In this document: positions 1 to 64,000 of the stretch, piece by piece
Layout of the letters: each line of letters starts with the position of its first letter
How positions within the stretch are numbered: the stretch's first letter is position 1
Source of the DNA: Nitrososphaera sp.
GTDB taxonomy: Archaea > Thermoproteota > Nitrososphaeria > Nitrososphaerales > Nitrososphaeraceae
DNA: 64,000 bases
NCBI RefSeq assembly: GCF_013388945.1
Contig: NZ_JACAEH010000002.1
Coordinates: forward strand, 62,001-126,000
Direction: 5' to 3'
The notes under the pieces: model-generated
Told to the model about the DNA's origin: nothing
The model's database searches: none
The model's input: only the letters and a program-made list of their open reading frames with translations
Program-made: the position numbers and the translations under genes

Positions 1-96
1 GGCAGGCCGATGTCGCTCGAGGAGGTTTATAACGCAGTCACGCGAATAATTTCCGGGAATGCTCCAAGGAGGCAGGTGCTGAAAGGTGGCTCTTAA
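1..96 (+). CDS. 2-oxoacid:ferredoxin oxidoreductase alpha subunit, C-terminal fragment
   Basis: Frame 1 is open from the window edge to a TAA at 94-96, giving the last 31 residues of a protein that begins outside the window. The ending ([12 protein letters not shown]) resembles the C-terminus of 2-oxoacid:ferredoxin oxidoreductase alpha subunits. The beta-subunit gene follows with an 11-base overlap, as expected for the two-subunit enzyme that makes acyl-CoA, CO2 and reduced ferredoxin from a 2-oxoacid. Whether the substrate is pyruvate or 2-oxoglutarate cannot be told from this fragment. Confidence 0.8.
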
Positions 97-2158
97 ACTC
101 GCAGACTACAAGACTGAGGTGCACAACGACTGGTGCCCAGGATGCGTGCTGCCCGACACGACGATCCACTGCAATCCTTCTGCAAAACAGATACAGGAAG
201 TTAGTGTGGGCGAGCGAGTCCTTGGCAGAGACGGCAGGTTTCACAAAGTCACCGAAATAATAAGCCACATTCACAGGGGCAAGATGTTCAGGATAGTAAC
301 AAAGTGCTTCGGGGAGACCTTTGCCACGCCCGAACATCCGATTCTGGTTGTAAAGCGCTCTGACCGGAACAAGAAGCTTCACAACACAAGTTACGACGCC
401 GTCTGGAAGAGGGCAGACGAAATAGAGGAAAAGGACTACCTCATCTACCCGATACAGAAGGAGCAGGAAGACCGGGACTACATCGACGTCGATTACCGCC
501 TGCCCAAGAAAGACGCCGTCAGTAAGGAAATGCCCGCAAGGATGCCACTGGATGCGGGCTTTTTGCGCCTGATGGGATACTATATCGCGGAGGGGTACGC
601 GCACAACCGTGAGATATCATTTACATTCCACGTCGATGAAGTCGAGTTTCTAGAAGATGTAAAGGAAACCATGATGCGTGTTTTCGGCCTCGAAGGAACG
701 ACGCGTACAAAAGGAAAAGGGATCACAATAACTTTCTATTCTGCACCACTTGCCCGGCTGTTCTCTGAGTGGTTCGGAGAAGGGGCCTACAACAAAAAGA
801 TACCTCATTTTGCCATGCTACTTCCAGTCAGCAAACAGGCCGAGCTGATAAAAGGCCTGTGGAGAGGCGATGGCTGGGTCAGCCCCGGGCAGAGGCGTGC
901 AAACTTCAAGACGATATCAAAGACGCTCTGCGAGCAGGTAAAGACGCTGCTGCTCAGGCAGTGGATAGTGCCGGTAATTTCTGTGATGAAGGCAAGCGGC
1001 ATCCACCGGAAATCGTACTCTGTCCAGGTGGTGAGTGACCGCGACTTTGCCGTTCTGTGCAGAATGCTGGGAAGAGACTATGAGCCGATACAGCACACCG
1101 GCAAGCCGCCGTCTTCAATCTTGGGACCCGATTACGTCCTGATTCCTATCAAAAAGATTGACAGCTTTGATTATGAGGGGCCCGTCTTCAACTTGGAGGT
1201 CAACGATGTCAATTCCTACGTGAGCGAAAACGCCGTGCTACACAACTGTGGCGATTTCGGCATCCTCAACGCCATCCAGATGGCGCTTGCCGACATGCAG
1301 ATACCTCCGTACAAGGCGACGATATTTTCCGGCATCGGATGCTCGGGCAAGACGCCGCACTTCATCAAGACGTACGGCATCCACACGCTTCACGGCCGCG
1401 TGCTTCCGTTTGCGCAGGGCGCTAAACTTGCAAACCCTGACCTTCAGATAATTGCCGTTGGCGGCGACGGCGACGGGCTTGGAATCGGCGCCGGGCATTT
1501 CGTTGGGGCTGGCAGGCGCAACGTGGACATGACCTACATCATATTCAACAACGCCGTCTATGGATTAACAAAGGGTCAGGCGTCGCCCACTTTGAAGCTT
1601 GGCATGAAAACTAAATCGCTGCCGCAGCCAAACATGAACAACTCTGTCAACCCTATTGCACTTGCACTCGTCTCTGGATTCACGTTCATTGCCCGCGGTT
1701 ACTCGTACGACGTGAGGCACCTCAAGGATGTCATCAGAAAGGCAGTGGAGCACAAGGGGCTTGCGTTTGTAGACGTATTGCAGCCGTGCCCCACCTACAA
1801 CGACATCAACACGAAGGAATGGTTCCAAGGTTCCGATCTGGTCGACCCGAACACAAAGAGGGCGATGCCGAGGATCTACAAGATGGAAGAGCAAGGGTAT
1901 GACGGCATAGTGCGCGACCCGTCGGAGATGAACGCCAAGATGGCAAAGGTTATTGAAAAGTCAAACGAGTGGGGCGACAGGATTCCAATCGGGGTATTCT
2001 ACCAGAACGAGCACATACCTACGTACCAGGAAAGGATTTCGGCAAGGATTGAAAACTATCGCGAGTCGCCGCCGGCAAGACAGCAGATAGCAGACGCAAG
2101 CGGCAAGACGGTGACCAACATCGAAAGGCTGCTGAACGACCTGCGGATAGATCATTAG
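86..2158 (+). CDS. 2-oxoacid:ferredoxin oxidoreductase beta subunit, intein-containing precursor
   Basis: The 690-residue precursor starts at a GTG inside the end of the alpha gene. Residues 1-19 and 388-690 form a 322-residue beta subunit, a normal size for the family; residues 20-387 are an intein. The extein carries the [12 protein letters not shown] thiamine-diphosphate/Mg region and [11 protein letters not shown], both typical of beta subunits. The [4Fe-4S] motif CPGC is split: C17-P-G lies before the intein and its second cysteine is C388, the first residue after it. The enzyme is therefore expected to be inactive until the intein splices out. It catalyses oxidative decarboxylation of 2-oxoacids with ferredoxin, as used in central carbon metabolism. 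Confidence 0.93.
143..1246 (+). other. Intein with LAGLIDADG-type homing endonuclease, in the oxidoreductase beta subunit
   Basis: This 368-codon in-frame insertion has the expected splicing blocks. Block A begins at C20 (CVLPDTTIH). Block B has the TPEH motif at residues 81-84. Block F is [13 protein letters not shown] (367-379), and block G ends in H386-N387 followed by C388. Between B and F lie two degenerate LAGLIDADG helices, [11 protein letters not shown] (160-170) and [12 protein letters not shown] (254-265), each keeping its acidic residue (E169, D262). The splice and endonuclease residues look intact, so both activities may survive. Removal rejoins WCPG with CGDFG. Boundaries are certain to the residue because the extein motif is so conserved. 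Confidence 0.93.
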
Positions 2159-2163
2159 AAAAG

Positions 2164-2238
2164 CGGGCCCGGAGGGCTTCGATCCCACGACCTGCGGTTC
2201 CGAAGACCGCCGCGATATCCTGGCTACGCTACGGGCCC
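2164..2238 (-). tRNA. tRNA-Arg (anticodon TCG)
   Basis: The reverse complement folds as a 75-base cloverleaf: acceptor GGGCCCG/CGGGCCC, D-arm GCG...CGC, anticodon stem GCGGT/ACCGC with loop CTTCGGA (anticodon TCG, reading CGA), and a T-arm GTGGG/CCCTC with one T-T mismatch and the loop ATCGAAG. The discriminator is G and CCA is not encoded. No intron is seen. The A at loop position 54 is unusual; otherwise the fold is sound. Confidence 0.85.
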
Positions 2239-2261
2239 TTCCCTGCAATATGCAGGCGCCT

Positions 2262-2269
2262 CTATATCA
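2262..2269 (-). promoter_or_regulatory. TATA-like box for tRNA-Arg
   Basis: On the minus strand TGATATAG lies about 27 bases before the 5' end of the tRNA, the normal archaeal spacing. A small inverted repeat (CTGCA-ATA-TGCAG, 2243-2255) sits between the box and the gene. Confidence 0.5.
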
Positions 2270-2313
2270 AGCCTGACAGAAATAGTAATGAAGCCCGGCA
2301 TCCAAATACCTGC

Positions 2314-2466
2314 GTGCTGGACTTGCGGCAGCTCTTCTGCGACCACGGCGAGTCGTTTGCGTACCGCCAGTACGACGACTACGAGTTTGTCGAGTACTGC
2401 AGGTGCAAGAGCTGCGGAAAAGTGTTAAAGTCGTTTACCGGCTACGACGAGGATCTGAGGGGATGA
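2314..2466 (+). CDS. Small cysteine-rich protein (50 aa), probable zinc ribbon
   Basis: From a GTG at 2314 the frame codes for 50 residues ending at TGA 2464-2466. It has four cysteines, one near the start (LFCDHGE) and a cluster CRCKSCGK near the middle, with a possible His ligand, the pattern of a small zinc-binding fold. The stop overlaps the ATG of the next gene (ATGA), suggesting translational coupling. The family is not recognised; the start could instead be TTG at 2323. Confidence 0.5.
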   Translation: MLDLRQLFCDHGESFAYRQYDDYEFVEYCRCKSCGKVLKSFTGYDEDLRG

Positions 2467-2669
2467 ACCGCTACCTAACGGCGCTCATACTGATGTGGTG
2501 GGCCGGCGCAGGCATTGCAACAGTCGCCATCTTTGTCCCGGTCTACGACAGCTACCTTGCAGTCAGCATCGCCGGGTGGGGCACAGTGGCAGCAGCAACT
2601 GCATTGATTTTCGTTGAAATGCGCAGGATAAAAGCAGAAGACAAAAAGAAGGAAGAACTGAAGGGCTAG
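2463..2669 (+). CDS. Small membrane protein with two transmembrane segments (68 aa)
   Basis: The ATG at 2463 overlaps the stop of the upstream zinc-ribbon gene. Residues about 4-27 and 32-52 are hydrophobic, followed by a short lysine/glutamate-rich tail, so the protein probably makes a membrane hairpin with a charged cytoplasmic end. An upstream GTG in frame (2403) would add residues inside the neighbouring gene and is not preferred. The function is unknown. The 3' end overlaps the convergent gene by 4 bases. Confidence 0.55.
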   Translation: MNRYLTALILMWWAGAGIATVAIFVPVYDSYLAVSIAGWGTVAAATALIFVEMRRIKAEDKKKEELKG

Positions 2670-2914
2670 CCCTTTCCGCCCTGCTCTTCTATCACGACAA
2701 GCGTGACAGTCGACGTGATCCCCGGTATCTTGCGGATCTTGTTTGTGATCACGTGGTTCATCGCCTCTGTGTTTTCTGACTTGACCTTGACAAAGATGTC
2801 GTGAACGCCGTAGGTGCCCCTTACCTCCTTCACGTCGGGGAACTTGGCAATCTCGCCGATCAACTTTTCCTCGGAGCCCAGCGTGCAGTTCACGAGTATG
2901 TAGGCTGTTGGCAT
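2666..2914 (-). CDS. Stand-alone Lrp/AsnC ligand-binding (RAM) domain protein
   Basis: The 82-residue protein is a complete alpha-beta RAM domain (begins MPTAYILVNC, with GTYGVHDIFVKV in the middle) and has no DNA-binding helix-turn-helix. Such single-domain proteins are common in archaea and are thought to oligomerise, bind amino acids or similar effectors, and modulate full-length Lrp regulators by mixed assembly. A full-length Lrp is encoded at 18778-19233, but a link between the two is only a guess. Confidence 0.85.
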   Translation of the reverse strand: MPTAYILVNCTLGSEEKLIGEIAKFPDVKEVRGTYGVHDIFVKVKSENTEAMNHVITNKIRKIPGITSTVTLVVIEEQGGKG

Positions 2915-2968
2915 ACGGGGGATTGGCGGAATAAAGTATTTAGGCTTTCCTGCGTCTGGTTTCGGACG

Positions 2969-3136
2969 CTACTTTTTGGTCACGTTGCGCCTGTCAGGCG
3001 AAATATAATGCTCGGTCAGCTTTTGCGTGTAGCAGGTGCCGCAGAGCTCGCCCTGCACGTTCCACTCGGGCATGGGCCTGTACCTGAACGTCATGTCGTT
3101 TCCGCAAGCCGCGCACTTGCCGGTTGTCCTGACCAT
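2969..3136 (-). CDS. Small zinc-ribbon protein (55 aa)
   Basis: Two cysteine pairs, CAAC and CGTC, frame a short beta-rich segment, the pattern of a zinc ribbon. The frame stays open upstream to 3271, but a TATA-like box (TTTTATTTT on the minus strand, 3162-3171) lies about 30 bases before the ATG at 3136, which supports this shorter leaderless start; the ATG at 3175 is the alternative. The gene diverges from the cupredoxin gene. The function is unknown; nucleic-acid or protein binding is possible. Confidence 0.6.
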   Translation of the reverse strand: MVRTTGKCAACGNDMTFRYRPMPEWNVQGELCGTCYTQKLTEHYISPDRRNVTKK

Positions 3137-3221
3137 CAGCTGACATTTCCCCGTGCCATCCAAAATAAAAGTCATTCCAAAAGTGCACTGCATTGCGCGG
3201 CAGAGGCCGCATCTAAAAGGA

Positions 3222-3230
3222 ATTAATATA
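3222..3230 (+). promoter_or_regulatory. TATA-like box for the cupredoxin gene
   Basis: ATTAATATA lies about 20 bases before the ATG at 3246 and 26 before the second ATG at 3252, so either methionine could begin a nearly leaderless message. Confidence 0.5.
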
Positions 3231-3245
3231 GGTACAGAAATACGC

Positions 3246-3806
3246 ATGGCTATGGGTAAACCAGGAATCATCGCTTTTCCCGTCCTTCTCGTGCTTGGTG
3301 CGATAACAGGCTATCTCGCATACGACATGCTGGTTATCCAGTCTACCCCTGTCATGGGCATCTATGACAATTCCCCGTACCGCAAGGACCTTGCAGGCGC
3401 GCAGGCCCAGTCACCGACACCTGAAAACTCTGCAGAGGAGCAGCCGTCAGAAGAGGCGCCTGCAGCAGAAGAGACACCTGCCGCCGAAGAAACGCCGTCA
3501 GAAGGATCCGTGGTGACCATATCCATCCTGAAAGGCTCGTCGGCCCAGGGCGCGCCGGACTTTGATCCCGACGCTGCAACAGCCTCGCTTTCTGACACGA
3601 TAAAGTGGGTCAACAACGACACTACGTACCACACCGCGACGTCAGGAACGGGCATTGACGACGAGGATTCCGGATCGGCCTTTGACACCAGCCTGCTTGC
3701 ACCTGGAAAGGAATACAGCATAAAGGCGTCGGAGATAGGCGCAGGCGAATACGAATACTACTGCCAGGCACACCCGTTCATGGTAGGCACTCTGACGATA
3801 GAGTAG
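3246..3806 (+). CDS. Membrane-anchored plastocyanin-like blue copper protein
   Basis: This 186-residue protein has an N-terminal hydrophobic anchor or signal (residues 8-31), a linker rich in Pro, Glu and Ala with repeated EETPAA units (about 55-87), and a cupredoxin domain (88-186). Type 1 copper ligands are visible: H129 (TYHTA) and C173-H176-M179 in the CQAHPFM segment. Ammonia-oxidising archaea rely on many such proteins as small electron carriers in place of cytochrome c, so this one probably works on the outer face of the membrane. It is monocistronic by appearance, and its partner enzymes are not in the window. Confidence 0.9.
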   Translation: MAMGKPGIIAFPVLLVLGAITGYLAYDMLVIQSTPVMGIYDNSPYRKDLAGAQAQSPTPENSAEEQPSEEAPAAEETPAAEETPSEGSVVTISILKGSSAQGAPDFDPDAATASLSDTIKWVNNDTTYHTATSGTGIDDEDSGSAFDTSLLAPGKEYSIKASEIGAGEYEYYCQAHPFMVGTLTIE

Positions 3807-3879
3807 CCGGCTAGGCAAAGGTTGCGAATATTCCAAATATAACGGCGTTAAGTCTAAATACCTACAAATCGGAAGAAAG

Positions 3880-4659
3880 ATGAAAATGGCATTTCTGGAG
3901 ATTAAAGACTTGCACGTCAGCATAGATGGCAAGGAGATACTATCCGGCCTCAACCTGAACATTGACAAGGGCGAGGTCCACGCCATCATGGGGCCAAACG
4001 GCTCGGGCAAGAGCACGCTTGCAAACGCGGTCATGGGCCACCCGAAATACACGCTTGACTCTGGCGAGATAAGGGTCAAGGGCGAGCTCATAAACGACCT
4101 TTCAACCGATCTCAGGGCAAGGAAGGGCATATTCCTCGGGTTCCAGTACCCGACTGAAATATCCGGCGTAGGCTACTCGCATTTTCTGCGCAACGCCTAC
4201 AACCAGCTGAACAAGTCGCTTGGCGAGGAGCAGAACCGCGAGGTGTTCCTTACGGTCAGGGAGTTCCACGAGTACGTGAAAAAGAACCTGGACGCAGTGG
4301 GACTTGACCCGTCGTTTCTCGGGCGGTACCTCAACGAGGGATTCTCGGGCGGAGAGAAAAAGCGCTCCGAGGTCATGCAGATGCTAGTGCTAAAGCCAAA
4401 TATCGCGATACTTGACGAGCCCGACTCGGGTCTTGACATCGACGCGGTCAAGGCAGTGGCAGAGGCGATAAACAAGCTGATAGACACCGGCGCAGGCGTC
4501 CTTGTCATCACGCACTATGCGCGCATACTGCGCTACCTGAAAAAGCTCGACTACGTGCATGTCGTTGCCAAGGGCAAGGTGATCAAGTCCGGCGGCAAAG
4601 AGCTGTCGGAGGAGCTTGAAGCCAAGGGCTACGGCTGGCTGGGTCTCGAAGACAAGTAA
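3880..4659 (+). CDS. sufC: SufC, ATPase of the SUF iron-sulphur cluster assembly system
   Basis: The 259-residue ABC-type ATPase has Walker A GPNGSGKST (38-46), signature SGGE (156-159) and Walker B ILDE (177-180). The closing GYGWLGLED and the loop FLGFQYPTEISG are specific to SufC rather than to transporters. It energises the SufB-SufD scaffold that builds [Fe-S] clusters. SufB and SufD are not next to it in this window, so the operon is split or the gene stands alone. A TATA-like TCTAAATACC precedes it by about 25 bases; ATG 3886 is a possible alternative start. Confidence 0.92.
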   Translation: MKMAFLEIKDLHVSIDGKEILSGLNLNIDKGEVHAIMGPNGSGKSTLANAVMGHPKYTLDSGEIRVKGELINDLSTDLRARKGIFLGFQYPTEISGVGYSHFLRNAYNQLNKSLGEEQNREVFLTVREFHEYVKKNLDAVGLDPSFLGRYLNEGFSGGEKKRSEVMQMLVLKPNIAILDEPDSGLDIDAVKAVAEAINKLIDTGAGVLVITHYARILRYLKKLDYVHVVAKGKVIKSGGKELSEELEAKGYGWLGLEDK

Positions 4660-4703
4660 ACCTGCAATGCTGTGCAAGTGAAATCCGCCGGCAGTGTGCC
4701 TAG

Positions 4704-4713
4704 TTTTAAATAT
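4704..4713 (+). promoter_or_regulatory. TATA-like box for the chlorite dismutase family gene
   Basis: TTTTAAATAT is centred about 27 bases before ATG 4736. This spacing selects that ATG over the two in-frame starts upstream (4694 and 4712), the second of which lies inside the box. Confidence 0.55.
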
Positions 4714-4735
4714 GGAAAGGGCTCCACCTTTCCAA

Positions 4736-5422
4736 ATGTCGGAAGACAACAAGCCGCCGGCGCCTGTCTTTCTCAACTTTTCGTTTTTCAAGGTAGACCC
4801 CAAGTGGCGCTGGCTCAACGAGATGGGCAGGGAGGAGGCCGCAAAAGAGTTTGCAACCCTCGTGGAGGTCGCAAACACCAAGATGAAGGTGCGCACCTAC
4901 TCGACGCTCGGGCTGCGCTCCGATTCCGACCTGATGATATGGATGATTTCAGACAGCGTGGAAAAGATGCAGGTCATGGCGTCCAAAGTATACAGCACGG
5001 TGTTTGGCAAGTACCTTGAATCGTCGCACACCTTTCTTTCGGCAAGCAGACCGTCGGTGTATTCAAGCAAGGTGACGCCCGGATTCATGACCGATGAGCA
5101 GCCGATGAAGTATGTCGTAGTCTACCCGTTTGTAAAGACAAGGGACTGGTATCTCCTGCCGTTTGAAGAGCGCAAGCAGATGATGGAAGAGCACATCATG
5201 GTCGGAAGAAAGTTCCCGCAGGTGCGCCTCAACACCACCTACTCGTTCGGCCTGGACGACCAGGACTTTATGCTTGCTTTTGAGACTCCTGACCTTGCGG
5301 TATTCCAGAACCTCATAATGCAGCTGCGCGAGACCAAGGTCAGCAAGTATGTAGTCCGCGACACGCCGATGATACCGTGCGTGCACAAGAACATCGAGGA
5401 GATAATCAAGAGCCTGGGGTGA
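4736..5422 (+). CDS. Chlorite dismutase family protein, probable coproheme decarboxylase
   Basis: The 228-residue protein matches the ChdC/HemQ branch of the chlorite dismutase family. It has YPFVKTRDWYLLP with Y139, the position of the catalytic tyrosine of coproheme decarboxylases, and EEHIMVGR with H153, the expected proximal haem ligand. ChdC removes two propionates of coproheme with peroxide to give haem b. The DUF1802 and aldo/keto reductase genes follow at once, and a siroheme decarboxylase faces them, so a role in haem formation is likely. True chlorite dismutase activity is unlikely but cannot be excluded by sequence reading. Confidence 0.8.
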   Translation: MSEDNKPPAPVFLNFSFFKVDPKWRWLNEMGREEAAKEFATLVEVANTKMKVRTYSTLGLRSDSDLMIWMISDSVEKMQVMASKVYSTVFGKYLESSHTFLSASRPSVYSSKVTPGFMTDEQPMKYVVVYPFVKTRDWYLLPFEERKQMMEEHIMVGRKFPQVRLNTTYSFGLDDQDFMLAFETPDLAVFQNLIMQLRETKVSKYVVRDTPMIPCVHKNIEEIIKSLG

Positions 5423-5423
5423 T

Positions 5424-5972
5424 ATGGTGCAGGCGCTAAAAGAGTGGGCAGTGGTGTGCAGGGCGCTTCAAGAGGGCCGGCAGACCGTGCTCCTGCGAAA
5501 GGGCGGCATACTGGAATACCGGCAGGGCTTTGAAGTCAAGCACGACAGGTTCATGCTTTTTCCCACATACGAGCACCAGGCAAAGGAGCATCTGCAGCCA
5601 GACTATGCAGGCAGGATAGATGCCGTTTTCAAAGAGCAGCCGCCTGCAGAGTCGAACGTGCTTTCAAGCTATGCTGAAGCAAAGCGCGTGGCAGAGATAA
5701 GGGACCCTGCGGTCCTGAAGCAGCTGGAAAAGTACCACGTCTGGAGCGAAAGCTATGTTAATGCGAGGATGGCCTATAACCCCCAGAAGCCGATGAGCGT
5801 GATTCTCGTGCGCGTTTACAACCTGCAAAACCCGATAAAAATCGACACGAAAAAAGAGTGGGCCGGATGCAAGTCGTGGATTCCAATCGACGTTGAAGCG
5901 GCAGGCAGGCCCGCGCTCGACGATTCCGCGTTTTCGATGATAGAGTCTAAAGTCATGGAGGTACTGGCATGA
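5424..5972 (+). CDS. DUF1802 family protein
   Basis: The 182-residue protein opens with ALKEWAVVCRALQEGRQTVL and contains FMLFPTYEHQ, both hallmarks of DUF1802, a family of unknown function in archaea and bacteria. It starts one base after the stop of the chlorite-dismutase-family gene and its own stop overlaps the next ATG, so the three genes form one translation-coupled operon. No catalytic motif is obvious. A link to haem or redox chemistry is inferred only from its position. Confidence 0.85.
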   Translation: MVQALKEWAVVCRALQEGRQTVLLRKGGILEYRQGFEVKHDRFMLFPTYEHQAKEHLQPDYAGRIDAVFKEQPPAESNVLSSYAEAKRVAEIRDPAVLKQLEKYHVWSESYVNARMAYNPQKPMSVILVRVYNLQNPIKIDTKKEWAGCKSWIPIDVEAAGRPALDDSAFSMIESKVMEVLA

Positions 5973-6955
5973 AATACAGAAGGTTAGGCAAGAGCGACAT
6001 CAGGGTAAGCGAGATAGGATTCGGCGCCTGGACTATTGCGCTTGACTGGTGGGGCAAGAAAATAGACGACGACGAGGCGATACGGATGTTGAAAAAGGCA
6101 TACGACCTTGGCATCAACTTTTACGAGACTGCCGACATGTACGGCAAGGGCAGGAGCGAGAAGCTGATAGGCCAGGCGTTCAAGGACATGCGCAACGAAG
6201 TCGTCTACTCTACAAAGTGGGGCTACGACCTCTACAGCGCCGAGCAGATAGGGCACAACGAACTGCCGCAAAAGCACGACCCGGAATTCCTGCAGTTTGC
6301 GCTAAAGCAGAGCCTTGAAAGGCTGCAGACGGACTATATCGACGTCTACTCGCTCCACAACCCCAAGATGGACGCGATGCAAAACGACGAGCTGTTCTCC
6401 GCGCTCGACGACCTGGTGAAAAAAGGCACGATAAAGAGCCACGGGGTCGCCCTCGGGCCTGCGATAGGCTGGAAGGAAGAGGGGATATTCGCTATTGAAA
6501 ACCGCAACATAACCTGCCTTCAGACTGTCTACAACATTCTCGAGCAGGACCCCGGGCGGGACCTGATAAGGTCGGCGCAGGAAAACGACGTGGGGATAAT
6601 GGTGCGCGTGCCCGACGCGTCGGGGCTCTTGACAGGAAAGGTCAATGCAAATACCAAGTTTGACAAGAACGACCACCGCTCGTTCCGCAAGCAGGAATTC
6701 ATCAAAGAGGCGATGCAAAAGATAGACAACATGAAGCCGATAGCCGACAAGCGGGGCTGGAACATAACCCAGCTTGCGATAAAGTTCATCCTGTCGCAGC
6801 CGCAGATTTCAGTCGTGCTGCCGACCATGATAAGCGTGGAAGAGCTGGAGATGTTTGCGTCAATCTCTGACGGCAACTACCTCTCGCCTGACGAGTCTGC
6901 CAGGCTGACAGAGATGTACGAGAACAACTTTTTCGTCAAGCCCGTCGCAGGCTAG
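5969..6955 (+). CDS. Aldo/keto reductase
   Basis: The 328-residue TIM-barrel oxidoreductase shows the aldo/keto reductase tetrad: D56 and Y58 in ETADMYG, K83 in STKWGY and a histidine in YSLHNP. It would use NADPH to reduce an aldehyde or ketone; the substrate is not predictable. It is the last gene of the operon with the chlorite-dismutase-family and DUF1802 proteins and overlaps DUF1802 by 4 bases. Its stop overlaps by 4 bases the stop of the convergent siroheme decarboxylase gene. Confidence 0.92.
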   Translation: MKYRRLGKSDIRVSEIGFGAWTIALDWWGKKIDDDEAIRMLKKAYDLGINFYETADMYGKGRSEKLIGQAFKDMRNEVVYSTKWGYDLYSAEQIGHNELPQKHDPEFLQFALKQSLERLQTDYIDVYSLHNPKMDAMQNDELFSALDDLVKKGTIKSHGVALGPAIGWKEEGIFAIENRNITCLQTVYNILEQDPGRDLIRSAQENDVGIMVRVPDASGLLTGKVNANTKFDKNDHRSFRKQEFIKEAMQKIDNMKPIADKRGWNITQLAIKFILSQPQISVVLPTMISVEELEMFASISDGNYLSPDESARLTEMYENNFFVKPVAG

Positions 6956-7977
6956 ACGAAATACTTGACCCTTTCTTTCTTGAACTCGCGGGAACTGAAA
7001 AGTATCTTGTAGTCTGGGATGCCGATTGACTTGGACATCTCGACTGCCATGTTTTCCGCGGCGTCAAGCGACCTTGCGTGCACCATCGAAAACACGTTGT
7101 ACTTCCAGTCGGGGTATACAGGCCTTCGGTAGCAGTGGCTCACCTGCGGAAACGCCGCCAGCTTGAAGCCGACGTCGTCGACCCTGTCTTCGGGCACGTT
7201 CCACACGACCATGCCGTTTGCCACAAAGCCCGCGTCGCGGTGGCGCAGGATCGCCGCATACCTGCGCATGAGCCCGTTATTTTCATACTCTTTAGCCTTT
7301 GCAAACAGCTCTTCCGTGGTCACGCCGAGGTTCTGTGCCATCTCCTTGAAGGGCTCCTGAACAACAGGCAGGTCTTTTTGCAGCTCGCGCACAAACTCTT
7401 TGTCGCGCTCTGTTATCTCTAGCCTCTCGGGGTTCAGCTCCTTCACCTCGTCTGTGGGCTTGGGTTTTTCCGCGTCCTCGTTTACCATGTCTAGTTTTAC
7501 GCCAATCTTGTACATTTTCAGCGTCGGGAGCAAGCGGTATTTCACGACGCCGTCAAGCGCGGCCATCCTGTCAAGCTCGTCTTTCATGTCCGAGTCGGGC
7601 GGGACTGCAAGGGTGAACCACATGTTGTACTCGTGGTTTCGCTCGTAGTTGTGGCTGACGCCCGGGTGCTCGTTTATCTTTTCTGCCACCGCGTCAAGTT
7701 TGTCGGGCCTTACTGCAAATGCAATGAGCGCGCTCTTGTACCCAAGGCGCCTGGTATCGAAAATGGCATTTATCTGCCTGACAAGGCCCATGCTGCGCAG
7801 TCCTGCAATCCTGCGCATGGTCTCGTCCTCCGAGAGGCCGTGCTTTTTGCCAAGCTCGAGGTAGGGCCTGTCTGCAAGCGGAAATACCCACTGGATGTCG
7901 TTTAGGAGTTTCCTGTCGGTCTCGTCCAGCTGCTGGTTTGCCTGCATCTGACCTGCTGCAGATGATCGCTTTTCCAT
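6952..7977 (-). CDS. Two-domain siroheme decarboxylase (AhbA-AhbB/NirDL type fusion)
   Basis: The 341-residue protein has two Lrp-like halves (about 16-165 and 188-341), each a winged helix plus an alpha-beta domain. The segments YERNHEYNMWFTL in the first half and VSHCYRRPVYPDWKYNVFSM in the second are characteristic of siroheme decarboxylases rather than of transcription factors. AhbA/AhbB remove two acetate side chains of siroheme to give 12,18-didecarboxysiroheme, an early step of the archaeal alternative haem pathway; NirDL does the same for haem d1. Here the two subunits are fused. An ATG at 7947 is an alternative start. Confidence 0.82.
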   Translation of the reverse strand: MEKRSSAAGQMQANQQLDETDRKLLNDIQWVFPLADRPYLELGKKHGLSEDETMRRIAGLRSMGLVRQINAIFDTRRLGYKSALIAFAVRPDKLDAVAEKINEHPGVSHNYERNHEYNMWFTLAVPPDSDMKDELDRMAALDGVVKYRLLPTLKMYKIGVKLDMVNEDAEKPKPTDEVKELNPERLEITERDKEFVRELQKDLPVVQEPFKEMAQNLGVTTEELFAKAKEYENNGLMRRYAAILRHRDAGFVANGMVVWNVPEDRVDDVGFKLAAFPQVSHCYRRPVYPDWKYNVFSMVHARSLDAAENMAVEMSKSIGIPDYKILFSSREFKKERVKYFV

Positions 7978-8272
7978 TAAAAACCTACCTGCGCCACGAC
8001 TTTGTAAAAAAAGCCGCCTCTAGATGCCTCTGCCTGCACATTTACAAAGCCAGGGTCGGACTCTGTACCCAATCCTGACAGGTCCCGAACCCTTTTCTAC
8101 CCGCAGAAAAAATCTTACATCGTGTAACATTTTGAGCACGAAAAAATGATACAATTTTGCAAGATGGCAAGAGGCAAAAGCAATCTCGTGCGCAGAATTA
8201 GTTCTTTTAAGGCGGTTTTTTACAAAGCCAGGACCGCCAAATGTTAAAGAATTCGTGCCGCTATTTTCTACC
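7978..8272. repeat. Intergenic region with a 14-base direct repeat and small palindromes
   Basis: No credible gene is seen in these 295 bases. The motif TTTACAAAGCCAGG occurs at 8041-8054 and again at 8219-8232, and its inverted core TTTGTAAA is at 8001-8008. A short inverted repeat, TTACA-TCG-TGTAA, lies at 8115-8127. The stretch is richer in A and T than the flanking genes. It lies between divergent genes and so should hold both promoters; a small RNA is possible but unproven. Confidence 0.4.
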
Positions 8273-8599
8273 ATGGCAAAGTGTGGCGAATGTGGAGCGG
8301 ACCTGCCTTCTGACGCCCGGTTCTGCCCGCGCTGCGGCGCGCAGGCGGGGCTCAAAAAAGAGGTCTACCAGGTGTCTGCAGAAGGACTGGTCGGCAAGGT
8401 GAAGGAAGTGATAAACGACGCCAAGGTCAAGAGGATAGTCGTCAAGGACGACAAGGGCAAGGTGCTTTTGTCCATTCCGGTCACATGGGGCGCGGCCGGC
8501 ACGGTTGCAGTCCTTGCGCTTGCTCCCTGGCTTGCGGCGCTTGGGGTGATAGCAGGAGTCGTGACAAAGTGCACGGTGGAAGTAGAGAAGTCCGCCTAG
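8273..8599 (+). CDS. Zinc-ribbon protein with DUF4342-like domain
   Basis: The 108-residue protein begins with a zinc ribbon (CGECG and CPRCG), followed by a domain resembling DUF4342 (VSAEGLVGKVKEVINDAKVKRI) that ends in a hydrophobic segment, about residues 71-97. Proteins of this type are probably membrane-associated and of unknown role. ATG 8273 is chosen because MAKCGECG is the usual opening of such proteins; the frame is open a few codons further up. Confidence 0.7.
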   Translation: MAKCGECGADLPSDARFCPRCGAQAGLKKEVYQVSAEGLVGKVKEVINDAKVKRIVVKDDKGKVLLSIPVTWGAAGTVAVLALAPWLAALGVIAGVVTKCTVEVEKSA

Positions 8600-8638
8600 C
8601 CAAATAGTCTAAATATCATTTCACGCCAAAACCCTGCC

Positions 8639-8818
8639 ATGGGCGCCGTGATAATGCAGCTTGTCTGCGACACCTGCAAGAAGGTCCTTCTCGAAAAGGA
8701 AGGCGAGGAGCACCTTCTGAACGAGCGGTTCCCGATAACGCAGGAAGAGGCGCAGAACTTGGACAAAGAACACCGGGGCCACGAGTGCCACATCGAAGCT
8801 GTCCAGAAACTAGATTGA
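8639..8818 (+). CDS. Small protein with CxxC motif (59 aa)
   Basis: The frame runs from ATG 8639 to TGA 8816-8818. It has LVCDTCKK near the start and a HRGHECH segment near the end, so one Cys pair and nearby His/Cys could bind a metal such as zinc. A TATA-like CTAAATATC (8609-8617) lies about 26 bases before the start, which supports a real gene. The family is not recognised. Confidence 0.6.
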   Translation: MGAVIMQLVCDTCKKVLLEKEGEEHLLNERFPITQEEAQNLDKEHRGHECHIEAVQKLD

Positions 8819-8844
8819 TGCGAAAATGACTGACCGGTACTGCC

Positions 8845-9126
8845 CTAGAGGCCCAGGCCAAACGAGTCTGCCACTTCGGCAAACTGCTGGTACCTGCGCA
8901 GGTATTCCTTGCCCTGCTGGGTGATGACGTATATCCTCTGCCCGTTCTGGGCCTGCTCGCTCATAAGCCCCGCCTGCACAAGCTTGCCGGCCACCGAGGC
9001 CAGCCTGCCGTAGGAGAGGTTTGCCTTACGGAGAAGCGAGGTGAGGTTGACTCCACCCATGCCAGATTCGTCCGTTATCCGCAGAACGTCGCCAATTATC
9101 TTGACGCTGTTGCGGTATGCGCTCAT
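8845..9126 (-). CDS. Winged-helix DNA-binding protein (ArnR1-like)
   Basis: The 93-residue protein is a single winged helix, with a recognition-helix region LSYGRLASVAGKLVQAGLM and a beta-wing QNGQRIYVITQQGKEYL. Many Thaumarchaeota encode such small repressor-like proteins. A TATA-like CCTTATTAC lies about 29 bases upstream on the minus strand. The target is unknown. Confidence 0.75.
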   Translation of the reverse strand: MSAYRNSVKIIGDVLRITDESGMGGVNLTSLLRKANLSYGRLASVAGKLVQAGLMSEQAQNGQRIYVITQQGKEYLRRYQQFAEVADSFGLGL

Positions 9127-9253
9127 GTAGGACGTGAGACGCGTATGGCTGTAATAAGGATTGCGTAAGATGGTTCTAACTACAAGTAACGTGACCTTTA
9201 GCTATGCCCAATGCCTATACGATTCAGACTTTTTATAACGGAAAGAAGCAGGT

Positions 9254-9751
9254 TTGAGCACGAGCACCAAACCAACCACCTGGTTCAAGGACTTTATGGG
9301 CGTAGGCTACCGCTACCACGACGTGTACATGAACGTCTTCCCGCTCTTTTCCGACAAGATGGCCGCGCACAGGCTCTGGAAAAAGACTGTAGACTGGTGG
9401 CCGGACGTCGACATCAGGATGTCCTTTGTGGAAGAAGGCGACGACTACTGGTTCATACTGTACGGGGGCTCGAAATATTCCGGCGACAACACGGGCTTTG
9501 TGAAAAAGATGCCCATATCTGAAAACTACAAGCGCTTCAAGGAAGGCTACGAAAAAAAGGCGATGCTGCGCTTCGGGATATACAAGGAGAACACCAACCC
9601 GAAAAAGAAGGACAGCGACGGCGTGATGAAAAAGTTCGAGCTCGAGGTGTTAAAGAAAGCAAAGTCGGTGTACACCATCTCGTTTCTGAAGATGTCGGAG
9701 CTCGATCCAGGGAGCGTCGAGTATCAGTGCATACAGGAAAACCGGCAATAA
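9254..9751 (+). CDS. Conserved hypothetical protein (165 aa)
   Basis: The protein begins at a TTG and is rich in aromatic residues and lysine (WFKDFMGVGYRYHDVYMNVF, DYWFILYGGSKYSG). It has no signal, membrane segment or catalytic motif that I recognise. CTTTTTATAAC (9229-9239) is the likely TATA box. The end of the frame overlaps the next gene by 25 bases, suggesting co-transcription with the cysteine-cluster protein. Confidence 0.6.
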   Translation: MSTSTKPTTWFKDFMGVGYRYHDVYMNVFPLFSDKMAAHRLWKKTVDWWPDVDIRMSFVEEGDDYWFILYGGSKYSGDNTGFVKKMPISENYKRFKEGYEKKAMLRFGIYKENTNPKKKDSDGVMKKFELEVLKKAKSVYTISFLKMSELDPGSVEYQCIQENRQ

Positions 9752-10290
9752 GGTTCTCCTGCGTACAGGGGTGCTCTGACTGCTGCATCTACCGCGACTA
9801 TTACCCGACAAAGGAATTTGGCAAGATAGGCGTGCTGTTGCTGCCGGAAGAAAAAGCAAGGATGGAAAACCTTGCAAGGCAAAAGGGGATTTCAGTCAGG
9901 ATACTCCCGCGCCTTGCAATCGGCGACAAGCCTGAAAAGATAATCGCGTACCAGATGATGGGAATAGAAGACGGCGACTGGTGCCCGTTCCTTGACGCGG
10001 AAAAAGAGTCGCCGCACGGCGGGCATTCCTGCTCGATATACAAGGAGAGGCCGCTTGCGTGCGCCGCATATCCTGTGATAGATGCCGGCAAGGTCGCGAC
10101 GCTTGACCCGCACTGCCAGTTCTGCAAAAAGCACTCGCAGACAGCCCGCCTCGACGGCCTGCAGGGCGAGCTTGAGGCGCTCTCAAAGATACAGTCAAAG
10201 GTCAGGTCCGAAAACAAGCGGGTGTGGCGGTACGCCACTGCGACAGGGCAAGACGCAGTGTTCCCGGAAGGCTGGGTCCTAGACGCCTGA
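9727..10290 (+). CDS. YkgJ family cysteine cluster protein
   Basis: The 187-residue protein starts at GTG 9727. It has the family's cysteine pattern: FSCVQGCSDCC near the N-terminus, then a cysteine in GDWCPF, CSIYKERPLACAAYP, and CQFC. These proteins are thought to bind a metal or iron-sulphur cluster, but the biochemical role is not settled. A second, divergent member is at 41827-42555. The last bases overlap the convergent DUF504-like gene. Confidence 0.85.
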   Translation: MHTGKPAIRFSCVQGCSDCCIYRDYYPTKEFGKIGVLLLPEEKARMENLARQKGISVRILPRLAIGDKPEKIIAYQMMGIEDGDWCPFLDAEKESPHGGHSCSIYKERPLACAAYPVIDAGKVATLDPHCQFCKKHSQTARLDGLQGELEALSKIQSKVRSENKRVWRYATATGQDAVFPEGWVLDA

Positions 10291-10497
10291 CTTGAAGTAC
10301 AGGGTCTCCTTGCCTTTCCTTACTTTTGTTATCCTGCTTGCCGGGATGACTGTAAAGTTCTCTGACAGTTTTACGAACTCGTCCAGCGGGACTTCAACAA
10401 TGTCTTCAAAGTCGCGGTAGCTGACAAAATAAAGCGACGGTTCGTCGGCGTGGAGCGCCTTGCTGAATATCTCTTCGAGCCTGCCCTTTCTGGTCAA
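10279..10497 (-). CDS. DUF504/MJ1316-like small protein
   Basis: The 72-residue protein resembles the DUF504 (MJ1316 RNA cyclic-group end recognition) family: an N-terminal LEEIFSKALH helix, then a short beta-rich part with ASRITKVRKGKETLYF. It is the third gene of the leuC-leuD operon and overlaps leuD by 4 bases. The family assignment is tentative, and a connection with leucine synthesis is not implied. Confidence 0.55.
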   Translation of the reverse strand: MTRKGRLEEIFSKALHADEPSLYFVSYRDFEDIVEVPLDEFVKLSENFTVIPASRITKVRKGKETLYFKSGV

Positions 10498-10988
10498 GGC
10501 CGGTACTTCATCAGGCCGCCGGCCTCGACTATCTTGGCTATCAGCTCGGGAAAGGGCTTCATCGGGTACTGCTCGTTCTTTGTCACGTTCCTTATCGTGT
10601 TGTAAGCGATGTCTATCTCAAGCTCGTCCCTGTCGGAGATCTTTTTCACGGTCTCTTTGTCTATCTCTATCGGGAGCAGGTATCCGCCGTCGACAGCGTT
10701 GCGGTAGAATATCCTTGCAAAGGTCGGCGCAAGGATAGCCCTGATGCCTGTCTGCGAAAGCGCTATCGGGGCGTGCTCCCTGCTAGAGCCGCAGCCAAAG
10801 TTGCTGCCAGCTACTAGAAAGTCGCCTGCCTGCACCTTCTCGGGGAACTTGGGGTCGAGCCCTTCAAGCGCGTGCTTTGCAAGCTCTTTGTGGTCGTGTA
10901 TCTTCAGGTAAGGGCCGGGTATGATGACGTCCGTGTCGATGTTGTCCCTGTCGTACTTGTGCACCCTTCCTTTCAGTGTCTGGTTCAT
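10494..10988 (-). CDS. leuD: 3-isopropylmalate dehydratase small subunit
   Basis: The 164-residue swivel-domain protein contains DNIDTDVIIPGPYL and AGSNFGCGSSREHAPIAL, the active-site loop of the small subunit. With LeuC it isomerises 2-isopropylmalate to 3-isopropylmalate in leucine synthesis. The start is ATG 10988, overlapping the stop of leuC by 4 bases; the open frame extends further but only as a shadow of leuC. The archaeal subunits can also act on homoaconitate-like substrates, so the exact specificity is inferred. Confidence 0.92.
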   Translation of the reverse strand: MNQTLKGRVHKYDRDNIDTDVIIPGPYLKIHDHKELAKHALEGLDPKFPEKVQAGDFLVAGSNFGCGSSREHAPIALSQTGIRAILAPTFARIFYRNAVDGGYLLPIEIDKETVKKISDRDELEIDIAYNTIRNVTKNEQYPMKPFPELIAKIVEAGGLMKYRP

Positions 10989-12256
10989 TTCAGGTCCCTC
11001 GGGTCGGTTATCCTGCCTGTGAGCGCAGACGCCGCCACTACGACCGGCGAGGCGAGATACGTCTTTGACTCGACGTGGCCCATCCTGCCGGGGAAGTTGC
11101 GGTTTGTCGTGCTGATGCACACCTCGCCCTTGCCAAGCACGCCCATGTGCGCGCCGCAGCACGCCCCGCAAGTCGGCGGGCCTACGATGGCGCCGGACTC
11201 CATGAATATCTCTATCAGCCCCTCCTTCATGGCCTTCATGTAGATTGACTGTGCGGCTGGAAGCACTTCGGTCCTTATCTTGACTTTCTTGCCCTTCATT
11301 ATCTTGGCAGCGGCCCTCAGGTCTTCGAGCTTTGCGCCGGTGCACGAGCCGATGTACGCCTTGTCAAGCTCTGTCCCTTGAAGCTCGCGCGCTGCAGATA
11401 TGTTGCCGGGCGAAAACGGCTTGGCAACCGTCGGCTCCATCCTCGCAGTCTCTATAGTGAAAGTCTCTGCATACTCTGCGCCCTCGTCGCCCTTTACAGG
11501 AACATACTTGGCGTCGGTGCGCTCGCGAAGATACGCAAACGTGGTCTCGTCGGGCTCGATTATGCCGTTCTTGGCGCCGGCCTCTGTCGTCATGTTTGTG
11601 AGCGTAAGGCGCTCTTCCATCGACAATTTCTTGACTGCGTCGCCGGCAAACTGCATCGCCCTGTAGTTTGCGCCGTCGGTGCCTATCTCGCCTATTATCT
11701 TTAGTATGATGTCCTTTGCCATGATGTGCGCAGGCTTGGGGCCTTCGACCTTGAACAACATTGTTTCTGGAACCTTGAACCAGATCTGCCCGTTCATGAG
11801 CACGTACGCGACGTCCGTGTGCCCAAGCCCAGCCGCAAAGGCGCCCATCGCGCCCGTGGTGTTGGTGTGCGAGTCGCCCCCGACATAGACCTCTCCGGGA
11901 AGCACCATCGCTTCTTCGTGAGAGAGCGTGTGGCAGATGCCGTACTGGCCGAGGCCGTACTTGAAGTGCTTCTTTACGCCGTACTGCTTGGTAAAGTTGG
12001 AAAGCGTTATCACGTTTTCAGCAGACACCCTGTCAGCCGCCGGCACGAAATGGTCCTCTGTGACCCAAACCCTGTCAGGGTCCCATATTTTTTCCAGTTT
12101 CATTCCTTTCTTCTCCCACTCTGAAAAGACCTTGATTACGCCAGGCCCGGACACGTCGTGCAACATGACCTTGTCTACCTTAGCGAAAACCACGTCGCCC
12201 GGCGAAAGTTGCTGCCTGCCGGACGCCCGGGCGAGTATCTTCTCTGTAATTGTCAT
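10985..12256 (-). CDS. leuC: 3-isopropylmalate dehydratase large subunit
   Basis: The 423-residue aconitase-family protein has GGDSHTNTTGAMGAFAAG and the cluster-binding cysteines in IGSCTG and PPTCGACCG, which hold a [4Fe-4S] centre. It pairs with LeuD immediately downstream. ATG 12256 is preferred over TTG 12262 because the box GCGATAAATTCC lies about 27 bases upstream. No other leucine gene is in the window. Confidence 0.92.
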   Translation of the reverse strand: MTITEKILARASGRQQLSPGDVVFAKVDKVMLHDVSGPGVIKVFSEWEKKGMKLEKIWDPDRVWVTEDHFVPAADRVSAENVITLSNFTKQYGVKKHFKYGLGQYGICHTLSHEEAMVLPGEVYVGGDSHTNTTGAMGAFAAGLGHTDVAYVLMNGQIWFKVPETMLFKVEGPKPAHIMAKDIILKIIGEIGTDGANYRAMQFAGDAVKKLSMEERLTLTNMTTEAGAKNGIIEPDETTFAYLRERTDAKYVPVKGDEGAEYAETFTIETARMEPTVAKPFSPGNISAARELQGTELDKAYIGSCTGAKLEDLRAAAKIMKGKKVKIRTEVLPAAQSIYMKAMKEGLIEIFMESGAIVGPPTCGACCGAHMGVLGKGEVCISTTNRNFPGRMGHVESKTYLASPVVVAASALTGRITDPRDLK

Positions 12257-12356
12257 CGCCAAAACGGTATCGAGTGGAATTTATCGCACGACGGATTAAA
12301 ACCTTTGGCGGGTTGCGCGAAAGCAAGATTAAGCCGGTTGCGAATATCGTCACTGC

Positions 12357-13097
12357 TTGGAGATAACTGCGATTTCCGTCCCGGCAAAACTCGGCAGGTT
12401 TGACCTGTTTGAGGCGCTGCAGGGCTTTGACTATAAAGACTCGGACATACTTGTCGTGTCAAGCAAGTTTGTCGCAATGTCTGAGGGGCGGTTCGTGAAA
12501 CTGGACACGGTCAGGCCGGGCGCAAAGGCAAAGAGGCTTGCAAAGAAATTCAGGATGGACGAAAGGCTTGCCGAGCTAGTACTGCAGGAGGCCGATATGA
12601 TAGTCGGCGGAATCCCGGGCTTTGTTCTTGCGATAAGAAAGGGCATGATGGCTCCTAACGCCGGCATCGACAAGTCAAACGTCCCGCCCGGGCACGTCAT
12701 ACTCTATCCGAAGAAACCCTTTGCAAGCGCGCAGAAACTTCGGCAGAAGTTTCTGGACAACGGGATAAAGCTGGGCGTAATCCTGGCAGACAGCCGGCTG
12801 ATGCCAACGCGCCGCGGGACTACAGGGATCGCCATTGCGTGCGCCGGCTTTGAGCCGGTGGAAGATGACCGGGGCAAGCGGGATCTCTTTGGCAACACGC
12901 TCAAAGTCACGCTCAGGGCAGTCGCCGACAGCCTGGCGACGGCCGGAGTTGCGGTGATGAGAGAGGCCGCCGAGTCGACGCCTGCAGCAGTCGTGAGAGG
13001 CTTTCCTGTCACCTGGACGGAGCGAAAGCTCTCGTGGAAGGACATGGCAGTGCCGGCAAGGACTGACATCTACCTCCGGGGCACAGGAATGCTATGA
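12357..13097 (+). CDS. cofE: Coenzyme F420-0:L-glutamate ligase
   Basis: The 246-residue protein matches CofE throughout: SDILVVSSKFVAMSEGR, LADSRLMPTRRGTTGIAIAC and DLFGNTLKVT. It adds one or more glutamates to F420-0 with GTP in the cytoplasm. The start is TTG 12357 with AGATTAAG centred about 27 bases upstream. It diverges from leuC. F420 in ammonia-oxidising archaea is known, but its partner enzymes remain poorly defined; no other cof gene is nearby. Confidence 0.92.
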   Translation: MEITAISVPAKLGRFDLFEALQGFDYKDSDILVVSSKFVAMSEGRFVKLDTVRPGAKAKRLAKKFRMDERLAELVLQEADMIVGGIPGFVLAIRKGMMAPNAGIDKSNVPPGHVILYPKKPFASAQKLRQKFLDNGIKLGVILADSRLMPTRRGTTGIAIACAGFEPVEDDRGKRDLFGNTLKVTLRAVADSLATAGVAVMREAAESTPAAVVRGFPVTWTERKLSWKDMAVPARTDIYLRGTGML

Positions 13098-13152
13098 GGA
13101 GCACTTGCACACAGCTTTTATAGCACTCTGGCAGATGCTATCTGAAGCCCGG

Positions 13153-13701
13153 ATGTCCGAATTCCTCACTGCTTATCCGCGCACCAGCATATCGCAGGGC
13201 CTGCGCGCATTCATCCAGCGCGAGGAGATAGAGCTGGATCACCTGAGCCTGATGGTCAAAACCAAAAAGGACGAGATAATTCAAGCATTGTTGTCAGAGG
13301 GCTTCAAGACTGTCAGGCTGGAAAACAAAAAGCCAAACCAGATAGGCTGCGGCCTTGCAAAGAGGCTAGCCAAGCCGTGGGAGATGCACGTCCGGCTCTT
13401 TGACATGCAGCAGGGCTTGATAGCTATCCAGGCCGAAGTCGAGATATCTAGAAAATACATACAGCACATCCGGTCGGTGCGCGCGCCTGTCATCTATGAA
13501 CTTGAGCAGATCCTGAAAAAGCACCAGATAGAATACAAGATCTGGAACGCCAAGGTCCGCGACTACATCACCCGCGTGATAGACAACCACGAGATAAAAC
13601 TGGTCGCGCCGTCGCTTCCTGCGATATCGTGGAAGCACATGGCCGGCTACGTCAGCGCGCTTTCGCTAGTGTACCTGGCAAAGTTCCTCGGGCTTTTCTA
13701 G
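13153..13701 (+). CDS. Conserved hypothetical protein (182 aa)
   Basis: No known family is recognised. The N-terminal part (FIQREEIELDHLSLMVKTKK) may be helical, the middle resembles a small alpha-beta fold (WEMHVRLFDMQQGLIAIQAEVEI), and the last 25 residues contain a hydrophobic stretch that could touch a membrane (HMAGYVSALSLVYLAKFLG). A TATA-like TTTTATAG at 13116-13123 lies about 34 bases upstream. ATG 13135 is an alternative start. Confidence 0.55.
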   Translation: MSEFLTAYPRTSISQGLRAFIQREEIELDHLSLMVKTKKDEIIQALLSEGFKTVRLENKKPNQIGCGLAKRLAKPWEMHVRLFDMQQGLIAIQAEVEISRKYIQHIRSVRAPVIYELEQILKKHQIEYKIWNAKVRDYITRVIDNHEIKLVAPSLPAISWKHMAGYVSALSLVYLAKFLGLF

Positions 13702-13741
13702 CAAACGCTTTAATGCTTTTGCGAGTGTATTTCTGCAACTG

Positions 13742-14269
13742 TTGTCGGCCATCTTCCGCTACTACGCGATATCGCCCTGGGAGACAGAGACGCTCTACGA
13801 CACCCTGAAGCGCTCGTTTGAGGTGAAAGAGGAGGAGCTCAGGCCCGACGACACGTCGTACGTGAGCATGGTGGAGATAAGTTTCCCAGTCATGTATGGC
13901 GAGTCTTTCTTCCAGGAATTTTCCATGGACAGCTGGCACAAGGTAAAGGAAATCCTGAAGAACATGAAGCGCAGGCGCGGCAAAAAAGGCGTAAAGACTT
14001 ATGTCAGGTTCGCCGGCTTTGGCGACACGCCAGTCCCGCTTGTGTTCCCTCTTTTGTCAAAGGGCGACAGGCAGTACGAGATGGGAATCGAAAAGCTGGA
14101 GTACCTGGTCGACATCGTTCCGCTGCAGCTAAAGACGGTGCCTGCAGGCGCGGAGGAGGTGCTTTATTCCTACGACGAGGCGACGTTCAAGTGGAGCCCT
14201 GCAATCGCGCTTGTAAAGGGCGTCAACTACTCTTTCAAGAACAACGAGTGGCTGCCGCCGAAAAAGTGA
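13742..14269 (+). CDS. Conserved hypothetical protein (175 aa)
   Basis: The protein begins at TTG 13742, with CTTTAATGC about 30 bases upstream. It is soluble by appearance and contains a basic patch (KNMKRRRGKKG, about residues 75-85) followed by a beta-rich half (TPVPLVFPLLSKGDRQYEMG). No motif points to a function. It converges with the next gene with no gap. Confidence 0.55.
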   Translation: MSAIFRYYAISPWETETLYDTLKRSFEVKEEELRPDDTSYVSMVEISFPVMYGESFFQEFSMDSWHKVKEILKNMKRRRGKKGVKTYVRFAGFGDTPVPLVFPLLSKGDRQYEMGIEKLEYLVDIVPLQLKTVPAGAEEVLYSYDEATFKWSPAIALVKGVNYSFKNNEWLPPKK

Positions 14270-14710
14270 TCAGTCCAGCTGGTTGACGACGCCCGAATCG
14301 TGCAGACCCTTTGAAAGCTCCTTGTACTTTCTGTCAAGGAATTCAAGCGACTCTTCAAGCTTTTTGGACTTGCCATACTTGAATCGCACAAGCTCCCGGT
14401 GGCGCCAGTAGTGGCCGCCGTCAGGCACAGACAAGGTCGTGAAATAGTCGGGCCCCTTCAGGCCGTCCGGCAGTTTTATGCCGTGGGGGAAAATGTATTC
14501 TACTGAAAACCACTCGTCGCCGTCCGGGTAGTCGTTGCCGGTCGAGACGTCAAAATAGATGTGGAGGTTGTTGTCAAGCGTCAGCCCGTCGTCGGAAATG
14601 CTCGGGTGCTTGACGTGGGACTTGCGGTAGTCCATCTTCAGGAGCTGGGGCTCAAAGTAGGCCTTGATGATGGCGCGCCGGAAGAGCTCGTTTGCCTCCT
14701 TAAGGTTCAA
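14270..14710 (-). CDS. Conserved hypothetical protein (146 aa)
   Basis: The protein starts at a TTG, with a box TTATAAAATAG on the minus strand about 31 bases upstream. The middle is acidic and aromatic (YFDVSTGNDYPDGDEWFSVE) and the end is a charged helix (KLEESLEFLDRKYKELSKG). No family is recognised. The gene lies end to end with the previous one, so their 3' ends meet. Confidence 0.55.
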   Translation of the reverse strand: MNLKEANELFRRAIIKAYFEPQLLKMDYRKSHVKHPSISDDGLTLDNNLHIYFDVSTGNDYPDGDEWFSVEYIFPHGIKLPDGLKGPDYFTTLSVPDGGHYWRHRELVRFKYGKSKKLEESLEFLDRKYKELSKGLHDSGVVNQLD

Positions 14711-14986
14711 AGATAGTATAACGGTGCGTGTCTATTTTATAATCTTTTTAGCAGAAGCGCTGCAAATTTTGCATGTTGGGATGGTCCCTTTTGTTCGTAG
14801 GCCGTGCGTTGTACATACGTACAAACAACGCCTAATGAAGCAGGCCTGCGAACCAGTGTCATGTCTCGTTTCCTGATGCGCGACGCGGAAAGGTCAAGCC
14901 ACTACGAGCCAAGCGAAGAAGACTATGTGCGCCTGAAATTCAGACAGATGAATAGAGCATCAGCAAGCGAGTAGATTCTCACACAA
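14711..14986. repeat. Intergenic stretch with two inverted repeats and a possible 37-codon gene
   Basis: A 13-base palindrome, TGCAAA-T-TTTGCA, lies at 14761-14773. A hairpin follows, with 7-base arms GCGTTGT (14806-14812) and ACAACGC (14825-14831). A short frame from ATG 14861 to TAG 14974 could code for 37 residues beginning MSRFLMRDAERS, but nothing beyond its openness supports it. The stretch lies between the TTG of a minus-strand gene and the tRNA-Ser promoter. Confidence 0.35.
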
Positions 14987-14994
14987 TTAATATA
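14987..14994 (+). promoter_or_regulatory. TATA-like box for tRNA-Ser
   Basis: TTAATATA is centred about 30 bases before the first base of the tRNA, in an A/T-rich island (AATTAATATAATGTAA). Confidence 0.55.
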
Positions 14995-15019
14995 ATGTAA
15001 TTTGATAGTGCTTCTTCGG

Positions 15020-15103
15020 GCGGGGGTCGCCTAGCCTGGTAGGGCGTGGGATTGCTAATCCCATGTCCGCAAGGACCCGTGGGTTCAAATCCCACTCCCC
15101 GCG
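15020..15103 (+). tRNA. tRNA-Ser (anticodon GCT)
   Basis: The 84-base class II cloverleaf has acceptor GCGGGGG/TCCCCGC with a G-U pair, anticodon stem TGGGA/TCCCA with loop TTGCTAA (anticodon GCT, reading AGC/AGU), a long variable arm with stem GTCC/GGAC, and T-arm GTGGG TTCAAAT CCCAC. The discriminator is G and CCA is not encoded. A short T-run follows. No intron is present. Confidence 0.92.
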
Positions 15104-15184
15104 CTTTTCTATATTTGCCCCGACTGCGGCAACATACAGCAGTTTGTCGACCTGAAAGAAGCAAAGCCGCTGCTGCGCGTCTAG
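15104..15184 (+). pseudogene. Possible orphan C-terminus of a zinc-ribbon protein just after tRNA-Ser
   Basis: Immediately 3' of the tRNA one frame reads LFYICPDCGNIQQFV and ends DLKEAKPLLRV at TAG 15182. The CPDCG motif and sensible composition look like the last third of a small zinc-ribbon protein. No ATG, GTG or TTG lies close upstream in frame, because the tRNA occupies that space. It may be a remnant left by recombination at the tRNA, or simply chance. Confidence 0.25.
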
Positions 15185-15313
15185 TCGCGTTTTGTAATCC
15201 GCGATCTTGCCTGCAAAAGTCACAGATCTCAGGAGTGAGTATGAAATTTGCTGCTGAATTTTCTGAATTGCGCCTCTGCGGATCTTAAATATTTCATCTC
15301 TATGGAAGAGTCT

Positions 15314-16615
15314 ATGAGTCATGCCACTTCAGAGCAAATGATCCCGTGTTGCCCTCCTCTTGAGACAAAGCCTGTGTGCGACGTGCTCGACTACCACTAC
15401 CGCCTGCTACACCAGCAGTCCCGCGTTTCTGTTGAAGTGATAATACATGCGCGCCTGCAGCGCTGCCCCGGCCCGCTTGCGCTTGGCGACCTTGTATATT
15501 CCACGACGCTTTTCCCGGGCGAAAAAGTCCGGTTGTTTACGACAGACAGGCGGACCCGGTTCACCTACGACAGCGCGTCAAAGGTGAGCTATAGAAACGA
15601 GCAGACGCAGGAAGAGCACTATTACATGTCTGCATGGTCAAACTTCATGTCCGACTTTACGTCGAAGGACCACGCGCGCTCGACAAACACCACCAAGGCG
15701 CACTTTGACACCCACGGCGAGACCAGCGGCTTTTTGGAGTCGATATTTGGCGGCCCGTCGCTTGACGTCAGCGGCAATTTCAACTCTGAATCGACAAGCG
15801 ATTTTCTGCGCGAGCTCTCCCAGCACGCCAGCGCGTCGCACCACCGGGCGGAGATGGGCACGAGGGCGGCAAGCGCGGTGTCGATAGGCGAGGTCCAGAC
15901 CCGCTCGCACGTGGAAACAGAGTCGCAGGACCACTTTGAATCGTCCTCCCGCGAGTTTGCTAACCCGAACAAATGCCACGCAGTCACGTTCTACTTTTAT
16001 CGCATAAACAAGCTGCAGACAGTCAAGTTCACGATAGAGTCTATTGAGCGCAGGGTGATAGACCCAGCAGCCGACACGCGCGTGACAAACAACCCGTTTG
16101 TCTCCCGAGGAAACGTAAGTGCCATACCTGCTGCAGTTCTTGCAACCGACAAGGACAGGCTGAGCGCGGAGGCCATAGGGCGGGAGAGCTTTATCCGGAG
16201 CCAGGGCACGACTGCCGTGACTGCAGGAACCTTCCAGCCGGGCATCCTTCTGGCTGCCAGGACCATCAGCCCGCCGCCTCTCACGGAGGCCATGCGCAAG
16301 GAGGGGCTTGAAGCCGTGGAGAAACAGCTTGTGGCCGCAGGACTGCTCGAAAAGGTGGGAAGCGAGCTGAAAATATCGTCAGTCGCGCAGAAGAAATACT
16401 CGTTTGAAGTCACGTCGTCGCTTCCGACGCCGGGGATGTTTGTCAGGGGCTGCGTGGACGACTGCAACATCTGCGAAAAGGAGCTGATGCAGGCAATGGA
16501 GCTTGACCTTGAACACAAAAAACTGGAGAACGAAAAGCTGAAGAAGGAAATAGAGATCCTGGAAAAGTCGCAGGAATACCGCTGCTGCCCGCCAGGACCG
16601 ATGCCTGAAGCGTAG
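15314..16615 (+). CDS. Large protein of unknown function with terminal coiled coil (433 aa)
   Basis: From ATG 15314 (chosen because CTTAAATATT at 15283-15292 lies about 27 bases upstream; ATG 15302 is the alternative) the frame gives 433 residues. It has no signal or membrane segment. The first half is beta-like (LGDLVYSTTLFPGEKVRLFT). Residues about 105-230 are unusually rich in Ser, His, Thr and Glu. The end has a cysteine cluster (CVDDCNICEKE), a charged coiled coil (LEHKKLENEKLKKEIEILEK) and CCPPGP. Further CC pairs occur at both ends. I recognise no family with confidence. Confidence 0.75.
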   Translation: MSHATSEQMIPCCPPLETKPVCDVLDYHYRLLHQQSRVSVEVIIHARLQRCPGPLALGDLVYSTTLFPGEKVRLFTTDRRTRFTYDSASKVSYRNEQTQEEHYYMSAWSNFMSDFTSKDHARSTNTTKAHFDTHGETSGFLESIFGGPSLDVSGNFNSESTSDFLRELSQHASASHHRAEMGTRAASAVSIGEVQTRSHVETESQDHFESSSREFANPNKCHAVTFYFYRINKLQTVKFTIESIERRVIDPAADTRVTNNPFVSRGNVSAIPAAVLATDKDRLSAEAIGRESFIRSQGTTAVTAGTFQPGILLAARTISPPPLTEAMRKEGLEAVEKQLVAAGLLEKVGSELKISSVAQKKYSFEVTSSLPTPGMFVRGCVDDCNICEKELMQAMELDLEHKKLENEKLKKEIEILEKSQEYRCCPPGPMPEA

Positions 16616-16619
16616 GGTA

Positions 16620-16979
16620 CTATGTCAGGTCCCTGCCCAGGAGCTGCCCCGCCTTTTTCAAAAGCTCGTGGTAGTCGTAGGGCTTGACGATGGGAACGAT
16701 GAGCGCGCCGTTGCCGGGCACCGGGAAGATGAACGTGTCGAGCAGCTTGTGGTTTGTCATGACATAGCCGGTCTCGCCAAACAGCCTGTCGCTTTCCATC
16801 GTCATGCTCACAAACACCTCTGCCCTTATGAACAGCTTTTCAAGGTCCATAGGGTCCGGCACGGGGATGCCGGGCCTGATGTACCTCTCCTTAACCTCGC
16901 CGCGCGAAACAATGACTGCGGCCTGGATGTTTTTGTGCAGGTCTACAAACGCCCTGCAGAGACTTTCACCCAACGCCAC
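16620..16979 (-). CDS. Conserved hypothetical protein (119 aa)
   Basis: The start is a GTG, with ATCTTAATTTG on the minus strand about 25 bases upstream. The alpha-beta pattern (NIQAAVIVSRGEVKERYI, then GETGYVMTNHKLLDTFIFPV, then GALIVPIVKPYD) is compatible with a small sensory or roadblock-like fold, but this is only an impression. It is the last of four minus-strand genes of unknown role. Confidence 0.6.
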   Translation of the reverse strand: MALGESLCRAFVDLHKNIQAAVIVSRGEVKERYIRPGIPVPDPMDLEKLFIRAEVFVSMTMESDRLFGETGYVMTNHKLLDTFIFPVPGNGALIVPIVKPYDYHELLKKAGQLLGRDLT

Positions 16980-17011
16980 AGCAAAGCCTGCCTGGCAAAT
17001 TAAGATTTGCG

Positions 17012-17290
17012 CTAGTCGGAATCCAGGTGGCGGTAAATCCTGGTCATCATGAGCCTCGACGCGTCCTCGCCAAATATTTCGCGCAGTATCCCGTTTATCT
17101 GGTCAGTCGAGCATGCCGCCTCAGACTCTAATCTTACCCCGCGCCTCTCAAGGTCCTCGAATATCCCCTGCAGCGCGGCCGGGCCGATTATCTCCAGGCC
17201 CTTCTCCATTGCCTTTCGTAGCCTCAATCCGGGAATCAGACTGGAGACGTTCTTTTTTCTGGGCACCGTCAGTCGGTACAGTATCGGCAC
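17012..17290 (-). CDS. Small protein resembling a NitrOD5-type output domain
   Basis: The 92-residue frame starts at a GTG. Its core (KGLEIIGPAALQGIFEDLER, then INGILREIFGEDASRLMMTRIYRHL) resembles the all-helical NitrOD5 domain found in ammonia-oxidising archaea, often as part of signalling proteins. The first 27 residues are basic and may not be translated; ATG 17209 would give only the core. The assignment is tentative. Confidence 0.5.
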   Translation of the reverse strand: MPILYRLTVPRKKNVSSLIPGLRLRKAMEKGLEIIGPAALQGIFEDLERRGVRLESEAACSTDQINGILREIFGEDASRLMMTRIYRHLDSD

Positions 17291-17340
17291 CAGTAGATTT
17301 AAACATACCTTTTAATTCTTCTAGAGGTATTCTATGGTAC

Positions 17341-17658
17341 CTATTTCTTAAAGTCGACAGGCACCTTCTCAAACGCCTTGCGGAGCCCGCCGATAAAGCC
17401 CTTCTTCTTCTGCTCCCTCTCCTCGACTTCCTTGTAGCAGCTGGCGCACAGCGCACGGAGGTTTATCGGCCTGTTGTCCTTGCTGCTGCCGTTGATGTGC
17501 TCAAAATGGGGCTGGACTGCCGGCCCGAACTTGACGGAGCATTTCTGGCAGCGGTTCTTGGCCCTCTCTAGCGCCGTCTGCCTTATGGACATAGTCAGGT
17601 GCTCGTACTTTTTCCTGTCAAAATTCGCGCCTTCGGGAGGCGGGCCAAAGAAGGACAT
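17341..17658 (-). CDS. HNH-type nuclease-like small protein
   Basis: The 105-residue protein has paired cysteines CQKC, then HFEHINGSSKDNRPIN, then CASCY, the order of a zinc-supported HNH (beta-beta-alpha-metal) fold. The histidine of FEHINGSS would be catalytic. Such stand-alone domains act on DNA in varied settings, such as repair or homing, and the role here is unknown. GGATTAAG on the minus strand lies about 30 bases before the ATG. The C-terminus is lysine-rich. Confidence 0.7.
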   Translation of the reverse strand: MSFFGPPPEGANFDRKKYEHLTMSIRQTALERAKNRCQKCSVKFGPAVQPHFEHINGSSKDNRPINLRALCASCYKEVEEREQKKKGFIGGLRKAFEKVPVDFKK

Positions 17659-17695
17659 GGGCTTTTTTCCAAGAAACTCAAACTTAATCCTTGCG

Positions 17696-18199
17696 CTAGA
17701 GCAGCCTGGCGCTCCTTGCCACCGCGTAGACGTGCTCCTTCAGGTCACGCTCGTAAAGTGCGCCCATCTTTTCCCGCAGGACGGCCTTTGCCTGCTGCCT
17801 GTCCTCCTCTGTAGGCGACGTCAGCGCCGCTGCGAAAACTTCGGGAAAGTTCTCCTTTATCCAGCCGTCAAGGACGAGGTAGCGGCTCTCGTTTATCCAG
17901 ATGACGCGGTCGACTGCCTGGTCCGTCTCGCCGTTGAAAGGCGCCGTCTCCACCCTGTCGATGAGCATGAAGATGCAGTTGTTCGGGTCGGGGTTTGAGA
18001 GCACCTGCTTTGAGCGCTCGCCAGCGGTCCCCGCGCCGACGCGCTGGATGAGCCCCGACGGCCTTATCTGGGTGCCTGCGACGTGCACCTTGCTGCCTTT
18101 GACTGCCTGTATCCTGCCTATAACGACCTTGTTGTACTCGCCGTCCTTCTGGACGACAAACACAAACTCGCCGGGCTTGATGCCGCCTTTTCCAAACAT
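17696..18199 (-). CDS. Conserved hypothetical protein (167 aa)
   Basis: The first 65 residues look like a small beta-barrel (PGEFVFVVQKDGEYNKVVIGRIQAVKGS), the middle includes FMLIDRVETAPFNGETDQAVD and the end is helical and charged. There is no known motif. A strong box, ATATATAATTTG, lies about 27 bases before the ATG on the minus strand. The gene may be the head of a run of unknown genes reading towards 16620. Confidence 0.55.
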   Translation of the reverse strand: MFGKGGIKPGEFVFVVQKDGEYNKVVIGRIQAVKGSKVHVAGTQIRPSGLIQRVGAGTAGERSKQVLSNPDPNNCIFMLIDRVETAPFNGETDQAVDRVIWINESRYLVLDGWIKENFPEVFAAALTSPTEEDRQQAKAVLREKMGALYERDLKEHVYAVARSARLL

Positions 18200-18327
18200 G
18201 ATTGAGAAACAGCGGCTCGCAAATTATATATTATTTCCGTTCAGCCTGCGCCTGAGGCGTTTTCTGTACACATTCGCTTATTTTTTACATAAAACCTGCA
18301 CAACCATTCGATAAATCACAGAAATGC

Positions 18328-18340
18328 TGCATTAAATGCA
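18328..18340. promoter_or_regulatory. 13-base palindrome, possible operator
   Basis: TGCATT-A-AATGCA is a perfect inverted repeat lying a few bases upstream of the TATA-like box at 18348-18356, a place where an activator or repressor could act. A related TGCA-N5-TGCA palindrome is at 14761-14773. Confidence 0.35.
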
Positions 18341-18347
18341 ATTTAGT

Positions 18348-18356
18348 CTTAAATAC
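18348..18356 (+). promoter_or_regulatory. TATA-like box for the 76-residue protein gene
   Basis: CTTAAATAC lies about 35 bases before ATG 18387, allowing a leader of a few bases. Confidence 0.45.
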
Positions 18357-18386
18357 AAGTTCGACATATGTAGGAATTGATGTAGC

Positions 18387-18617
18387 ATGTCTGAGCCAGC
18401 AATACTCCACTGGGATAGAGTCATGCACAAGAACGTCCGGTCGTCTGACCGGGTCGATGTCGGAACCATCATTTCAGAAGACGGTGACACGTTCACCATC
18501 CTAAAGGGGGCAAGCCGGGAATACAAACTGCCCAAGTCGGCAGTGGAAGGGTTCAACGGTGCTGAAGTATTTTTGAACATCAGCTACCGCGACCTGCAGG
18601 CATACAAGACGCAATAA
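18387..18617 (+). CDS. Small PRC-barrel-like protein (76 aa)
   Basis: The protein is beta-rich, with RVDVGTIISEDGDTFTILKG followed by a strand and a short helix. The arrangement resembles a PRC-barrel or a related small barrel that binds a partner protein or RNA, but the match is weak. It stands alone between a palindromic upstream region and a T-rich terminator. Confidence 0.6.
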   Translation: MSEPAILHWDRVMHKNVRSSDRVDVGTIISEDGDTFTILKGASREYKLPKSAVEGFNGAEVFLNISYRDLQAYKTQ

Positions 18618-18625
18618 ACTCCCCC

Positions 18626-18639
18626 GCCATTTTTTTGGC
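18626..18639 (+). terminator. Probable T-rich terminator
   Basis: GCC-ATTTTTTT-GGC lies just after the stop of the 76-residue gene. Archaeal polymerase stops on such T-runs. Confidence 0.45.
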
Positions 18640-18777
18640 AGTGTAAAGTTGGCCCGATTGGTCATAAGTTTTATAGAAATCCCTTTGCGCGGGACAAAGT
18701 AATAGCTTTTTGCATTAACAATAGGTGCAGAATTACATTTATTAACACAGTCACCGAAGGTTAGGCTGGTAGATAGT

Positions 18778-19233
18778 TTGCACAAGTTCGACGAGCTTGA
18801 CATGAGGATCCTGTCCGAGTTGACCCGCGACGCGAGCATTTCGGTCCCGCGCCTTTCAAAAAAGCTGAACATCAACGCGTCCGTGCTTTACAGCCGGATA
18901 AAGAGGCTGTCAAAGCGCAGCCTGGTCAAAAAGTTCACCGTGGTTGTCAACGAAGGCATGCTAGGCATAAACGTCAAGGCTACAGTCGGCATCAACCGCG
19001 ACCCGAAGCTGAAGGAGCCGATTCAGGCCGACCTGCTAAAGATCCCGGAGGTGCGCTCCGTTTCAGAGGTCACCGGCAGGTTTGACATGATAGTGACCGT
19101 GCACGCGCACACGCTTGAAGAGCTCCACAACGTCGTCATCGAGCGCATCGGCAAGATAGAGGGCATACAGAACACCGAGACCTTTGTAGAAATGCAGAGG
19201 GTCGACAAGGAGCCCACCTACACGTCGGGCTAG
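18778..19233 (+). CDS. Lrp/AsnC family transcription regulator
   Basis: The 151-residue protein has an N-terminal helix-turn-helix (FDELDMRILSELTRDASISV, then a recognition helix near NINASVLYSRIKRL) and a C-terminal RAM domain (VRSVSEVTGRFDMIVTVHAH). It begins at a TTG. Lrp proteins form octamers that respond to amino acids or energy state and bind imperfect palindromes. It converges by 4 bases with the winged-helix gene. Its targets are not evident. Confidence 0.9.
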   Translation: MHKFDELDMRILSELTRDASISVPRLSKKLNINASVLYSRIKRLSKRSLVKKFTVVVNEGMLGINVKATVGINRDPKLKEPIQADLLKIPEVRSVSEVTGRFDMIVTVHAHTLEELHNVVIERIGKIEGIQNTETFVEMQRVDKEPTYTSG

Positions 19234-19526
19234 AACGGCAAGCGGGCAAGCTCCACTAGTTCCTTTGACTTTAAAAGGACGGCCCTTCCCCTGCTGGTCA
19301 GCGTGTAGTGGACGAAAAACCTTTTTCCTATCTTCAGGCTGACTGTTGTTATCATGTCCCTGCTCTCCAGCTCCTTGAGGCGCTGCGAGCGGGTCTTTTC
19401 GTTTGGGCCGAACTCCTCGAGGTCTGTGAACCTGAGCGGCCTCTTGTTAAGGGCGTCGAGGATGTCCAGGGCGTATGTCTGCGCAAGAATCCGGATTGCT
19501 GACCACCTATCGGGGCGGGAGGACAT
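19230..19526 (-). CDS. Winged-helix transcription regulator (HxlR/MarR-like)
   Basis: From ATG 19526 the protein has 98 residues with a winged helix: ALDILDALNKRPLRFTDLEE, recognition region NEKTRSQRLKELESRDMI and a beta-wing KRFFVHYTLTSRGRAVL. The longer start (GTG 19559) is less likely because ATTTTATC lies about 28 bases before ATG 19526. It is divergent from the 79-residue zinc-motif gene, with a perfect palindrome between them, which suggests autoregulation. Confidence 0.8.
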   Translation of the reverse strand: MSSRPDRWSAIRILAQTYALDILDALNKRPLRFTDLEEFGPNEKTRSQRLKELESRDMITTVSLKIGKRFFVHYTLTSRGRAVLLKSKELVELARLPF

Positions 19527-19580
19527 CCTATACTTGCGTTCTAATGACGATAAAATCACTTGCGATAAATAGTTATAGCA

Positions 19581-19600
19581 AACTTTATTATAATAAAGTT
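19581..19600. promoter_or_regulatory. 20-base perfect palindrome between divergent genes (candidate operator)
   Basis: AACTTTATTATAATAAAGTT equals its own reverse complement. It covers the TATA region of the plus-strand gene (GTG 19622, 22-41 bases downstream) and lies 55-74 bases upstream of the regulator's ATG at 19526. A dimeric winged-helix protein binding here would block TBP on the plus side, so the adjacent regulator is the obvious candidate binder. Confidence 0.55.
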
Positions 19601-19621
19601 GCCATCCGCATCAGGGTAAAA

Positions 19622-19861
19622 GTGGCTGGAACGGCGTCCGCTGGGCAAAATCCGGAAAAGAAAGGAGAAACGAGCAAAGCTGAAAAATCACCCGGATATG
19701 GATCAACGGGGCAGAAAATTTCCCAGTCTTTATGGTGCGTCTTTTGCAGCGCGCTGATGTCAGAAATAGACAAGACCCGGATGGCCGGCGAGGCAGACAG
19801 GGAAAAGCTGCTGTCTTTCATACTCCGGGAACACCAGAGGGCGTGCCACCACCTCAACTAG
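19622..19861 (+). CDS. Small protein with C2H2-like motif (79 aa)
   Basis: The start GTG 19622 fits the A/T-rich palindrome upstream acting as promoter. The N-terminal 35 residues are polar and probably disordered (GQNPEKKGETSKAEKSPG). The rest has WCVFC and, 27 residues on, H-x6-CHH, a possible zinc site, within a charged helix. The role is unknown. Its position opposite a winged-helix regulator suggests it is the regulated gene. Confidence 0.5.
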   Translation: MAGTASAGQNPEKKGETSKAEKSPGYGSTGQKISQSLWCVFCSALMSEIDKTRMAGEADREKLLSFILREHQRACHHLN

Positions 19862-19873
19862 CTTTAAACCCAT

Positions 19874-19883
19874 GTTTTATATA
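19874..19883 (+). promoter_or_regulatory. TATA-like box for secE
   Basis: GTTTTATATA is centred about 30 bases before TTG 19909 and supports that start. Confidence 0.55.
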
Positions 19884-19908
19884 CCGCAAAAGAGGCACCA
19901 GATTCGAC

Positions 19909-20109
19909 TTGTCCGTAGTGGAACGCAAGATAGGCGAGATAATCCAGACCCTCAGGCTGGCAAAAAAGACCAGCAAGGAGGACTATAACCAGCACCTGCG
20001 CCTTGTCGCGCTGGGCCTTGGCGCGGTCGGAGGCATCGCCTTTGTGATAAAGCTCATCTCCGAGTTCATCACTATCGGCCTGACCGGTCAGTCCGGACAG
20101 ACTGGCTGA
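19909..20109 (+). CDS. secE: Preprotein translocase subunit SecE
   Basis: The 66-residue protein has a short amphipathic N-terminus (VVERKIGEIIQTLRLAKK), a conserved KTSKEDYNQHLRL hinge and one transmembrane helix (about residues 31-57), which is the archaeal SecE/Sec61-gamma layout. It clamps SecY in the protein-conducting channel. The start is a TTG placed by the promoter spacing. In many archaea secE precedes nusG; here thioredoxin follows instead. Confidence 0.85.
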   Translation: MSVVERKIGEIIQTLRLAKKTSKEDYNQHLRLVALGLGAVGGIAFVIKLISEFITIGLTGQSGQTG

Positions 20110-20141
20110 TCGTTCAAATACCGTTTCTGTTAAGCAGACCC

Positions 20142-20483
20142 ATGGAACAAACAAGTGCAGTTGCCCATGTCACTTCAAAGACGTGGGAGTCTGAAGTGCT
20201 AAAATCAGATGTGCCCGTGTTCGTCGACTTTTGGGCCGAGTGGTGCGGCCCCTGCAGGATGGTAGGGCCTGCCGTGGAGCAGATAGGCAAGCTGATGCAG
20301 GGCAAGATAAAGGTGGCAAAGGTCAACGTCGACGAGAACCAGGAGATTGCAATGAAGTACGGCATCCAGTCAATCCCATCGCTTCTGCTTTTCAAGGGCG
20401 GAAACGAGATAGGCAGGACGATTGGCGCCATGCCAAAAGAGTCGTACCTGAAGTTCATAGAAAGCACGCTTGCAAAAGCGTAA
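20142..20483 (+). CDS. trxA: Thioredoxin
   Basis: The 113-residue protein has the classic FWAEWCGPCRM active site (WCGPC at residues 34-38) and the cis-proline loop SIPSLLLFKGG. It is cytoplasmic and reduces protein disulphides using a thioredoxin reductase encoded elsewhere. The length is normal for the family. It starts 32 bases after secE and a T-rich terminator follows. Confidence 0.95.
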   Translation: MEQTSAVAHVTSKTWESEVLKSDVPVFVDFWAEWCGPCRMVGPAVEQIGKLMQGKIKVAKVNVDENQEIAMKYGIQSIPSLLLFKGGNEIGRTIGAMPKESYLKFIESTLAKA

Positions 20484-20487
20484 GCCC

Positions 20488-20499
20488 TTTCTCTTTTTT
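20488..20499 (+). terminator. T-rich terminator after thioredoxin
   Basis: TTTCTCTTTTTT directly follows the trxA stop, between convergent genes. Confidence 0.45.
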
Positions 20500-20987
20500 C
20501 AAGTCACGGTTATCCTGAACCTGTGCAGCGAATACGACTGGTTTTCATCCACGGAATTCCAACCTGTCGTCACGGCAAGGACATACCTTCCCTTCGGCCA
20601 ATCTATCACAAGTCTTCCATTCTCATCAAAGTTGAGCTGTTTGTCGGATTGTCGAAACCGGTCGTCATTTTCGACCGGTCCGTATTCGAAAAGAGCATAC
20701 TGCGTCGAGATCGCCCTGTAGTCAATTTCAAAGGCTGCTTCTGAACCGCGAGGAATTTCTATTGGTGGCGAGGAAAAGACCCTTGCGATGGTTAAGAAGT
20801 CGCAATCGTTTGGGCAGTAAAAGTTGTTGTCTGAGGCATACCTTTCTCCGTCAACGACAAGATACACGACGGGATTTTCCGGGGCACCCGTCAAAGCCTT
20901 TGTCAGGTAACCGCCCCAAGTCAAGGCGACAAGAATAGCCACACCCGCTACTATCGCAATACCTGCTATTATCAGGGCTTTCCTCAT
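20499..20987 (-). CDS. Membrane-anchored extracytoplasmic protein of unknown function (162 aa)
   Basis: An N-terminal hydrophobic helix (about residues 5-25) acts as anchor or signal. The rest is beta-rich with two cysteines (FYCPNDC) that could form a disulphide outside the cell, and motifs such as GSEAAFEIDYRAIS and KGRYVLAVTTGWNS that suggest a small beta-sandwich. The family is not recognised. It faces the trxA terminator. Confidence 0.65.
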   Translation of the reverse strand: MRKALIIAGIAIVAGVAILVALTWGGYLTKALTGAPENPVVYLVVDGERYASDNNFYCPNDCDFLTIARVFSSPPIEIPRGSEAAFEIDYRAISTQYALFEYGPVENDDRFRQSDKQLNFDENGRLVIDWPKGRYVLAVTTGWNSVDENQSYSLHRFRITVT

Positions 20988-21065
20988 GAGTACAACAGCA
21001 ATCCGCGCTCACAAATTTTGAACCTTATGCAATCGCATACTGTACGACGAAAGCATTAATACTGT

Positions 21066-21104
21066 ATGGGCGGCGATAACAAGAAGAAAGCCGAGAGAGT
21101 CTAA
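21066..21104 (+). other. Possible 12-codon upstream frame before alaS
   Basis: ATG 21066 opens MGGDNKKKAERV and stops at TAA 21102-21104, immediately followed by the TTG start of alaS. It could couple translation, but the nearest TATA-like box (ATTAATA, 21055-21061) is too close for this ATG to lie on the transcript at normal spacing, so chance is likely. Confidence 0.25.
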
Positions 21105-23813
21105 TTGGGCAAAAAAGAACTCGCCGAGATGTTTTCTAAAGACCCTGACCGCTATTACAAGGTCTCGCTATTTGACAAGCTCGGCTTTACGCGCCAGAAA
21201 TGCGGCAAGTGCGGCAAGCACTTTTGGTCCCTTGTGGAAAAGCAGGCGTGCCCCGACCACGAGGATTATGGTTTTATCGGCAAGCCGCCGACCTCAAAGA
21301 GACTGGACTACGTCGGCGCGTGGAAGGAGACGGAGAAGCATTTTCGGGAAAACGGCCACGAGATAGTGAGGCGCTACCCTGTCGTAAGCAGGTGGCGCGA
21401 TGACCTTTATTTCACGATAGCATCAATTGTTGACTTTCAGCGTGTCGTTGGAAACCAGATCGTGTTTGAGCTGCCGGCAAACCCGCTCGTGGTCCCGCAG
21501 ATGTGCCTGCGATTCAACGACATCGAAAACGTCGGCCTTTCCGGGCGCCACTACACCGGCTTTTGTATGATAGGCCAGACCTGCAACGCGGACGCGCCGG
21601 GCGGCTACTGGAAGGACAGGTGCATCGACCTTGACTATGGCATGCTGACAAACGGACTTGGCATCAAGCCGGAGGAGATAACGTTTGTAGAGGACGTCTG
21701 GATGGGCGCCGGCGCGTTCGGGTACTCGCTAGAGTATTTCGTGCGCGGGCTTGAGCTTGGCAACGCCGTCTTTACCGAGTTTGAGGGCAACGAGGAAAGC
21801 TACCGGGTCATGCCAAACAAGATTATAGACATGGGCGCCGGCCTTGAGCGCTTTTCGTGGATAACCATGGGGACGCCAACAAGCTACGACTGCTGCTTTG
21901 GGCCTGTCGTCAAAAAGATGCTGGACGCTACCGGCACTGAAGCCGCACCGGAAATCCTAGGCAGGTATTTCGGCGCGGTGTCGTCCAAGCTGGAGAACTT
22001 TGAAGGGGACGTCAAGGCGCTCAAAGGAATGATAGCAAGGCAGATGGGCATGTCCTACGACGAGCTGGCAGGCGCAGTCGCGCCGTACGAAGCAGTATAC
22101 ACGATAGCGGACCACGTCAGGACGCTCCTCTTTGCGATATCCGACGGCGCGCTCCCGTCAAACGTGGGCGGCGGCTACAACCTGAGAGTAATCCTGCGCA
22201 GGGCGCTTTCCATGATGGAGAGGCTTGGCTGGACCGTGAGGCTTGAAGACATTGCCGACATGCACATCGACTATCTGAAGCAGATGTACCCCGAGCTTGA
22301 GGAGCACAGGCAGGACGCCCGTACAATACTGCAGCTTGAATCTACAAGGTACGTGGGTTCACGCGAGCGCATGAACGCGACTGCAGAGTCGCTCAAGTCA
22401 AAGTCCGGCGGGCTAAAGGTGGAGGACCTGCTAAGGCTGTACGAGTCAGACGGCATAACGCCCGATTTCCTTGTAGAGCAGGGAGTCATCGCCGGCGTGC
22501 CTTCGACATTTTACACGAAGCTTGCAGAGCTCCACGCAAGCGTCTCCGGCGGCGCGCAGGTGGCAAAGCCCGTGGCCGGCCTTGAAGGGCTCCCTGCAAC
22601 CCGGCTTTTGTACTACGAAGACGAGTCGATACGCGAGTTTGAGGCAAAGGTGCTGAGGGTCGCCGGCAAGCACGTCGTGCTCGACCAGACCGCGTTCTAC
22701 CCGAGGGGCGGCGGCCAGGAGCCGGACACCGGCGAGATCTCGGGCGCAAAGGTGGTCGAGGTCACAAAGCAGGGCGACCTCGTGCTCCACAGGATAGAAG
22801 GAAAACTGGCAGACGGCCAGGTGGTGAAAGGGATGGTGAACGCCAGAAGGCGCGACCTGATAACAAAGCACCACACGGCGACTCACGTGCTCAACTCGGC
22901 GTCGAGGAACAACCTGGGCTCGTGGGTCTGGCAGAACTCGGCGTTCAAGGAAGAAAGCTACGGCCGGCTTGACATCACGCACCACTCGGCGCTTACAAAG
23001 GAAGAGGCGCAGCGAATAGAGCAGACAGCAAACGAGGTCATACGCAAGAACCTGCCCGTCAACATCAACTTTTTCGACAGGGGCGAGGCCGAGCAAAAGT
23101 ACACTTTTCGGATTTACCAGGGCGGAGTCGTCCCTACGAGCAACGTGAGGATTGTCAACATAGAAGGGTGGGACATCGAGGCGTGCGGAGGAACGCACGT
23201 CAGGAGGACCGGCGAGATAGGCATGGTCAAGATAGTCAAGTCAGAGCGCGTGCAGGACGGAGTCGTCAGGCTCGAGTTTGTGGCCGGCGAGGCCGCGGTC
23301 AAACACATGCAGAACCAGGACGCGCAGCTGGGCGCCATTGCGCAGGCTCTTGGCTCGAGCAAGGAAAAGGTCGTCGAGTCGTTTGCCAAGGCGATGGAAG
23401 ATTCAGAAGACACCAAGAAGAAAGCCAAGACGATGCTTCGCGTCGTCGCGCCGGCGATGGCAAAGACGGCAGCCGAGAACGCCAAGCGGCTGAAGCATGT
23501 CAAGCTGTACAGCACGTTTGACGAGGAGCTTGACGATGACTACCACATCGCGGTGGGCGAGAAGGCAATAGAGATAGACCCCGAGCTTGTCTACGTCGCG
23601 CTAATAGCCAAGGGCGCCGGCATGCGCGTCATCGTTTTCGCCGGCGAAAAAGCCCGCGCAAAGGTCAAGGCCGGCGCTGTGGCAAAGCAGGTTTCCGCAA
23701 AACTTGGAGGATCTGGCGGCGGAAACGACAGGTTCGGGCAGGGCGGCGGCAAGTCAAAAGAGATGGTGAAAGACGCGCTGCTTCTGGCCGAAGAGACGGC
23801 AAGGGCGGGCTAG
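21105..23813 (+). CDS. alaS: Alanyl-tRNA synthetase
   Basis: The 902-residue enzyme has the class II catalytic core in the first half, the editing-domain metal motif HHTATHVL and the cysteine motif ACGGTH, and a C-terminal domain ending in a glycine-rich GGSGGGNDRFGQGGG. It carries the archaeal N-terminal extension with paired cysteines (CGKCGKHF and CPDHED), probably a zinc site. It charges tRNA-Ala and clears mischarged Ser/Gly. It begins at TTG 21105 after a purine-rich GAGAGAG, and leuS follows 3 bases later. Confidence 0.96.
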   Translation: MGKKELAEMFSKDPDRYYKVSLFDKLGFTRQKCGKCGKHFWSLVEKQACPDHEDYGFIGKPPTSKRLDYVGAWKETEKHFRENGHEIVRRYPVVSRWRDDLYFTIASIVDFQRVVGNQIVFELPANPLVVPQMCLRFNDIENVGLSGRHYTGFCMIGQTCNADAPGGYWKDRCIDLDYGMLTNGLGIKPEEITFVEDVWMGAGAFGYSLEYFVRGLELGNAVFTEFEGNEESYRVMPNKIIDMGAGLERFSWITMGTPTSYDCCFGPVVKKMLDATGTEAAPEILGRYFGAVSSKLENFEGDVKALKGMIARQMGMSYDELAGAVAPYEAVYTIADHVRTLLFAISDGALPSNVGGGYNLRVILRRALSMMERLGWTVRLEDIADMHIDYLKQMYPELEEHRQDARTILQLESTRYVGSRERMNATAESLKSKSGGLKVEDLLRLYESDGITPDFLVEQGVIAGVPSTFYTKLAELHASVSGGAQVAKPVAGLEGLPATRLLYYEDESIREFEAKVLRVAGKHVVLDQTAFYPRGGGQEPDTGEISGAKVVEVTKQGDLVLHRIEGKLADGQVVKGMVNARRRDLITKHHTATHVLNSASRNNLGSWVWQNSAFKEESYGRLDITHHSALTKEEAQRIEQTANEVIRKNLPVNINFFDRGEAEQKYTFRIYQGGVVPTSNVRIVNIEGWDIEACGGTHVRRTGEIGMVKIVKSERVQDGVVRLEFVAGEAAVKHMQNQDAQLGAIAQALGSSKEKVVESFAKAMEDSEDTKKKAKTMLRVVAPAMAKTAAENAKRLKHVKLYSTFDEELDDDYHIAVGEKAIEIDPELVYVALIAKGAGMRVIVFAGEKARAKVKAGAVAKQVSAKLGGSGGGNDRFGQGGGKSKEMVKDALLLAEETARAG

Positions 23814-23816
23814 AAA

Positions 23817-26702
23817 ATGAGCGTCGACTGGCACGCAATCGAGGGCAAGTGGATCAAGAGGTGGGAGGAGCAAAAGGCGTTTGAGGCAAACCCGGATCCT
23901 TCTCGGAAAAAATACTTTGTAACAGTTGCATACCCTTACCCGAACTCGCCCCAGCACATAGGTCACGGAAGGACCTACACGCTTGCAGACGCGCACGCCC
24001 GGTACATGCGCATGAAAGGATACAACGTGCTCTTCCCTATGGGGTTCCACTACACCGGCACGCCGATACTTGGCATGTCAAGGAGGGTCGCGGCAGGCGA
24101 CAAGGACCTGCTTGACACGTTCCACAACGTCTACAGGCTGACAGACGACGTCATCGCGACATTTGTGGAGCCTGTAAAGATAGCAAGCTACTTCCACCAC
24201 GAGATAAAGCAGGGGATGAAGGAGATGGGCTACTCGATGGACTGGCGCCGCGAGTTCACCACCATCGACAGGATGTATTCAAAGTTCATCACGTGGCAGT
24301 TTGACACGTTAAAGAAAAAGGGGCTGATAGTTCAGGGCTCGCACCCGGTGGGCTGGTGCCCGCGTGACCAGAACCCTGTCAGCCAGCACGACACGATGGG
24401 CGACGTCGAGCCCGACTTCACAGAATACGTGCTTGTCAAGTTCAAACACGGCAATGTCGTAATACCCGCGGCGACGCTCAGGCCCGAAACGATATTTGGA
24501 GTCACCAACATGTGGGTCAACCCCGACGTGGAATACGTCGAGGCGTCAGTCGACGGCGAAAAGTGGATAATAAGCAAGGAGGCCGCGCGCAAGCTCGAGT
24601 TCCTGAACCACACAGTCAGGATTGAAAAGACGGTCAAGGGAAGCGAGATGGTCGGCTGGGAGATTGAAAACCCCCTCAACAATGCCAAAATCCCGATGTA
24701 TCCGGCCGCGTTTGTAGAGGCCACAAGCGGCACGGGCGTCGTCATGTCCGTGCCGGCGCACGCGCCCTACGACTACCAGGCGCTTGCAGACCTGAAAAGC
24801 AACAACGAACTGCAGAAAAAATTCGGCATCAAAGTCTCTGCAGAGCCCATAGCGATAATCGAGTCCGAAGGTTATTCATTGGTTCCTGCTGCGCAGGCAA
24901 TCGAAAAGGCCGTGCCGGGTCCAAAAGAGGACCGGCTGGAAAAGGCGACAAGCGACCTCTACTCGCACGAGTTCTACAAGGGAAAGATGCTTGCAAACAC
25001 GGGCAAGTACGCCGGCAGGCCCGTTGCAGAGGCAAAGAACGAGGTAAAAGAGGAGATGTTAAAGGCTGGCATGACGTCGGCAATGTACGAGCTCAACAAC
25101 CCCGTGCGGTGCAGGTGCGGCGCCGAGTGCGTGGTGAAACTGCTGAGCGACCAGTGGTTCTTAAACTACGGCGACAAGAACTGGAAGGCCCTTGCACACG
25201 AGTGCATACAAAAGATGGATGTGGTGCCGCAGGACATAAGGCAGGAATTCGACTATGTCATCGACTGGCTCAGGGAAAGGGCTTGCGCCAGAAAATCAGG
25301 GCTTGGCACGAAACTTCCGTGGGACCCGGAGTGGATAATCGAAAGCCTGTCTGACTCTGTAATATACATGGCATACTACACGATTGCCAGGTTTGTCAAC
25401 GCCGGCGCCATCGCAGACATTGACAGCATAAGCGACTCTTTCTTTGACTATGTGCTCCTGGGCCTAGGCGACCCGGGCAAAGTCGCGCAAGAGTGCAAGC
25501 TCTCAAAAGACATAGTAGAGCAGGTAAGGAGCGAATTCTCGTACTTTTACCCTGTCGACTCGCGGCACTCGGGCCGCGACCTTGTCCCGAACCACCTCTC
25601 GTTTTTCATATTCAACCACGTCGCAATCTTTACGCGCGATTTGTGGCCCGGGCAGGTCGTCGTGAACGGCTCGGTGCTCATGGAAGGCAAGAAGATGAGC
25701 AAGTCGCTTGGCAACATCATACCGCTGCGCGCCGCCATCGCAGAGCACGGCGCTGACACGATACGCCTTGCGATGCTCGTGTCTGCCGAAATCCTGCAGG
25801 ACGCCGACTTTTCGTTTGACACGGTGCGGGGCATCAGGTCCAAGCTGTCAGGCGTGTTTGACATGGCAGGTCGCGTGAAAGACGCAAATGCAGTCGCGCC
25901 GGAGCAGGTGGAGGACAGGTGGCTTGCTAGCAGGCTTGCGCGGGCTTCGGCCATAACAGCAGAGTCGATGGACAGGCTGCGCGTGAGAGAGGCAATACAC
26001 CACATACTCTACTCGCTAGAGCAGGACCTGCAGTGGTACGAAAAGCGCGTTTCTGCCAAGAACAGGCAGGACTCGCCCGCGGCACTGTCTGCCCTTTCCA
26101 GTTATCTAAAAGCGCAGGTGAGGATGCTTGCGCCCTTTGCGCCCTTTACAGCGGAGGAAGTCTGGGAGCGGCTGGGCAACAAGGACTCTATAACGAAGGC
26201 AGGATGGCCTGAAAGCGGCGGCGCTGACTCTGAAGCAGAAGAGACAGAGTTTTTGCTGCAGAGCCTGATTGCCGACATCCAGAGCATAATCAAGGTCACA
26301 AAGATGGAGCCCCGGAAAATAGTAATCTATACGCGCGCCGCGTGGAAAGAGCCGGCATATAGGACGATACTTGCAAACATCATGCAGGGCAAGACCAACT
26401 TTGGCGAGACCATGAAGCAGCTCATCGCAAACCCCGAGACTGCCAAGGTCAAGGCCGATCCCAACGCAGTGAAAAAAATGCAGGAAGACATACTCTCTGC
26501 GCCCGTCGAGGCGAGGGAGCGCAGGCTGAAGGTGATGCAGTTTGACGAGGCGTCTGCAATCCGGGACGGCGCAGGCCTGATTGCTAAAGAGTTTGCCGGC
26601 GCAGAGGTAATCGTAAACGCCGAGGACGACCCTGACAGATATGACCCGAAAGGCAAGGCAAAATTCGCAAGGCCTTACAAGCCCGCGGTCTACATGGAAT
26701 GA
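23817..26702 (+). CDS. leuS: Leucyl-tRNA synthetase
   Basis: The 961-residue class I synthetase has the HIGH-type signature PQHIGHGRTY, the editing domain (TLRPETIFGVTN, then TGTGVVMSVPAHAPYD) and the KMSKS loop in KKMSKSLGN. Its length and C-terminal domain are of the archaeal/eukaryotic type. It charges tRNA-Leu. It starts 3 bases after alaS, giving an unusual but plausible two-synthetase operon. Confidence 0.96.
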   Translation: MSVDWHAIEGKWIKRWEEQKAFEANPDPSRKKYFVTVAYPYPNSPQHIGHGRTYTLADAHARYMRMKGYNVLFPMGFHYTGTPILGMSRRVAAGDKDLLDTFHNVYRLTDDVIATFVEPVKIASYFHHEIKQGMKEMGYSMDWRREFTTIDRMYSKFITWQFDTLKKKGLIVQGSHPVGWCPRDQNPVSQHDTMGDVEPDFTEYVLVKFKHGNVVIPAATLRPETIFGVTNMWVNPDVEYVEASVDGEKWIISKEAARKLEFLNHTVRIEKTVKGSEMVGWEIENPLNNAKIPMYPAAFVEATSGTGVVMSVPAHAPYDYQALADLKSNNELQKKFGIKVSAEPIAIIESEGYSLVPAAQAIEKAVPGPKEDRLEKATSDLYSHEFYKGKMLANTGKYAGRPVAEAKNEVKEEMLKAGMTSAMYELNNPVRCRCGAECVVKLLSDQWFLNYGDKNWKALAHECIQKMDVVPQDIRQEFDYVIDWLRERACARKSGLGTKLPWDPEWIIESLSDSVIYMAYYTIARFVNAGAIADIDSISDSFFDYVLLGLGDPGKVAQECKLSKDIVEQVRSEFSYFYPVDSRHSGRDLVPNHLSFFIFNHVAIFTRDLWPGQVVVNGSVLMEGKKMSKSLGNIIPLRAAIAEHGADTIRLAMLVSAEILQDADFSFDTVRGIRSKLSGVFDMAGRVKDANAVAPEQVEDRWLASRLARASAITAESMDRLRVREAIHHILYSLEQDLQWYEKRVSAKNRQDSPAALSALSSYLKAQVRMLAPFAPFTAEEVWERLGNKDSITKAGWPESGGADSEAEETEFLLQSLIADIQSIIKVTKMEPRKIVIYTRAAWKEPAYRTILANIMQGKTNFGETMKQLIANPETAKVKADPNAVKKMQEDILSAPVEARERRLKVMQFDEASAIRDGAGLIAKEFAGAEVIVNAEDDPDRYDPKGKAKFARPYKPAVYME

Positions 26703-26897
26703 TCAGCGGGCCTGCCTTTTTGCCATTATGGACGCGGCCATGTAAAGCACGAAACCGCCTGCGACCATCGCAAGCCCGTAAAGCGACACGGCACCCCTGT
26801 CAGTCACCGTGCCGATGCCGACTACGATGCCGCCCATAATCAACAACCCTATCCCAGCCCTGGCCGCGCCGGGCATCCTTATCTTTGGCTTTGACAA
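26703..26897 (-). CDS. Small two-helix membrane protein (64 aa)
   Basis: The frame begins at a TTG. Two hydrophobic segments, about residues 14-30 and 37-56, are separated by a short charged loop, and the ends are basic. No family is recognised. It abuts leuS tail to tail without overlap and shares a compact region with the divergent flavoprotein gene. Confidence 0.5.
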   Translation of the reverse strand: MSKPKIRMPGAARAGIGLLIMGGIVVGIGTVTDRGAVSLYGLAMVAGGFVLYMAASIMAKRQAR

Positions 26898-26981
26898 CGC
26901 CCTAGTTGCAGGCGCCGGCTAGATAATTCATTTGGTGGCCCAGCCAATCTTTTTATTGCTTTTGCCCATCCAATCAGCCAG

Positions 26982-28001
26982 ATGAAGATAGCCGTCGCCG
27001 GCATCGGGGTTGCAGGCGCCTACCTCATGAACCAGCTTTCCGCCATGCGCGACGTGCAGGTGACAGGCTTTGAGAGGATGCCGGAGGAGCAGCACGACGC
27101 CGTCTGCGCCTGGGCGACTTGCGAAAACGTCATGTCAGGGCTTGCCAAAAACTGCGGCCTGAACTTTGACGACTATGTGCTCCACGACGGGAAGCACATG
27201 AAAGTCGACCTTGGAAAGGACCATGTCGACCTGAAGCTGAAAGGGATGGTCAGCTACGACAAGATACGGCTCATCCAGGACATGATAAAGGGGACTAACA
27301 TCAGGTTCGGCAGGGCCCCGCGAAAAGAAGAACTCGAACCTGACTTTGACCTTATAATCGACGCAACCGGCTTTCACCGCAACTACCTTCCGCGCCTGCA
27401 GAACGAGATGTGGATTCCATGCGTCCAGTACAAGGTGCGCTACGAAAACGGCAAGGAGCCGTTTGACGACTTTTACCTGAAGGCGTTCCCGTCTATGACT
27501 GGGTATTTCTGGTATTTCCCGCTTGGCAACGGCTACGCGCACGTCGGCGCCGGCGACTTTGCAAAGGGGCACAACCAGTTCGTCGACGACTTTATGCGCG
27601 CCCACGAGTGCGAGGTGATAAAGAAGGTCGGCAGGCCCGTGAGGCTCAGCCCGCCGGCCAGCTGCGAGCCCTTCACCGACGGGCGCAAGTGCGTGGGAGT
27701 GGGCGAGTCGATAGGCACGGTGTTTGCGCTGCTTGGCGAGGGCATAATCCCTGCTACCTGGTGCGCCGACCTGTTTGTGAAAAACATGCATGACCTGGCC
27801 GCGTACAGGAACGCGGTGCTTGAAAAGTTCAAGGTGTATTCGCTTGTCTTCAAGTTCGTCCAGCTGAAAATACAGGGCAGGTTCAGCATGGTAAGGCACG
27901 CGGCAGACATGATAAAGATCTACAACCACATGAAGGCAGAAGAAGATCGCTTTGGCATGGCGGTCAGGATGGCCGACATGCTCAAGGTCTCGAAAATCTA
28001 A
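26982..28001 (+). CDS. FAD-dependent oxidoreductase of the geranylgeranyl reductase family
   Basis: The 339-residue protein opens with a dinucleotide-binding KIAVAGIGVAGAYL and has the family elements DLIIDATGFHR, FPLGNGYAHVGAGDF and GESIGTVFALLGEGIIPA. Members saturate double bonds of isoprenoid chains, such as archaeal membrane lipids or quinones, or act on related substrates. It is rather short for a lipid reductase (often about 390 residues), so the substrate is open. It is probably membrane-associated. It precedes pfdA by 33 bases, but that gene has its own TATA-like box. Confidence 0.8.
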   Translation: MKIAVAGIGVAGAYLMNQLSAMRDVQVTGFERMPEEQHDAVCAWATCENVMSGLAKNCGLNFDDYVLHDGKHMKVDLGKDHVDLKLKGMVSYDKIRLIQDMIKGTNIRFGRAPRKEELEPDFDLIIDATGFHRNYLPRLQNEMWIPCVQYKVRYENGKEPFDDFYLKAFPSMTGYFWYFPLGNGYAHVGAGDFAKGHNQFVDDFMRAHECEVIKKVGRPVRLSPPASCEPFTDGRKCVGVGESIGTVFALLGEGIIPATWCADLFVKNMHDLAAYRNAVLEKFKVYSLVFKFVQLKIQGRFSMVRHAADMIKIYNHMKAEEDRFGMAVRMADMLKVSKI

Positions 28002-28034
28002 AGCTTTAAAAATCGAGCGGAGCCAGTCAGTCTG

Positions 28035-28541
28035 ATGCACACGGATTCTTCCGGCCACACGCACGAGCATGATCACGATCATCCTCATACCCACGATCAC
28101 CCACATGAGCATTCGCACGACCGCGCGCTTGAGCAGGCGCTGAACGAGATGGCCCAGCAGTCCCGGGCGCTTGAAGCCTACATGAACGACATAGTCGCTA
28201 GGCAGGCGGCGATAGGCAGGATGTTTGACGAGGCGCGCCTTGCGTCGACAACATTGCAGGGGATAAGCGCGGACGCAGAGGTGGAGACGCTGATGCCAGT
28301 CGGCAGCGGCATCTACGTCAAGGCAAACGTGCCACCTATGAAAAAAGTCATAGTCAGCCTCGGCTCGGGCGTTACAGTGGAAAAGAGCAAGGAGGACGCG
28401 CTGAACTTTGTGGAGGCGCGCATAAAGGAGTACGACGTTGCAATAAGGCAGCTGGAGGCGCAGAGGCAGGAGATAGCGATGCGCATGGAGCAGCTCCAGC
28501 AGCAGCTCAACGCCATGCTGAGGCAGGCCCAGTCAGGCTGA
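28035..28541 (+). CDS. pfdA: Prefoldin alpha subunit with histidine-rich N-terminal extension
   Basis: Residues about 31-168 are a normal prefoldin alpha: two coiled-coil helices joined by a beta-hairpin (SGIYVKANVPPMKKVIVSLG). The first 30 residues are extra and hold 12 histidines, mostly alternating with Asp, Glu, Pro or Thr, a likely Ni/Zn/Cu-binding tail. CTTTAAAAAT (28004-28013) lies about 27 bases before ATG 28035, so this start is supported. Prefoldin passes unfolded proteins to the thermosome. The pair pfdA-ftsY is a known archaeal gene order. Confidence 0.9.
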   Translation: MHTDSSGHTHEHDHDHPHTHDHPHEHSHDRALEQALNEMAQQSRALEAYMNDIVARQAAIGRMFDEARLASTTLQGISADAEVETLMPVGSGIYVKANVPPMKKVIVSLGSGVTVEKSKEDALNFVEARIKEYDVAIRQLEAQRQEIAMRMEQLQQQLNAMLRQAQSG

Positions 28542-28550
28542 CTTGCGATA

Positions 28551-29978
28551 ATGTTTGACAAGCTAAAGAACGCCTTTTCAAGCGCGGCAAGGAGCATAGG
28601 GCAGAAAGAGATAACCGAGCGCGTCCTTGACGACACGCTTCTTGATCTGCAGATAGCGCTCTTGGAAAGCGACGTCGCGCAGGAAGTTGTCGACGACCTC
28701 TCAAAAAAGCTGAAACAAGAATTGCTTGGTGTAAAGCTGGAAAAAGGGCAGGAGGCCGGCGCAATCATTGAAAAGAAGTTGCAGGAATCTGTGGCAGGCA
28801 TCTTTGCCCGGGCCGGCAGGCTCGATCTTGTGAGCAGGATAAAGGCCAAAAAGGAGGCCAAGCAGGGCCCGTTCTCGATTGTTTTCCTTGGCATAAACGG
28901 CACTGGCAAGACCACCACGGTTGCCAAGGTCGCAAACCTGCTCCGCAAGCAAGGTCTCTCCGTTGTAGTTGCGGCAGGCGATACGCACCGCGCAGGCGCA
29001 ATAGAGCAGTTGACTGAGCACGCGCAGCGGCTTTCCTTGAAGGTGATAGCGCAGAGGTACGGCGCTGACCCGTCGGCTGTAGGGCGCGACGCGCTTGACT
29101 ATGCTAGGAAGCACTACATCGACGTCGTTCTCATGGACACGGCCGGCAGGATGCAGACTTCAAAGAACCTGATGGACGAGATGGGCAAGATAGTGCGCGT
29201 GGTAAAACCGGACGTGAAATTATTCGTGGGCGACTCGCTTGCAGGAAACGACACGATAAACCAGGCCCGCGAGTTTTTCCAGTATACAAACTTTGACGGC
29301 GCAATCCTGACAAAGATAGACGCCGACGCAAAGGGCGGGGCCGCTATATCGATATCGCACCTGACTGCAAAGCCCATCATCTACGTAGGCGTAGGCCAGG
29401 GGTACGACGACATGATACCTTTCGACCCGGACAGGTTCATCGAGTCGCTCTTTGGCAAGGCGGAAGTGAGCGTGCAGGACCTGATGTCGGCACCGCCGCC
29501 TGCACCCGGACCTGCGGCAGGTGAGGAGCCAAAGGTCGAGGCGCCGCCGGCAGCGCCGGTCTCCACGCCTGTCAGCGCGCCCATAGAGGAGCCAGAGCCA
29601 AGAGAAGAGCGCGACTTTTCGCCCCCGCCTGCCCCCGTGCAGGTGCCCAAGCCACCGCCTCCTCCGCCCGCGCCAGAGCCTGCCAAGGCAGAGCCTGAAG
29701 AAAAGAAGGGCCGGTTTGGCTTCTTTGGCCGCAAGCGCGAAGAGGACAGGGAGGAGGGCAAAAAGCAGGATGAGAGGCAGAGAAAGGAGGATGAAAAGCG
29801 CAGGCAGGAAGAAGAGAAGCGCAAAAAGAAGGAAGAGGACGAGCGCCGCAAGCGCGAGGAAGAGGAGCGCAAGCGCCGTGAAAAAGAGGAGAAGAAGAAG
29901 CGCAAAGATGATAAGGACAAGAAAGAAGATGAGGTCGTATACCTGACAGATGAAGACATCGAAGACCTCCTCAAGTAA
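28551..29978 (+). CDS. ftsY: Signal recognition particle receptor FtsY with a C-terminal charged tail
   Basis: Residues 1-312 form the N and G domains of the SRP GTPase: GINGTGKTTT (114-123), DTAGR (196-200) and TKIDADAKGG (254-263). Residues 314-475 are an added tail. It is first rich in Pro and Ala, then has KGRFGFFGRKREED, then about 70 residues almost wholly of Lys, Arg and Glu, and ends EVVYLTDEDIEDLLK. Many FtsY proteins carry an acidic membrane-targeting region at the N-terminus, and here the N-terminus has none. It receives ribosomes with SRP at the membrane. The end overlaps argF by 29 bases. Confidence 0.93.
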   Translation: MFDKLKNAFSSAARSIGQKEITERVLDDTLLDLQIALLESDVAQEVVDDLSKKLKQELLGVKLEKGQEAGAIIEKKLQESVAGIFARAGRLDLVSRIKAKKEAKQGPFSIVFLGINGTGKTTTVAKVANLLRKQGLSVVVAAGDTHRAGAIEQLTEHAQRLSLKVIAQRYGADPSAVGRDALDYARKHYIDVVLMDTAGRMQTSKNLMDEMGKIVRVVKPDVKLFVGDSLAGNDTINQAREFFQYTNFDGAILTKIDADAKGGAAISISHLTAKPIIYVGVGQGYDDMIPFDPDRFIESLFGKAEVSVQDLMSAPPPAPGPAAGEEPKVEAPPAAPVSTPVSAPIEEPEPREERDFSPPPAPVQVPKPPPPPPAPEPAKAEPEEKKGRFGFFGRKREEDREEGKKQDERQRKEDEKRRQEEEKRKKKEEDERRKREEEERKRREKEEKKKRKDDKDKKEDEVVYLTDEDIEDLLK

Positions 29979-30903
29979 GCGCGACCTGCTCAGCATGCAG
30001 GACCTTTCATCGCAGGATATCGACAGGATCATGAGCCTTGCGACAAAACTGAAAAAGGAGCACAAGGCCGGAAGGGGCCGGCCGCTTTTGCGCGGAAAGA
30101 CCCTTGGCATGATATTCCAAAAGCCATCGACGCGCACGCGGGTAAGTTTCGAAGTAGGCATGTACCAGATGGGCGGCGACGCGGTCTACCTGAGCGCGAC
30201 TGACATCCAGCTTGCCCGGGGCGAGACCATAGAGGACACCGCAAAGACATTGTCAGGATACCTCGACTGCCTGATGGCCCGCGTCTACGACCACACCGAC
30301 GTGCAAAAGCTCGCCACTTACGCCAGGATACCTGTGATAAACGGGCTTTCAGACGCGTTCCACCCTTGCCAGATACTTGCGGACCTTCTCACGATAAAGG
30401 AGCACAAGAAAAAGCTGAAGGGCCTGAAGCTTGCGTGGCTTGGCGACGGGGACAACGTGTGCAACGACCTCCTGCTTGGGTGCGCCAAGACCGGCATAAG
30501 CATGACGGCGGCGTGCCCAAAGGGCTACGAGCCGCTTGAACAAGTGGTCCGGCTTGCCCGGGCGGAGGGCCAAAAGACCGGCGCGCAGGTTGCGGTAACC
30601 GAAGATCCTGTAGTGGCCGCAAAAGACGCCGACGTCGTGGTGACTGACACTTTCATATCGATAGGAAAAGAGGGCGAGCGGGCCACCCGCGAGTCTGTCT
30701 TTATGCCCAAGTACCAGGTCAATTCTGAAATCATGAAGCTTGCCAGGCGCGACGCGATATTCATGCACTGCCTGCCGGCAAAGCGCGGCCAGGAAGTGAC
30801 TGCCGACGTCATGGACGGGCCGCAGTCCGTCGTGTGGGACGAGGCCGAGAACCGCCTGCACGCCCAGAAGGCGGTGCTGTGCATCCTCATGAAGGCTGTC
30901 TAG
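29950..30903 (+). CDS. argF: Ornithine carbamoyltransferase
   Basis: The 317-residue enzyme has the carbamoyl-phosphate loop KPSTRTRVSFEVG, the ornithine/carbamoyl-phosphate site HPCQ and FMHCLPA. It makes citrulline from ornithine in arginine synthesis. Starting at ATG 29950 places its first 9 codons inside the ftsY tail; the conserved part begins at KRDLLSMQDLS, so a later ATG (29995) is possible but would cut family residues. The stop overlaps the convergent DedA gene by 17 bases. Confidence 0.93.
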   Translation: MKTSKTSSSKRDLLSMQDLSSQDIDRIMSLATKLKKEHKAGRGRPLLRGKTLGMIFQKPSTRTRVSFEVGMYQMGGDAVYLSATDIQLARGETIEDTAKTLSGYLDCLMARVYDHTDVQKLATYARIPVINGLSDAFHPCQILADLLTIKEHKKKLKGLKLAWLGDGDNVCNDLLLGCAKTGISMTAACPKGYEPLEQVVRLARAEGQKTGAQVAVTEDPVVAAKDADVVVTDTFISIGKEGERATRESVFMPKYQVNSEIMKLARRDAIFMHCLPAKRGQEVTADVMDGPQSVVWDEAENRLHAQKAVLCILMKAV

Positions 30904-31570
30904 ACTGCTCCTTTTTCCTGCGCCTGAGGTACCATGCAATGCCGCCAAGGACTATGGCTGCCGCCACCGCTGCAGTCACGGTGGTAAACGCGGCCGACAG
31001 CTGGCTCGCCACCTGGGTCCACGCCTCCCCCAGGTAAAATCCGACAAGCGTGAGCGCGACTGACCAGACAAGCGAGCCGGCAAACGTGTAGGCGACAAAC
31101 TTGACTATGCCCATCCCGCCAATCCCCGCGGGTATCGATATCAGCTCCCTGACGCCGGGGACCATCCTTGCGCCAAACACCGCCACCGGCCCGTACCGCA
31201 AAAACCATTTTTCGGCCTTTTGCAGCTCGTGCTCGCCCACCCTGACGTACCTGCCATATCGCAACAATGCCGCGCGTCCGAGCACCTTCGCAAGGTAGTA
31301 TATGACAATCGCGCCTGCAGTCGAGCCAAGGGCGCCCACCGTTGCCATCCCTACTGCGTTCTCAAGGCCCAGGCCAGCGTTCTGAGCCGTGAACCCGACG
31401 AGCGGAAAGACCACCTCGCTTGGGATGGGCGGGAATATGACCTCCAAAAACGCGGCCGCAAAGACTGCCGGGTAGCCGTACTGGGCTATGAGCGCGGTTA
31501 TCTGGTCAAGCAGGTCGCCCAGGAACCCCGCGCTTGCAAGTGCCACTAGCAAAAGCCACGCCGGCTGCAC
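30887..31570 (-). CDS. DedA family membrane protein
   Basis: The 227-residue protein has several hydrophobic helices and the conserved FPPIPSEVVFPLVGF and RMVPGVRELISIPAG motifs of DedA/SNARE-associated proteins, which are implicated in flipping lipid carriers or in membrane homeostasis. The start GTG 31570 is fixed by the TATA-like box 26 bases upstream; the longer frame is not used. The C-terminus is a single helix with a basic end (YLRRRKKEQSR). Confidence 0.85.
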   Translation of the reverse strand: MQPAWLLLVALASAGFLGDLLDQITALIAQYGYPAVFAAAFLEVIFPPIPSEVVFPLVGFTAQNAGLGLENAVGMATVGALGSTAGAIVIYYLAKVLGRAALLRYGRYVRVGEHELQKAEKWFLRYGPVAVFGARMVPGVRELISIPAGIGGMGIVKFVAYTFAGSLVWSVALTLVGFYLGEAWTQVASQLSAAFTTVTAAVAAAIVLGGIAWYLRRRKKEQSRQPS

Positions 31571-31592
31571 GCCATACCGTAAAGCGCGTCGG

Positions 31593-31600
31593 ATATAATA
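31593..31600 (-). promoter_or_regulatory. TATA-like box for the DedA gene
   Basis: TATTATAT on the minus strand is centred about 26 bases before GTG 31570, an exact leaderless arrangement. Confidence 0.6.
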
Positions 31601-31654
31601 TGTTCTGCACGGGGCCCCCTCTCCCCGGGGTGCCCCTGCGCTTAATACTGCCGC

Positions 31655-32782
31655 ATGCAGGCTCGCATTGTGGGCCGGGCGCAATTCATCAACCTGCCTC
31701 TGCACGGGGGCCACCCGCCGGCGTACCTGGTGCGCAGGATGATAAGGCTGTCGCATGCCATGTCCAAGGTCATCGTGGACGAGTACGGGCCGCAGGAGTT
31801 CTTGCGCCGGCTCTCAGACCCCGTATGGTTCCAGGCGTTTGGCTGCGTGCTTGGGTTTGACTGGCACTCGTCAGGTGTCACCACCGTCGTCACCGGCATA
31901 CTGAAGCAGTCGCTCTCGCCCGACGTGCACGGGATCTCAATAGCAGGCGGCAAGGGCGCAAAGGCGACGTCGGCTGTCCACGACATCCCGAGGCTTGCAG
32001 AGAACTTTGGGCTCTCCGACGGCAAGACTGCTTCGCTTCTGCGCGCAAGCAAAATGTCTGCCAAGGTGGACAGCGCGGCCGTACAGGACGGGTACTCGCT
32101 CTACCACCACGTCATACTATTTGACGAGCGGGGCGACTGGGCTGTCGTGCAGCAGGGCATGAACGAAGAAAACAGGATGGCGCGCAGGTACCACTGGGCT
32201 TCCGAGTCCGTCCTGGAATTCACCTGCGAGCCCCACGCCGGCATAATCTGCGCGGAAAAAGAGCAGCAAGCCCTTGACATGACATCGAAAGACTCGCAGG
32301 AAAACCAGAAGGTATCACTTGACCTTGCCTGCGGCGACACTGAAAATTTAAAGTCGTCTATCTACCGCCTCGGCGCAGAAAACACGCTTGACAGGTGGCT
32401 TGGCGTCAAGCCCGTCCACCTCTCCGGGTACGAAATGCCCCGGCGGCTTGACTGGGACCTTTTCCGGCGGGTATACGACGTGCAGCCAAGAAACTATGAG
32501 GAGCTGCTGTCGATGCAGGGAGTGGGCGCAGCGACTGTCAGGGCGCTTGCGCTTGTAGCAGAACTGATACACGGCGCCAGAGCGTCGTGGAGCGACCCTG
32601 TGAAATACAGCTTTGCCCACGGCGGCAAGGACGGCGTGCCCCATCCCGTCGCTAGGAAGGTCTACGACCAGTCCATAAGCTACCTGCAGGGCGCCATAGA
32701 GGGCGCGGAGGTCGACAGGGAAGAACGAAAAGAGGCGCTGAAAAAACTGGCGCGGTTTTCAGAGAGCATGTTTTCCAGCTAA
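31655..32782 (+). CDS. DUF763 domain protein
   Basis: The 375-residue protein carries the DUF763 signature: LPLHGGHPPAYLVRRM, EYGPQEFLRRLSDPVWFQAF and GCVLGFDWHSSGVTT. Near residues 285-300 a helix-hairpin-helix-like GVGAATVRALALVAEL suggests nucleic-acid contact. The family occurs in archaea and some thermophilic bacteria, with no established function; a DNA-repair role is speculative. The gene is divergent from DedA. Confidence 0.88.
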   Translation: MQARIVGRAQFINLPLHGGHPPAYLVRRMIRLSHAMSKVIVDEYGPQEFLRRLSDPVWFQAFGCVLGFDWHSSGVTTVVTGILKQSLSPDVHGISIAGGKGAKATSAVHDIPRLAENFGLSDGKTASLLRASKMSAKVDSAAVQDGYSLYHHVILFDERGDWAVVQQGMNEENRMARRYHWASESVLEFTCEPHAGIICAEKEQQALDMTSKDSQENQKVSLDLACGDTENLKSSIYRLGAENTLDRWLGVKPVHLSGYEMPRRLDWDLFRRVYDVQPRNYEELLSMQGVGAATVRALALVAELIHGARASWSDPVKYSFAHGGKDGVPHPVARKVYDQSISYLQGAIEGAEVDREERKEALKKLARFSESMFSS

Positions 32783-32813
32783 ACAAAAATACCTGTCTGC
32801 CGACAAAAACCGT

Positions 32814-33122
32814 ATGGCTAAAGTCATGGTTGGCAAGGCTTCTGACATGGGGGCGGGCTCGATAACACACGTAACTGCAGGCGGGCAGGAGGTGCTCGTC
32901 GCAAACATCGGGGGCAAGTATTATGCGGCAGGCAACACGTGCACCCACGCGGGTGCAGAGCTCCATGACGGCACGCTTGAGGGCAAGATACTGACGTGCC
33001 CCTGGCACGGCGCAAAGTGGGACCTGACGACAGGCCAGATGACCTGGTTCCCGCAAAAGCTCAGGCCGATAGGCTCGTACAGGGTCACGGTAGAGGATGG
33101 GACCGTGTACGTCGAAGTCTAG
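32814..33122 (+). CDS. Rieske [2Fe-2S] ferredoxin
   Basis: The 102-residue soluble protein has CTHAGAEL (Cys-x-His) and CPWHGAKW (Cys-x2-His), the four ligands of a Rieske cluster. It lacks a membrane helix, so it is a small ferredoxin serving an oxygenase or reductase rather than part of a bc1-type complex. No matching oxygenase lies beside it. The end overlaps the convergent antiporter gene by 4 bases. Confidence 0.92.
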   Translation: MAKVMVGKASDMGAGSITHVTAGGQEVLVANIGGKYYAAGNTCTHAGAELHDGTLEGKILTCPWHGAKWDLTTGQMTWFPQKLRPIGSYRVTVEDGTVYVEV

Positions 33123-34351
33123 TGGTGCGCCGGCTCGGCTGAGCTTGGCGCGGGCTCGGGCGGCTCCTTCCTGTACGCCATCTTGAGCCAGATGGGCGTA
33201 ATTATCGTGGTCGCGGCGACCATGATGATGACAGCGGTATAGTTGTTGGCAGAAAGCACGCCGGCAGACGCTCCCACACCTGCAACTATGAGCCCCACCT
33301 CGCCCCTTGAGATCATGCCTATTCCGACCTTGAAGGACTTGCCCCTGTCCTTGAGGAACAGCATTGCAGGCGCCCCGCAGCCTGCGAGCTTTGTAACGAC
33401 TGCTATCGCTATTATCACGCCTGCAAGTGCGAGCACGTCCGCGTTCACGCCGCGGAGGTCCACATGCGCGCCGATGATAGCAAAAAACAGCGGCGCGAAG
33501 ATTATCTCCAGCTTGCCGACGTACTGTTCTATCTGCTTGATTACCCGCGTGCTTGCCACCGCCATGCCGACTGCAAATGAGCCGACAATCGGCGAGAGCC
33601 CAAAGAACGCGGCGATGCCGGCTGCTGCAAAGAACGACGCAGTTGCCATGCCCTCTATTGTGCCCTTGGCCTTGAGCTTCTCGACGTGCAGTATCCTGGG
33701 TATTATGATCACCGAGGCTACGAGCAGGGCTGCAAATATGCCAAGTATCTTGAGTATGAGGAATATCACGTCGACTATCTCAAGCTCCAGGCTTCCCGTC
33801 TGCACCATGGTAGTCACCACAGAGAGCGCGGCTATGGCAAGAATGTCGTCTACTATGGCCGCCCCGAGGATGAGCCTTGCCTCCTTGGAGTGCATCCTGC
33901 CCATCTCAGTCATCACCTGTATCGAGATAGCGATGCTGGTGGCAGTGAGCGCAGTCGCAATAAGCACCGACTGCAGCGCTTCAAGGCCGTACGCCTGAAA
34001 CGCATAGAATCCGACAAAGAACGGTATCACAACCCCGAGGCCTCCCACCGTGAACGACGCGGCCCCGCCCTTGAGAAACTCGCGGGGCGTGATGTGCATG
34101 CCTGCTATGAACAGAATGACTATTGCAGATATCTCGCCGATGTTGCTGACAGTCTCGTCAAGGACCACTAGAGGCTCGCCGTTGAAAAGCGGGAGCCCGC
34201 CTATCGCAAAAGGCCCGACGATGATTCCTGCGACCAGCTCGCCGAGCACCACCGGCAGCTTGAACTTGTGGAACAGTTCTGCCATGAGCTTGGCTGCAAA
34301 CAGCAGTACACCAAGCGAGATAATGACGTGCAAAAACGCTGCTTCTGCCAT
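33119..34351 (-). CDS. Cation:proton antiporter (CPA2/Kef-NapA type)
   Basis: The 410-residue protein is mostly membrane helices (about 12). It has family features VVLGELVAGIIVGPFAIGG, EARLILGAAIVDDILAI (an aspartate pair near the ion site) and ISRGEVGLIVAGVG. It exchanges Na+ or K+ for protons across the cytoplasmic membrane. It has no C-terminal TrkA-N domain, unlike many Kef channels. It lies 3 bases after the thiamine-binding protein gene and is probably co-transcribed with it. Confidence 0.9.
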   Translation of the reverse strand: MAEAAFLHVIISLGVLLFAAKLMAELFHKFKLPVVLGELVAGIIVGPFAIGGLPLFNGEPLVVLDETVSNIGEISAIVILFIAGMHITPREFLKGGAASFTVGGLGVVIPFFVGFYAFQAYGLEALQSVLIATALTATSIAISIQVMTEMGRMHSKEARLILGAAIVDDILAIAALSVVTTMVQTGSLELEIVDVIFLILKILGIFAALLVASVIIIPRILHVEKLKAKGTIEGMATASFFAAAGIAAFFGLSPIVGSFAVGMAVASTRVIKQIEQYVGKLEIIFAPLFFAIIGAHVDLRGVNADVLALAGVIIAIAVVTKLAGCGAPAMLFLKDRGKSFKVGIGMISRGEVGLIVAGVGASAGVLSANNYTAVIIMVAATTIITPIWLKMAYRKEPPEPAPSSAEPAHH

Positions 34352-34354
34352 GCC

Positions 34355-34672
34355 CTACTCCGAAGAAAGCTCCCTTTTGACAGACCTTACCTTGTCTTCA
34401 AGCGTCTGGTCCCTGTCGAGCCGCTCGTCTATCCTCACCGACGAGATTATCCTGGCAGCTCCTGCCTTTCTTACAGCGACGTGCGCGGCCCTTACAGCCC
34501 TGAGCGCCGAGTCGATGTCTCTTGCCTCTATCTGCGTGCCAAGCGCAGTCAGCGTCGCCTTTACGCCACGCGTCTTTCTTATCGCGTCAAAGGCTGCAGC
34601 CACTTCCCTGCTCATGCTGGTTCCGCCCTTTTTTGAAACCGGGATGACGCTTATTTCGGCATGCACGGCCAT
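34355..34672 (-). CDS. MTH1187-type thiamine-binding protein
   Basis: The 105-residue protein (from ATG 34672, preceded by GAGAGG) begins AVHAEISVIPV and has VKATLTALGTQIEARDID, a match for the MTH1187/YkoF-like ferredoxin fold that binds thiamine. ATG 34693 would add seven residues. Members are often found with transporters. Here it sits just upstream of the antiporter gene, but a link is unproven. Confidence 0.8.
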   Translation of the reverse strand: MAVHAEISVIPVSKKGGTSMSREVAAAFDAIRKTRGVKATLTALGTQIEARDIDSALRAVRAAHVAVRKAGAARIISSVRIDERLDRDQTLEDKVRSVKRELSSE

Positions 34673-34714
34673 TACCTCTCTTTTATCACTCACTGGTAAA
34701 AAAATGGCGCGAGG

Positions 34715-35032
34715 TCAGGAGCCCCTGATCCTTTTCAGGGCCGCCCCAAACTCCGTGAGGGGCACTATCTTGACGGTGTTAAACGCCGAGATCCCTGATT
34801 CGATGCAGAGCGTTTCAATGCCGTGCGCGCTCTGTGCCTCAAGTATTATGGTCCACTCGTGCTCTAGCACCGAGAAGTAAAAGCCGACTATTTTCGTGAC
34901 GCCGTTTGCCTGCATCCTTTCCTGCATTTTCTTATCCATCTGCAGTAACACTTCCTTGTTCTTGGCGTTGTTGAGCGGGCACGATTCCGGCGAGTGCGTC
35001 GCAAAGACCCCGAAAAGTTGCGGCATGGGCAT
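34715..35032 (-). CDS. Small protein with a dimeric alpha-beta barrel-like fold (105 aa)
   Basis: The order LFGVFATHSPESCPL, then a helical part, then IVGFYFSVLEHEWTIILEAQ and ISAFNTVKIVPLTEF resembles small ferredoxin-like alpha-beta barrels (DUF3303-like) that bind hydrophobic or redox molecules. The match is by pattern only. It has one cysteine near the start and starts at ATG 35032; its own promoter is not clear. Confidence 0.6.
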   Translation of the reverse strand: MPMPQLFGVFATHSPESCPLNNAKNKEVLLQMDKKMQERMQANGVTKIVGFYFSVLEHEWTIILEAQSAHGIETLCIESGISAFNTVKIVPLTEFGAALKRIRGS

Positions 35033-35107
35033 TTAGAGTGGGCATTCGTATTTGAATGATCCTTTTTCCCGTGACTTTTTATTATCCAAGAGAAGCACGA
35101 TAAGCGG

Positions 35108-35908
35108 TTGAACATAAACGAGTTCCTGTCCACGCTTCCCCAGGACGTCCTGAAAGGAGAGGTGGAGATCCCTGACAGGGTGCTGAAAAAGATGTTCAGG
35201 CTTGCAGGCCTCCGCAAGAGCGACGTCTTTTGCCACCTCGGGTGCGGCCGCGGAAACGCGGTGAGGCTTGCCGCCAAGATGGGCGTCAAAAAGGCGATAG
35301 GAGTAGAGCCCGACGCCAGGCTCGCAGAGGAGGCCAAAAGAAACGTGTCAAGGCTCAAGAACGCCGGGATAGCAGTCTCGGACCTGAAAGACGCGGACAT
35401 TTCGTCTGCCACACTCGTGCTGTTCTGGTCTTCGGACCCCGAGCTTGTCGACGCGCTTGTGAAAAAGTTCAGGCGCTCGCTCAAGAAAGGCGCGCGCGTG
35501 CTCACAGTCTGGTCGCCTCCGGGGATGATGCTCCCTGACAAGGTCGACTTTCCGTTCTTTGTGTGCAAAAAGCCCTTCAGGTACGCCGCTTCTGTCAGGC
35601 AGCAGATACAGGCAGTCTACAAGACAAAGTGCATCGACTTTGTCGCGGCGTGGCGGCTGGCAGAAAAGTTCATCGACGAGCTCGGAGTCGTGCCGCAGGA
35701 ATACCGCCGGTTCGTGAACATGCTGCAGGGCATGGTGATATGGATAAACGCGTGGAACATGGGAGTCACGTGCGAGGACGGCGTGCCCCCACCGGTCCAG
35801 TCCTACCTCGGGATTTTGCGCGAGTTTTTCCAGATAGACCTGTCAGACATGTTCACCCGCGAGCCAAAGGACGAGGCGATGGCGCCGGACAAGATGGGCT
35901 GCTGCTAG
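35108..35908 (+). CDS. Class I SAM-dependent methyltransferase-like protein
   Basis: The 266-residue protein begins at TTG 35108, with TTTTTATTATCC about 27 bases upstream. Motif I (HLGCGRGNAVRLAAKMG) and the acidic end of strand 2 (GVEPDAR) form the S-adenosylmethionine site. The region resembles the DOT1/KMT4-type and similar small methyltransferases. The C-terminal third is helical and ends in MGCC. The substrate is unknown. Confidence 0.75.
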   Translation: MNINEFLSTLPQDVLKGEVEIPDRVLKKMFRLAGLRKSDVFCHLGCGRGNAVRLAAKMGVKKAIGVEPDARLAEEAKRNVSRLKNAGIAVSDLKDADISSATLVLFWSSDPELVDALVKKFRRSLKKGARVLTVWSPPGMMLPDKVDFPFFVCKKPFRYAASVRQQIQAVYKTKCIDFVAAWRLAEKFIDELGVVPQEYRRFVNMLQGMVIWINAWNMGVTCEDGVPPPVQSYLGILREFFQIDLSDMFTREPKDEAMAPDKMGCC

Positions 35909-35939
35909 AGTTATTACTTGCCCCTGTGAAAAATACGCG

Positions 35940-36296
35940 TTGCAATACGATCCCGAGAGGGTGGTGCTACAGGTCGGGTGCACAGACTACGAGGCCGGCA
36001 GCGCGCTTGTGGCTGACATGCTCGGAAACCTGGGCAGGATGGCGGGGGCGGAGCCGCGCCTCGCTTCAGGAAAGGCGGAACCCGCCTTCGGGTGGACGTT
36101 TTACGCACTTGCAGTGGACAAGTCATTCGTGCGAAGGCTCGCAGGCCTGCCTGATATAGGCATAATGCGTACGAAAGGCGCAACCTTGGACCAAAAGTTT
36201 GCCGTCTGGCTCAACCGGCAGCTTGAGGCAAGGGCGGAAGGGATACGGGTGGAACTTTTGTCGGACCTGCGCTCGTCGCAGTTCGGACTATTTTAA
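35940..36296 (+). CDS. Conserved hypothetical protein (118 aa)
   Basis: The protein starts at a TTG. It opens ERVVLQVGCTDYEAG and has a hydrophobic centre (GWTFYALAVDKSFVRRLAGL) and an alpha-beta end. No family or motif is recognised. It is followed at 24 bases by another small gene of unknown role, perhaps in the same transcript. Confidence 0.5.
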   Translation: MQYDPERVVLQVGCTDYEAGSALVADMLGNLGRMAGAEPRLASGKAEPAFGWTFYALAVDKSFVRRLAGLPDIGIMRTKGATLDQKFAVWLNRQLEARAEGIRVELLSDLRSSQFGLF

Positions 36297-36320
36297 TACC
36301 GAAACGGGATATCTGCACCC

Positions 36321-36593
36321 ATGGACCCGAGGGTGAAAAAGGCGGTCCTGTCAAAGATAGGCGAGGCCATAGAATCAGCCGCGGAGATAAAGCAGATACA
36401 GGCAAGCTTGAAGGCCGTGCCGGGTTCGCAGAAATCCGACTTTGCGTTTGGGATAGCTGTTGGAAGGATCTACAACTCTTTCCACTACCAGACGCGCAGG
36501 ATAATCGGGCGCAACGCGACCGAGCAGGAATTTTCAGAGTTTCTGCAGATCCTGTCCAAGAACGCTGACAGGATAAGAGAAGCATGTCAATAG
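36321..36593 (+). CDS. Small helical hypothetical protein (90 aa)
   Basis: The protein is helical throughout, with KKAVLSKIGEAIESAAEIKQ and, after a short turn, RNATEQEFSEFLQILSKN. No cysteine pair or charged tail is notable. It probably acts as a small partner or structural protein; nothing more can be read from it. Confidence 0.5.
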   Translation: MDPRVKKAVLSKIGEAIESAAEIKQIQASLKAVPGSQKSDFAFGIAVGRIYNSFHYQTRRIIGRNATEQEFSEFLQILSKNADRIREACQ

Positions 36594-36708
36594 CTGCGCC
36601 CCGCCCGTGTTTTTCCCCTCTCGACACTTGTTTTTGCCCCTGCGCGAAATTTTGAGCATAGAAATTCGCCAAATCTTTTTAAGCTAGCCGGATTTACTCA
36701 CACAAAGC

Positions 36709-36840
36709 TTGGCTCTGGACCTCTCGGAGGACATGGTGATCCTGACGCCGGAGGAAATCAATCGCTTCATATCGACGCTCAAGGTGCGCTACGCAAGCGC
36801 GTCGCCGAAAAAGAAGTCGGGCAAGACAGCTCGAGCATAA
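36709..36840 (+). CDS. Very small basic protein (43 aa)
   Basis: The frame opens at TTG 36709 (LALDLSEDMVILTPEEINRF), has a helix in the middle and ends in a basic SPKKKSGKTARA tail. A TATA-like CTTTTTAAG at 36675-36683 lies about 30 bases before the TTG. The composition is gene-like, but no homologue is known to me. Confidence 0.5.
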   Translation: MALDLSEDMVILTPEEINRFISTLKVRYASASPKKKSGKTARA

Positions 36841-36951
36841 CAGGTTGCGCCGGCCTTGCACGGCGTGCAGCATGGTTTATCGTCGACATTTTGGCACTAG
36901 ATTCTCCCAGCCTAAAGATTATAACCTGTGGCTTCTTGATACAGCTCCCAG

Positions 36952-38499
36952 TTGCTGGACCTAAAACTAGCCAACGCCCACAGGAACCTCCCGCTGCCAA
37001 AACTGGTCGAGCTCATACTCGAGAGGGGCGAGGGGGTGCTCTCTTCCACGGGCGCGCTCTCGGTCAAGACGGGCAAGTTCACCGGCAGGTCGCCTGACGA
37101 CAAGTACATAGTCGACGACCACGTCACGCACGACGCGGTGGACTGGGGCAAGGTGAACCGCCCCATTTCCGAGGAGAACTTTGACAGGATCTACTCGCGC
37201 ATGAAAAGGCACGTCGAGGAAAAAGAGATGTTCATCTTTGACGGCTTTGTGGGCGCAGACCCTGCGGTGCGCCTTCCAATCAGGGTCATAAACAACCGCG
37301 CCTGGCACAGCTTTTTTGCAAGGCAGATATTCATTAGGCCGACTCCGGAGGAGCTTGAGCGCCACAAGCCCGAGTTCACGCTTATTGGCTGCGACGACTT
37401 TGCGGCAGACCCCGCGACAGAGGGCACGCGCACCGAGACTTTTATCATCATCAACTTTTCGAAGAAAATAGTGCTCATCGGCTCGACGTCTTACGCCGGC
37501 GAGATAAAGAAGGCCATGTTTTCAATCATGAACTTTCTCCTGCCGAGAAAGAACATCTTTCCCATGCACTGCTCTGCAAACGTGGGCAAGGGAGGCGACG
37601 TCGCGCTCTTCTTCGGGCTCTCGGGGACCGGCAAGACGACGCTTTCAGCAGACCCGTCGCGGCAGCTGGTGGGCGACGACGAGCACGGCTGGTCGGATAG
37701 CGGCGTGTTCAACTTCGAGGGCGGATGCTACGCCAAGTGCATCAACCTGAAAAAAGAGCACGAGCCGCAGATATGGAACGCGATTCGCTTTGGCTCTCTA
37801 ATGGAAAACGTCGTGCTGAACGGAACAGGCGAGCCCGACTTTGCAGACGGCAGCCTGACTGAAAACACACGCGTAGTCTACCCGCTTGACTTTATCGACG
37901 GCGCAGTCATCCCGAGCGTCGCAGGCCACCCCCGGGTCATCGTGTTTCTCACCGCCGACGCGTTCGGGGTCATGCCGCCAATTGCCAAGCTGACAAAGGA
38001 AGGCGCCATGTACCACTTTATGTCGGGCTACACGAGCAAGCTTGCAGGCACGGAGCGGGGCATCACCGAGCCAAAAGAGACATTTTCGCAGTGCTTTGGC
38101 GGGCCGTTCATGCCACTGCATGCACAGGAATACGCCAAGATGCTTGGCAAGAAAATAACAGAGCACGGCACACGCGTTTACTTGATAAACACCGGCTGGA
38201 CCGGCGGCCCCTACGGAATCGGCAAGCGCATGAACCTCTCTTACACGAGGGCGATGGTCACCGCGGCGCTGACGGGCGAGATAGAGAACAGCCCTGTCAG
38301 GCACCACGACATATTCAACTTGGACATGCCCACGTCGTGCCCCGGGGTGCCATACGAGGTGCTCAACCCGCGCAACACCTGGCATGACGGCGACGAGTAC
38401 GACCAGGCTGCAAGGCGCCTCGCCGCGCTCTTTGCCAAGAACTTTGCCAAGTTCGGCAGCGTGTCAAAGGAAATCGTGAACGCAGGCCCAAAGCCCTAG
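36952..38499 (+). CDS. pckA: Phosphoenolpyruvate carboxykinase (ATP)
   Basis: The 515-residue enzyme has the ATP-type P-loop [26 protein letters not shown], the metal/substrate loop [10 protein letters not shown] and [17 protein letters not shown], and therefore belongs to the ATP-dependent rather than the GTP-dependent class. It interconverts oxaloacetate and PEP in gluconeogenesis, needed in an autotroph. The start is TTG 36952 with ATTATAAC about 30 bases upstream. Confidence 0.95.
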
Positions 38500-39101
38500 C
38501 GGCCCTGCTTGACCGCAACGCCCTTTTCCTGCGCCTTCAGGCCTTCCAGGATGTCCAGTATGTTGTCGCCCTTTGCAAGGCGCTCGGTGACGTGTATGGC
38601 ACGTTCGTATTCAATAAAGAACGACTGGTCAAACCGGGGGATTGCCGGTATGGCAGTGCTCGTGTTCGCAGCTATCTTTTCAATCGCGTCGGCCATCGCG
38701 TTTTGCATTCTCATGCTGTGCACCTGCGCCTCAAACCCGAGGACCGACACGGGCATGTTGAACAGCTTTTCCCTGCCGGGCTGCACGTGGTATATGAACG
38801 GGTTTGCGTCCATCAGCTGCCTTGTTTCTGTTGGGATCTGGAACTTGCGGTGAAGGTGCCCGATTATTATCGCGGCCGGGATATAGCCGACGATAAACAC
38901 TATGCCCCATGTCCACATCGACGGGAATATCCCTTCCAAAAAGGCGAACCTCTCTATCGCAAGCGTGTAGGTGATGACTACAAAGTTCACAAACGTCAGC
39001 AGGAATATCAGGTAGGTGCTGTGCCCGTTCCGAAAGTCAAGCCAGCGCCTCCTCATCCACTCGGAGTTGAGTGACATGCTTGCGCGGCCTCTGCCTGTCA
39101 A
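38496..39101 (-). CDS. Membrane protein of unknown function (201 aa)
   Basis: Two transmembrane helices (about residues 29-49 and 63-83) are followed by a soluble domain, about 115 residues, with [20 protein letters not shown] and a short helical end. The ATG overlaps the glycosyltransferase stop by 4 bases (ATGA), so the two are coupled. A role as a membrane partner in the surface-glycan cluster is inferred from this position only. Confidence 0.6.
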
Positions 39102-40063
39102 TTCCGGTCAGCGCTCCTGACCGTCTCGCCTCGCACAATCGAAAAGCCTGAAGACTTGGTGGCCGGGGCTGTAACTTTTTGTATGGCTAGACCAGACCTG
39201 TGTCTGCGCAGCAATTTCCTGACCGCGCGCCTGGCAAGCGAGTTGATATATTTTTTCTGCCGCTCCCTTATGGCGCTTCGCACGTCGGCGGGTAACATGG
39301 AATAATAGCCGTCTTTTTCGGGCCTGAAAAGCAGGTAGTACCAGAGCATCTTCAGCGCACCTTTCTTGCCCATGCTCTTGTTCCGCACAAAGTCCATCAC
39401 GAACCTGCCAAAAACGTATGGCGGGTAATAGCCCAAGGACTTCATGCCGTAGCCAAATTCCTTGAAATTGTGGCTGTGGCCCAGCGCGTCGTGGTGGAAT
39501 ATCTCGACGTCGTTTAGCACCTTTATCTCGTTCTTGTTCAGGATGGCGCGCTCTAGTATCTCGCTTTCATAGCCCAGGATGCGCGGATAGCCTTGCGGGT
39601 AGTGCTTCCAAAAGAAGGACTGCCGGACAAAGCGCCCGCCGCCGTGCGGAGCCTGCGCCTTCATTGGTCCCCAATCGCCAGATACTATGACAAGGTTGGG
39701 ATTCTGCGCCAGCTCTTGCAGCATGCGCTCGGCATACTCTGTAACAAAGGACGCGTCACTTGGGACTATCATGTGAAAGTCGTAGCCGTCAAGCAGGCCC
39801 ATGTTCCAGAGCAGCGGAAGTCGCGTATAATCCCTTGTCTTGTTGTTCGTTTCGTGTACGGTTATCATGCCAGGATTCTTGCGGCCGTACTCCTGCACCG
39901 TGTCGTACATGCCGTCAGTCGAGCCGTCGTCTATTACGATGATTTTTCCGGGCATGACGGTCTGGCTCAGCAGGCTGTCAAGCACCTTGCGTATGGACCT
40001 GTTGCCGTCCCTGCCAAAGACGATGCAGTAATAGCTACCGTACTTTTGTTCCTGCGGGTACAT
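39098..40063 (-). CDS. Family 2 glycosyltransferase
   Basis: The 321-residue protein has the GT-A fold motifs IIVIDDGSTDG (nucleotide site) and DFHMIVPSDAS (DxD-like site), and GWxx-type helices are absent, so it is a soluble or peripheral enzyme. The C-terminal 60 residues are basic (RRAVRKLLRRHRSG). It transfers a sugar to a lipid- or surface-linked acceptor, but neither donor nor acceptor can be told. It overlaps the acyltransferase gene by 29 bases. Confidence 0.85.
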   Translation of the reverse strand: MYPQEQKYGSYYCIVFGRDGNRSIRKVLDSLLSQTVMPGKIIVIDDGSTDGMYDTVQEYGRKNPGMITVHETNNKTRDYTRLPLLWNMGLLDGYDFHMIVPSDASFVTEYAERMLQELAQNPNLVIVSGDWGPMKAQAPHGGGRFVRQSFFWKHYPQGYPRILGYESEILERAILNKNEIKVLNDVEIFHHDALGHSHNFKEFGYGMKSLGYYPPYVFGRFVMDFVRNKSMGKKGALKMLWYYLLFRPEKDGYYSMLPADVRSAIRERQKKYINSLARRAVRKLLRRHRSGLAIQKVTAPATKSSGFSIVRGETVRSADRN

Positions 40064-40562
40064 CTCTGGTCACAATCGCCCCCATGCACAAAAACGCGTT
40101 ATCGCCTACGGTAACGTGGTCCCTTATCTTCACGCCCTCGCCGATAAAGACGCCGTCGCCTATCACGCTCGACCCACCTATGATGGAGCCGGCCACGATG
40201 ACGCAGCCCTTGCCGATGATGGCGTTATGCCCGACGTGGACCAGGTTGTCTATCTTGGTATCGTTGCCTATCCTGGTGCTGTCAAGCGTCCCGCGGTCTA
40301 TGCAGGTGTGTGCGCCTATCTCGACGTTGTCCCCCAGAACTACATTGCCCGTGTGGGGCCAGCGCTGGCTGAACCCGGTGAGCGGGTCAAACCCAAAGCC
40401 TTCCTTGCCTATCACGGCGTACGCCGCTATTGTAGCGTCCTTGCCCATGACGGTATTTTCGATGATCGCCGTCGGGTGGACGTACGGCCTGGGCCTTGGC
40501 AGGCTCCGCAGAAACTCATGCGCTTCTTGCTGCGACCTGAACCTTTTGTTTCCTGTGCTCAC
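40035..40562 (-). CDS. LpxD-like left-handed beta-helix N-acyltransferase
   Basis: The 175-residue protein is almost all hexapeptide repeats (GDNVEIGAHTCIDRG and GKGCVIVAGSIIGGSSVIGDGV). Its arrangement GKEGFGFDPLTGFSQRWPHTGNVVLGDN and NLVHVGHN, with H112 as the expected catalytic base, resembles LpxD rather than generic sugar acetyltransferases. Archaea make no lipid A, so the product is probably an N-acylated amino sugar of a surface glycan. The deacetylase gene overlaps it by 47 bases and the glycosyltransferase by 29. Confidence 0.75.
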   Translation of the reverse strand: MSTGNKRFRSQQEAHEFLRSLPRPRPYVHPTAIIENTVMGKDATIAAYAVIGKEGFGFDPLTGFSQRWPHTGNVVLGDNVEIGAHTCIDRGTLDSTRIGNDTKIDNLVHVGHNAIIGKGCVIVAGSIIGGSSVIGDGVFIGEGVKIRDHVTVGDNAFLCMGAIVTRDVPAGTKVR

Positions 40563-41286
40563 TCACCATCTCCTCCCAGAACCTGCGCGCACGTCTTGTA
40601 ACCTGGTTAGCGTCATGCTCCACCACGTCAAAAGCGCCGGCTATCCACCACACGGGATGGGACACAAAGTATACCTTTTTGTCAAGGTGCTGGCAGACGC
40701 AGCCGTTGCGCCACCAGCCGCCGCTGTCTGCTATGTAATGGTAACCATCGCCCTTTAGCCGTGACCTGTCGTAGAGTCCGTCGGGCACTTCAATGTCCGG
40801 CGTTATTCCCACCAGGTGCTGCGAGACGTTGATACTGTTTGTCTTTAGCATGGCGCAAAACGCCTTGTGGACCGCGGCCATATCGCCGTCATAGCGGCCG
40901 TCGTAATGCAGGGCTATCTCGTGGCCCAGCTCGCCTATCTTTTTCCAGATCTCCATGTTTTCAGGGGAAAGGGCGTTGTACCATTCTGAATGCAGGAGCA
41001 CAAAGTAGGTCGCCCTTACGCCGTGACGGTGCTCCATCCTGGCAAGTTGCAATGCGTACGGCGGGAATACGTCGATATCGTGCGTTAATATGATCTCTTT
41101 TCGCTCGCTGACGGTCCCGGCCCTGCCAGCCATCGCCTTGAGTATGTCTGCATAGTGGCCCGGAGAAAAGCAGCACTTGCCAGTGTCGCTGTCCTGCTCA
41201 AAGCCCATCATCATGATGTTGCCTGCGCAGGCGTCGGGATAAATCCGGCAGTATGTCTTTTTTCGGAACACCAGAAAGTATATCAA
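40516..41286 (-). CDS. Polysaccharide deacetylase-like protein
   Basis: The 256-residue protein has the NodB-type elements: IILTHDIDVFPP (metal aspartate), ATYFVLLHSEWY and GHEIALHYD (metal histidines). It probably removes an N-acetyl group from an amino sugar before the neighbouring LpxD-like enzyme acylates it; this order is inference. The start is TTG 41286, close to the 3' end of the tRNA, so the gene may be read from the tRNA promoter. The ATG triplet near residue 25 is an alternative. Confidence 0.65.
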   Translation of the reverse strand: MIYFLVFRKKTYCRIYPDACAGNIMMMGFEQDSDTGKCCFSPGHYADILKAMAGRAGTVSERKEIILTHDIDVFPPYALQLARMEHRHGVRATYFVLLHSEWYNALSPENMEIWKKIGELGHEIALHYDGRYDGDMAAVHKAFCAMLKTNSINVSQHLVGITPDIEVPDGLYDRSRLKGDGYHYIADSGGWWRNGCVCQHLDKKVYFVSHPVWWIAGAFDVVEHDANQVTRRARRFWEEMVSEHRKQKVQVAARSA

Positions 41287-41295
41287 GGAAGATGG

Positions 41296-41407
41296 TAGCC
41301 CGGAGCAGATTCGAACTGCTGTCTCCAGGTTTCTTTTCTCTGTGAGATCCAGAGCCTGAAATCCCTAGCCCTTCCACCTTGGAGATTGGCCACTAGACGA
41401 CCGGGCT
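41296..41407 (-). tRNA. tRNA-Gln (anticodon CTG) with two introns
   Basis: The 112-base gene gives a 73-base mature tRNA. The acceptor is AGCCCGG/CCGGGCT with discriminator A, and the next three bases encode CCA. The anticodon stem TCAGG/CCTGG and loop CTCTGGA give CTG, after removal of an 18-base intron (plus coordinates 41331-41348) at the canonical 37/38 site, where CTCTG pairs with CAGAG to form the bulge-helix-bulge. A second insert of 21 bases (41369-41389) lies in the D-loop after GTGG, with a TCCA-AGG-TGGA hairpin. T-arm AGCAG TTCGAAT CTGCT is regular. Exact D-loop intron ends are ambiguous by a base or two. Confidence 0.85.
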
Positions 41408-41431
41408 GACCAACAACACGGCTGTCTCTCC

Positions 41432-41440
41432 GTTATTTTA
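41432..41440 (-). promoter_or_regulatory. TATA-like box for tRNA-Gln
   Basis: TAAAATAAC on the minus strand lies about 29 bases before the tRNA 5' end and overlaps the stop region of the upstream gene. Confidence 0.5.
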
Positions 41441-41791
41441 CCGTTTTGTGTTTACTTCCCTGATTACCTGGCCGTACTCCAGTATCGCCCGCTTGCGCAG
41501 GTACGGGATGAGCCTGTAGTGGATGGAGTAGATGTTCTTGTTCCGGGCGATGATGCCTTTAATCAAAAGCGACACAAAGCCTCCTGCGACCTTTGACGCC
41601 GGCGTGCCGGTGTCCCTGCAGAACCTGTCGCGCTTGGCGTGGTATTCTTTGAGCGTAAAATAAGGCCTGTTGATGTCAAGTATCAGCGGCCACACGACGT
41701 TTTCCCAGACCATCCTCCTGTTCTCGGTGGACGACGCGTGCTTGCCCTTTCCCCTGGGTGCCTCTACCTCTGCCTGTCCTTGGCTCAGCAT
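41438..41791 (-). CDS. Conserved hypothetical protein (117 aa)
   Basis: From ATG 41791 the protein has a polar N-terminus (SQGQAEVEAPRGKGKHASST) and then an ordered domain with ENVVWPLILDINRPYFTLKE and a basic C-terminus. It could be a small winged-helix or nucleic-acid-binding fold, but no motif proves it. The promoter (TTATAATT on the complementary side, 41819-41826) overlaps that of the divergent gene. Confidence 0.5.
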   Translation of the reverse strand: MLSQGQAEVEAPRGKGKHASSTENRRMVWENVVWPLILDINRPYFTLKEYHAKRDRFCRDTGTPASKVAGGFVSLLIKGIIARNKNIYSIHYRLIPYLRKRAILEYGQVIREVNTKR

Positions 41792-41799
41792 CTGAGTAC

Positions 41800-41826
41800 A
41801 TTTAAACACCGCGGGCCTTATAATTT
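41800..41826. promoter_or_regulatory. Overlapping divergent promoters
   Basis: ATTTAAAC (41800-41807) is about 24 bases before the plus-strand ATG 41827. TTATAATT (41819-41826) reads on the minus strand about 31 bases before ATG 41791. The two boxes are within 20 bases, so the genes should compete for TBP. Confidence 0.5.
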
Positions 41827-42555
41827 ATGATAATCCCAACTTTGCATAGTGGTATTTCGGTTAAAGACTCGCTGGACGCGCTTGCCAAAAAGTGGCCAAT
41901 TGACGACAAACTTTATGATCTGCAGGTAGGCCGGAGAAGCGACGTCGTGGACACGCAAGTCAATGTCAGTGGCGTGGTGTTCCACGTGCCCGCGCTTGAA
42001 AACGACGGGCTGTACGTCCTGTGGAAGTGCCTGTGGCCAGACTGCCACAACTGCTGCGAAAGGCAAGGCAGATTGCCATTGACAAAGGATGACATCGCAG
42101 TTTTGGCAAAGAAACTTGGTTATGATTCAAAAGCCGAGTTTGTGAGAAACGAGACCGGCATCTCAAGCTGGCAGGAGGAAGGCGTCGGCAACCTCATCAC
42201 CACTTTGAGCATGCTGTCGCTCAAGAGGAAAAAGGACGAGCGGGAGGAAGAGGACGGAACGCCCCTGCGCTGCAGGTTCCTTGACGACAATGGGTACTGT
42301 GGCATACATCCGGACAAGCCCGGCGTGTGCTGGCTCTACCCCTTTGCGTCGTGGCTTGAATCAGACAGGTTCGGCAAGCCTGTCGTGCACGCAACGTTCC
42401 AGTTTACAGGCGACTGCCCGGGCTTTTACCTTGAAAAATCACTTGACAGCATCATGCCTGTGCTGCAGGAATACGCGCCGAAAATATACGACTACAACAT
42501 GGCAGTGCAGCGGACGACGCGTGAAAATTACGGGTTTATCAGCTTTGTAAAATAA
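41827..42555 (+). CDS. YkgJ family cysteine cluster protein
   Basis: The 242-residue protein has the cysteine signature in longer form: WKCLWPDCHNCCER, LRCRFLDDNGYCGIHPDKPGVCWLYPF and GDCPGFYL. A metal or Fe-S cluster is likely and the role is unknown. Compared with the other copy at 9727-10290 it has about 70 extra N-terminal residues and a charged helical insert (KRKKDEREEEDG). The message is leaderless or nearly so. Confidence 0.8.
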   Translation: MIIPTLHSGISVKDSLDALAKKWPIDDKLYDLQVGRRSDVVDTQVNVSGVVFHVPALENDGLYVLWKCLWPDCHNCCERQGRLPLTKDDIAVLAKKLGYDSKAEFVRNETGISSWQEEGVGNLITTLSMLSLKRKKDEREEEDGTPLRCRFLDDNGYCGIHPDKPGVCWLYPFASWLESDRFGKPVVHATFQFTGDCPGFYLEKSLDSIMPVLQEYAPKIYDYNMAVQRTTRENYGFISFVK

Positions 42556-42567
42556 AGGAAAAAGAGG

Positions 42568-43191
42568 TCAGGCCTTGAACCTCTTTGCGACCTCGTCCCA
42601 GTTTACGACGTTCCACCAGGCTGTCACATAGTCAGCGCGGCGGTTCTGGTACTTGAGATAGTAGCTATGTTCCCATACGTCAAGCCCGAGCAACGGTGTC
42701 AGCTTCTCTGCCTTCCACCTCGTCCACGGGCTTGTCTGGTTTGGCATGGTGATGAACTGCACTCCGCCCGACGCGTTCTTCACGAGCCATCCCCAGCCGC
42801 TGCCTTGAACAGCAACAGAGTCTGTCTGGAACTTTGTCTTGAAATCTGCAAAGCTGCCAAACGCCTTCTTGATGGCGTCTGCAAGCTCGCCTGACGGCTC
42901 GCCACCGCCGCCCTTTTTCATGTTGTTCCAGAAAAGCGCGTGGTTGTTGTAGCCGCCGCCGTGAAAGTTTACCGCGCTACTCGAAGCTTCGGGAACGGTG
43001 TCAATGTTTTTCAAAATGTCAACAACGTCCATGCTCTGGAATTTGGCGTCCAGGTTCGCAAGCGCCTTGTTCAGGCCGTCAGTGTAGGCCTGGTGGTGCT
43101 TTGTGTGGTGAATCTCCATTGTCCTTGCGTCGATGTGTGGCTCCAGCGCGTCATACGCGTATGGTAATGGTGGGAGAGTAAAGTTTGCCAT
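42568..43191 (-). CDS. sodA: Superoxide dismutase, Fe/Mn type
   Basis: The 207-residue enzyme has the four metal ligands: H28 in MEIHHTKHHQAY, a histidine in NNHALFW, and Asp and His in LDVWEHSYYL. It removes superoxide in the cytoplasm. The residues near QGSGWGWLV do not settle the metal, since Fe and Mn forms differ only subtly. The protein lacks a signal peptide. It is monocistronic. Confidence 0.95.
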   Translation of the reverse strand: MANFTLPPLPYAYDALEPHIDARTMEIHHTKHHQAYTDGLNKALANLDAKFQSMDVVDILKNIDTVPEASSSAVNFHGGGYNNHALFWNNMKKGGGGEPSGELADAIKKAFGSFADFKTKFQTDSVAVQGSGWGWLVKNASGGVQFITMPNQTSPWTRWKAEKLTPLLGLDVWEHSYYLKYQNRRADYVTAWWNVVNWDEVAKRFKA

Positions 43192-43233
43192 GAGGCAGGA
43201 TCGCCGCCGTCGAATATAACGTTTTAGCGATGC

Positions 43234-44103
43234 TTAACCCCTTGTCTGCGGTGGAACCCTTGAAAGCGAAAGCGCGTGGTCGTCTATCATCGTGCCCGCT
43301 CCGACGCTGACCATCTGGACAGTGATGTCAAGGCCTGCCGCTTCCTGCGCTGACAGTTTGTATTTTTCTGCAAGGACCGTCCTTACTCTTTCTACAGGGT
43401 CAGAGATCTCGTCAAGAGCAGAGCGCACTGTCACGTCAAGCGTTGTCCCGACAATTTCGTCGGGCAACTTGCCTGAAGGGTCAGACTCGATGTTGAATAC
43501 TATCTTGTCCACCAGGACTTCGTGAGGGAGCTCTTCAAGCGCGTTTGCGGTGTAGAACACCTGAACGTCAAGTATGTCCACCGTGTCGCCCTGCCTGCCG
43601 ACAACAGCGCTGCTTCCTGAAAACAGCTGGCCGCTCACAGGCACTTCGATTATCACAAACCCCTCGACAAACTTTTCGTCGCCGACAAGCTGGCGCAGCA
43701 TGCTACAGACTATGCCCGTCGACGTTTGCGGTGCAAGCTCTTTCACTACAGGGTGTGTTGCCCTGCCGTCGTTTACAACCGCGGTCCACGTGAACTGAAC
43801 GTCAAAGTCCTGCTTGTTCAATATGCCGATGTCCGTGTCGTAGTGGCCCGGCCTGAGCGGTCCCTCGTCGCCTGAGATTGTGCCGCACTCGAACTTGGCG
43901 GTGTAGACTATGGTTTTGTCCTCGGTCTCGTTTGCTGGCGCGGTGTCGTCCTGCGCCACCCCCGGTGCATTTTGCTCGCGTGGAAGAGACACGAAAACCG
44001 TGGCTACTGCAACAACAGCTGCTATTGCAACAACTATTGCGAGGCTTTTCACCGGCGACACTGAAGCGAATTGCCGCTTGCGGTACTTAAACCGTAGCTG
44101 CAC
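43234..44103 (-). CDS. Membrane-anchored extracellular protein of unknown function (289 aa)
   Basis: A basic N-terminus (KYRKRQFASVSPVKS) precedes one transmembrane helix (about residues 18-40) and a long outer domain with two cysteines (FECGT and IVCSML). The domain is beta-rich in its first two thirds. The C-terminal third carries SDPVERVRTVLAEKYKLSAQ. It is divergent from the PEFG-type protein, so the two may serve the cell surface. There is no known family. Confidence 0.65.
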   Translation of the reverse strand: MQLRFKYRKRQFASVSPVKSLAIVVAIAAVVAVATVFVSLPREQNAPGVAQDDTAPANETEDKTIVYTAKFECGTISGDEGPLRPGHYDTDIGILNKQDFDVQFTWTAVVNDGRATHPVVKELAPQTSTGIVCSMLRQLVGDEKFVEGFVIIEVPVSGQLFSGSSAVVGRQGDTVDILDVQVFYTANALEELPHEVLVDKIVFNIESDPSGKLPDEIVGTTLDVTVRSALDEISDPVERVRTVLAEKYKLSAQEAAGLDITVQMVSVGAGTMIDDHALSLSRVPPQTRG

Positions 44104-44117
44104 AAGGTTGGGTCACG

Positions 44118-44126
44118 ATTAAATAT
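44118..44126 (+). promoter_or_regulatory. TATA-like box for the PEFG-CTERM protein
   Basis: ATTAAATAT is centred about 26 bases before GTG 44148, which supports a leaderless start at this GTG. Confidence 0.55.
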
Positions 44127-44147
44127 GATGTTCTACAAACCGTATTT

Positions 44148-45566
44148 GTGCTAGCGGGGAAAAAGCTGTTGGCCCTTGCATTTGCAGGGCTGCTGATCCT
44201 GCCCGCGCTTGCAAGTCAGAAGGCTTTTGCAGACGGGCTTTTTCAGGAAAACATCCAGGGAAACATCGCCGGTAGAGACGTAAACCTGTTCGTAAGAGTG
44301 AATCCTCCTATTTTGACCACAGAGACTGCGGGGGACAGATTCATGCAAGTACGGCTGTTTGAAGGCAACAACGAGACCATCAAGTACTCGACTTTTATCA
44401 TAGAGATCTCAAAGGTTACGGGCTCCGGCGAGGATACTATCATGAGCTCCAACGCCTTCCACACAGAAAGCGGCCTCCTCACGCTAAAGATACAGCCGCA
44501 GGAAGGAGATGTTGATGTTCAGGCCACGGTGGACGACTTTCTTCAGGCATACAAGGCCGATCCCGGCGGGACCATAAACATCAAAGGTCCCATTCTCCTT
44601 GACGGCGGCCTCTATCACTTTAGAATCGACGTCATCGGGGTAGACAACGTCAGGGCACTCTTGCCTCCTGATCAGATTAGGATCTTTGACACCTACCTTT
44701 CGGTGGGTGACGTCGTAACAGAAAACGTCCAGTACCAGGGCCAGAACTACCCTGCGACTCTGATATCATACTACGACAAGGTCGAGGGCTTTGCCTTTGA
44801 TCCAGACTCGCTGACTTACTCTTGGTCGATGCCTTTCAACTGGGACGTGGAAAGGATCAAGTCGGCGACAAGCATTTTCGTGCACGAGGAGATCAGGATT
44901 CCCAAGTCGTTTGCCGGCGTGGGCGACGTGACTGCTTTTGACGCGACGGTGAACGGCAAGCCCATCGTCACCAGGATGCTCTCTGTAGACCCGTTCTCGT
45001 CACAGGAGGATCTTACCCTGCACTTTCTGATAAACAGAAACGACATCCTGAGCCTGGCAGCGGACGTTCCAGACAACGCTGACACCATGCAGTTTGCGTT
45101 CTCGCCTGCTTCTGACGGAGGCGTAAAGACATCCGGCGAGATAACCACCGACACGGGCGGCATGCTTGTGTTGCTTGACTGGGAGCCTAACCAGCTCTCT
45201 GCAGAGAGCCAGACCACGCTCGGGCTTGAATTCCACGACGCGTTTTCAGGCGAAAGGATGGACGACGACGTGACCTACGACCTGCGCATCATTGCCCCTG
45301 ACGGGAACGAAGTGTATTCGCAGGAGAATCAGGTTGCAGAGGGAGGCTCTGACTCGCAGACGCTGACGTTTCCCGCAGACGAGACCTACACCGTCGAACT
45401 GGAGGTCAAGGGCGTGACCCGGGACGGCCAGTCTCCGGACCTGACAAGAAACGGCATAGCACGCGGCACTGTGATTGTGCCGGAATTTCCAGTCGGCGCA
45501 ATGCTGGCAGTGATAGGGGCGCTGGGATCGTTAGTCGCATACCAGCGGCTGGCGCGCAAGCCTTGA
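44148..45566 (+). CDS. Secreted PEFG-CTERM surface protein (472 aa)
   Basis: The protein begins with a signal peptide (KLLALAFAGLLILPALA, cleavage likely before the SQKAFADG region). It has a large beta-rich outer part and a C-terminal sorting signal PEFPVGAMLAVIGALGSL ending in basic residues, the PEFG-CTERM form recognised by the thaumarchaeal archaeosortase. The protein is therefore expected on the outer cell surface after removal of the tail. The outer part holds no cysteine that I see and no recognised enzymatic motif. Confidence 0.8.
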   Translation: MLAGKKLLALAFAGLLILPALASQKAFADGLFQENIQGNIAGRDVNLFVRVNPPILTTETAGDRFMQVRLFEGNNETIKYSTFIIEISKVTGSGEDTIMSSNAFHTESGLLTLKIQPQEGDVDVQATVDDFLQAYKADPGGTINIKGPILLDGGLYHFRIDVIGVDNVRALLPPDQIRIFDTYLSVGDVVTENVQYQGQNYPATLISYYDKVEGFAFDPDSLTYSWSMPFNWDVERIKSATSIFVHEEIRIPKSFAGVGDVTAFDATVNGKPIVTRMLSVDPFSSQEDLTLHFLINRNDILSLAADVPDNADTMQFAFSPASDGGVKTSGEITTDTGGMLVLLDWEPNQLSAESQTTLGLEFHDAFSGERMDDDVTYDLRIIAPDGNEVYSQENQVAEGGSDSQTLTFPADETYTVELEVKGVTRDGQSPDLTRNGIARGTVIVPEFPVGAMLAVIGALGSLVAYQRLARKP

Positions 45567-45955
45567 AAGGTTTCCACGACGAGCTGTCGCAAAAGACGTA
45601 CCGCGAGATGCCTTCAAGCCTGCAGGCCGCGGGCAAGGTGATGCTCCACATCGAGAGGTTCGAGGTGGGGCAGAGCTACGTCACTGCAAAGGTCGAGGAC
45701 AGAAACGGCGACAAGGTGAGTATAAACATCGAGGGCGGCCTGACGGGCATCGACCTGCAGGAAAACCTCTTCCGCCTGCAAGGCCGCACGCCCAAGTTTG
45801 CGTACGTCACGGCGACAATAAACGAGACCGGCAAGCTGCTTGTGAGAAAGCTGCCGGTCCTGGGCGTCAAGGACTGGCTCCTCATATACGAGGACGACCT
45901 GTTTTTGCTTGCGGTAAAGGACGCGTACGACGAGGTGGAAATAGTTGCAGTTTAG
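45563..45955 (+). CDS. Conserved hypothetical protein (130 aa)
   Basis: The TTG start overlaps the PEFG gene's stop (TTGA), so translation is coupled. The protein is cytoplasmic, beta-rich (MLHIERFEVGQSYVTAKVED, then KLLVRKLPVLGVKDWLLIYE). No known motif is present. Despite coupling to a secreted protein it has no signal of its own; it may act in the same pathway inside the cell. Confidence 0.5.
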   Translation: MKGFHDELSQKTYREMPSSLQAAGKVMLHIERFEVGQSYVTAKVEDRNGDKVSINIEGGLTGIDLQENLFRLQGRTPKFAYVTATINETGKLLVRKLPVLGVKDWLLIYEDDLFLLAVKDAYDEVEIVAV

Positions 45956-46124
45956 TAGAATAGCTGACAGGACGCAGCTTTTGACCACGCCTGCCAGCGT
46001 TTGTTCCCCATCGGTTTGGTCGATGTAAGGCTACTCATGCAGAATGATAATTTAAACCTGATGCCAGCACCTGAGGCGCTTGTCTATTTAATGATACGTA
46101 CAACTCAAAAACAACCAGAAATAC

Positions 46125-46132
46125 CTTTAAAT
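46125..46132 (+). promoter_or_regulatory. TATA-like box for HMG-CoA synthase
   Basis: CTTTAAAT lies about 30 bases before ATG 46158. The in-frame ATG at 46131 sits inside it and is therefore not the start. The 202 bases between this gene and the preceding one hold a second A/T-rich spot (46049-46055, AATTTAA) and no gene. Confidence 0.55.
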
Positions 46133-46157
46133 GACTATTGGCATCTGGAAGTACAGA

Positions 46158-47558
46158 ATGCCAGTCGTAGGGATCGATGATCTGGCGATCTACGTCCCGA
46201 AACTCTACATCGACTACAAGGATTTTGCTCAGGCCAGAGGCATTGATCCGCAAAAGCTCGAGTACGGTATCGGCATACGCAAGATGGCGATTGCCGACAC
46301 CAACCAGGACTCTGCCTGCATGGCGGCAAACGCTTGCCTGAAGCTGATGCAGAAAAACCACCTGCACCCGGAGGACATCGGCAGGGTCTACGTCGCCACA
46401 GAGTCTGCGCTTGACGAATCAAAGGCGATGAACTCTTTTGTGATAGGAATGCTCGAGCAGATCTACGGCGAGGGCTCGTTTGAGCACGCCGGCGGCATCG
46501 AGTGCAAGTTTGCATGCGTTTCAGGTTCTTACGCTTTGCACGACAACGCCAACTGGATACGCGCAGAGGAGAACAACGGCAAGGCCGCTATTGTCATTGT
46601 GAGCGACATCGCCAAGTACGACCTCGGCTCTGCAGGCGAGTACACGCAGGGCGGCGGCGCGGTCGCGCTCCTGATAAAAGAAGATCCGCGCCTGATGGCG
46701 TTTGACCCCAAAGTAGCGTCGACTATAATCAAAAACGAGTACGACTTTTACAGGCCCTTTGGCAAGGAGACCCCTCTCGTGAACGGCGGCTATTCAAACC
46801 TGCTTTACCTCATCCAGGTAAAGAAGGCCTTTGACGCGTACAAGGAAAAGGCGATAAAGACTGGCCTTGTGAAGCTGAGCGAAGGCGAGGCGATTACCGA
46901 TCATATAGATTTGTTCGCAGTCCACCTACCGTACCGCAGGATGGGCGAGAAGGCGCTTGCCTACCTCATGAGGCACGAGTGGCGCCACCTGCCGAGGTGG
47001 AAGCACGTCATAAAGGAGGTCGGCTCTAACGAGCCGCAGCCAAAAGACCCGCGTGGAACCATAGAATCGATACTTGCAGATACAGAATTCATGAAGGCCG
47101 ACGAGCAGTTCCGCCGGACGTTCATGCAGACCTCGTTCTACAACGAAGTCTACGAGAAAAAGCTGGCAAGCTCTCTGGAGGCGTCGGCGCAGATAGGCAA
47201 CCTGTACACAGCGTCGATGTACATGGGCCTGAGAAGCCTGCTCGAGTTCGAGCACAGAAAGGGCACCGACCTTGAAGGCAAGCGCGTCGGCTTTGGCTCT
47301 TACGGCAGCGGCAGCAGCGCGATGGTGTTCTCTGGCGTCATCCAGCCCACATACAAGGAGATAGTGAAGGGCATGGACCTTGAAAGCGACATCGGCGAGC
47401 GCGTCAAGCTGTCGATAGACGAGTACGAGAGGCTGCACCGCAAGGAGATAGACTACAACTCTGCAGTCACAAAGACAAAACAAGAGTTCGTGCTGATAGG
47501 CGTCGGCGGCAAGACCGCGGACAAGGCAGGATTTCGCGAATACGGCTACATCAGCTGA
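46158..47558 (+). CDS. Hydroxymethylglutaryl-CoA synthase
   Basis: The 466-residue protein belongs to the HMGS side of the thiolase superfamily: it opens MPVVGIDDLAIYVPKLYI and its catalytic cysteine is in GGIECKFACVSGS. It condenses acetyl-CoA with acetoacetyl-CoA for the mevalonate pathway to archaeal lipids. The length and the motif GSYGSGSSAMVFSG are of the eukaryote-like type rather than the shorter euryarchaeal form. The end overlaps the threonine dehydratase gene by 8 bases. Confidence 0.88.
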   Translation: MPVVGIDDLAIYVPKLYIDYKDFAQARGIDPQKLEYGIGIRKMAIADTNQDSACMAANACLKLMQKNHLHPEDIGRVYVATESALDESKAMNSFVIGMLEQIYGEGSFEHAGGIECKFACVSGSYALHDNANWIRAEENNGKAAIVIVSDIAKYDLGSAGEYTQGGGAVALLIKEDPRLMAFDPKVASTIIKNEYDFYRPFGKETPLVNGGYSNLLYLIQVKKAFDAYKEKAIKTGLVKLSEGEAITDHIDLFAVHLPYRRMGEKALAYLMRHEWRHLPRWKHVIKEVGSNEPQPKDPRGTIESILADTEFMKADEQFRRTFMQTSFYNEVYEKKLASSLEASAQIGNLYTASMYMGLRSLLEFEHRKGTDLEGKRVGFGSYGSGSSAMVFSGVIQPTYKEIVKGMDLESDIGERVKLSIDEYERLHRKEIDYNSAVTKTKQEFVLIGVGGKTADKAGFREYGYIS

Positions 47559-48801
47559 CCACGCGGAACTCTATTCCCTTCTTTTTGAACATCTCTATCA
47601 GTTTCGGTACGTTCTTTTCGCTTTCGAGCTCCAGGCTCAGGTAGACGCCAGCAGTTCCTGCAGGTATGTTGGAGCTGAGCCTGTCGTGCTCCACTTCGAC
47701 GATGTTCACCGAAAGCTCTGCAATGCCGTCGACGACTTCCTTGAGCGCGCCGGGCTTGTCTGGGAGCAGGATAAAGATCTTGACCATCCTTCCCATCTGC
47801 ATCAGACCCTTTGCCACTACCTGCCCGAGCAAATACATGTCGACGTTTCCGCCTGACAGTATTGAAACCACCTTCTCCTTCTTGCCCGCCGGGTGGCCGT
47901 TTGAAAGCAGGTACGCAAGGCTTGCCGCCCCCGCCGGCTCTACCACCAGCTTGGCGCGCTCCATGAGAAGGAACATTGTCTTTACTATTGCAGTGTCGTC
48001 TACAAGCACGATGTCGTCGAGGTTCTTGCTCACGATGTCAAAGGTGAGCCTGCCCGGGCTCTTGACCGATATGCCGTCGGCTATGGTGTAGCCTGCCTTG
48101 ACGGACTGGAGCGAGCCTTTTTTCACCGACTCTTTCATGGCCGGGAACGCCTTTGACTCGACGCCTATTACCTTGACGTTTGGCCTCTTTGCCTTGATTG
48201 CTATCGACAGCCCTGCCGCAAGCCCGCCGCCTCCGACTGGCAGGTAGATCCTGTCGACTCCGGGCAGGTCCTGCAAAAGTTCAAGCCCGACTGTTCCCTG
48301 GCCTGCAATGACATCCGGGTCATCAAACGCGTGGATGATGGTGCGCCCCTCTCTCTTGGCTATCTCCTGCGTGGCCTCCCACGCCTCGTCATAGTTAAAG
48401 CCCCTCTGGACGACCTCTGCCCCGTACGACTTTGTTGCGGCCACCTTGGCCGGCGACGCGTTCTTGGGCATGACAATCGTGCACGAGACGTTTTTCCGGG
48501 CGCTTGCAAACGCGACTCCCTGCGCGTGGTTGCCTGCAGATGCCGCAATGACGCCGTGCCCTGCCTGCTTTTCTGTCAGCCTGCCTATCTTGGCAAGCGC
48601 GCCGCGCACCTTGAATGAGCCCGTCAGCTGCAGGCATTCAAGCTTCAGGTACATGTTCGTCCCTGCAAGCCTCGAGAACGTGTTGGAATACTGCAGGGGG
48701 GTCTTTCTCACTATCCCGTCCATCATCTCGTGGGCCTTGACTATGTCGTCGTAGGACGGTGCCCTCTGCCTGCCCGGGTTCCACACGCTGTCTGCGTTCA
48801 A
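47551..48801 (-). CDS. ilvA: Threonine ammonia-lyase (biosynthetic or catabolic) with ACT domain
   Basis: The 416-residue PLP enzyme has the Schiff-base lysine in LTGSFKVRGA, the phosphate loop PVGGGGLAAG and, after residue about 335, an ACT domain (VKIFILLPDKPGALKEVVDG). It turns threonine into 2-oxobutanoate and ammonia, the first step of isoleucine synthesis, and the ACT domain probably gives feedback control. Whether it also uses serine is not visible. Confidence 0.88.
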   Translation of the reverse strand: MNADSVWNPGRQRAPSYDDIVKAHEMMDGIVRKTPLQYSNTFSRLAGTNMYLKLECLQLTGSFKVRGALAKIGRLTEKQAGHGVIAASAGNHAQGVAFASARKNVSCTIVMPKNASPAKVAATKSYGAEVVQRGFNYDEAWEATQEIAKREGRTIIHAFDDPDVIAGQGTVGLELLQDLPGVDRIYLPVGGGGLAAGLSIAIKAKRPNVKVIGVESKAFPAMKESVKKGSLQSVKAGYTIADGISVKSPGRLTFDIVSKNLDDIVLVDDTAIVKTMFLLMERAKLVVEPAGAASLAYLLSNGHPAGKKEKVVSILSGGNVDMYLLGQVVAKGLMQMGRMVKIFILLPDKPGALKEVVDGIAELSVNIVEVEHDRLSSNIPAGTAGVYLSLELESEKNVPKLIEMFKKKGIEFRVVS

Positions 48802-48883
48802 CGCTACGCAACAGCCTTGCGCCTTAATTATAATTTGTGCCTGCGTACCAAAAATTCAATAAGCTCCTCAAGCAAGGGCATCC

Positions 48884-49354
48884 GTGAGCTCTGCAGGGTT
48901 TGCCGCCGGAATAGCCGTCGGCGTCGCGTTCGTGATGGCCTTTTCAATCATGCCGTTTCCATACGGCGACAGGGGCCAGTACGAGGACGTCACCATAACT
49001 CTTGAAAGGACCGTGTGCTTTGGCTTCTGCCCTGACTATATTGTCACGGTACACGGAAACGGCACCGTGGTGTACGAGGGCAGGGCTTTTGTCGCAGTGG
49101 AAGGGACGCAGACTGCCCAGATACCTGAGCAAGACGTGCAGGAGCTTGTCAGCGAGTTTTACCGCGCCGGCTTTTTCTCGCTTGCAGACAGGTACGAGCA
49201 AGCCGTGACCGACCTGCCGTCGCAGACGACGTCGATAACAATTGACGGCATGACAAAGTCTGTCTACCGCTACGGCTCTGAGCCGCAGAGGCTTGCAATG
49301 CTTGAAGACAGGATTGACGAAATAGCACAGACAGAAAAATGGGTAAAAGGGTAG
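48884..49354 (+). CDS. Membrane-anchored DUF6438-like protein (156 aa)
   Basis: It starts at GTG 48884. A hydrophobic helix of about 19 residues follows (GFAAGIAVGVAFVMAF). The outer domain has the motif ITLERTVCFGFCPDYIVTVHGNGTVVYEG, typical of DUF6438, and the pair CFGFC could form a disulphide. The protein is probably held at the outer face of the membrane. Its role is unknown. It converges on the DUF2024 gene. Confidence 0.65.
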   Translation: MSSAGFAAGIAVGVAFVMAFSIMPFPYGDRGQYEDVTITLERTVCFGFCPDYIVTVHGNGTVVYEGRAFVAVEGTQTAQIPEQDVQELVSEFYRAGFFSLADRYEQAVTDLPSQTTSITIDGMTKSVYRYGSEPQRLAMLEDRIDEIAQTEKWVKG

Positions 49355-49355
49355 G

Positions 49356-49619
49356 CTACCTCGGGCAGCCTTCCATCTTCTGGATCCAGTAGCCTGCCTG
49401 CTTGATGGACTTTTCCACAAACGGCGGGGCTTCCTGGATGTGGCAGAACTGGCATTCTTCAGAGGTCATCTTCTGTCCCGCCTGGCCGACTGTTGCGAGC
49501 CATTCCTGGCCGTACTGGATGGCCTTTTCGTGGGGGGTGCTTGCCTCGACCACGACGTCAAAGTGCATCATCTTACCGTCCTTCTTTGTCACGTATGTAT
49601 CGTAAACTGCGCATTCCAT
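49356..49619 (-). CDS. DUF2024 family protein
   Basis: The 87-residue protein matches DUF2024: it begins MECAVYDTYVTKKDGKMMHF, has ECQFCHIQEAP and ends EGCPR. Three or more cysteines are placed as in the family, with possible metal binding. The family is widespread and uncharacterised. The gene stands alone, facing the DUF6438-like gene with one base between stops. Confidence 0.8.
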   Translation of the reverse strand: MECAVYDTYVTKKDGKMMHFDVVVEASTPHEKAIQYGQEWLATVGQAGQKMTSEECQFCHIQEAPPFVEKSIKQAGYWIQKMEGCPR

Positions 49620-49716
49620 GCGGAAAATGCAGGTAGAACGCTATTTAATCCATGAGCCCCGTTGCAGGGCTGGAAAACAGCAAATCTTTTCTTCCCTCGG
49701 GCTCCAAGGTAGGGTG

Positions 49717-50337
49717 ATGTATCCATCAGATATTCTCTCACGCCTGTATTCCGGCGAGGAAAGCGACAAGCTGTACCCAAAAGAGGAGGCGCCGGAGCAG
49801 GTGGAAGGCGCGGAGGACGTGCTCCAGACCAACCTGTTCAACGTGATGCTGAACCGCAGGTCGCAGCGCAAGTTCGAGGACAGGCAGGTGGAGGACTGGA
49901 AGATGGAGATGATATTTGCCGCAGCCGACACGGCGCCAACTGCCGGCGGCTTTCAGGGGTTTGAGATATTCCACGTGAAAAACCCGGAGGTCAAGAAAAA
50001 GCTCGTAGATGCGGCAAACAAACAGCCGTACGTCAACGCGCCTGAAGTGCTCGTGTTCTGCATGAACCCTGAGAGGGTCAAGCTCAACTTTCCGCAGGAG
50101 ATAATAAGAAAGTTCTCGGTGCAGGACGCCACGCTTGCTGCAGCATACGCGCAGCTTGCCGCCCACGCGCTTGAGCTCAGCTCGGTGTGGATAGGCATGA
50201 TAGACGAAAAGAAGGTGATGGAAGCCCTTGGCACGGCGCTTGTCCCGTCGTCGATACTGTGCATTGGATACCCGCAAAAGATGCTCCAGCCAAAGCCAAA
50301 GCGGAACCTGGTCGACCTCATCCACGTGGTTCAGTAG
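49717..50337 (+). CDS. Nitroreductase family protein
   Basis: The 206-residue protein is an FMN-binding nitroreductase fold with RRSQRKFEDRQVEDWKMEMI (FMN phosphate site) and AADTAPTAGGFQGFEIFHV. It likely reduces a quinone, flavin or nitro compound with NAD(P)H. ATG 49717 is preferred over the upstream in-frame start because AAATCTTTTC lies about 30 bases before it. It overlaps the convergent DUF432 gene by 7 bases. Confidence 0.85.
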   Translation: MYPSDILSRLYSGEESDKLYPKEEAPEQVEGAEDVLQTNLFNVMLNRRSQRKFEDRQVEDWKMEMIFAAADTAPTAGGFQGFEIFHVKNPEVKKKLVDAANKQPYVNAPEVLVFCMNPERVKLNFPQEIIRKFSVQDATLAAAYAQLAAHALELSSVWIGMIDEKKVMEALGTALVPSSILCIGYPQKMLQPKPKRNLVDLIHVVQ

Positions 50338-51074
50338 CCGCCGTCCATCGAGAAGATGAGCGTGTCCTCGGTCTTCTTGGCGCTTGTCTTGTCGATGCGC
50401 TTGACTCTGGTGTCCATGAGCCTGACTGAGACAACGTCCTTGCCAAAAGCAGAGTCAAGCTGCATCTCGACGCTCCCCGGAACCCATGCGTCGTCGTTTC
50501 GGTGCTCGAGCACGACGTCGTCTATGGGGATTATTATCCTGCTGACTCTGATGACGTTGTTGATGTCGTTTGTGATGCGTATGCGCACCCTGGCTTCCTC
50601 GTACTGCTTTACTTCAAGGGCCGACTCTTCGGTGGCCGCATCCGCCTCCACGTACCTGCACACTACGCCTGCCTCCGGCGTGCCGTACAGCGCGTAGCGG
50701 GGCGGCGTGAGCGAAAACACGTCTATCAATAGTTCTTCGTCCTTGTGCTGCCTGTAGACGCCGATCTCTATGGGTATCTTGGAGTATAGCACCGCGACGC
50801 TTTTGTGGTCGACGATGACCGGCGACTTGAACTTTATGTAGACGTTCTTTGCGACTTCTCTTGGAACCCTTGTGGGCGGGTTTGGAAAGATGCCCAGGTG
50901 CGTCTCGCGGCTGTCTGTGACTATGAGCGAGTCGGAGACAAGCGCGCTTCCGTCATAGCGCCTGTACCTGAACGCGGTGCCTTCGCTTCCAAAGACTACC
51001 TTGTTACTGCCAAGTAGGATGGTTCTTTCTTCCATATCGCGCTTGAGCACGTGCCGTCCCAGGATCTCCTGCAA
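50331..51074 (-). CDS. DUF432 family protein
   Basis: The 247-residue protein corresponds to DUF432: FGSEGTAFRYRRYDGSALVS near the N-terminus, then NPPTRVPREVAKNVYIKFKS and IPIEIGVYRQHKDEE. It is soluble and beta-rich. It is divergent from a mechanosensitive channel gene, so a functional link is suggested by position. It begins at TTG 51074; ATG 51035 is an alternative. No catalytic residues are recognisable. Confidence 0.7.
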   Translation of the reverse strand: MQEILGRHVLKRDMEERTILLGSNKVVFGSEGTAFRYRRYDGSALVSDSLIVTDSRETHLGIFPNPPTRVPREVAKNVYIKFKSPVIVDHKSVAVLYSKIPIEIGVYRQHKDEELLIDVFSLTPPRYALYGTPEAGVVCRYVEADAATEESALEVKQYEEARVRIRITNDINNVIRVSRIIIPIDDVVLEHRNDDAWVPGSVEMQLDSAFGKDVVSVRLMDTRVKRIDKTSAKKTEDTLIFSMDGGY

Positions 51075-51155
51075 GGATCAGGATTGGTTGGCGGCATCGT
51101 TTGTAAATGTTTTGACCTTAAAACATAGATACTAGCGGTTGGTATCTCTGGTGTC

Positions 51156-52100
51156 GTGGCAGAACTCACGAACTCGACATCGATATTCGGGTTCCCTGGA
51201 CAGGTCAACCTGTTTGGAGCAGAGGTAGCGCTCGACTCCATCATCCTCACTGTAATTGTAATTGTGGCCGGCTTTGCCATTGCGCACGGAGTCAGGCTCT
51301 TTACTACCCGGGTCATAGGTTCCAAGCTCCCGCACGACGCGCGCAAGAACCTGGGCAGAACGTTCTACTACGGCATTATTGCCATTGCCCTGCTGTCGGC
51401 TCTTGGAGTGTCCGGCCTGGACCTGTCCGGCGTGTTCCTTGCAGGTGGCATAGCGGGCATCGTGATAGGATTTGCGACCCAGTCGCTTGTCTCAAATCTT
51501 ATCTCGGGAATATTCCTGCATTTTGACAAGCCCATGAAGGTGGGCGACCCTGTGCTGATAACCGGCAAGCTGCCTGACGTCGCTGGCGTCGTGGTAGAAG
51601 TGACCGCGCTTTCGGCGCGCTTTAGGATGTTCGACGGGACGTATGTCCGCATGCCAAATAGCGACGTGTTCCTGTCAGAAATACGCAACTTCTCCGGCGC
51701 TGTTGCAAGGCGCGTCGAGTTCAGCATAGGCGTCGCGTACAAGGAAGATACTGTCGAAGTCATCGACGTGATAAAAAACAGCCTGATGCGGACCCCGCTT
51801 GTACTCGTGGAGCCTGTGCCCGACCTCTATGTCAACAACCTTGGCGACTCGTCTGTCCAGATAAACGTCTGGTGCTGGGTGCCGTTTTCAGTGTGGTTTG
51901 ACATGAAGAAGCAGCTTGTGGAGCAGGTAAAGCGCGAGCTGGACGCAAAGGGAATAGAGATACCGTTCCCCCAGCGCGTGCTGCACCTTCCCGGCCCTGC
52001 CAAGAAGAAGAAACCCAAGGGCGGCCCTGTAAGCCCAGAAAGCCTGGACAGGGGCACAAGCACGGGACTGCACATCGAAGAGTTTACAGACTCTGACTAG
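51156..52100 (+). CDS. Mechanosensitive channel of the MscS family
   Basis: The 314-residue protein has three membrane helices, with the pore helix in AGIVIGFATQSLVSNLISGIF, then the beta domain (KVGDPVLITGKLPDVAGVVV and RMPNSDVFLSEIRNFSG) and a C-terminal alpha-beta part. It should open under membrane tension and release solutes on osmotic downshock. It begins at GTG 51156. The final 40 residues are charged and probably disordered. It diverges from DUF432. Confidence 0.93.
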   Translation: MAELTNSTSIFGFPGQVNLFGAEVALDSIILTVIVIVAGFAIAHGVRLFTTRVIGSKLPHDARKNLGRTFYYGIIAIALLSALGVSGLDLSGVFLAGGIAGIVIGFATQSLVSNLISGIFLHFDKPMKVGDPVLITGKLPDVAGVVVEVTALSARFRMFDGTYVRMPNSDVFLSEIRNFSGAVARRVEFSIGVAYKEDTVEVIDVIKNSLMRTPLVLVEPVPDLYVNNLGDSSVQINVWCWVPFSVWFDMKKQLVEQVKRELDAKGIEIPFPQRVLHLPGPAKKKKPKGGPVSPESLDRGTSTGLHIEEFTDSD

Positions 52101-52963
52101 GCCTTGCGCGCCTTTCTGAGGGCGTCCGCTACCGCTTCAAGCTCTGCCGTCACCCTGTCCGCGTCGTCTTGCGGTATCTTTTTTGTCTCAAAGACGGCTT
52201 CGCGTTTGCTTGTCTTGCGGTTCTTTATCAGTTCTATGTCAAAATACGTGCAGACCCCCTCCTCGCCCTGCATGAGCCTGTTGTAGTCGATGCCAGCCGG
52301 CGCGGTCTGGTACAGCTCTATCATCAGGTCGTTCAGCTCTGCAAACAGCCGGTTCTTCTTCTCGCCCATGTCCTGGAACTCGGGGAACTGACCCTCGACT
52401 GCTTTTGCTTTCCTGTCGAGGTCGCCTGCAAGGGCCTCGTCTTCAAACATCTTTGTGAAAAGCTCCTGGAACTCCATGTCTGCAAAGCCCCGCCTTGCAA
52501 GCTCGTCGTGCAGTGCCTTGTCGACCTTGCCTGTCATGTCTGAAAATATCGCAGTCGCGCCCTCGGCAATCTTGGCGAGCTCCTTCTGGATTTCAACCAC
52601 GCGCCTGTCTGCCTTGTAGTAGGGCAGCGCGTGGAACTGGACACCAAAGTAGCCTGAAATGTAGTACTTGCCGACGTCTTTGTTGAACTGGCAGAAGAGC
52701 CGGTGCAAGTCGTCGGTGTTGGAGCGCGATATCCCTGTCTTCATCCAGCCTTCGAGCTGGTTTTCAAGCCGCTGGTAAAAGTTCTGGACGTTCTGGGGGT
52801 CAAACGTGTCTGCCTGCGTGACAGTGCCGTCGCCCAGCATCGCGCTTGCCTTGCGCATCTCGATTGCTGGTTTTACCGACTCTAGGTAGCCTTGCTGTAT
52901 CTTTTCAAACGCGGCGTTCACCTGGCTGCAGAAGTGGTCGCTTCCTTTGAGCGGTATCCTCAT
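52097..52963 (-). CDS. Conserved hypothetical helical protein (288 aa)
   Basis: The protein is predicted to be mostly alpha-helical, with charged heptad-like segments (FEKIQQGYLESVKPAIEMRK, KMFEDEALAGDLDRKAKAVE). It contains an aromatic YYISGYFGVQFHALPYYK in the centre. There is no signal or membrane helix. No family is recognised. It overlaps the MscS stop by 4 bases and is divergent from a class III cyclase gene. Confidence 0.6.
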   Translation of the reverse strand: MRIPLKGSDHFCSQVNAAFEKIQQGYLESVKPAIEMRKASAMLGDGTVTQADTFDPQNVQNFYQRLENQLEGWMKTGISRSNTDDLHRLFCQFNKDVGKYYISGYFGVQFHALPYYKADRRVVEIQKELAKIAEGATAIFSDMTGKVDKALHDELARRGFADMEFQELFTKMFEDEALAGDLDRKAKAVEGQFPEFQDMGEKKNRLFAELNDLMIELYQTAPAGIDYNRLMQGEEGVCTYFDIELIKNRKTSKREAVFETKKIPQDDADRVTAELEAVADALRKARKA

Positions 52964-53042
52964 CCACCCAGCTGGCGCAAGACCCAGAATATATTCTCAA
53001 TGACTTTAAATCTCAGCAGCGCGGATATCGAGAAGGCTGACC

Positions 53043-53870
53043 TTGCCGGAAGCCAAGAAGGACGACAAGAAGGAAGAAATGAAGGAGATAAAGCGCGACG
53101 ACAGCACGAGCAAGTCGCTTGTCGGCATGATGATGGGCGGTTCTGAAAAAGGCACTGCAGTCGTAGATTCTGAAACGCTGGTCGCCCAGACGCAGGACAA
53201 GCTCTGGCGCGCGCTCAAGCGCAGGTATCAGTACGACTCGTCGCTCAAGCCCGGCCAGGACTATCTGCTGAACCACGTCAGCAGCAAGATCCCACTTGTC
53301 ATAATGTACGCCGACCTGGTGGGCTCGACCAACATGAGCATGACTCTTCCTGTCGACAAACTCGTTACCATAATTCGCGCGTTTACGCAAGAGATATCGT
53401 CTGTTATAGAGAGCCACGGCGGCTTTGTGCTAAAGTACGTCGGCGACGCCGTGATAGCGTTCTTTCCTGCAAGCTACAACAGGCTTGCGGCCTGCGACAG
53501 GGCTGTACAGTGCGCACACTCGATGCTGACAGTCGTCAAGAACGGCATAAACCCCATCCTCAACCAATATGATTATCCCGAGCTTGGCGTCAAGATAGGC
53601 ATGGACGTGGGCGAAAACGTCATCGTGCAGTACGGCCACGACAAGAGCTCGCCTATCGACATACTGGGATACTGCATGAACGTGGCGGCCAAGATAACGT
53701 CGCTCACGGCGCCAAACACGATATCTGTAGGCGAGGACGTGTACGAGCTGTTGCACCCGTCTGAAAAGGCACTGTTTTCCGAAATGAAGCTGAGCGCCGA
53801 AGCGTGGAAGTACCGGAACAGGATAACAGACAGGATGTACCGCGTCTACACCCTTTCAGGCAAGAACTAG
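53043..53870 (+). CDS. Class III adenylate/guanylate cyclase
   Basis: The 275-residue protein starts at TTG 53043 with ACTTTAAATC about 33 bases upstream. The cyclase domain (about 85-240) shows metal aspartates in MYADLVGSTN and KYVGDAVIAFF. The N-terminal 30 residues are lysine/glutamate-rich and probably disordered. It is soluble, with no sensory domain, so the signal it answers must come through another protein. The product, cAMP or cGMP, is not decided by sequence reading. Confidence 0.88.
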   Translation: MPEAKKDDKKEEMKEIKRDDSTSKSLVGMMMGGSEKGTAVVDSETLVAQTQDKLWRALKRRYQYDSSLKPGQDYLLNHVSSKIPLVIMYADLVGSTNMSMTLPVDKLVTIIRAFTQEISSVIESHGGFVLKYVGDAVIAFFPASYNRLAACDRAVQCAHSMLTVVKNGINPILNQYDYPELGVKIGMDVGENVIVQYGHDKSSPIDILGYCMNVAAKITSLTAPNTISVGEDVYELLHPSEKALFSEMKLSAEAWKYRNRITDRMYRVYTLSGKN

Positions 53871-54313
53871 CGGTACGATTTCTGCTTTCTGCGCCTTGCG
53901 CCAGGGCCACCGAACTTCTTTGACTCGGACTGCCTGTGGTCGCCTGCGAGAAGGTGGCGGTCGTACTCGGTCAGCTTTTTGCGTATCTCTTCCCTCACGC
54001 TCTTTGTGAACGGGTGGTCCTTGGGGTCCTTGCCGCCCTTCTCCTCGCCTGTGAGGGCGCGGGAAATAGCCACTGCGCTTGCAAAGGCCTGGCCCATGAA
54101 TCCGCCGCCTGCTACCTTGACGTTGATGTCTATCTTGTTGCGCTGGTCGCCAATGAGCGTGAGCGGCGTCAGGACGAGCTCCTTTGCCACTTCTGGCTGC
54201 ACCAGTTCTGCCGGTATGTTGTTTATCCTGACTTTGCCTGTGCCCTTGTTTATCGTGGCTACAGCCTTGCTCGTCTTTCTCTGGCCCGGATAAAGCTCTA
54301 CCTTTGTGGTCAT
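53867..54313 (-). CDS. rpsI: Ribosomal protein uS9
   Basis: The 148-residue protein (MTTKVELYPGQRKTSKAVAT to a C-terminal GGPGARRRKQKSYR tail reaching the decoding site) is complete uS9. The start ATG 54313 overlaps the uL13 stop by 4 bases. It completes the eL18-uL13-uS9 order common in archaea. RpoN and RpoK often follow it elsewhere, but here the convergent cyclase gene does. Confidence 0.96.
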   Translation of the reverse strand: MTTKVELYPGQRKTSKAVATINKGTGKVRINNIPAELVQPEVAKELVLTPLTLIGDQRNKIDINVKVAGGGFMGQAFASAVAISRALTGEEKGGKDPKDHPFTKSVREEIRKKLTEYDRHLLAGDHRQSESKKFGGPGARRRKQKSYR

Positions 54314-54762
54314 GCCGCTCCCTTCCATCCTATCTGCTTGGCGACATCGCCGATTGAAATGTAGTTGGCCTCAGGCCTTGTTATCTTGGAATCTTCAAAG
54401 CTCTGCATCTTGGCGCTCTTCATTTCCTCCGGGACCCCGATATATACTCTGAGGCGCCCAAATGCCTCTATGCCGTGGGTCTTTTGCTTTGGCACCATGC
54501 CCCTCACCATTTTGGTGAGCATCGTGTCGGGGCGCCTCGGGTGGAACGGGCCGTGAATCGGGTTTGTGACGGAGTTTATCTCGAGGTGTTCCTTGTACTG
54601 CTCGATTGTCTTGTAGCGGTTGCCAGAAAGCATCGCCTTCTCTGCGTTTACAATCGCAACCTTGTTGCCCTGCAGGAGAAGCTTTGAAACGTGCGAGCAC
54701 ATCCTGCCTGCGATGTGGTTTGTCGCATCCACAACTATTGTCTGCGGTTTTTTGTCAGCCAA
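54310..54762 (-). CDS. rplM: Ribosomal protein uL13
   Basis: The 150-residue protein has the family opening VVDATNHIAGRMCSHVSKLL and the loop FHPRRPDTMLTKMVRGMVPK, which places it as uL13. It is a protein of the large subunit. The start overlaps the end of the eL18 gene by 8 bases. Confidence 0.96.
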   Translation of the reverse strand: MADKKPQTIVVDATNHIAGRMCSHVSKLLLQGNKVAIVNAEKAMLSGNRYKTIEQYKEHLEINSVTNPIHGPFHPRRPDTMLTKMVRGMVPKQKTHGIEAFGRLRVYIGVPEEMKSAKMQSFEDSKITRPEANYISIGDVAKQIGWKGAA

Positions 54763-55105
54763 TTATGCGCACCCCTTTTCCTTCAGGATATTTCTTTATC
54801 AGGTCTTCCAGAGTGATTACCTTGCCGCCTGCTACTCCGACCTTTCTTGCGGCCGGCTCTGATATCGAAAACGCGCACACGGTGAGCTTGTGCCCGAGGC
54901 TTCCAGTGCCCAAAAGCTTGCCCGGCACCATGACTATTTCGTTTGCCTTTGTTACCTGCGCAAGCGTGCCGAGGTTGACCTCGCTCCTGTTGGACCTTGG
55001 GCCGGAGATGCGCCTCTCGAGGTCCTTCCAGATCGGGGCCTTGGATTTCTTGGCCGCGTTGCGAAGAGTCCACACGGTGTTATCAACTAGAGTGTTAGCG
55101 AACAT
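54755..55105 (-). CDS. rpl18e: Ribosomal protein eL18
   Basis: The 116-residue protein matches eL18 (L18e): WKDLERRISGPRSNRSEVNL, VMVPGKLLGTGSLGHKLTVC and ITLEDLIKKYPEGKGVRII. It is a large-subunit protein present in archaea and eukaryotes. It follows rpoD at 49 bases. Confidence 0.95.
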   Translation of the reverse strand: MFANTLVDNTVWTLRNAAKKSKAPIWKDLERRISGPRSNRSEVNLGTLAQVTKANEIVMVPGKLLGTGSLGHKLTVCAFSISEPAARKVGVAGGKVITLEDLIKKYPEGKGVRIIG

Positions 55106-55154
55106 ACGTCTCTATACGCTCCTAATCAAAACTTGTATCCCCAAATAAACGTAC

Positions 55155-55811
55155 CTAGGCGTTCTTGGGGATCTTGAGCGAGCCTATCACTTGCTTGAAG
55201 TTCTTGATCTTTGACTGCAGCCTTTCGGCGGCCTCTTTCAGGATCTCTTCTGCAGTGAGCGCGCCGTTTGATTCAAGCATCAGGATAATCTCGCTTTCGT
55301 CCTTGCCGTCCTTGACAACTGCCGCAGAAGTGGGCTGCCACTTGGCGTGCTGCTTGCCCGTTCCAAGCCTTGCATAGGCTTCAAACTTTAGTTTCTGGCT
55401 TGGCGCAAGCGCGATTATCGGTATGTCCTTGCTCACCGGTTTCACGGTCTCGTCCTCTGACACCAGCTCGCCTGACAGCACTTCCTTGCTCTTGTCAGTC
55501 GCTTCAGAGTCAAGAACCAGCAGCACCCTGCACTTTGAGCATCCAAGTGCACTGCCACAGTCGCACTCGTGGGGCATGACAAACCTGCCGGGGTCGGTGC
55601 GGAGCGGTATGAGCCCGAGGCGATGGGCCACTGCCTCGTCGTGCATGACAGACGAGTTTTCAAGCATCACAACATCATCGATTGCAAGCGTCGGTACCTC
55701 GCTTATGGCAAGCCTGCGCAGCGCGTTTACGTACTGCCTGGGAACGTTTGTAAACTTGACAACTATTCTTTCATCGGATTTTTCAACAACTTCAACCGTG
55801 GGAGAAGCCAA
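55155..55811 (-). CDS. rpoD: RNA polymerase subunit D
   Basis: The 218-residue protein is archaeal RpoD (equivalent to bacterial alpha and Rpb3): KFTNVPRQYVNALRRLAISE and HRLGLIPLRTDPGRF are typical. The segment ECDCGSALGCSKC has four cysteines in the spacing of the Rpb3 zinc site. It assembles with RpoL as the first step of polymerase formation. The start is TTG 55811 (or GTG 55817), given CTTAAAAAT about 29 bases upstream on the other strand. The open frame extends further but as a shadow. Confidence 0.93.
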   Translation of the reverse strand: MASPTVEVVEKSDERIVVKFTNVPRQYVNALRRLAISEVPTLAIDDVVMLENSSVMHDEAVAHRLGLIPLRTDPGRFVMPHECDCGSALGCSKCRVLLVLDSEATDKSKEVLSGELVSEDETVKPVSKDIPIIALAPSQKLKFEAYARLGTGKQHAKWQPTSAAVVKDGKDESEIILMLESNGALTAEEILKEAAERLQSKIKNFKQVIGSLKIPKNA

Positions 55812-55886
55812 TACCACGAAAGTTCGCCAAAACGTCCTTAAAAATCTACCGAAACTTGCAAAAATTATCTGGCATGGCTTGACACG

Positions 55887-55894
55887 CATAAATA
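55887..55894 (+). promoter_or_regulatory. TATA-like box for the SBDS-exosome operon
   Basis: CATAAATA is centred about 27 bases before ATG 55918. Together with the rpoD promoter (55837-55845) it makes a compact divergent pair of promoters for ribosome, polymerase and exosome genes. Confidence 0.55.
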
Positions 55895-55917
55895 CAGCCG
55901 GAAGCAAATTACCGGAA

Positions 55918-56604
55918 ATGACAGACAAGTTCACCATAGTCCGCCTCGCAGTTGAAGGCGACAAGTTCGAGCTACTGGTCAAGCCCGACCCGGCGCTGGA
56001 GTACAAGCTGGGCAAGAGGGCAGACATTTCATCGATTCTCGTGTCAGACGAGATATACTCTGACGCAAACAAGGGCTCCCGTGCATCCACGGAGAAGCTG
56101 ATGAAGCACTTCAAGACCGCAGACCCGACGGAAGTGGCCAAGCAGATAATGGCAAGGGGCGAGCTCCACCTCACAACCGACCAGCGCCGCAAGATGGTGG
56201 AAGAAAAGCGCAAGCAGATAGTCGCCTACATTCACCAGAGCTTTGTCGACCCCAAGACGCACGTCCCACACCCTATCATGAGGATAGAGGCAGCGATGGA
56301 GCAGGCCCGGGTGAGCATAGACCCGCACAAGCGCGCAGAGGACCAGGCAAAGGACGTCGTGGACGCTCTCAGGGCAATCCTGCCATTAAAGTCCGAGATA
56401 TCAAAGCTGATAGTGAGGGTCCCTCCGCAGTACGCGGGCCAGTCCTACAGCGTGATAAAATCCACAGGCGAGCTGAAGGGCGAGGAGTGGCTTGCCGACG
56501 GCTCTCTTAAAGTGACAATCGAGATGAACGCAGGCCTGAGGGGCACGTTCATAGACAGGCTCGGCTCGGTGACAAAGGGCACCGCCGAGGTCAAGGAAGG
56601 CTAG
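55918..56604 (+). CDS. SBDS ribosome maturation protein
   Basis: The 228-residue protein matches SBDS/Sdo1: FTIVRLAVEGDKFELLVKPD in the first domain, KLMKHFKTADPTEVAKQIMA and GELHLTTDQRRKMVEEKRKQ in the second, and a C-terminal ferredoxin-like domain. It helps release eIF6 from the large subunit in a GTPase-dependent step. It precedes the exosome genes, a known archaeal gene order. Confidence 0.95.
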   Translation: MTDKFTIVRLAVEGDKFELLVKPDPALEYKLGKRADISSILVSDEIYSDANKGSRASTEKLMKHFKTADPTEVAKQIMARGELHLTTDQRRKMVEEKRKQIVAYIHQSFVDPKTHVPHPIMRIEAAMEQARVSIDPHKRAEDQAKDVVDALRAILPLKSEISKLIVRVPPQYAGQSYSVIKSTGELKGEEWLADGSLKVTIEMNAGLRGTFIDRLGSVTKGTAEVKEG

Positions 56605-56657
56605 CTGCCAGTTAAAATATAAGTCAGACATTTGTACTGGCTAGCAAGGAGAGAAAA

Positions 56658-56702
56658 ATGAGCAAGACGTTTTCCGACGGGGTTTATCCCGTGGTGAATT
56701 GA
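56658..56702 (+). CDS. Possible 14-residue leader peptide before rrp4
   Basis: A Shine-Dalgarno-like AAGGAG (56647-56652) lies 5 bases before ATG 56658, and GTTAAAATATAAG lies about 40 bases upstream as a promoter. The frame reads MSKTFSDGVYPVVN and stops at TGA 56700-56702, overlapping a TTG at 56699 in the rrp4 frame. It could couple translation of rrp4 or sense something as it is read. Confidence 0.4.
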   Translation: MSKTFSDGVYPVVN

Positions 56703-56704
56703 CA

Positions 56705-57490
56705 ATGAACGACATTCGCAGGAGATACGTTATACCAGGAGACAAGATAGCCGAAGGCAACTACCGGCCATTGATGAACGTGGTCAAGTCCGGCAACGCG
56801 CTCTACGCAACCCGTATAGGCATAGCAGAGACTGGCCGCGACGGCGCCAAGGTCATCCCGCTCTCGGGCGTCTACATACCGAGGGTGAACGACCTAGTTA
56901 TTGGCAAGATAACCGACCACACGTCGCTTTCGTGGGAAGTCGACATCAACTCGTGCTTCTCTGCACACCTGCCGGCTTCAGACGTCTTTGGGCGGGACTT
57001 TTCGCCGGCCCGAGACGACATGAGCAAGCACCTCGCAGTGGGCGACATGATAACCGCACGGGTCGCTGCCTTTGACAGGACCCGAGACCCGATGCTGACG
57101 CTCCAGGACCGCGACCTTGGCAAAATACCAAGGGGCGAACTTTTGAAGATATCGCCCACGCGCGTCCCAAGGCTGATAGGCAAGCGCGGCTCGATGATAC
57201 AGACAATCGAGCAGGCGACGCAGACGCGCGTCCTGATAGGCCAGAACGGCATAGTTGTGGTCACGGGCAGGACGCCTGAAGGCGTGGAGATGGCGGTGAA
57301 GGCTATACGCATGGTAGAGGAAGAAGCCCACACCGCAAACCTGACCCAGAGGATAAAGGTGCTTCTGAACGTTCCAGACGAGCCGCAAGGTGCGCCGGCG
57401 GCAAGCAACGAGGCGCAAAAAACTGCAGAACCAGCTGCAGCCCCTGCCGATCCGGCGGAGGGAGAACTGGAGGTTGAAAGTGAAAAATGA
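56705..57490 (+). CDS. rrp4: Exosome RNA-binding protein Rrp4
   Basis: The 261-residue protein has an N-terminal beta domain (VIPGDKIAEGNYRPLMN), an S1 domain (VNDLVIGKITDHTSLSWEVD) and a KH domain (TRVPRLIGKRGSMIQTIEQA). It forms the cap of the archaeal exosome and guides RNA into the hexameric ring. The start may be TTG 56699 instead, which adds two residues. A C-terminal Ala/Glu-rich tail is present. It overlaps rrp41 by 4 bases. Confidence 0.94.
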   Translation: MNDIRRRYVIPGDKIAEGNYRPLMNVVKSGNALYATRIGIAETGRDGAKVIPLSGVYIPRVNDLVIGKITDHTSLSWEVDINSCFSAHLPASDVFGRDFSPARDDMSKHLAVGDMITARVAAFDRTRDPMLTLQDRDLGKIPRGELLKISPTRVPRLIGKRGSMIQTIEQATQTRVLIGQNGIVVVTGRTPEGVEMAVKAIRMVEEEAHTANLTQRIKVLLNVPDEPQGAPAASNEAQKTAEPAAAPADPAEGELEVESEK

Positions 57491-58227
57491 CTCAAACAAG
57501 AAATCTGATAGATGAAAACGGCAAGAGGACGGACGGGCGCACGATTGACGAGCTGCGCCAGGTCAAGATAACCGTCGGCACGGTCAAAAACGCCGACGGC
57601 TCGGCCTTCATAGAGTTTGGCAAGAACAAGATAGTCGCAGCGGTGTACGGGCCAAGGGAAGTCCACCCCAAGCACCTTGCGCAGTCAGACCGGTGCGTCC
57701 TCAGGTGCAGGTACCACATGTCGCCCTTCTCCACTGACACGCGCAAGAACCCCGCGCCGTCAAGGAGGGAGGTAGAGATATCCAAGGTGATGCGCGAGGC
57801 GCTCGAGCCGGCGGTGATGCTTGAAGACTATCCACGCGCAGCAATAGACGTGTTTGTCGAAGTGCTGCAGTCAGACGGCGGCTCCAGGTGCGCAGGCATT
57901 ACCGCAGCTTCAGTCGCACTTGCAGACGCGGGCATCAACATGCGCGACATTGTCGCCGCGTGCGCGGCAGGCAAGGTTGACGACAAGATTGTCCTTGACA
58001 TCAACGACACCGAGGACAAGGAAGGAGGCGCAGACATGCCGGTGGCGTACATGCCTACCTTAGGCCAGATAACGCTGATGCAGCTTGACGGCAGGCTGTC
58101 GCCTGAGCAGTTCAACGAGTGCCTCGACAAGGCGCTTGTGGGCTGCAAGATGGTCTACGACATCCAGCGCCAGGCGCTGATGCAAAAGTACTTTGGAAAC
58201 GAAACGGAGGTAAAGGAAGAACAATGA
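57487..58227 (+). CDS. rrp41: Exosome catalytic subunit Rrp41
   Basis: The 246-residue RNase PH-like protein has the catalytic subunit features: GSAFIEFGKNKIVAAVYGPRE, RCRYHMSPFSTDTRKNP (RNA and phosphate binding) and VLDINDTEDKEGGADMPVAY (phosphorolytic aspartates). It forms the ring with Rrp42 and degrades or adds 3' tails with phosphate. It overlaps its neighbours by 4 bases on both sides. Confidence 0.96.
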   Translation: MTQTRNLIDENGKRTDGRTIDELRQVKITVGTVKNADGSAFIEFGKNKIVAAVYGPREVHPKHLAQSDRCVLRCRYHMSPFSTDTRKNPAPSRREVEISKVMREALEPAVMLEDYPRAAIDVFVEVLQSDGGSRCAGITAASVALADAGINMRDIVAACAAGKVDDKIVLDINDTEDKEGGADMPVAYMPTLGQITLMQLDGRLSPEQFNECLDKALVGCKMVYDIQRQALMQKYFGNETEVKEEQ

Positions 58228-59048
58228 GCGTATCAAAGCGTTCTACGATAATAGTGGAGCACCTGCGCAGGCAGCAGATGCTTGACAACCTCGCAAAGGG
58301 CAGAAGGCTTGACGGCCGCGCCTTTGACGAGCAGCGCCCGCTCGAGATCGAAGTCGACGTCATAAAGAAGGCCAACGGCTCTGCACGCGTAAAGCTTGGC
58401 AACTCGGAAGTGATTGCAGGCGTCAAGGTCGAGACAGGCGAGCCGTTTGAGGGGCTGGAAGACAAGGGCGCCCTGATTGTGTCAGGCGAGGTCCTGCCGA
58501 TAGCATCTCCTCACGTCGAGCCTGGCCCTCCCGACGAGGAAACGGTAGAGCTTGCAAGGGTTGTGGACAGGGGAATCCGCGAGTCGGAGATGGTCGACCT
58601 CGGCAAGCTCGTGCTTGTGCCTGGCAAAATAGTCTACACTATCTTTGTGGACTGCTCTATCGTCAACGCCGACGGCAACCTGTTTGACGCGACGTCGTAC
58701 GCAGCTGTTTCTGCAATCCTGACTGCGAAGATACCGATCCTTGAAATGAAGGACGACAAGGTCGTGGACACCGGGAGCACCATGCCTATGCCAGTCACAA
58801 CAGTCCCGGTCTCGATAACGCAGGTAAGGATTGGCGACGCGATACTGGTCGACCCTGCATCGGAAGAGGAAGGCTGCATGGACGCCAGGATAACAATAGA
58901 CACCACGGACGAGGGCTACTGCGCGCTCCAGAAGGGGTTCACGGGCGGATTTTCTCCCGACCAGATAAGAAAGGCCGCCGAGACAGCAAGGATTAAAGGA
59001 GAGCAAGTACGGGCCAAAATAAAGGAGGCAACAGGATTTGGCAGGTAA
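58224..59048 (+). CDS. rrp42: Exosome non-catalytic subunit Rrp42
   Basis: The 274-residue RNase PH-like protein has RRLDGRAFDEQRPLEIEVDV and IASPHVEPGPPDEETVELAR, typical of Rrp42, and lacks the active-site aspartates of Rrp41. It pairs with Rrp41 to complete the site. The start ATG 58224 is well supported by the GGAGG upstream; the end overlaps eL43 by 11 bases. Confidence 0.96.
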   Translation: MSVSKRSTIIVEHLRRQQMLDNLAKGRRLDGRAFDEQRPLEIEVDVIKKANGSARVKLGNSEVIAGVKVETGEPFEGLEDKGALIVSGEVLPIASPHVEPGPPDEETVELARVVDRGIRESEMVDLGKLVLVPGKIVYTIFVDCSIVNADGNLFDATSYAAVSAILTAKIPILEMKDDKVVDTGSTMPMPVTTVPVSITQVRIGDAILVDPASEEEGCMDARITIDTTDEGYCALQKGFTGGFSPDQIRKAAETARIKGEQVRAKIKEATGFGR

Positions 59049-59271
59049 GCGCAGTTCGACGGCCCTCAAGGGCCACGGCGTCAAGTTCGGCGCAACGGTG
59101 CGCAAGCGCTACGGCAAGGTCTACAGGACGCTCCACAAGAAGCGCAGGTGCCCGTCGTGCGGCTCGCTCAAGTTTTCCCGCATCGCGTCGGGGATATGGG
59201 AGTGCCCCAAGTGCAGCTACAAGATAGCATCGGGCGCATACGACATTGACGTCGAAAAGCTGCAAAGCTAA
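59038..59271 (+). CDS. rpl37ae: Ribosomal protein eL43 (L37Ae)
   Basis: The 77-residue protein has the zinc ribbon CPSCG...CPKCS and the basic N-terminus GHGVKFGATVRKRYGKVYRT of eL43. It begins at a TTG inside the end of rrp42. In many archaea rpoP follows it; here pcc1 does at once, with an overlap of 26 bases. Confidence 0.95.
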   Translation: MAGKRSSTALKGHGVKFGATVRKRYGKVYRTLHKKRRCPSCGSLKFSRIASGIWECPKCSYKIASGAYDIDVEKLQS

Positions 59272-59497
59272 AGTAACCATCCGCGCCGGCAGGAAGGCGG
59301 GGGCTGTTTATTCCGCCCTTGCGCCTGACATGAAAAAACTGCAGGGGAAAAACGAGAGGCTCGACATTTCCCTGCAAAAACCTTTTATCGCTTTTTCAGT
59401 AGAGACTGACGACCTTGCGTCTTTCCGGGCAAACCTCAACTCGTACTTGCGGCTTGCCGACGCGTCGCTCAAGTGCATCGAGAACCCAACGCTATGA
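59246..59497 (+). CDS. pcc1: KEOPS complex subunit Pcc1
   Basis: The 83-residue protein (KVTIRAGRKAGAVYSALAPD, then RLDISLQKPFIAFSVETDDL and a helical end with RANLNSYLRLAD) matches Pcc1. The subunit forms dimers and positions tRNA for the Kae1-dependent t6A modification at position 37. The start TTG 59246 is the only nearby option and lies within the eL43 frame. Confidence 0.8.
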   Translation: MTSKSCKAKVTIRAGRKAGAVYSALAPDMKKLQGKNERLDISLQKPFIAFSVETDDLASFRANLNSYLRLADASLKCIENPTL

Positions 59498-59529
59498 TTT
59501 TATGTCAGTCAGGCTAACGTCATGCGAAC

Positions 59530-59910
59530 ATGAGTGAACAGGAACTCCCGCCGTGGCTCAAAGAGCAGGTATCGCGACTGCAGCAGCTCCAGCAGAACCT
59601 CCAGGCAATAATGATGCAAAAGCAGCAGATGGAGGTGGAAAGCGTGGAGACGGACCGCGCGCTTGAAGAGCTGAAAAAGGCCGGCGCGGACGACGCTGTT
59701 TACAAGGCTGCAGGCTCTGTCATGGTCAAGGCCAAAAAGGACGACGTAGTAAAGGAGCTTGAAGAAAAGAAGGAGCTTTCGGCCACGCGCGCCAAGGTCC
59801 TTGAAAAGCAGGAAGCCCGCGTGAAGGAGAACCTCAAGGAAGTCGAGAACAAGATAAACGAGATGATACGCGGAAGCCATGGCGCAGGGCCAAAGCCAAA
59901 GGCCGAGTGA
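59530..59910 (+). CDS. pfdB: Prefoldin beta subunit
   Basis: The 126-residue protein has the two coiled-coil helices (QVSRLQQLQQNLQAIMMQKQ and KVLEKQEARVKENLKEVENK) and a short hairpin between them (VYKAAGSVMVKAKKDDV). It forms the hexamer with the alpha subunit encoded at 28035. It ends the exosome-type operon. The order eL43-pcc1-pfdB is common in archaea. Confidence 0.95.
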   Translation: MSEQELPPWLKEQVSRLQQLQQNLQAIMMQKQQMEVESVETDRALEELKKAGADDAVYKAAGSVMVKAKKDDVVKELEEKKELSATRAKVLEKQEARVKENLKEVENKINEMIRGSHGAGPKPKAE

Positions 59911-59942
59911 AATAATATAGCCCGGGCGGGCCTAGCATTTTC

Positions 59943-60662
59943 GTGCCTGCGCGAATTGTAGTCGACGACCGGGAGCGCCCCAGTGGTGTTCCAGACTTTT
60001 TGCGCGCCGCAGGCGCTTCTGTAGATTTTGCGCAGCTTGCAGTCGGCGACTATGTCGTTTCGCCTGAAGTCGCAGTCGAGCGCAAGACCGTTCACGACCT
60101 TGTAAGCTCCATCTATGACGGCCGGCTCTACGTGCAGTGCTCGGAGCTTGTCAAGCACTATGCCAAGCCCGTAGTCGTGATACAGGGCGACATTGCAGTG
60201 CTCAAGGAGATCCCTGAAGACGTCGAGGAGGGAAAGGCAAGGAGGCTGGCAGAGCGCATGCCGCTTGCGCTTGAGGCGCTTGCCACCGTTGCGATGGAAT
60301 TCCGGATACCTGTCATACACGCGCCGGACGCCGAGCAGACGGCCGCGCTCTTGCTTGCGATGGCAAACAAGGGGCTGCAAAACAAAGCATCGGGGCCACT
60401 TTTGAAAAAGATTCGGAAGGAAAACCCGTTCTACCTGCAGCAGCTGTCCGTACTGTCGTCGGTGCCCGGCGTCGGCGACAAGCTTGCAGCAAGGATGCTT
60501 GACAAGTTCAAGACGCCCCAGCGTGCCCTGACCGCAACAGCAGCAGAGCTTGCTACAATCCCGGGATTCGGGCTTGCTCGTGCGCAGCGCGTCCGCAAGG
60601 TGCTTGACACTATGGCAAAGCAGGACGCCGTCATGCAGAGGACTCTTTTTGAGGGCCCCTGA
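59943..60662 (+). CDS. XPF/ERCC4-type structure-specific nuclease with PCNA motif
   Basis: The 239-residue protein has the ERCC4 nuclease motif VERKTVHDLVSSI and metal aspartates near its start (IVVDDRERPSGV), then tandem helix-hairpin-helix motifs (SSVPGVGDKLAARML and ATIPGFGLARAQRVR). The last residues QRTLFEG look like a PCNA-interacting box. It lacks a helicase domain, as in crenarchaeal XPF. It cleaves branched DNA in repair or recombination. It begins at GTG 59943, with AATAATATAG about 27 bases upstream. Confidence 0.93.
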   Translation: MPARIVVDDRERPSGVPDFLRAAGASVDFAQLAVGDYVVSPEVAVERKTVHDLVSSIYDGRLYVQCSELVKHYAKPVVVIQGDIAVLKEIPEDVEEGKARRLAERMPLALEALATVAMEFRIPVIHAPDAEQTAALLLAMANKGLQNKASGPLLKKIRKENPFYLQQLSVLSSVPGVGDKLAARMLDKFKTPQRALTATAAELATIPGFGLARAQRVRKVLDTMAKQDAVMQRTLFEGP

Positions 60663-61134
60663 TGACTTTGTACCTCCTTTTCAGCTTGTTGCCACACAGC
60701 GGGCATTCCGTCTCATTTGGTCCAAACGCCTTGCCGCAAGCGCTGCAGTACGAGATCCACTTCCTTGTTTCCTTGATGCCCTTGCCCGACGACGAGCTGA
60801 CCTTGATTCCAAGAGTTGCGGCCACGTTTGCAAGCGCATAGTCGTCTGTTATGAGCATGCTTTCAAGCTGCATCGCAAGCGCCAGAACGGAAATGTCTGC
60901 TTCCGATAATTTCTGCAGGTCGCCGGTCTTTTCCGCGGCCTTTCTTGCCGCCTTTACGTGCCGGGGCTCGGGGTCGACCACTTTAAGGTTCCCTGCGTCA
61001 ATCAGGCCTTCAAGGGCCGCGCTCTTGACATGCTTTATCTCGTCAAGCACCCTGCTTGTGGTGTAGCACTCTCTGCCAGAGAGAAAAGGCGTGCCGGCGT
61101 AAAAGGCGCTTGCGTCGAGGACCTCAGAAGCCAA
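60631..61134 (-). CDS. rRNA endonuclease Nob1
   Basis: The 167-residue protein has a PIN domain (VLDASAFYAGTPFLSG, SEADISVLALAMQLESMLITDD with the acidic residues) and a C-terminal zinc ribbon (CSACG and CPLCG) with a basic end. It makes the 3' end of 16S rRNA during maturation. It overlaps the convergent nuclease gene by 32 bases, and the NAD kinase gene upstream overlaps it by 11. Confidence 0.93.
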   Translation of the reverse strand: MASEVLDASAFYAGTPFLSGRECYTTSRVLDEIKHVKSAALEGLIDAGNLKVVDPEPRHVKAARKAAEKTGDLQKLSEADISVLALAMQLESMLITDDYALANVAATLGIKVSSSSGKGIKETRKWISYCSACGKAFGPNETECPLCGNKLKRRYKVIRGPQKESSA

Positions 61135-61936
61135 GTTTTTCCAGCTGCCTCATTCCCTTCTTGTGGAGGCGCAAGAACCTGGCGTCCTGCCTGTAGCGGG
61201 AGATCCTTATCTTCTGGCCTGCCTCTACCTTAAAGCTCTCCTGCCCGTCCACTACGACGTACGACCTGTGCGTGCTCTTGACAAGGATGTCCTCGACCGG
61301 CACGACTATCTGCGGCAGTCTGTTCACCGGCGCGACCGGCGTCAGTATCAGGCAGTCCATTCCCTCGTGCAGAACGGGTCCTCCGACTGAAAGCGAGTGG
61401 CCGGTCGAGCCGGTAGGCGTGGAAATAAAGATGCCGTCCATCCTTGACGTTATCTCGTCGCCCATTATCTTGATGGTGTAGGTGGGCGTGCGGGTCAGGT
61501 CTGCCCTTGTTATCAATATCTCGTTTAAAGCCGGCGGGAACCTTGTCTTGCCAGAAGACGCCTGAATCCGAAGGCGCGAGTCGTAAAAGCCCCTTCCTGC
61601 AAGAATCTCGGCCACCGCGTTTTCCAGGTTTTTGGTGTCTATCTCTGAAAGGATGCCCCTGTGCCCGCCGATGTTTATTGAAAGTAATGGAACCTTGCCG
61701 GGCACCATCCGAAACGCCTTGAGCGTCGTGCCGTCGCCGCCTATTGCGACGACAAGGTCGGCCTGCTTTTCTATCTCTTCGGGCCTGACCGCTCTGCAGC
61801 CCCTTATCCTGAGCGGCGGCACCGCAAGCGCCACGACGCCGCCTGCAGAGAAAATACTTGCTATCTTTGTGGCCGCGGAGATAGCGTCGGCGTTCTTTCT
61901 CTTTGTGATTATCGCTACGCTGCGGATCTTGCCCAT
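61124..61936 (-). CDS. nadK: NAD kinase
   Basis: The 270-residue protein has the GGDGTTLKAF motif and ISTPTGSTGHSLSVGGPVLH of NAD kinases. It phosphorylates NAD to NADP with ATP or polyphosphate. It is the upstream gene of a pair with nob1. The start ATG 61936 is normal. It is a single-domain form. Confidence 0.95.
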   Translation of the reverse strand: MGKIRSVAIITKRKNADAISAATKIASIFSAGGVVALAVPPLRIRGCRAVRPEEIEKQADLVVAIGGDGTTLKAFRMVPGKVPLLSINIGGHRGILSEIDTKNLENAVAEILAGRGFYDSRLRIQASSGKTRFPPALNEILITRADLTRTPTYTIKIMGDEITSRMDGIFISTPTGSTGHSLSVGGPVLHEGMDCLILTPVAPVNRLPQIVVPVEDILVKSTHRSYVVVDGQESFKVEAGQKIRISRYRQDARFLRLHKKGMRQLEKLGF

Positions 61937-61973
61937 CCCGCACTGCTATCACATGGCGGGACTTAAAATGCCT

Positions 61974-62360
61974 TTAGTTGCGCCTGTACCTTGCCCCGAC
62001 TGCTGCGGGGATGAGAAACGTGAGAGCGTAATAGACTAGGACGTCGAGGTCATAGTAGTCCTGTGCGCTGAATGCGCTGACCAGAAAGGCATAGTCAAAT
62101 GCCACTGCAATTGCTGTCCAGGTCGAAGCCACGAGCAGGACGTATGAAACCGGCGCGCCTGTCTTGAGCCTTGAAAACGCGACATAGACTGTTACCGGAG
62201 CCATTATCGGCAGTACAATCAAGCCTATCATAGCTACTGGCACAAACGCAAACAGGATCATTCCTAAAGCATAGCCCATTGCCCAGAGGGCCGCCCCGGC
62301 ACCGACAGTATCTGCAAGTTTCTTTCTGACGCCGCCTGCAACCTGCTGGCTGCCTTTCAT
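61974..62360 (-). CDS. Membrane protein of unknown function (128 aa)
   Basis: Several hydrophobic segments (MGYALGMILFAFVPVAMIGL, LVLPIMAPVTVYVAF, SYVLLVASTWTAIAVAF, and LVYYALTFLIPAAVG) give about four transmembrane helices. The start ATG 62360 is supported by AGATATACC about 27 bases upstream. It carries no recognised domain and diverges from the rhodanese gene. Confidence 0.65.
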   Translation of the reverse strand: MKGSQQVAGGVRKKLADTVGAGAALWAMGYALGMILFAFVPVAMIGLIVLPIMAPVTVYVAFSRLKTGAPVSYVLLVASTWTAIAVAFDYAFLVSAFSAQDYYDLDVLVYYALTFLIPAAVGARYRRN

Positions 62361-62458
62361 GCTGTAACAGTCTGAAATCTGGTATATCTTGTGTGGGTGT
62401 GCTTTGCAATGCACCGCATCCCAACGATGTTTAATAACATGGGCAGCGCATTTCTCTC

Positions 62459-63310
62459 ATGGCAGGCTACTCTCATCCCGAAGTGCTTTGCGAGACCGAC
62501 TGGGTTGCGGCCAACATCAGCAACCCAAAGATAAGGATACTTGAAGTCGACTATGACCCTGAAAACTCGTACAGGCAGGGCCACGTCAAGGGCGCACACC
62601 TTGTCTGGTGGAAGCGCGACATAAACGATCCTGTAAGGCGGGACATCATCAGCAAGCAGCAGTTCGAGGCCCTGATGGGCAGGGTGGGCGCGACGCCCGA
62701 CACCGAGCTTGTGATGTACGGCGACTTTAACAACTGGTTTGCCGCCTTTGCGTTCTGGGTTTTCCAGTACTACGGCCACAAAAAGATCAGGATAATGAAC
62801 GGCGGCAGGAAAAAGTGGGAGCTTGAAAGGCGTGAATACACAAAGGACGAGCCTGCCGTCGCTCAAACAAAGTACGTGGCAAACCCCGCAGACGAGGGCG
62901 TGCGCGCCTACATGCCCGACGTGCGCAGGGCCCTTGATAAGATGGAGCAGACGGTGCTCGTCGACGTGAGGTCGCCAAAAGAGTTTTCAGGCGAGATAAC
63001 GGCGCCTCCTGAATACCCGATGGAGCACGCCCAGCGCGGGGGCCACATACCCGGCGCAAAGAACATCCCCTGGGCGCAGGCAGTCAAGGACACGGACGGC
63101 ACGTTCAAGAGCGCCGACGAATTAAAGGCACTGTACGAGGGCAAGGGCGTGACGCCAGACAAACACGTAATTGCGTACTGCAGGATAGGCGAGCGCTCGT
63201 CGCACAGCTGGTTCGTGCTGAAGTACCTGCTTGGCTACCCGTCGGTGCGAAACTACGACGGCTCGTGGACCGAGTGGGGCAACATGATAGGAAACCCGAT
63301 AGAGAAATAA
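62459..63310 (+). CDS. Thiosulfate sulfurtransferase (two rhodanese domains)
   Basis: The 283-residue protein has two rhodanese domains. The first (about 15-135) ends in YGDFNNWFAAFAFWV and lacks the active cysteine; the second (about 150-280) has the loop YCRIGERSSHSWF with the persulphide cysteine. It transfers sulphur from thiosulphate to an acceptor. Such tandem enzymes occur widely; the substrate in vivo is uncertain. A helper gene of unknown role follows. Confidence 0.92.
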   Translation: MAGYSHPEVLCETDWVAANISNPKIRILEVDYDPENSYRQGHVKGAHLVWWKRDINDPVRRDIISKQQFEALMGRVGATPDTELVMYGDFNNWFAAFAFWVFQYYGHKKIRIMNGGRKKWELERREYTKDEPAVAQTKYVANPADEGVRAYMPDVRRALDKMEQTVLVDVRSPKEFSGEITAPPEYPMEHAQRGGHIPGAKNIPWAQAVKDTDGTFKSADELKALYEGKGVTPDKHVIAYCRIGERSSHSWFVLKYLLGYPSVRNYDGSWTEWGNMIGNPIEK

Positions 63311-63328
63311 GCCCTCTCTTCCCTATTT

Positions 63329-63646
63329 TTGTACGTGCAGATAGACCCGTCGGACCTTGTGAAGAGGGGCGGCTTTTACTTCATCTACGACAGGCCGCCG
63401 CACTACGTCATGGAGGACAAGACAAAGCGCGGGCTTGAGGTGCGCGAGCACGTCGTTGACAAAAAGTACGGAGTCGAGTCTGACAGGGGCATGATATACG
63501 ACATGGACGGCATCGGCCACAAGGTAGGGATAAGGTGGTTCTTCCCAAAGTCGCAGTACTCGCTTGAGCAGGTGACAGAAAAGGCCGAGGAGATGGACAA
63601 GCGCTACAGGGCGATTCGGGAAATGACCTGCCCAGACGATGAGTAA
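63329..63646 (+). CDS. Conserved hypothetical protein (105 aa)
   Basis: It begins at a TTG 18 bases after the rhodanese gene and could share its transcript. The sequence holds RGGFYFIYDRPPHYVMEDKT and VGIRWFFPKSQYSLEQV; it seems a small alpha-beta protein with a charged helical end. No motif is recognised. Confidence 0.6.
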   Translation: MYVQIDPSDLVKRGGFYFIYDRPPHYVMEDKTKRGLEVREHVVDKKYGVESDRGMIYDMDGIGHKVGIRWFFPKSQYSLEQVTEKAEEMDKRYRAIREMTCPDDE

Positions 63647-63878
63647 TTATCTTTCGATTTTGTTGCTTAAGGAGATGGGGTTAGACCGGGGAGTAATAGT
63701 ATATGCAACATTGGACAATAACTAGGAGGCTTTGAAATCGCTTCAGGGACTTACGTCGCCGAAGTACTCACGTTCTGTAGATTCTGGCCATGTGGAACCT
63801 AGTTCAATGTCGAGTTTGACCTCATCCCAGCTCCAGACATGGCAATTGAGATTGGAACGCCTTCACACCGCTTCCTGC
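63647..63878. other. A/T-richer non-coding stretch before the tfb end
   Basis: These 232 bases differ in composition from the genes around. A TATA-like AGTATATG is at 63698-63705 and AGGAGG at 63724-63729. A frame of 81 codons from TTG 63732 runs into the antisense side of the TFB gene and has no gene-like character. The stretch could hold the 3' untranslated region of tfb or a small RNA; nothing more is supported. Confidence 0.35.
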
Positions 63879-64000
63879 TTAGGCATAAGCGACGGGGTGT
63901 TCTGTCGTCAGAGATTGTCTAAAGTCTTTCAACCTATTCCTGAGTGTTACTTCTGTCACGCCTGCAGCGTCGGCTAGGGTCCTTTGGTTAACGTGTTCGC
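63879..64000 (-). CDS. tfb: Transcription initiation factor TFB, C-terminal fragment
   Basis: Reading the minus strand from the right edge gives EHVNQRTLADAAGVTEVTLR, then NRLKDFRQSL and a short tail to TAA (63879-63881). The segment is the last helix-turn-helix of the second cyclin fold of TFB/TFIIB, which contacts the BRE next to the TATA box. The body of the gene lies outside the window. Thaumarchaeota commonly carry several TFB genes, so this may be one of a set. Confidence 0.8.
   Translation of the reverse strand, partial: EHVNQRTLADAAGVTEVTLRNRLKDFRQSLTTEHPVAYA

Follow-up and report, generated by a model that had tools for sequence, protein, structure and literature searches.

A probable haem-synthesis cluster of AOA combining an Ahb-type start with a ChdC-like finish

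An Ahb-type haem route ended by the coproheme decarboxylase ChdC has already been described in haloarchaea (Haloferax; PMC5746218; PMC8305020). In Haloferax volcanii, the ChdC-ABM fusion protein PitA is the aerobic last enzyme and AhbD the anaerobic one (PMC5746218, PMC8305020). Another haloarchaeon, Haloquadratum walsbyi, is reported to lack AhbC and AhbD. How ammonia-oxidizing archaea (AOA) make haem has been an open question since their lack of AhbC and AhbD was reported in 2010 and 2014 (PMC3004389; PMC4010524); the 2010 survey of 59 archaea, by Storbeck, found hemE/hemH in Thermoplasma/Picrophilus alone (PMC3004389). Here, we analyzed a 64,000-nucleotide stretch of a Nitrososphaera sp. 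genome (hereafter, the window) that carries candidate genes for the first and last parts of such a route. The locus is best explained as a whole, with a probability of about 0.7, as an AOA-wide conserved haem-synthesis cluster with an Ahb-type start and a ChdC finish, in which all catalysis is predicted from sequence.

Gene content and conservation of the locus

Gene identities were assigned by Pfam and NCBIfam profile searches, as follows.

3880-4659, + strand: SufC Fe-S assembly ATPase, kept upstream neighbour (TIGR01978, 320 bits)
4736-5422, + strand: ChdC-like/HemQ-like coproheme decarboxylase candidate of the Cld superfamily, 228 aa (PF06778, 217 bits)
5424-5972, + strand: DUF1802 protein, accessory (PF08819, 199 bits)
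5969-6955, + strand: AKR-fold protein of a haem-linked clade, for which we coin the label hlAKR (Pfam Aldo_ket_red, 192 bits)
6952-7977, - strand: fused sirohaem decarboxylase AhbA-AhbB (AhbAB), 341 aa (NF040708, 265 bits; NF040707, 253 bits)

These matches and coordinates confirmed the original prediction of a ChdC-like gene that faces AhbA-AhbB and is coupled to DUF1802 and an AKR. One nucleotide separates the ChdC stop from the DUF1802 start, DUF1802 and the AKR gene overlap by 4 nt, and the AKR and AhbAB genes are convergent, with ends overlapping by 4 nt. The Cld-family gene was present in 28/28 genomes of the window's order and in 41/41 AOA. Synteny across AOA, proposed as a check on the prediction, bore it out: in all 41 AOA the AKR gene shares a strand with ChdC and is no more than 1.1 kb from it, and in 39 of them AhbAB lies no more than 2 kb from the AKR gene. 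As AOA of different families share this gene order, the arrangement is not due to chance. In Nitrosocaldus, HemA, HemB, HemL, HemC and SUMT come next after the cluster, and three Sulfolobaceae-type genomes (G170, G180 and G292) encode AhbAB, a Cld-family protein and the AKR without AhbC or AhbD. SufC stands beside ChdC in most AOA loci and is probably not a pathway member.

Both DUF1802 and the AKR had been put forward as helpers, and only the AKR held up, being strongly tied to the AhbAB route. DUF1802 is dispensable: it was found in 13/18 AOA-order genomes and in none outside the order in the genome set, an occurrence too patchy for a pathway enzyme.

Known enzymes and the missing step

The AhbA part of the fused protein spans residues 21-164 and the AhbB part residues 196-339; as both matches exceed the NCBIfam equivalog cut-off, this is a true fusion. 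The HXYXR motif, described together with the catalytic Arg of AhbA/AhbB (PMC4145669), was found in both halves of the window protein and of the 14 AOA homologues checked.

7639-7653, - strand: HXYXR motif of the AhbA half (HNYER, residues 109-113)
7123-7137, - strand: HXYXR motif of the AhbB half (HCYRR, residues 281-285)

For the protein encoded at 4736-5422, the best NCBIfam model was the actinobacterial HemQ/ChdC (HemQ_actino) at 170 bits, below the 235-bit equivalog cut-off, and we therefore call it ChdC-like rather than a proven equivalog. The closest solved structures are actinobacterial ChdCs (TM ~0.9), with 33% identity to S. coelicolor ChdC. The Tyr and His expected of a ChdC are present, together with a conserved Lys, in an alignment of archaeal homologues.

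5123-5125, + strand: codon of Tyr130, the catalytic radical Tyr of ChdC, aligned with C. diphtheriae Tyr135 and invariant (32/32 archaeal homologues)
5135-5137, + strand: codon of Lys134 (31/32 archaeal homologues)
5192-5194, + strand: codon of His153, the proximal haem ligand (32/32 archaeal homologues)
5231-5233, + strand: codon of Asn166 at His+13, the distal Arg position of true Clds

Among the 32 archaeal homologues, His+13 is Asn, Val or Tyr and never Arg, and it is Asn in every aligned AOA homologue. True Clds carry Arg at the distal position, and HemQ proteins carry Ala or Val at the proximal Glu position (PMC4793301); the latter corresponds to Val202 by our own reading of an alignment without a directly aligned Cld chain. 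Because the catalytic Tyr and proximal His are kept and the distal Arg of Clds is lacking, it is probable that the "chlorite dismutases" of AOA decarboxylate coproheme.

We then searched for the remaining enzymes of known routes. No full-length AhbD match turned up in 83 genomes from the window's order, where the best hit was partial at 93 bits; the 28 of these genomes searched for AhbC gave no full-length match to it either. AhbD was likewise not found in the window's own genome, which is 99.3% complete, so its predicted absence held for this genome and for every sampled genome of the order. The window's genome encodes just one partial AhbC-like radical SAM protein (C31:355703-356272, 316 aa, 106.7 bits against a cut-off of 650), and a same-genus relative has nothing above ~50 bits to AhbC; we thus rejected the idea that AhbC or AhbD is hidden elsewhere in this genome. 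Other Nitrososphaeria gave full-length matches of 190-290 bits to the AhbC/AhbD models, many of them from proteins of the sibling TIGR04053 family. For this reason the 250-290-bit TIGR04545 matches of other lineages were not accepted as AhbD, and such matches were grouped as an AhbC/AhbD/NirJ/TIGR04053 group. Ferrochelatase (PF00762) was found in 0/17 AhbAB-bearing AOA genomes, which argues against the bacterial coproporphyrin route in AOA. Ferrochelatase is present in f4, f8 and f51; the relatives f4 and f8 have the coproporphyrin route, and there the gene adjoins HemE and ChdC.

The original scheme, in which the ChdC-like protein finishes the Ahb route, is thus partly upheld. In its favor are the absence of AhbD and a universal ChdC-like gene with ChdC residues in a haem cluster. 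However, the scheme needs AhbC, whose absence it had not foreseen; since AhbC is missing too, AhbAB and ChdC alone make an incomplete known route.

A haem-linked AKR clade

hlAKR proteins form a clade with 100/100 support that is common to AOA, Sulfolobaceae, Acidilobaceae, Aeropyrum and others. Clear members occur in 76/220 Thermoproteota genomes and AhbAB in 76/76 of these, a raw co-occurrence uncorrected for shared ancestry; AhbAB occurs without hlAKR in 16 genomes. We had considered that the AKR tracks ChdC, but across the 220 genomes it goes with AhbAB instead. In several lineages hlAKR lies among haem genes, with ties to HemA-D operons, and the clade is absent from f4 and f8, which use HemE/HemH/ChdC. 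As hlAKR also accompanies AhbC-like radical SAM proteins in some genomes, and occurs in 22 non-AOA genomes without a Cld-family gene, it cannot simply be a stand-in for AhbC. The genomic linkage marks the AKR as a conserved part of the AhbAB route. Our literature search found no paper tying a sirohaem decarboxylase to an aldo-keto reductase, and as far as that search reached, the clade, its association with AhbAB and haem genes, and its altered nicotinamide-contact residues are new.

Alignment of 29 clade members with 18 generic AKRs revealed clade-specific residues.

6449-6457, + strand: Ala-Leu-Gly (residues 161-163) in place of the ordinary AKR Ser-Asn-Phe cofactor motif (29/29 clade members, 0/18 generic AKRs)
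6605-6607, + strand: Arg213, where AKRs normally have the nicotinamide-stacking Tyr/Trp (Arg in 29/29 clade members, Tyr/Trp in 18/18 generic AKRs)
6674-6679, + strand: His236-Arg237 (29/29 clade members)

The catalytic Tyr58, Lys83 and His130 are kept in 29/29 members or nearly so, and the Asp of the tetrad is Glu in most AOA. We take the Ser, Asn and stacking Tyr/Trp of AKRs to be nicotinamide contacts. An outright loss of NAD(P)H binding was considered, and the claim was lowered because Arg also occupies the stacking position in 1ynp (AKR11C1).

Proposed pathway and comparison with known systems

In the proposed pathway, uroporphyrinogen III would be converted to sirohaem, from which AhbAB would remove the C12 and C18 acetate carboxyls, as its family function and intact active-site motif suggest. 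An O2-tolerant step in place of AhbC would then give coproheme III, and the ChdC-like protein, using peroxide/O2 and Tyr130, would turn two propionates into vinyls to yield haem b. hlAKR is our best candidate for the missing sirohaem-to-coproheme step. From its gene associations, we lean toward the AKR acting somewhere between sirohaem and coproheme; that it performs or assists the acetate removal itself is possible but doubtful. Acetate removal can be formulated as loss of acetic acid without net redox change, and this would suit an AKR with Tyr/Lys/His acid groups kept and nicotinamide contacts changed. A more speculative and rather unlikely reading is that aerobic archaea have a hitherto overlooked enzyme of the sirohaem-to-haem route. 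In this reading, the AKR-fold protein would have given up ordinary nicotinamide chemistry and would use acid-base catalysis to remove, or help remove, the two didecarboxysirohaem acetates; it would stand in for AhbC, the oxygen-sensitive radical SAM enzyme, and ChdC would take the place of AhbD.

Other assignments of the AKR were weighed against this one. Isobacteriochlorins are oxygen-sensitive, and the AKR, present with and without AhbC and ChdC but always with AhbAB among clear members, might instead repair or clean up oxidised or lactonised sirohaem-type intermediates while an unlinked gene performs the AhbC step. This tentative alternative sits poorly with the replaced nicotinamide-contact residues, unexpected in a simple reductase, and no unlinked candidate gene was identified. 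Several hlAKR carriers are aerobes with haem-copper oxidases, so that the clade could act downstream of haem b, on haem A/O-type side chains, and not in making haem b itself; its absence from the HemE/HemH/ChdC-using relatives, and its tie to AhbAB and HemA-D operons, make this very improbable.

The ChdC-like protein, too, allows other readings. It could do both missing jobs, using the iron of its substrate and peroxide to form a Tyr radical that expels the two didecarboxysirohaem acetates before decarboxylating the propionates, with the AKR as an accessory. AhbC and AhbD are indeed missing together wherever AhbAB and ChdC stand alone (AOA; G170, G180, G292), and ChdC chemistry is known to rely on the iron within the substrate itself and on a Tyr radical (PMC10548856). 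Yet no such task falls to ChdC in the coproporphyrin route, the AOA ChdC is nearest to the ChdCs of f8 and f4, and we saw no special residues in it, leaving this reading unlikely. AOA "chlorite dismutase-like" genes, of unknown function, have also been discussed in relation to dark oxygen production (PMC10432482; PMC5817080), and the protein might be a real chlorite dismutase or O2-producing enzyme that lies near haem genes incidentally. The residues at the distal Arg and proximal Glu positions (the latter by our own alignment reading), best sequence and fold matches to ChdC, and 41/41 linkage to the haem-route AKR render this highly improbable. The preferred reading, a haem-synthesis cluster, argues that these puzzling proteins serve haem synthesis and not oxygen production, and it provides a pathway that can be tested, in which a single gap is defined and one candidate is named. 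Our data suggest that the genetically tractable Sulfolobus acidocaldarius has the same set.

Compared with the canonical sirohaem-dependent (Ahb) pathway of methanogens and sulfate reducers (AhbA-D), AOA share AhbAB with HXYXR in both halves but have no detected AhbC or AhbD. Actinobacterial ChdC/HemQ (C. diphtheriae 6xub/6xuc, S. coelicolor 9miq) has the same fold (TM ~0.9), catalytic Tyr, proximal His and Asn at His+13; the AOA protein differs in lacking the distal His, where a variable residue stands, and in its proposed place after AhbAB rather than after CgoX/CpfC. AKR11/Kv-beta type AKRs (IolS 1pyf, YhdN 1pz1, AKR11C1 1ynp) share the TIM-barrel (TM 0.72-0.78 of query) and catalytic Tyr/Lys/His with hlAKR, which is nonetheless a separate clade with Ser-Asn changed to Ala-Leu, Tyr/Trp to Arg, and an invariant His-Arg; as 1ynp also carries Arg at the stacking position, the changed residues do not by themselves mean that hlAKR has lost the cofactor. 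In Haloferax volcanii, the same AhbA/B genes are combined with a coproheme decarboxylase of the Cld family that completes haem under aerobic conditions, and UroD, CgoX and CpfC were not found. Haloferax volcanii differs in keeping AhbC and AhbD and in having an ABM domain joined to its ChdC; AOA have neither of these radical SAM enzymes, and their ChdC stands alone, linked to an AKR.

A probable four-gene haem cluster in ammonia-oxidizing archaea

Coordinates and Pfam/NCBIfam profile matches bore out the four genes of the original prediction, carried by a 1.99-Mb, 99.3% complete genome (G000; the window is C22:62001-126000).

4736-5422 (+), ChdC-like protein
5424-5972 (+), DUF1802 protein
5969-6955 (+), aldo/keto-reductase-fold protein (AKR)
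6952-7977 (-), fused AhbA-AhbB, sirohaem decarboxylase (AhbAB)

The first three form a compact + strand run, with a 1-nt gap and then a 4-nt overlap, and AhbAB is convergent with it, overlapping by 4 nt. Elsewhere in the window, the 2-oxoacid:ferredoxin oxidoreductase beta subunit gene (86-2158, +) is split by an intein (Intein_splicing and LAGLIDADG_3 domains), which separates CPGC from CGDFG in the thiamine-diphosphate motif.

Ammonia-oxidizing archaea (AOA) were defined by family membership (f1, f2, f3 and f5 of the window's order). In all 41 AOA genomes sampled, AKR and ChdC share a strand and are no more than 1.1 kb apart; in 39 of them AKR is within 2 kb of the AhbA domain, and in the two exceptions AKR and AhbA are separated by ~15 and ~63 kb. 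G089, a genome outside this sample, keeps AhbAB and AKR together with ChdC elsewhere, and at Nitrosocaldus loci the cluster is followed by HemA, HemB, HemL, HemC and SUMT. Several f2 genomes lack DUF1802, as does every genome tested outside AOA.

Alignment of 32 archaeal ChdC homologues revealed conservation of Tyr130 (32/32), Lys134 (31/32) and His153 (32/32). At His+13, the distal position, AOA have Asn, and none of the 32 has the Arg that efficient chlorite degradation requires (PMC4793301). The nearest solved relatives by sequence and by fold (predicted model, pLDDT 92) are actinobacterial ChdCs; the protein scores below the NCBI equivalog cut-off. We read the "chlorite dismutase-like" genes of AOA, listed in the literature with function not known, as predicted coproheme decarboxylases. 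In AhbAB, each half exceeds its own NCBIfam cut-off and retains HXYXR, the motif that supplies the catalytic Arg of the characterised enzyme (PMC4145669); such fusions are already known from many archaea (PMC11237513).

An AKR clade that tracks AhbAB

A maximum-likelihood tree placed AOA AKRs in one 100/100 clade with those of family f27, which we take to be Sulfolobaceae, and of four further genomes (G010, G205, G128 and G126), and the 18 ordinary AKRs from these genomes all fell outside. Across 220 Thermoproteota genomes, the clade profile cleanly separated members, scoring 220 bits or more, from the rest, none above 164. Clear members occurred in 76 genomes, every one with AhbAB (76/76); 16 genomes had AhbAB without AKR and 128 had neither (Fisher p ~1e-43, or 4e-25 without AOA, both ignoring shared ancestry). 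Two borderline AKRs, in G123 (220 bits) and G175 (253 bits), were set aside; counting them would give two members, and no others, that lack a clear AhbAB. AKR is less closely tied to ChdC: in 22 non-AOA genomes it is present but no Cld-family gene is.

In several lineages beyond AOA, AKR again sits near haem genes. In G010, AKR and ChdC converge where a HemD-SUMT-HemC-HemL-HemB-HemA run ends; in G205, AKR adjoins AhbAB. Its neighbours are HemA-B-L-C-SUMT-HemD in one Acidilobaceae and one Desulfurococcales genome and HemA-B-L-C in an Aeropyrum sp., and on another Desulfurococcales contig it leads the order AKR-radical SAM-AhbAB-AhbC-like-SirC. It is unlinked to haem genes in f27, f19, f30 and f48. 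As far as the literature could be searched, the clade and its linkage are new.

A protein of ~180-200 aa accompanies AKR, AhbAB or HemA-D genes in Acidilobaceae, Desulfurococcales and G010. It matched no Pfam or NCBIfam profile, and its RGGH motif slightly resembles CbiX/SirB chelatase.

Protein of ~180-200 aa beside AKR, by inspected stretch of DNA
L187 8716-9324 (-)
L155 17131-17739 (-)
L259 9959-10531 (-)
L261 5415-5948 (-)

AKR-clade-like proteins were also seen in two bacterial MAGs, an Omnitrophota and a Hydrothermota (L269 9013-9966 and L330 1229-2149), with no haem-route genes recognised nearby.

The structure predicted for the G010 member has the usual AKR barrel (pLDDT 90.5) and is best matched in fold by AKR11A and Kv-beta. 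All 29 clade members examined retain the catalytic Tyr, Lys and His and share an invariant His-Arg pair, and in most AOA Glu takes the place of the catalytic Asp. In 29/29, the cofactor-site Ser-Asn-Phe is replaced by Ala-Leu-Gly and the stacking Tyr/Trp by Arg, positions that contact nicotinamide in AKRs. As 1ynp also has Arg at the stacking position, what can be claimed from the residues is probable alteration of cofactor use rather than its absence.

Missing enzymes and two haem styles

AhbD, on whose absence the original prediction was conditional, appears to be missing: in 83 genomes of the window's order, within a 120-genome class sample, its model gave only short radical-SAM matches (at most 93 bits). 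The AhbC model gave the same picture in 28 genomes of the order. Non-AOA families of the class gave full-length matches of 190-290 bits; many belonged to the related TIGR04053 family, and the loss is therefore phrased for the whole AhbC/AhbD/NirJ/TIGR04053 group, which AOA can safely be said to lack as judged by these profiles. In the window's genome, the best AhbC match was one protein with half of AhbC aligned (106.7 bits against a cut-off of 650). This fits two papers, one noting that ahbC and ahbD are missing from Nitrosopumilus maritimus, S. acidocaldarius and H. walsbyi (PMC3004389), the other that AOA genomes lack AhbC and AhbD (PMC4010524); the apparent loss of both across AOA is confirmed at a larger scale than before.

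The half-aligned protein of the window's genome is a lone 316-aa radical SAM protein (G000:C31:355703-356272; L148 9577-10527), whose best but weak match is AhbC/NirJ1 and which was not found in a same-genus relative. TIGR04053 radical SAM/SPASM proteins are common in Thermoproteota (L002, L004, L008, L110, L261 1312-2493), in one case inside a haem operon between AKR and AhbAB; they match the AhbD model well and could be mistaken for AhbD.

Ferrochelatase PF00762 was found in none of the AhbAB-bearing AOA tested, whereas it adjoins ChdC and HemE in families f4 and f8, neither of which has clear AhbAB. This points to two haem styles in one class, a bacterial coproporphyrin set and AhbAB plus ChdC. 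The f4/f8 run (L088, L092, L093, L094) is bacterial in style, HemA-HemC-HemD-HemB-ChdC-HemL-HemE-HemH, and suggests a coproporphyrin pathway in these relatives of AOA. Family f23 (G172, G250; L097, L157) has HemC-HemD-HemB-HemA-ChdC-HemL-HemE, with no PF00762 found in either genome, another gap in a ChdC-type route.

The proposed route and its gap

A hybrid route joining AhbAB to ChdC, as originally proposed, is supported for AOA, but AhbC, which it needs, is also missing, and the route is not new in kind. Three f27 genomes (G170, G180 and G292) independently match the AOA pattern. AhbAB and ChdC would act on either side of the gap, AhbAB first, and what is missing between them is the step that takes off the C2 and C7 acetates. 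On paper, each acetate could leave as acetic acid while a double bond forms in the ring, a change that is redox-neutral overall and makes an acid-base enzyme conceivable.

AKR is the only other conserved cluster protein that tracks AhbAB. That many carriers have AhbC-like proteins, and some lack ChdC, argues against its being a simple AhbC replacement. One explanation for AKR alongside AhbC-like proteins may be that one organism retains both an oxygen-tolerant and an oxygen-sensitive version, like Haloferax at its last haem step (PMC5746218).
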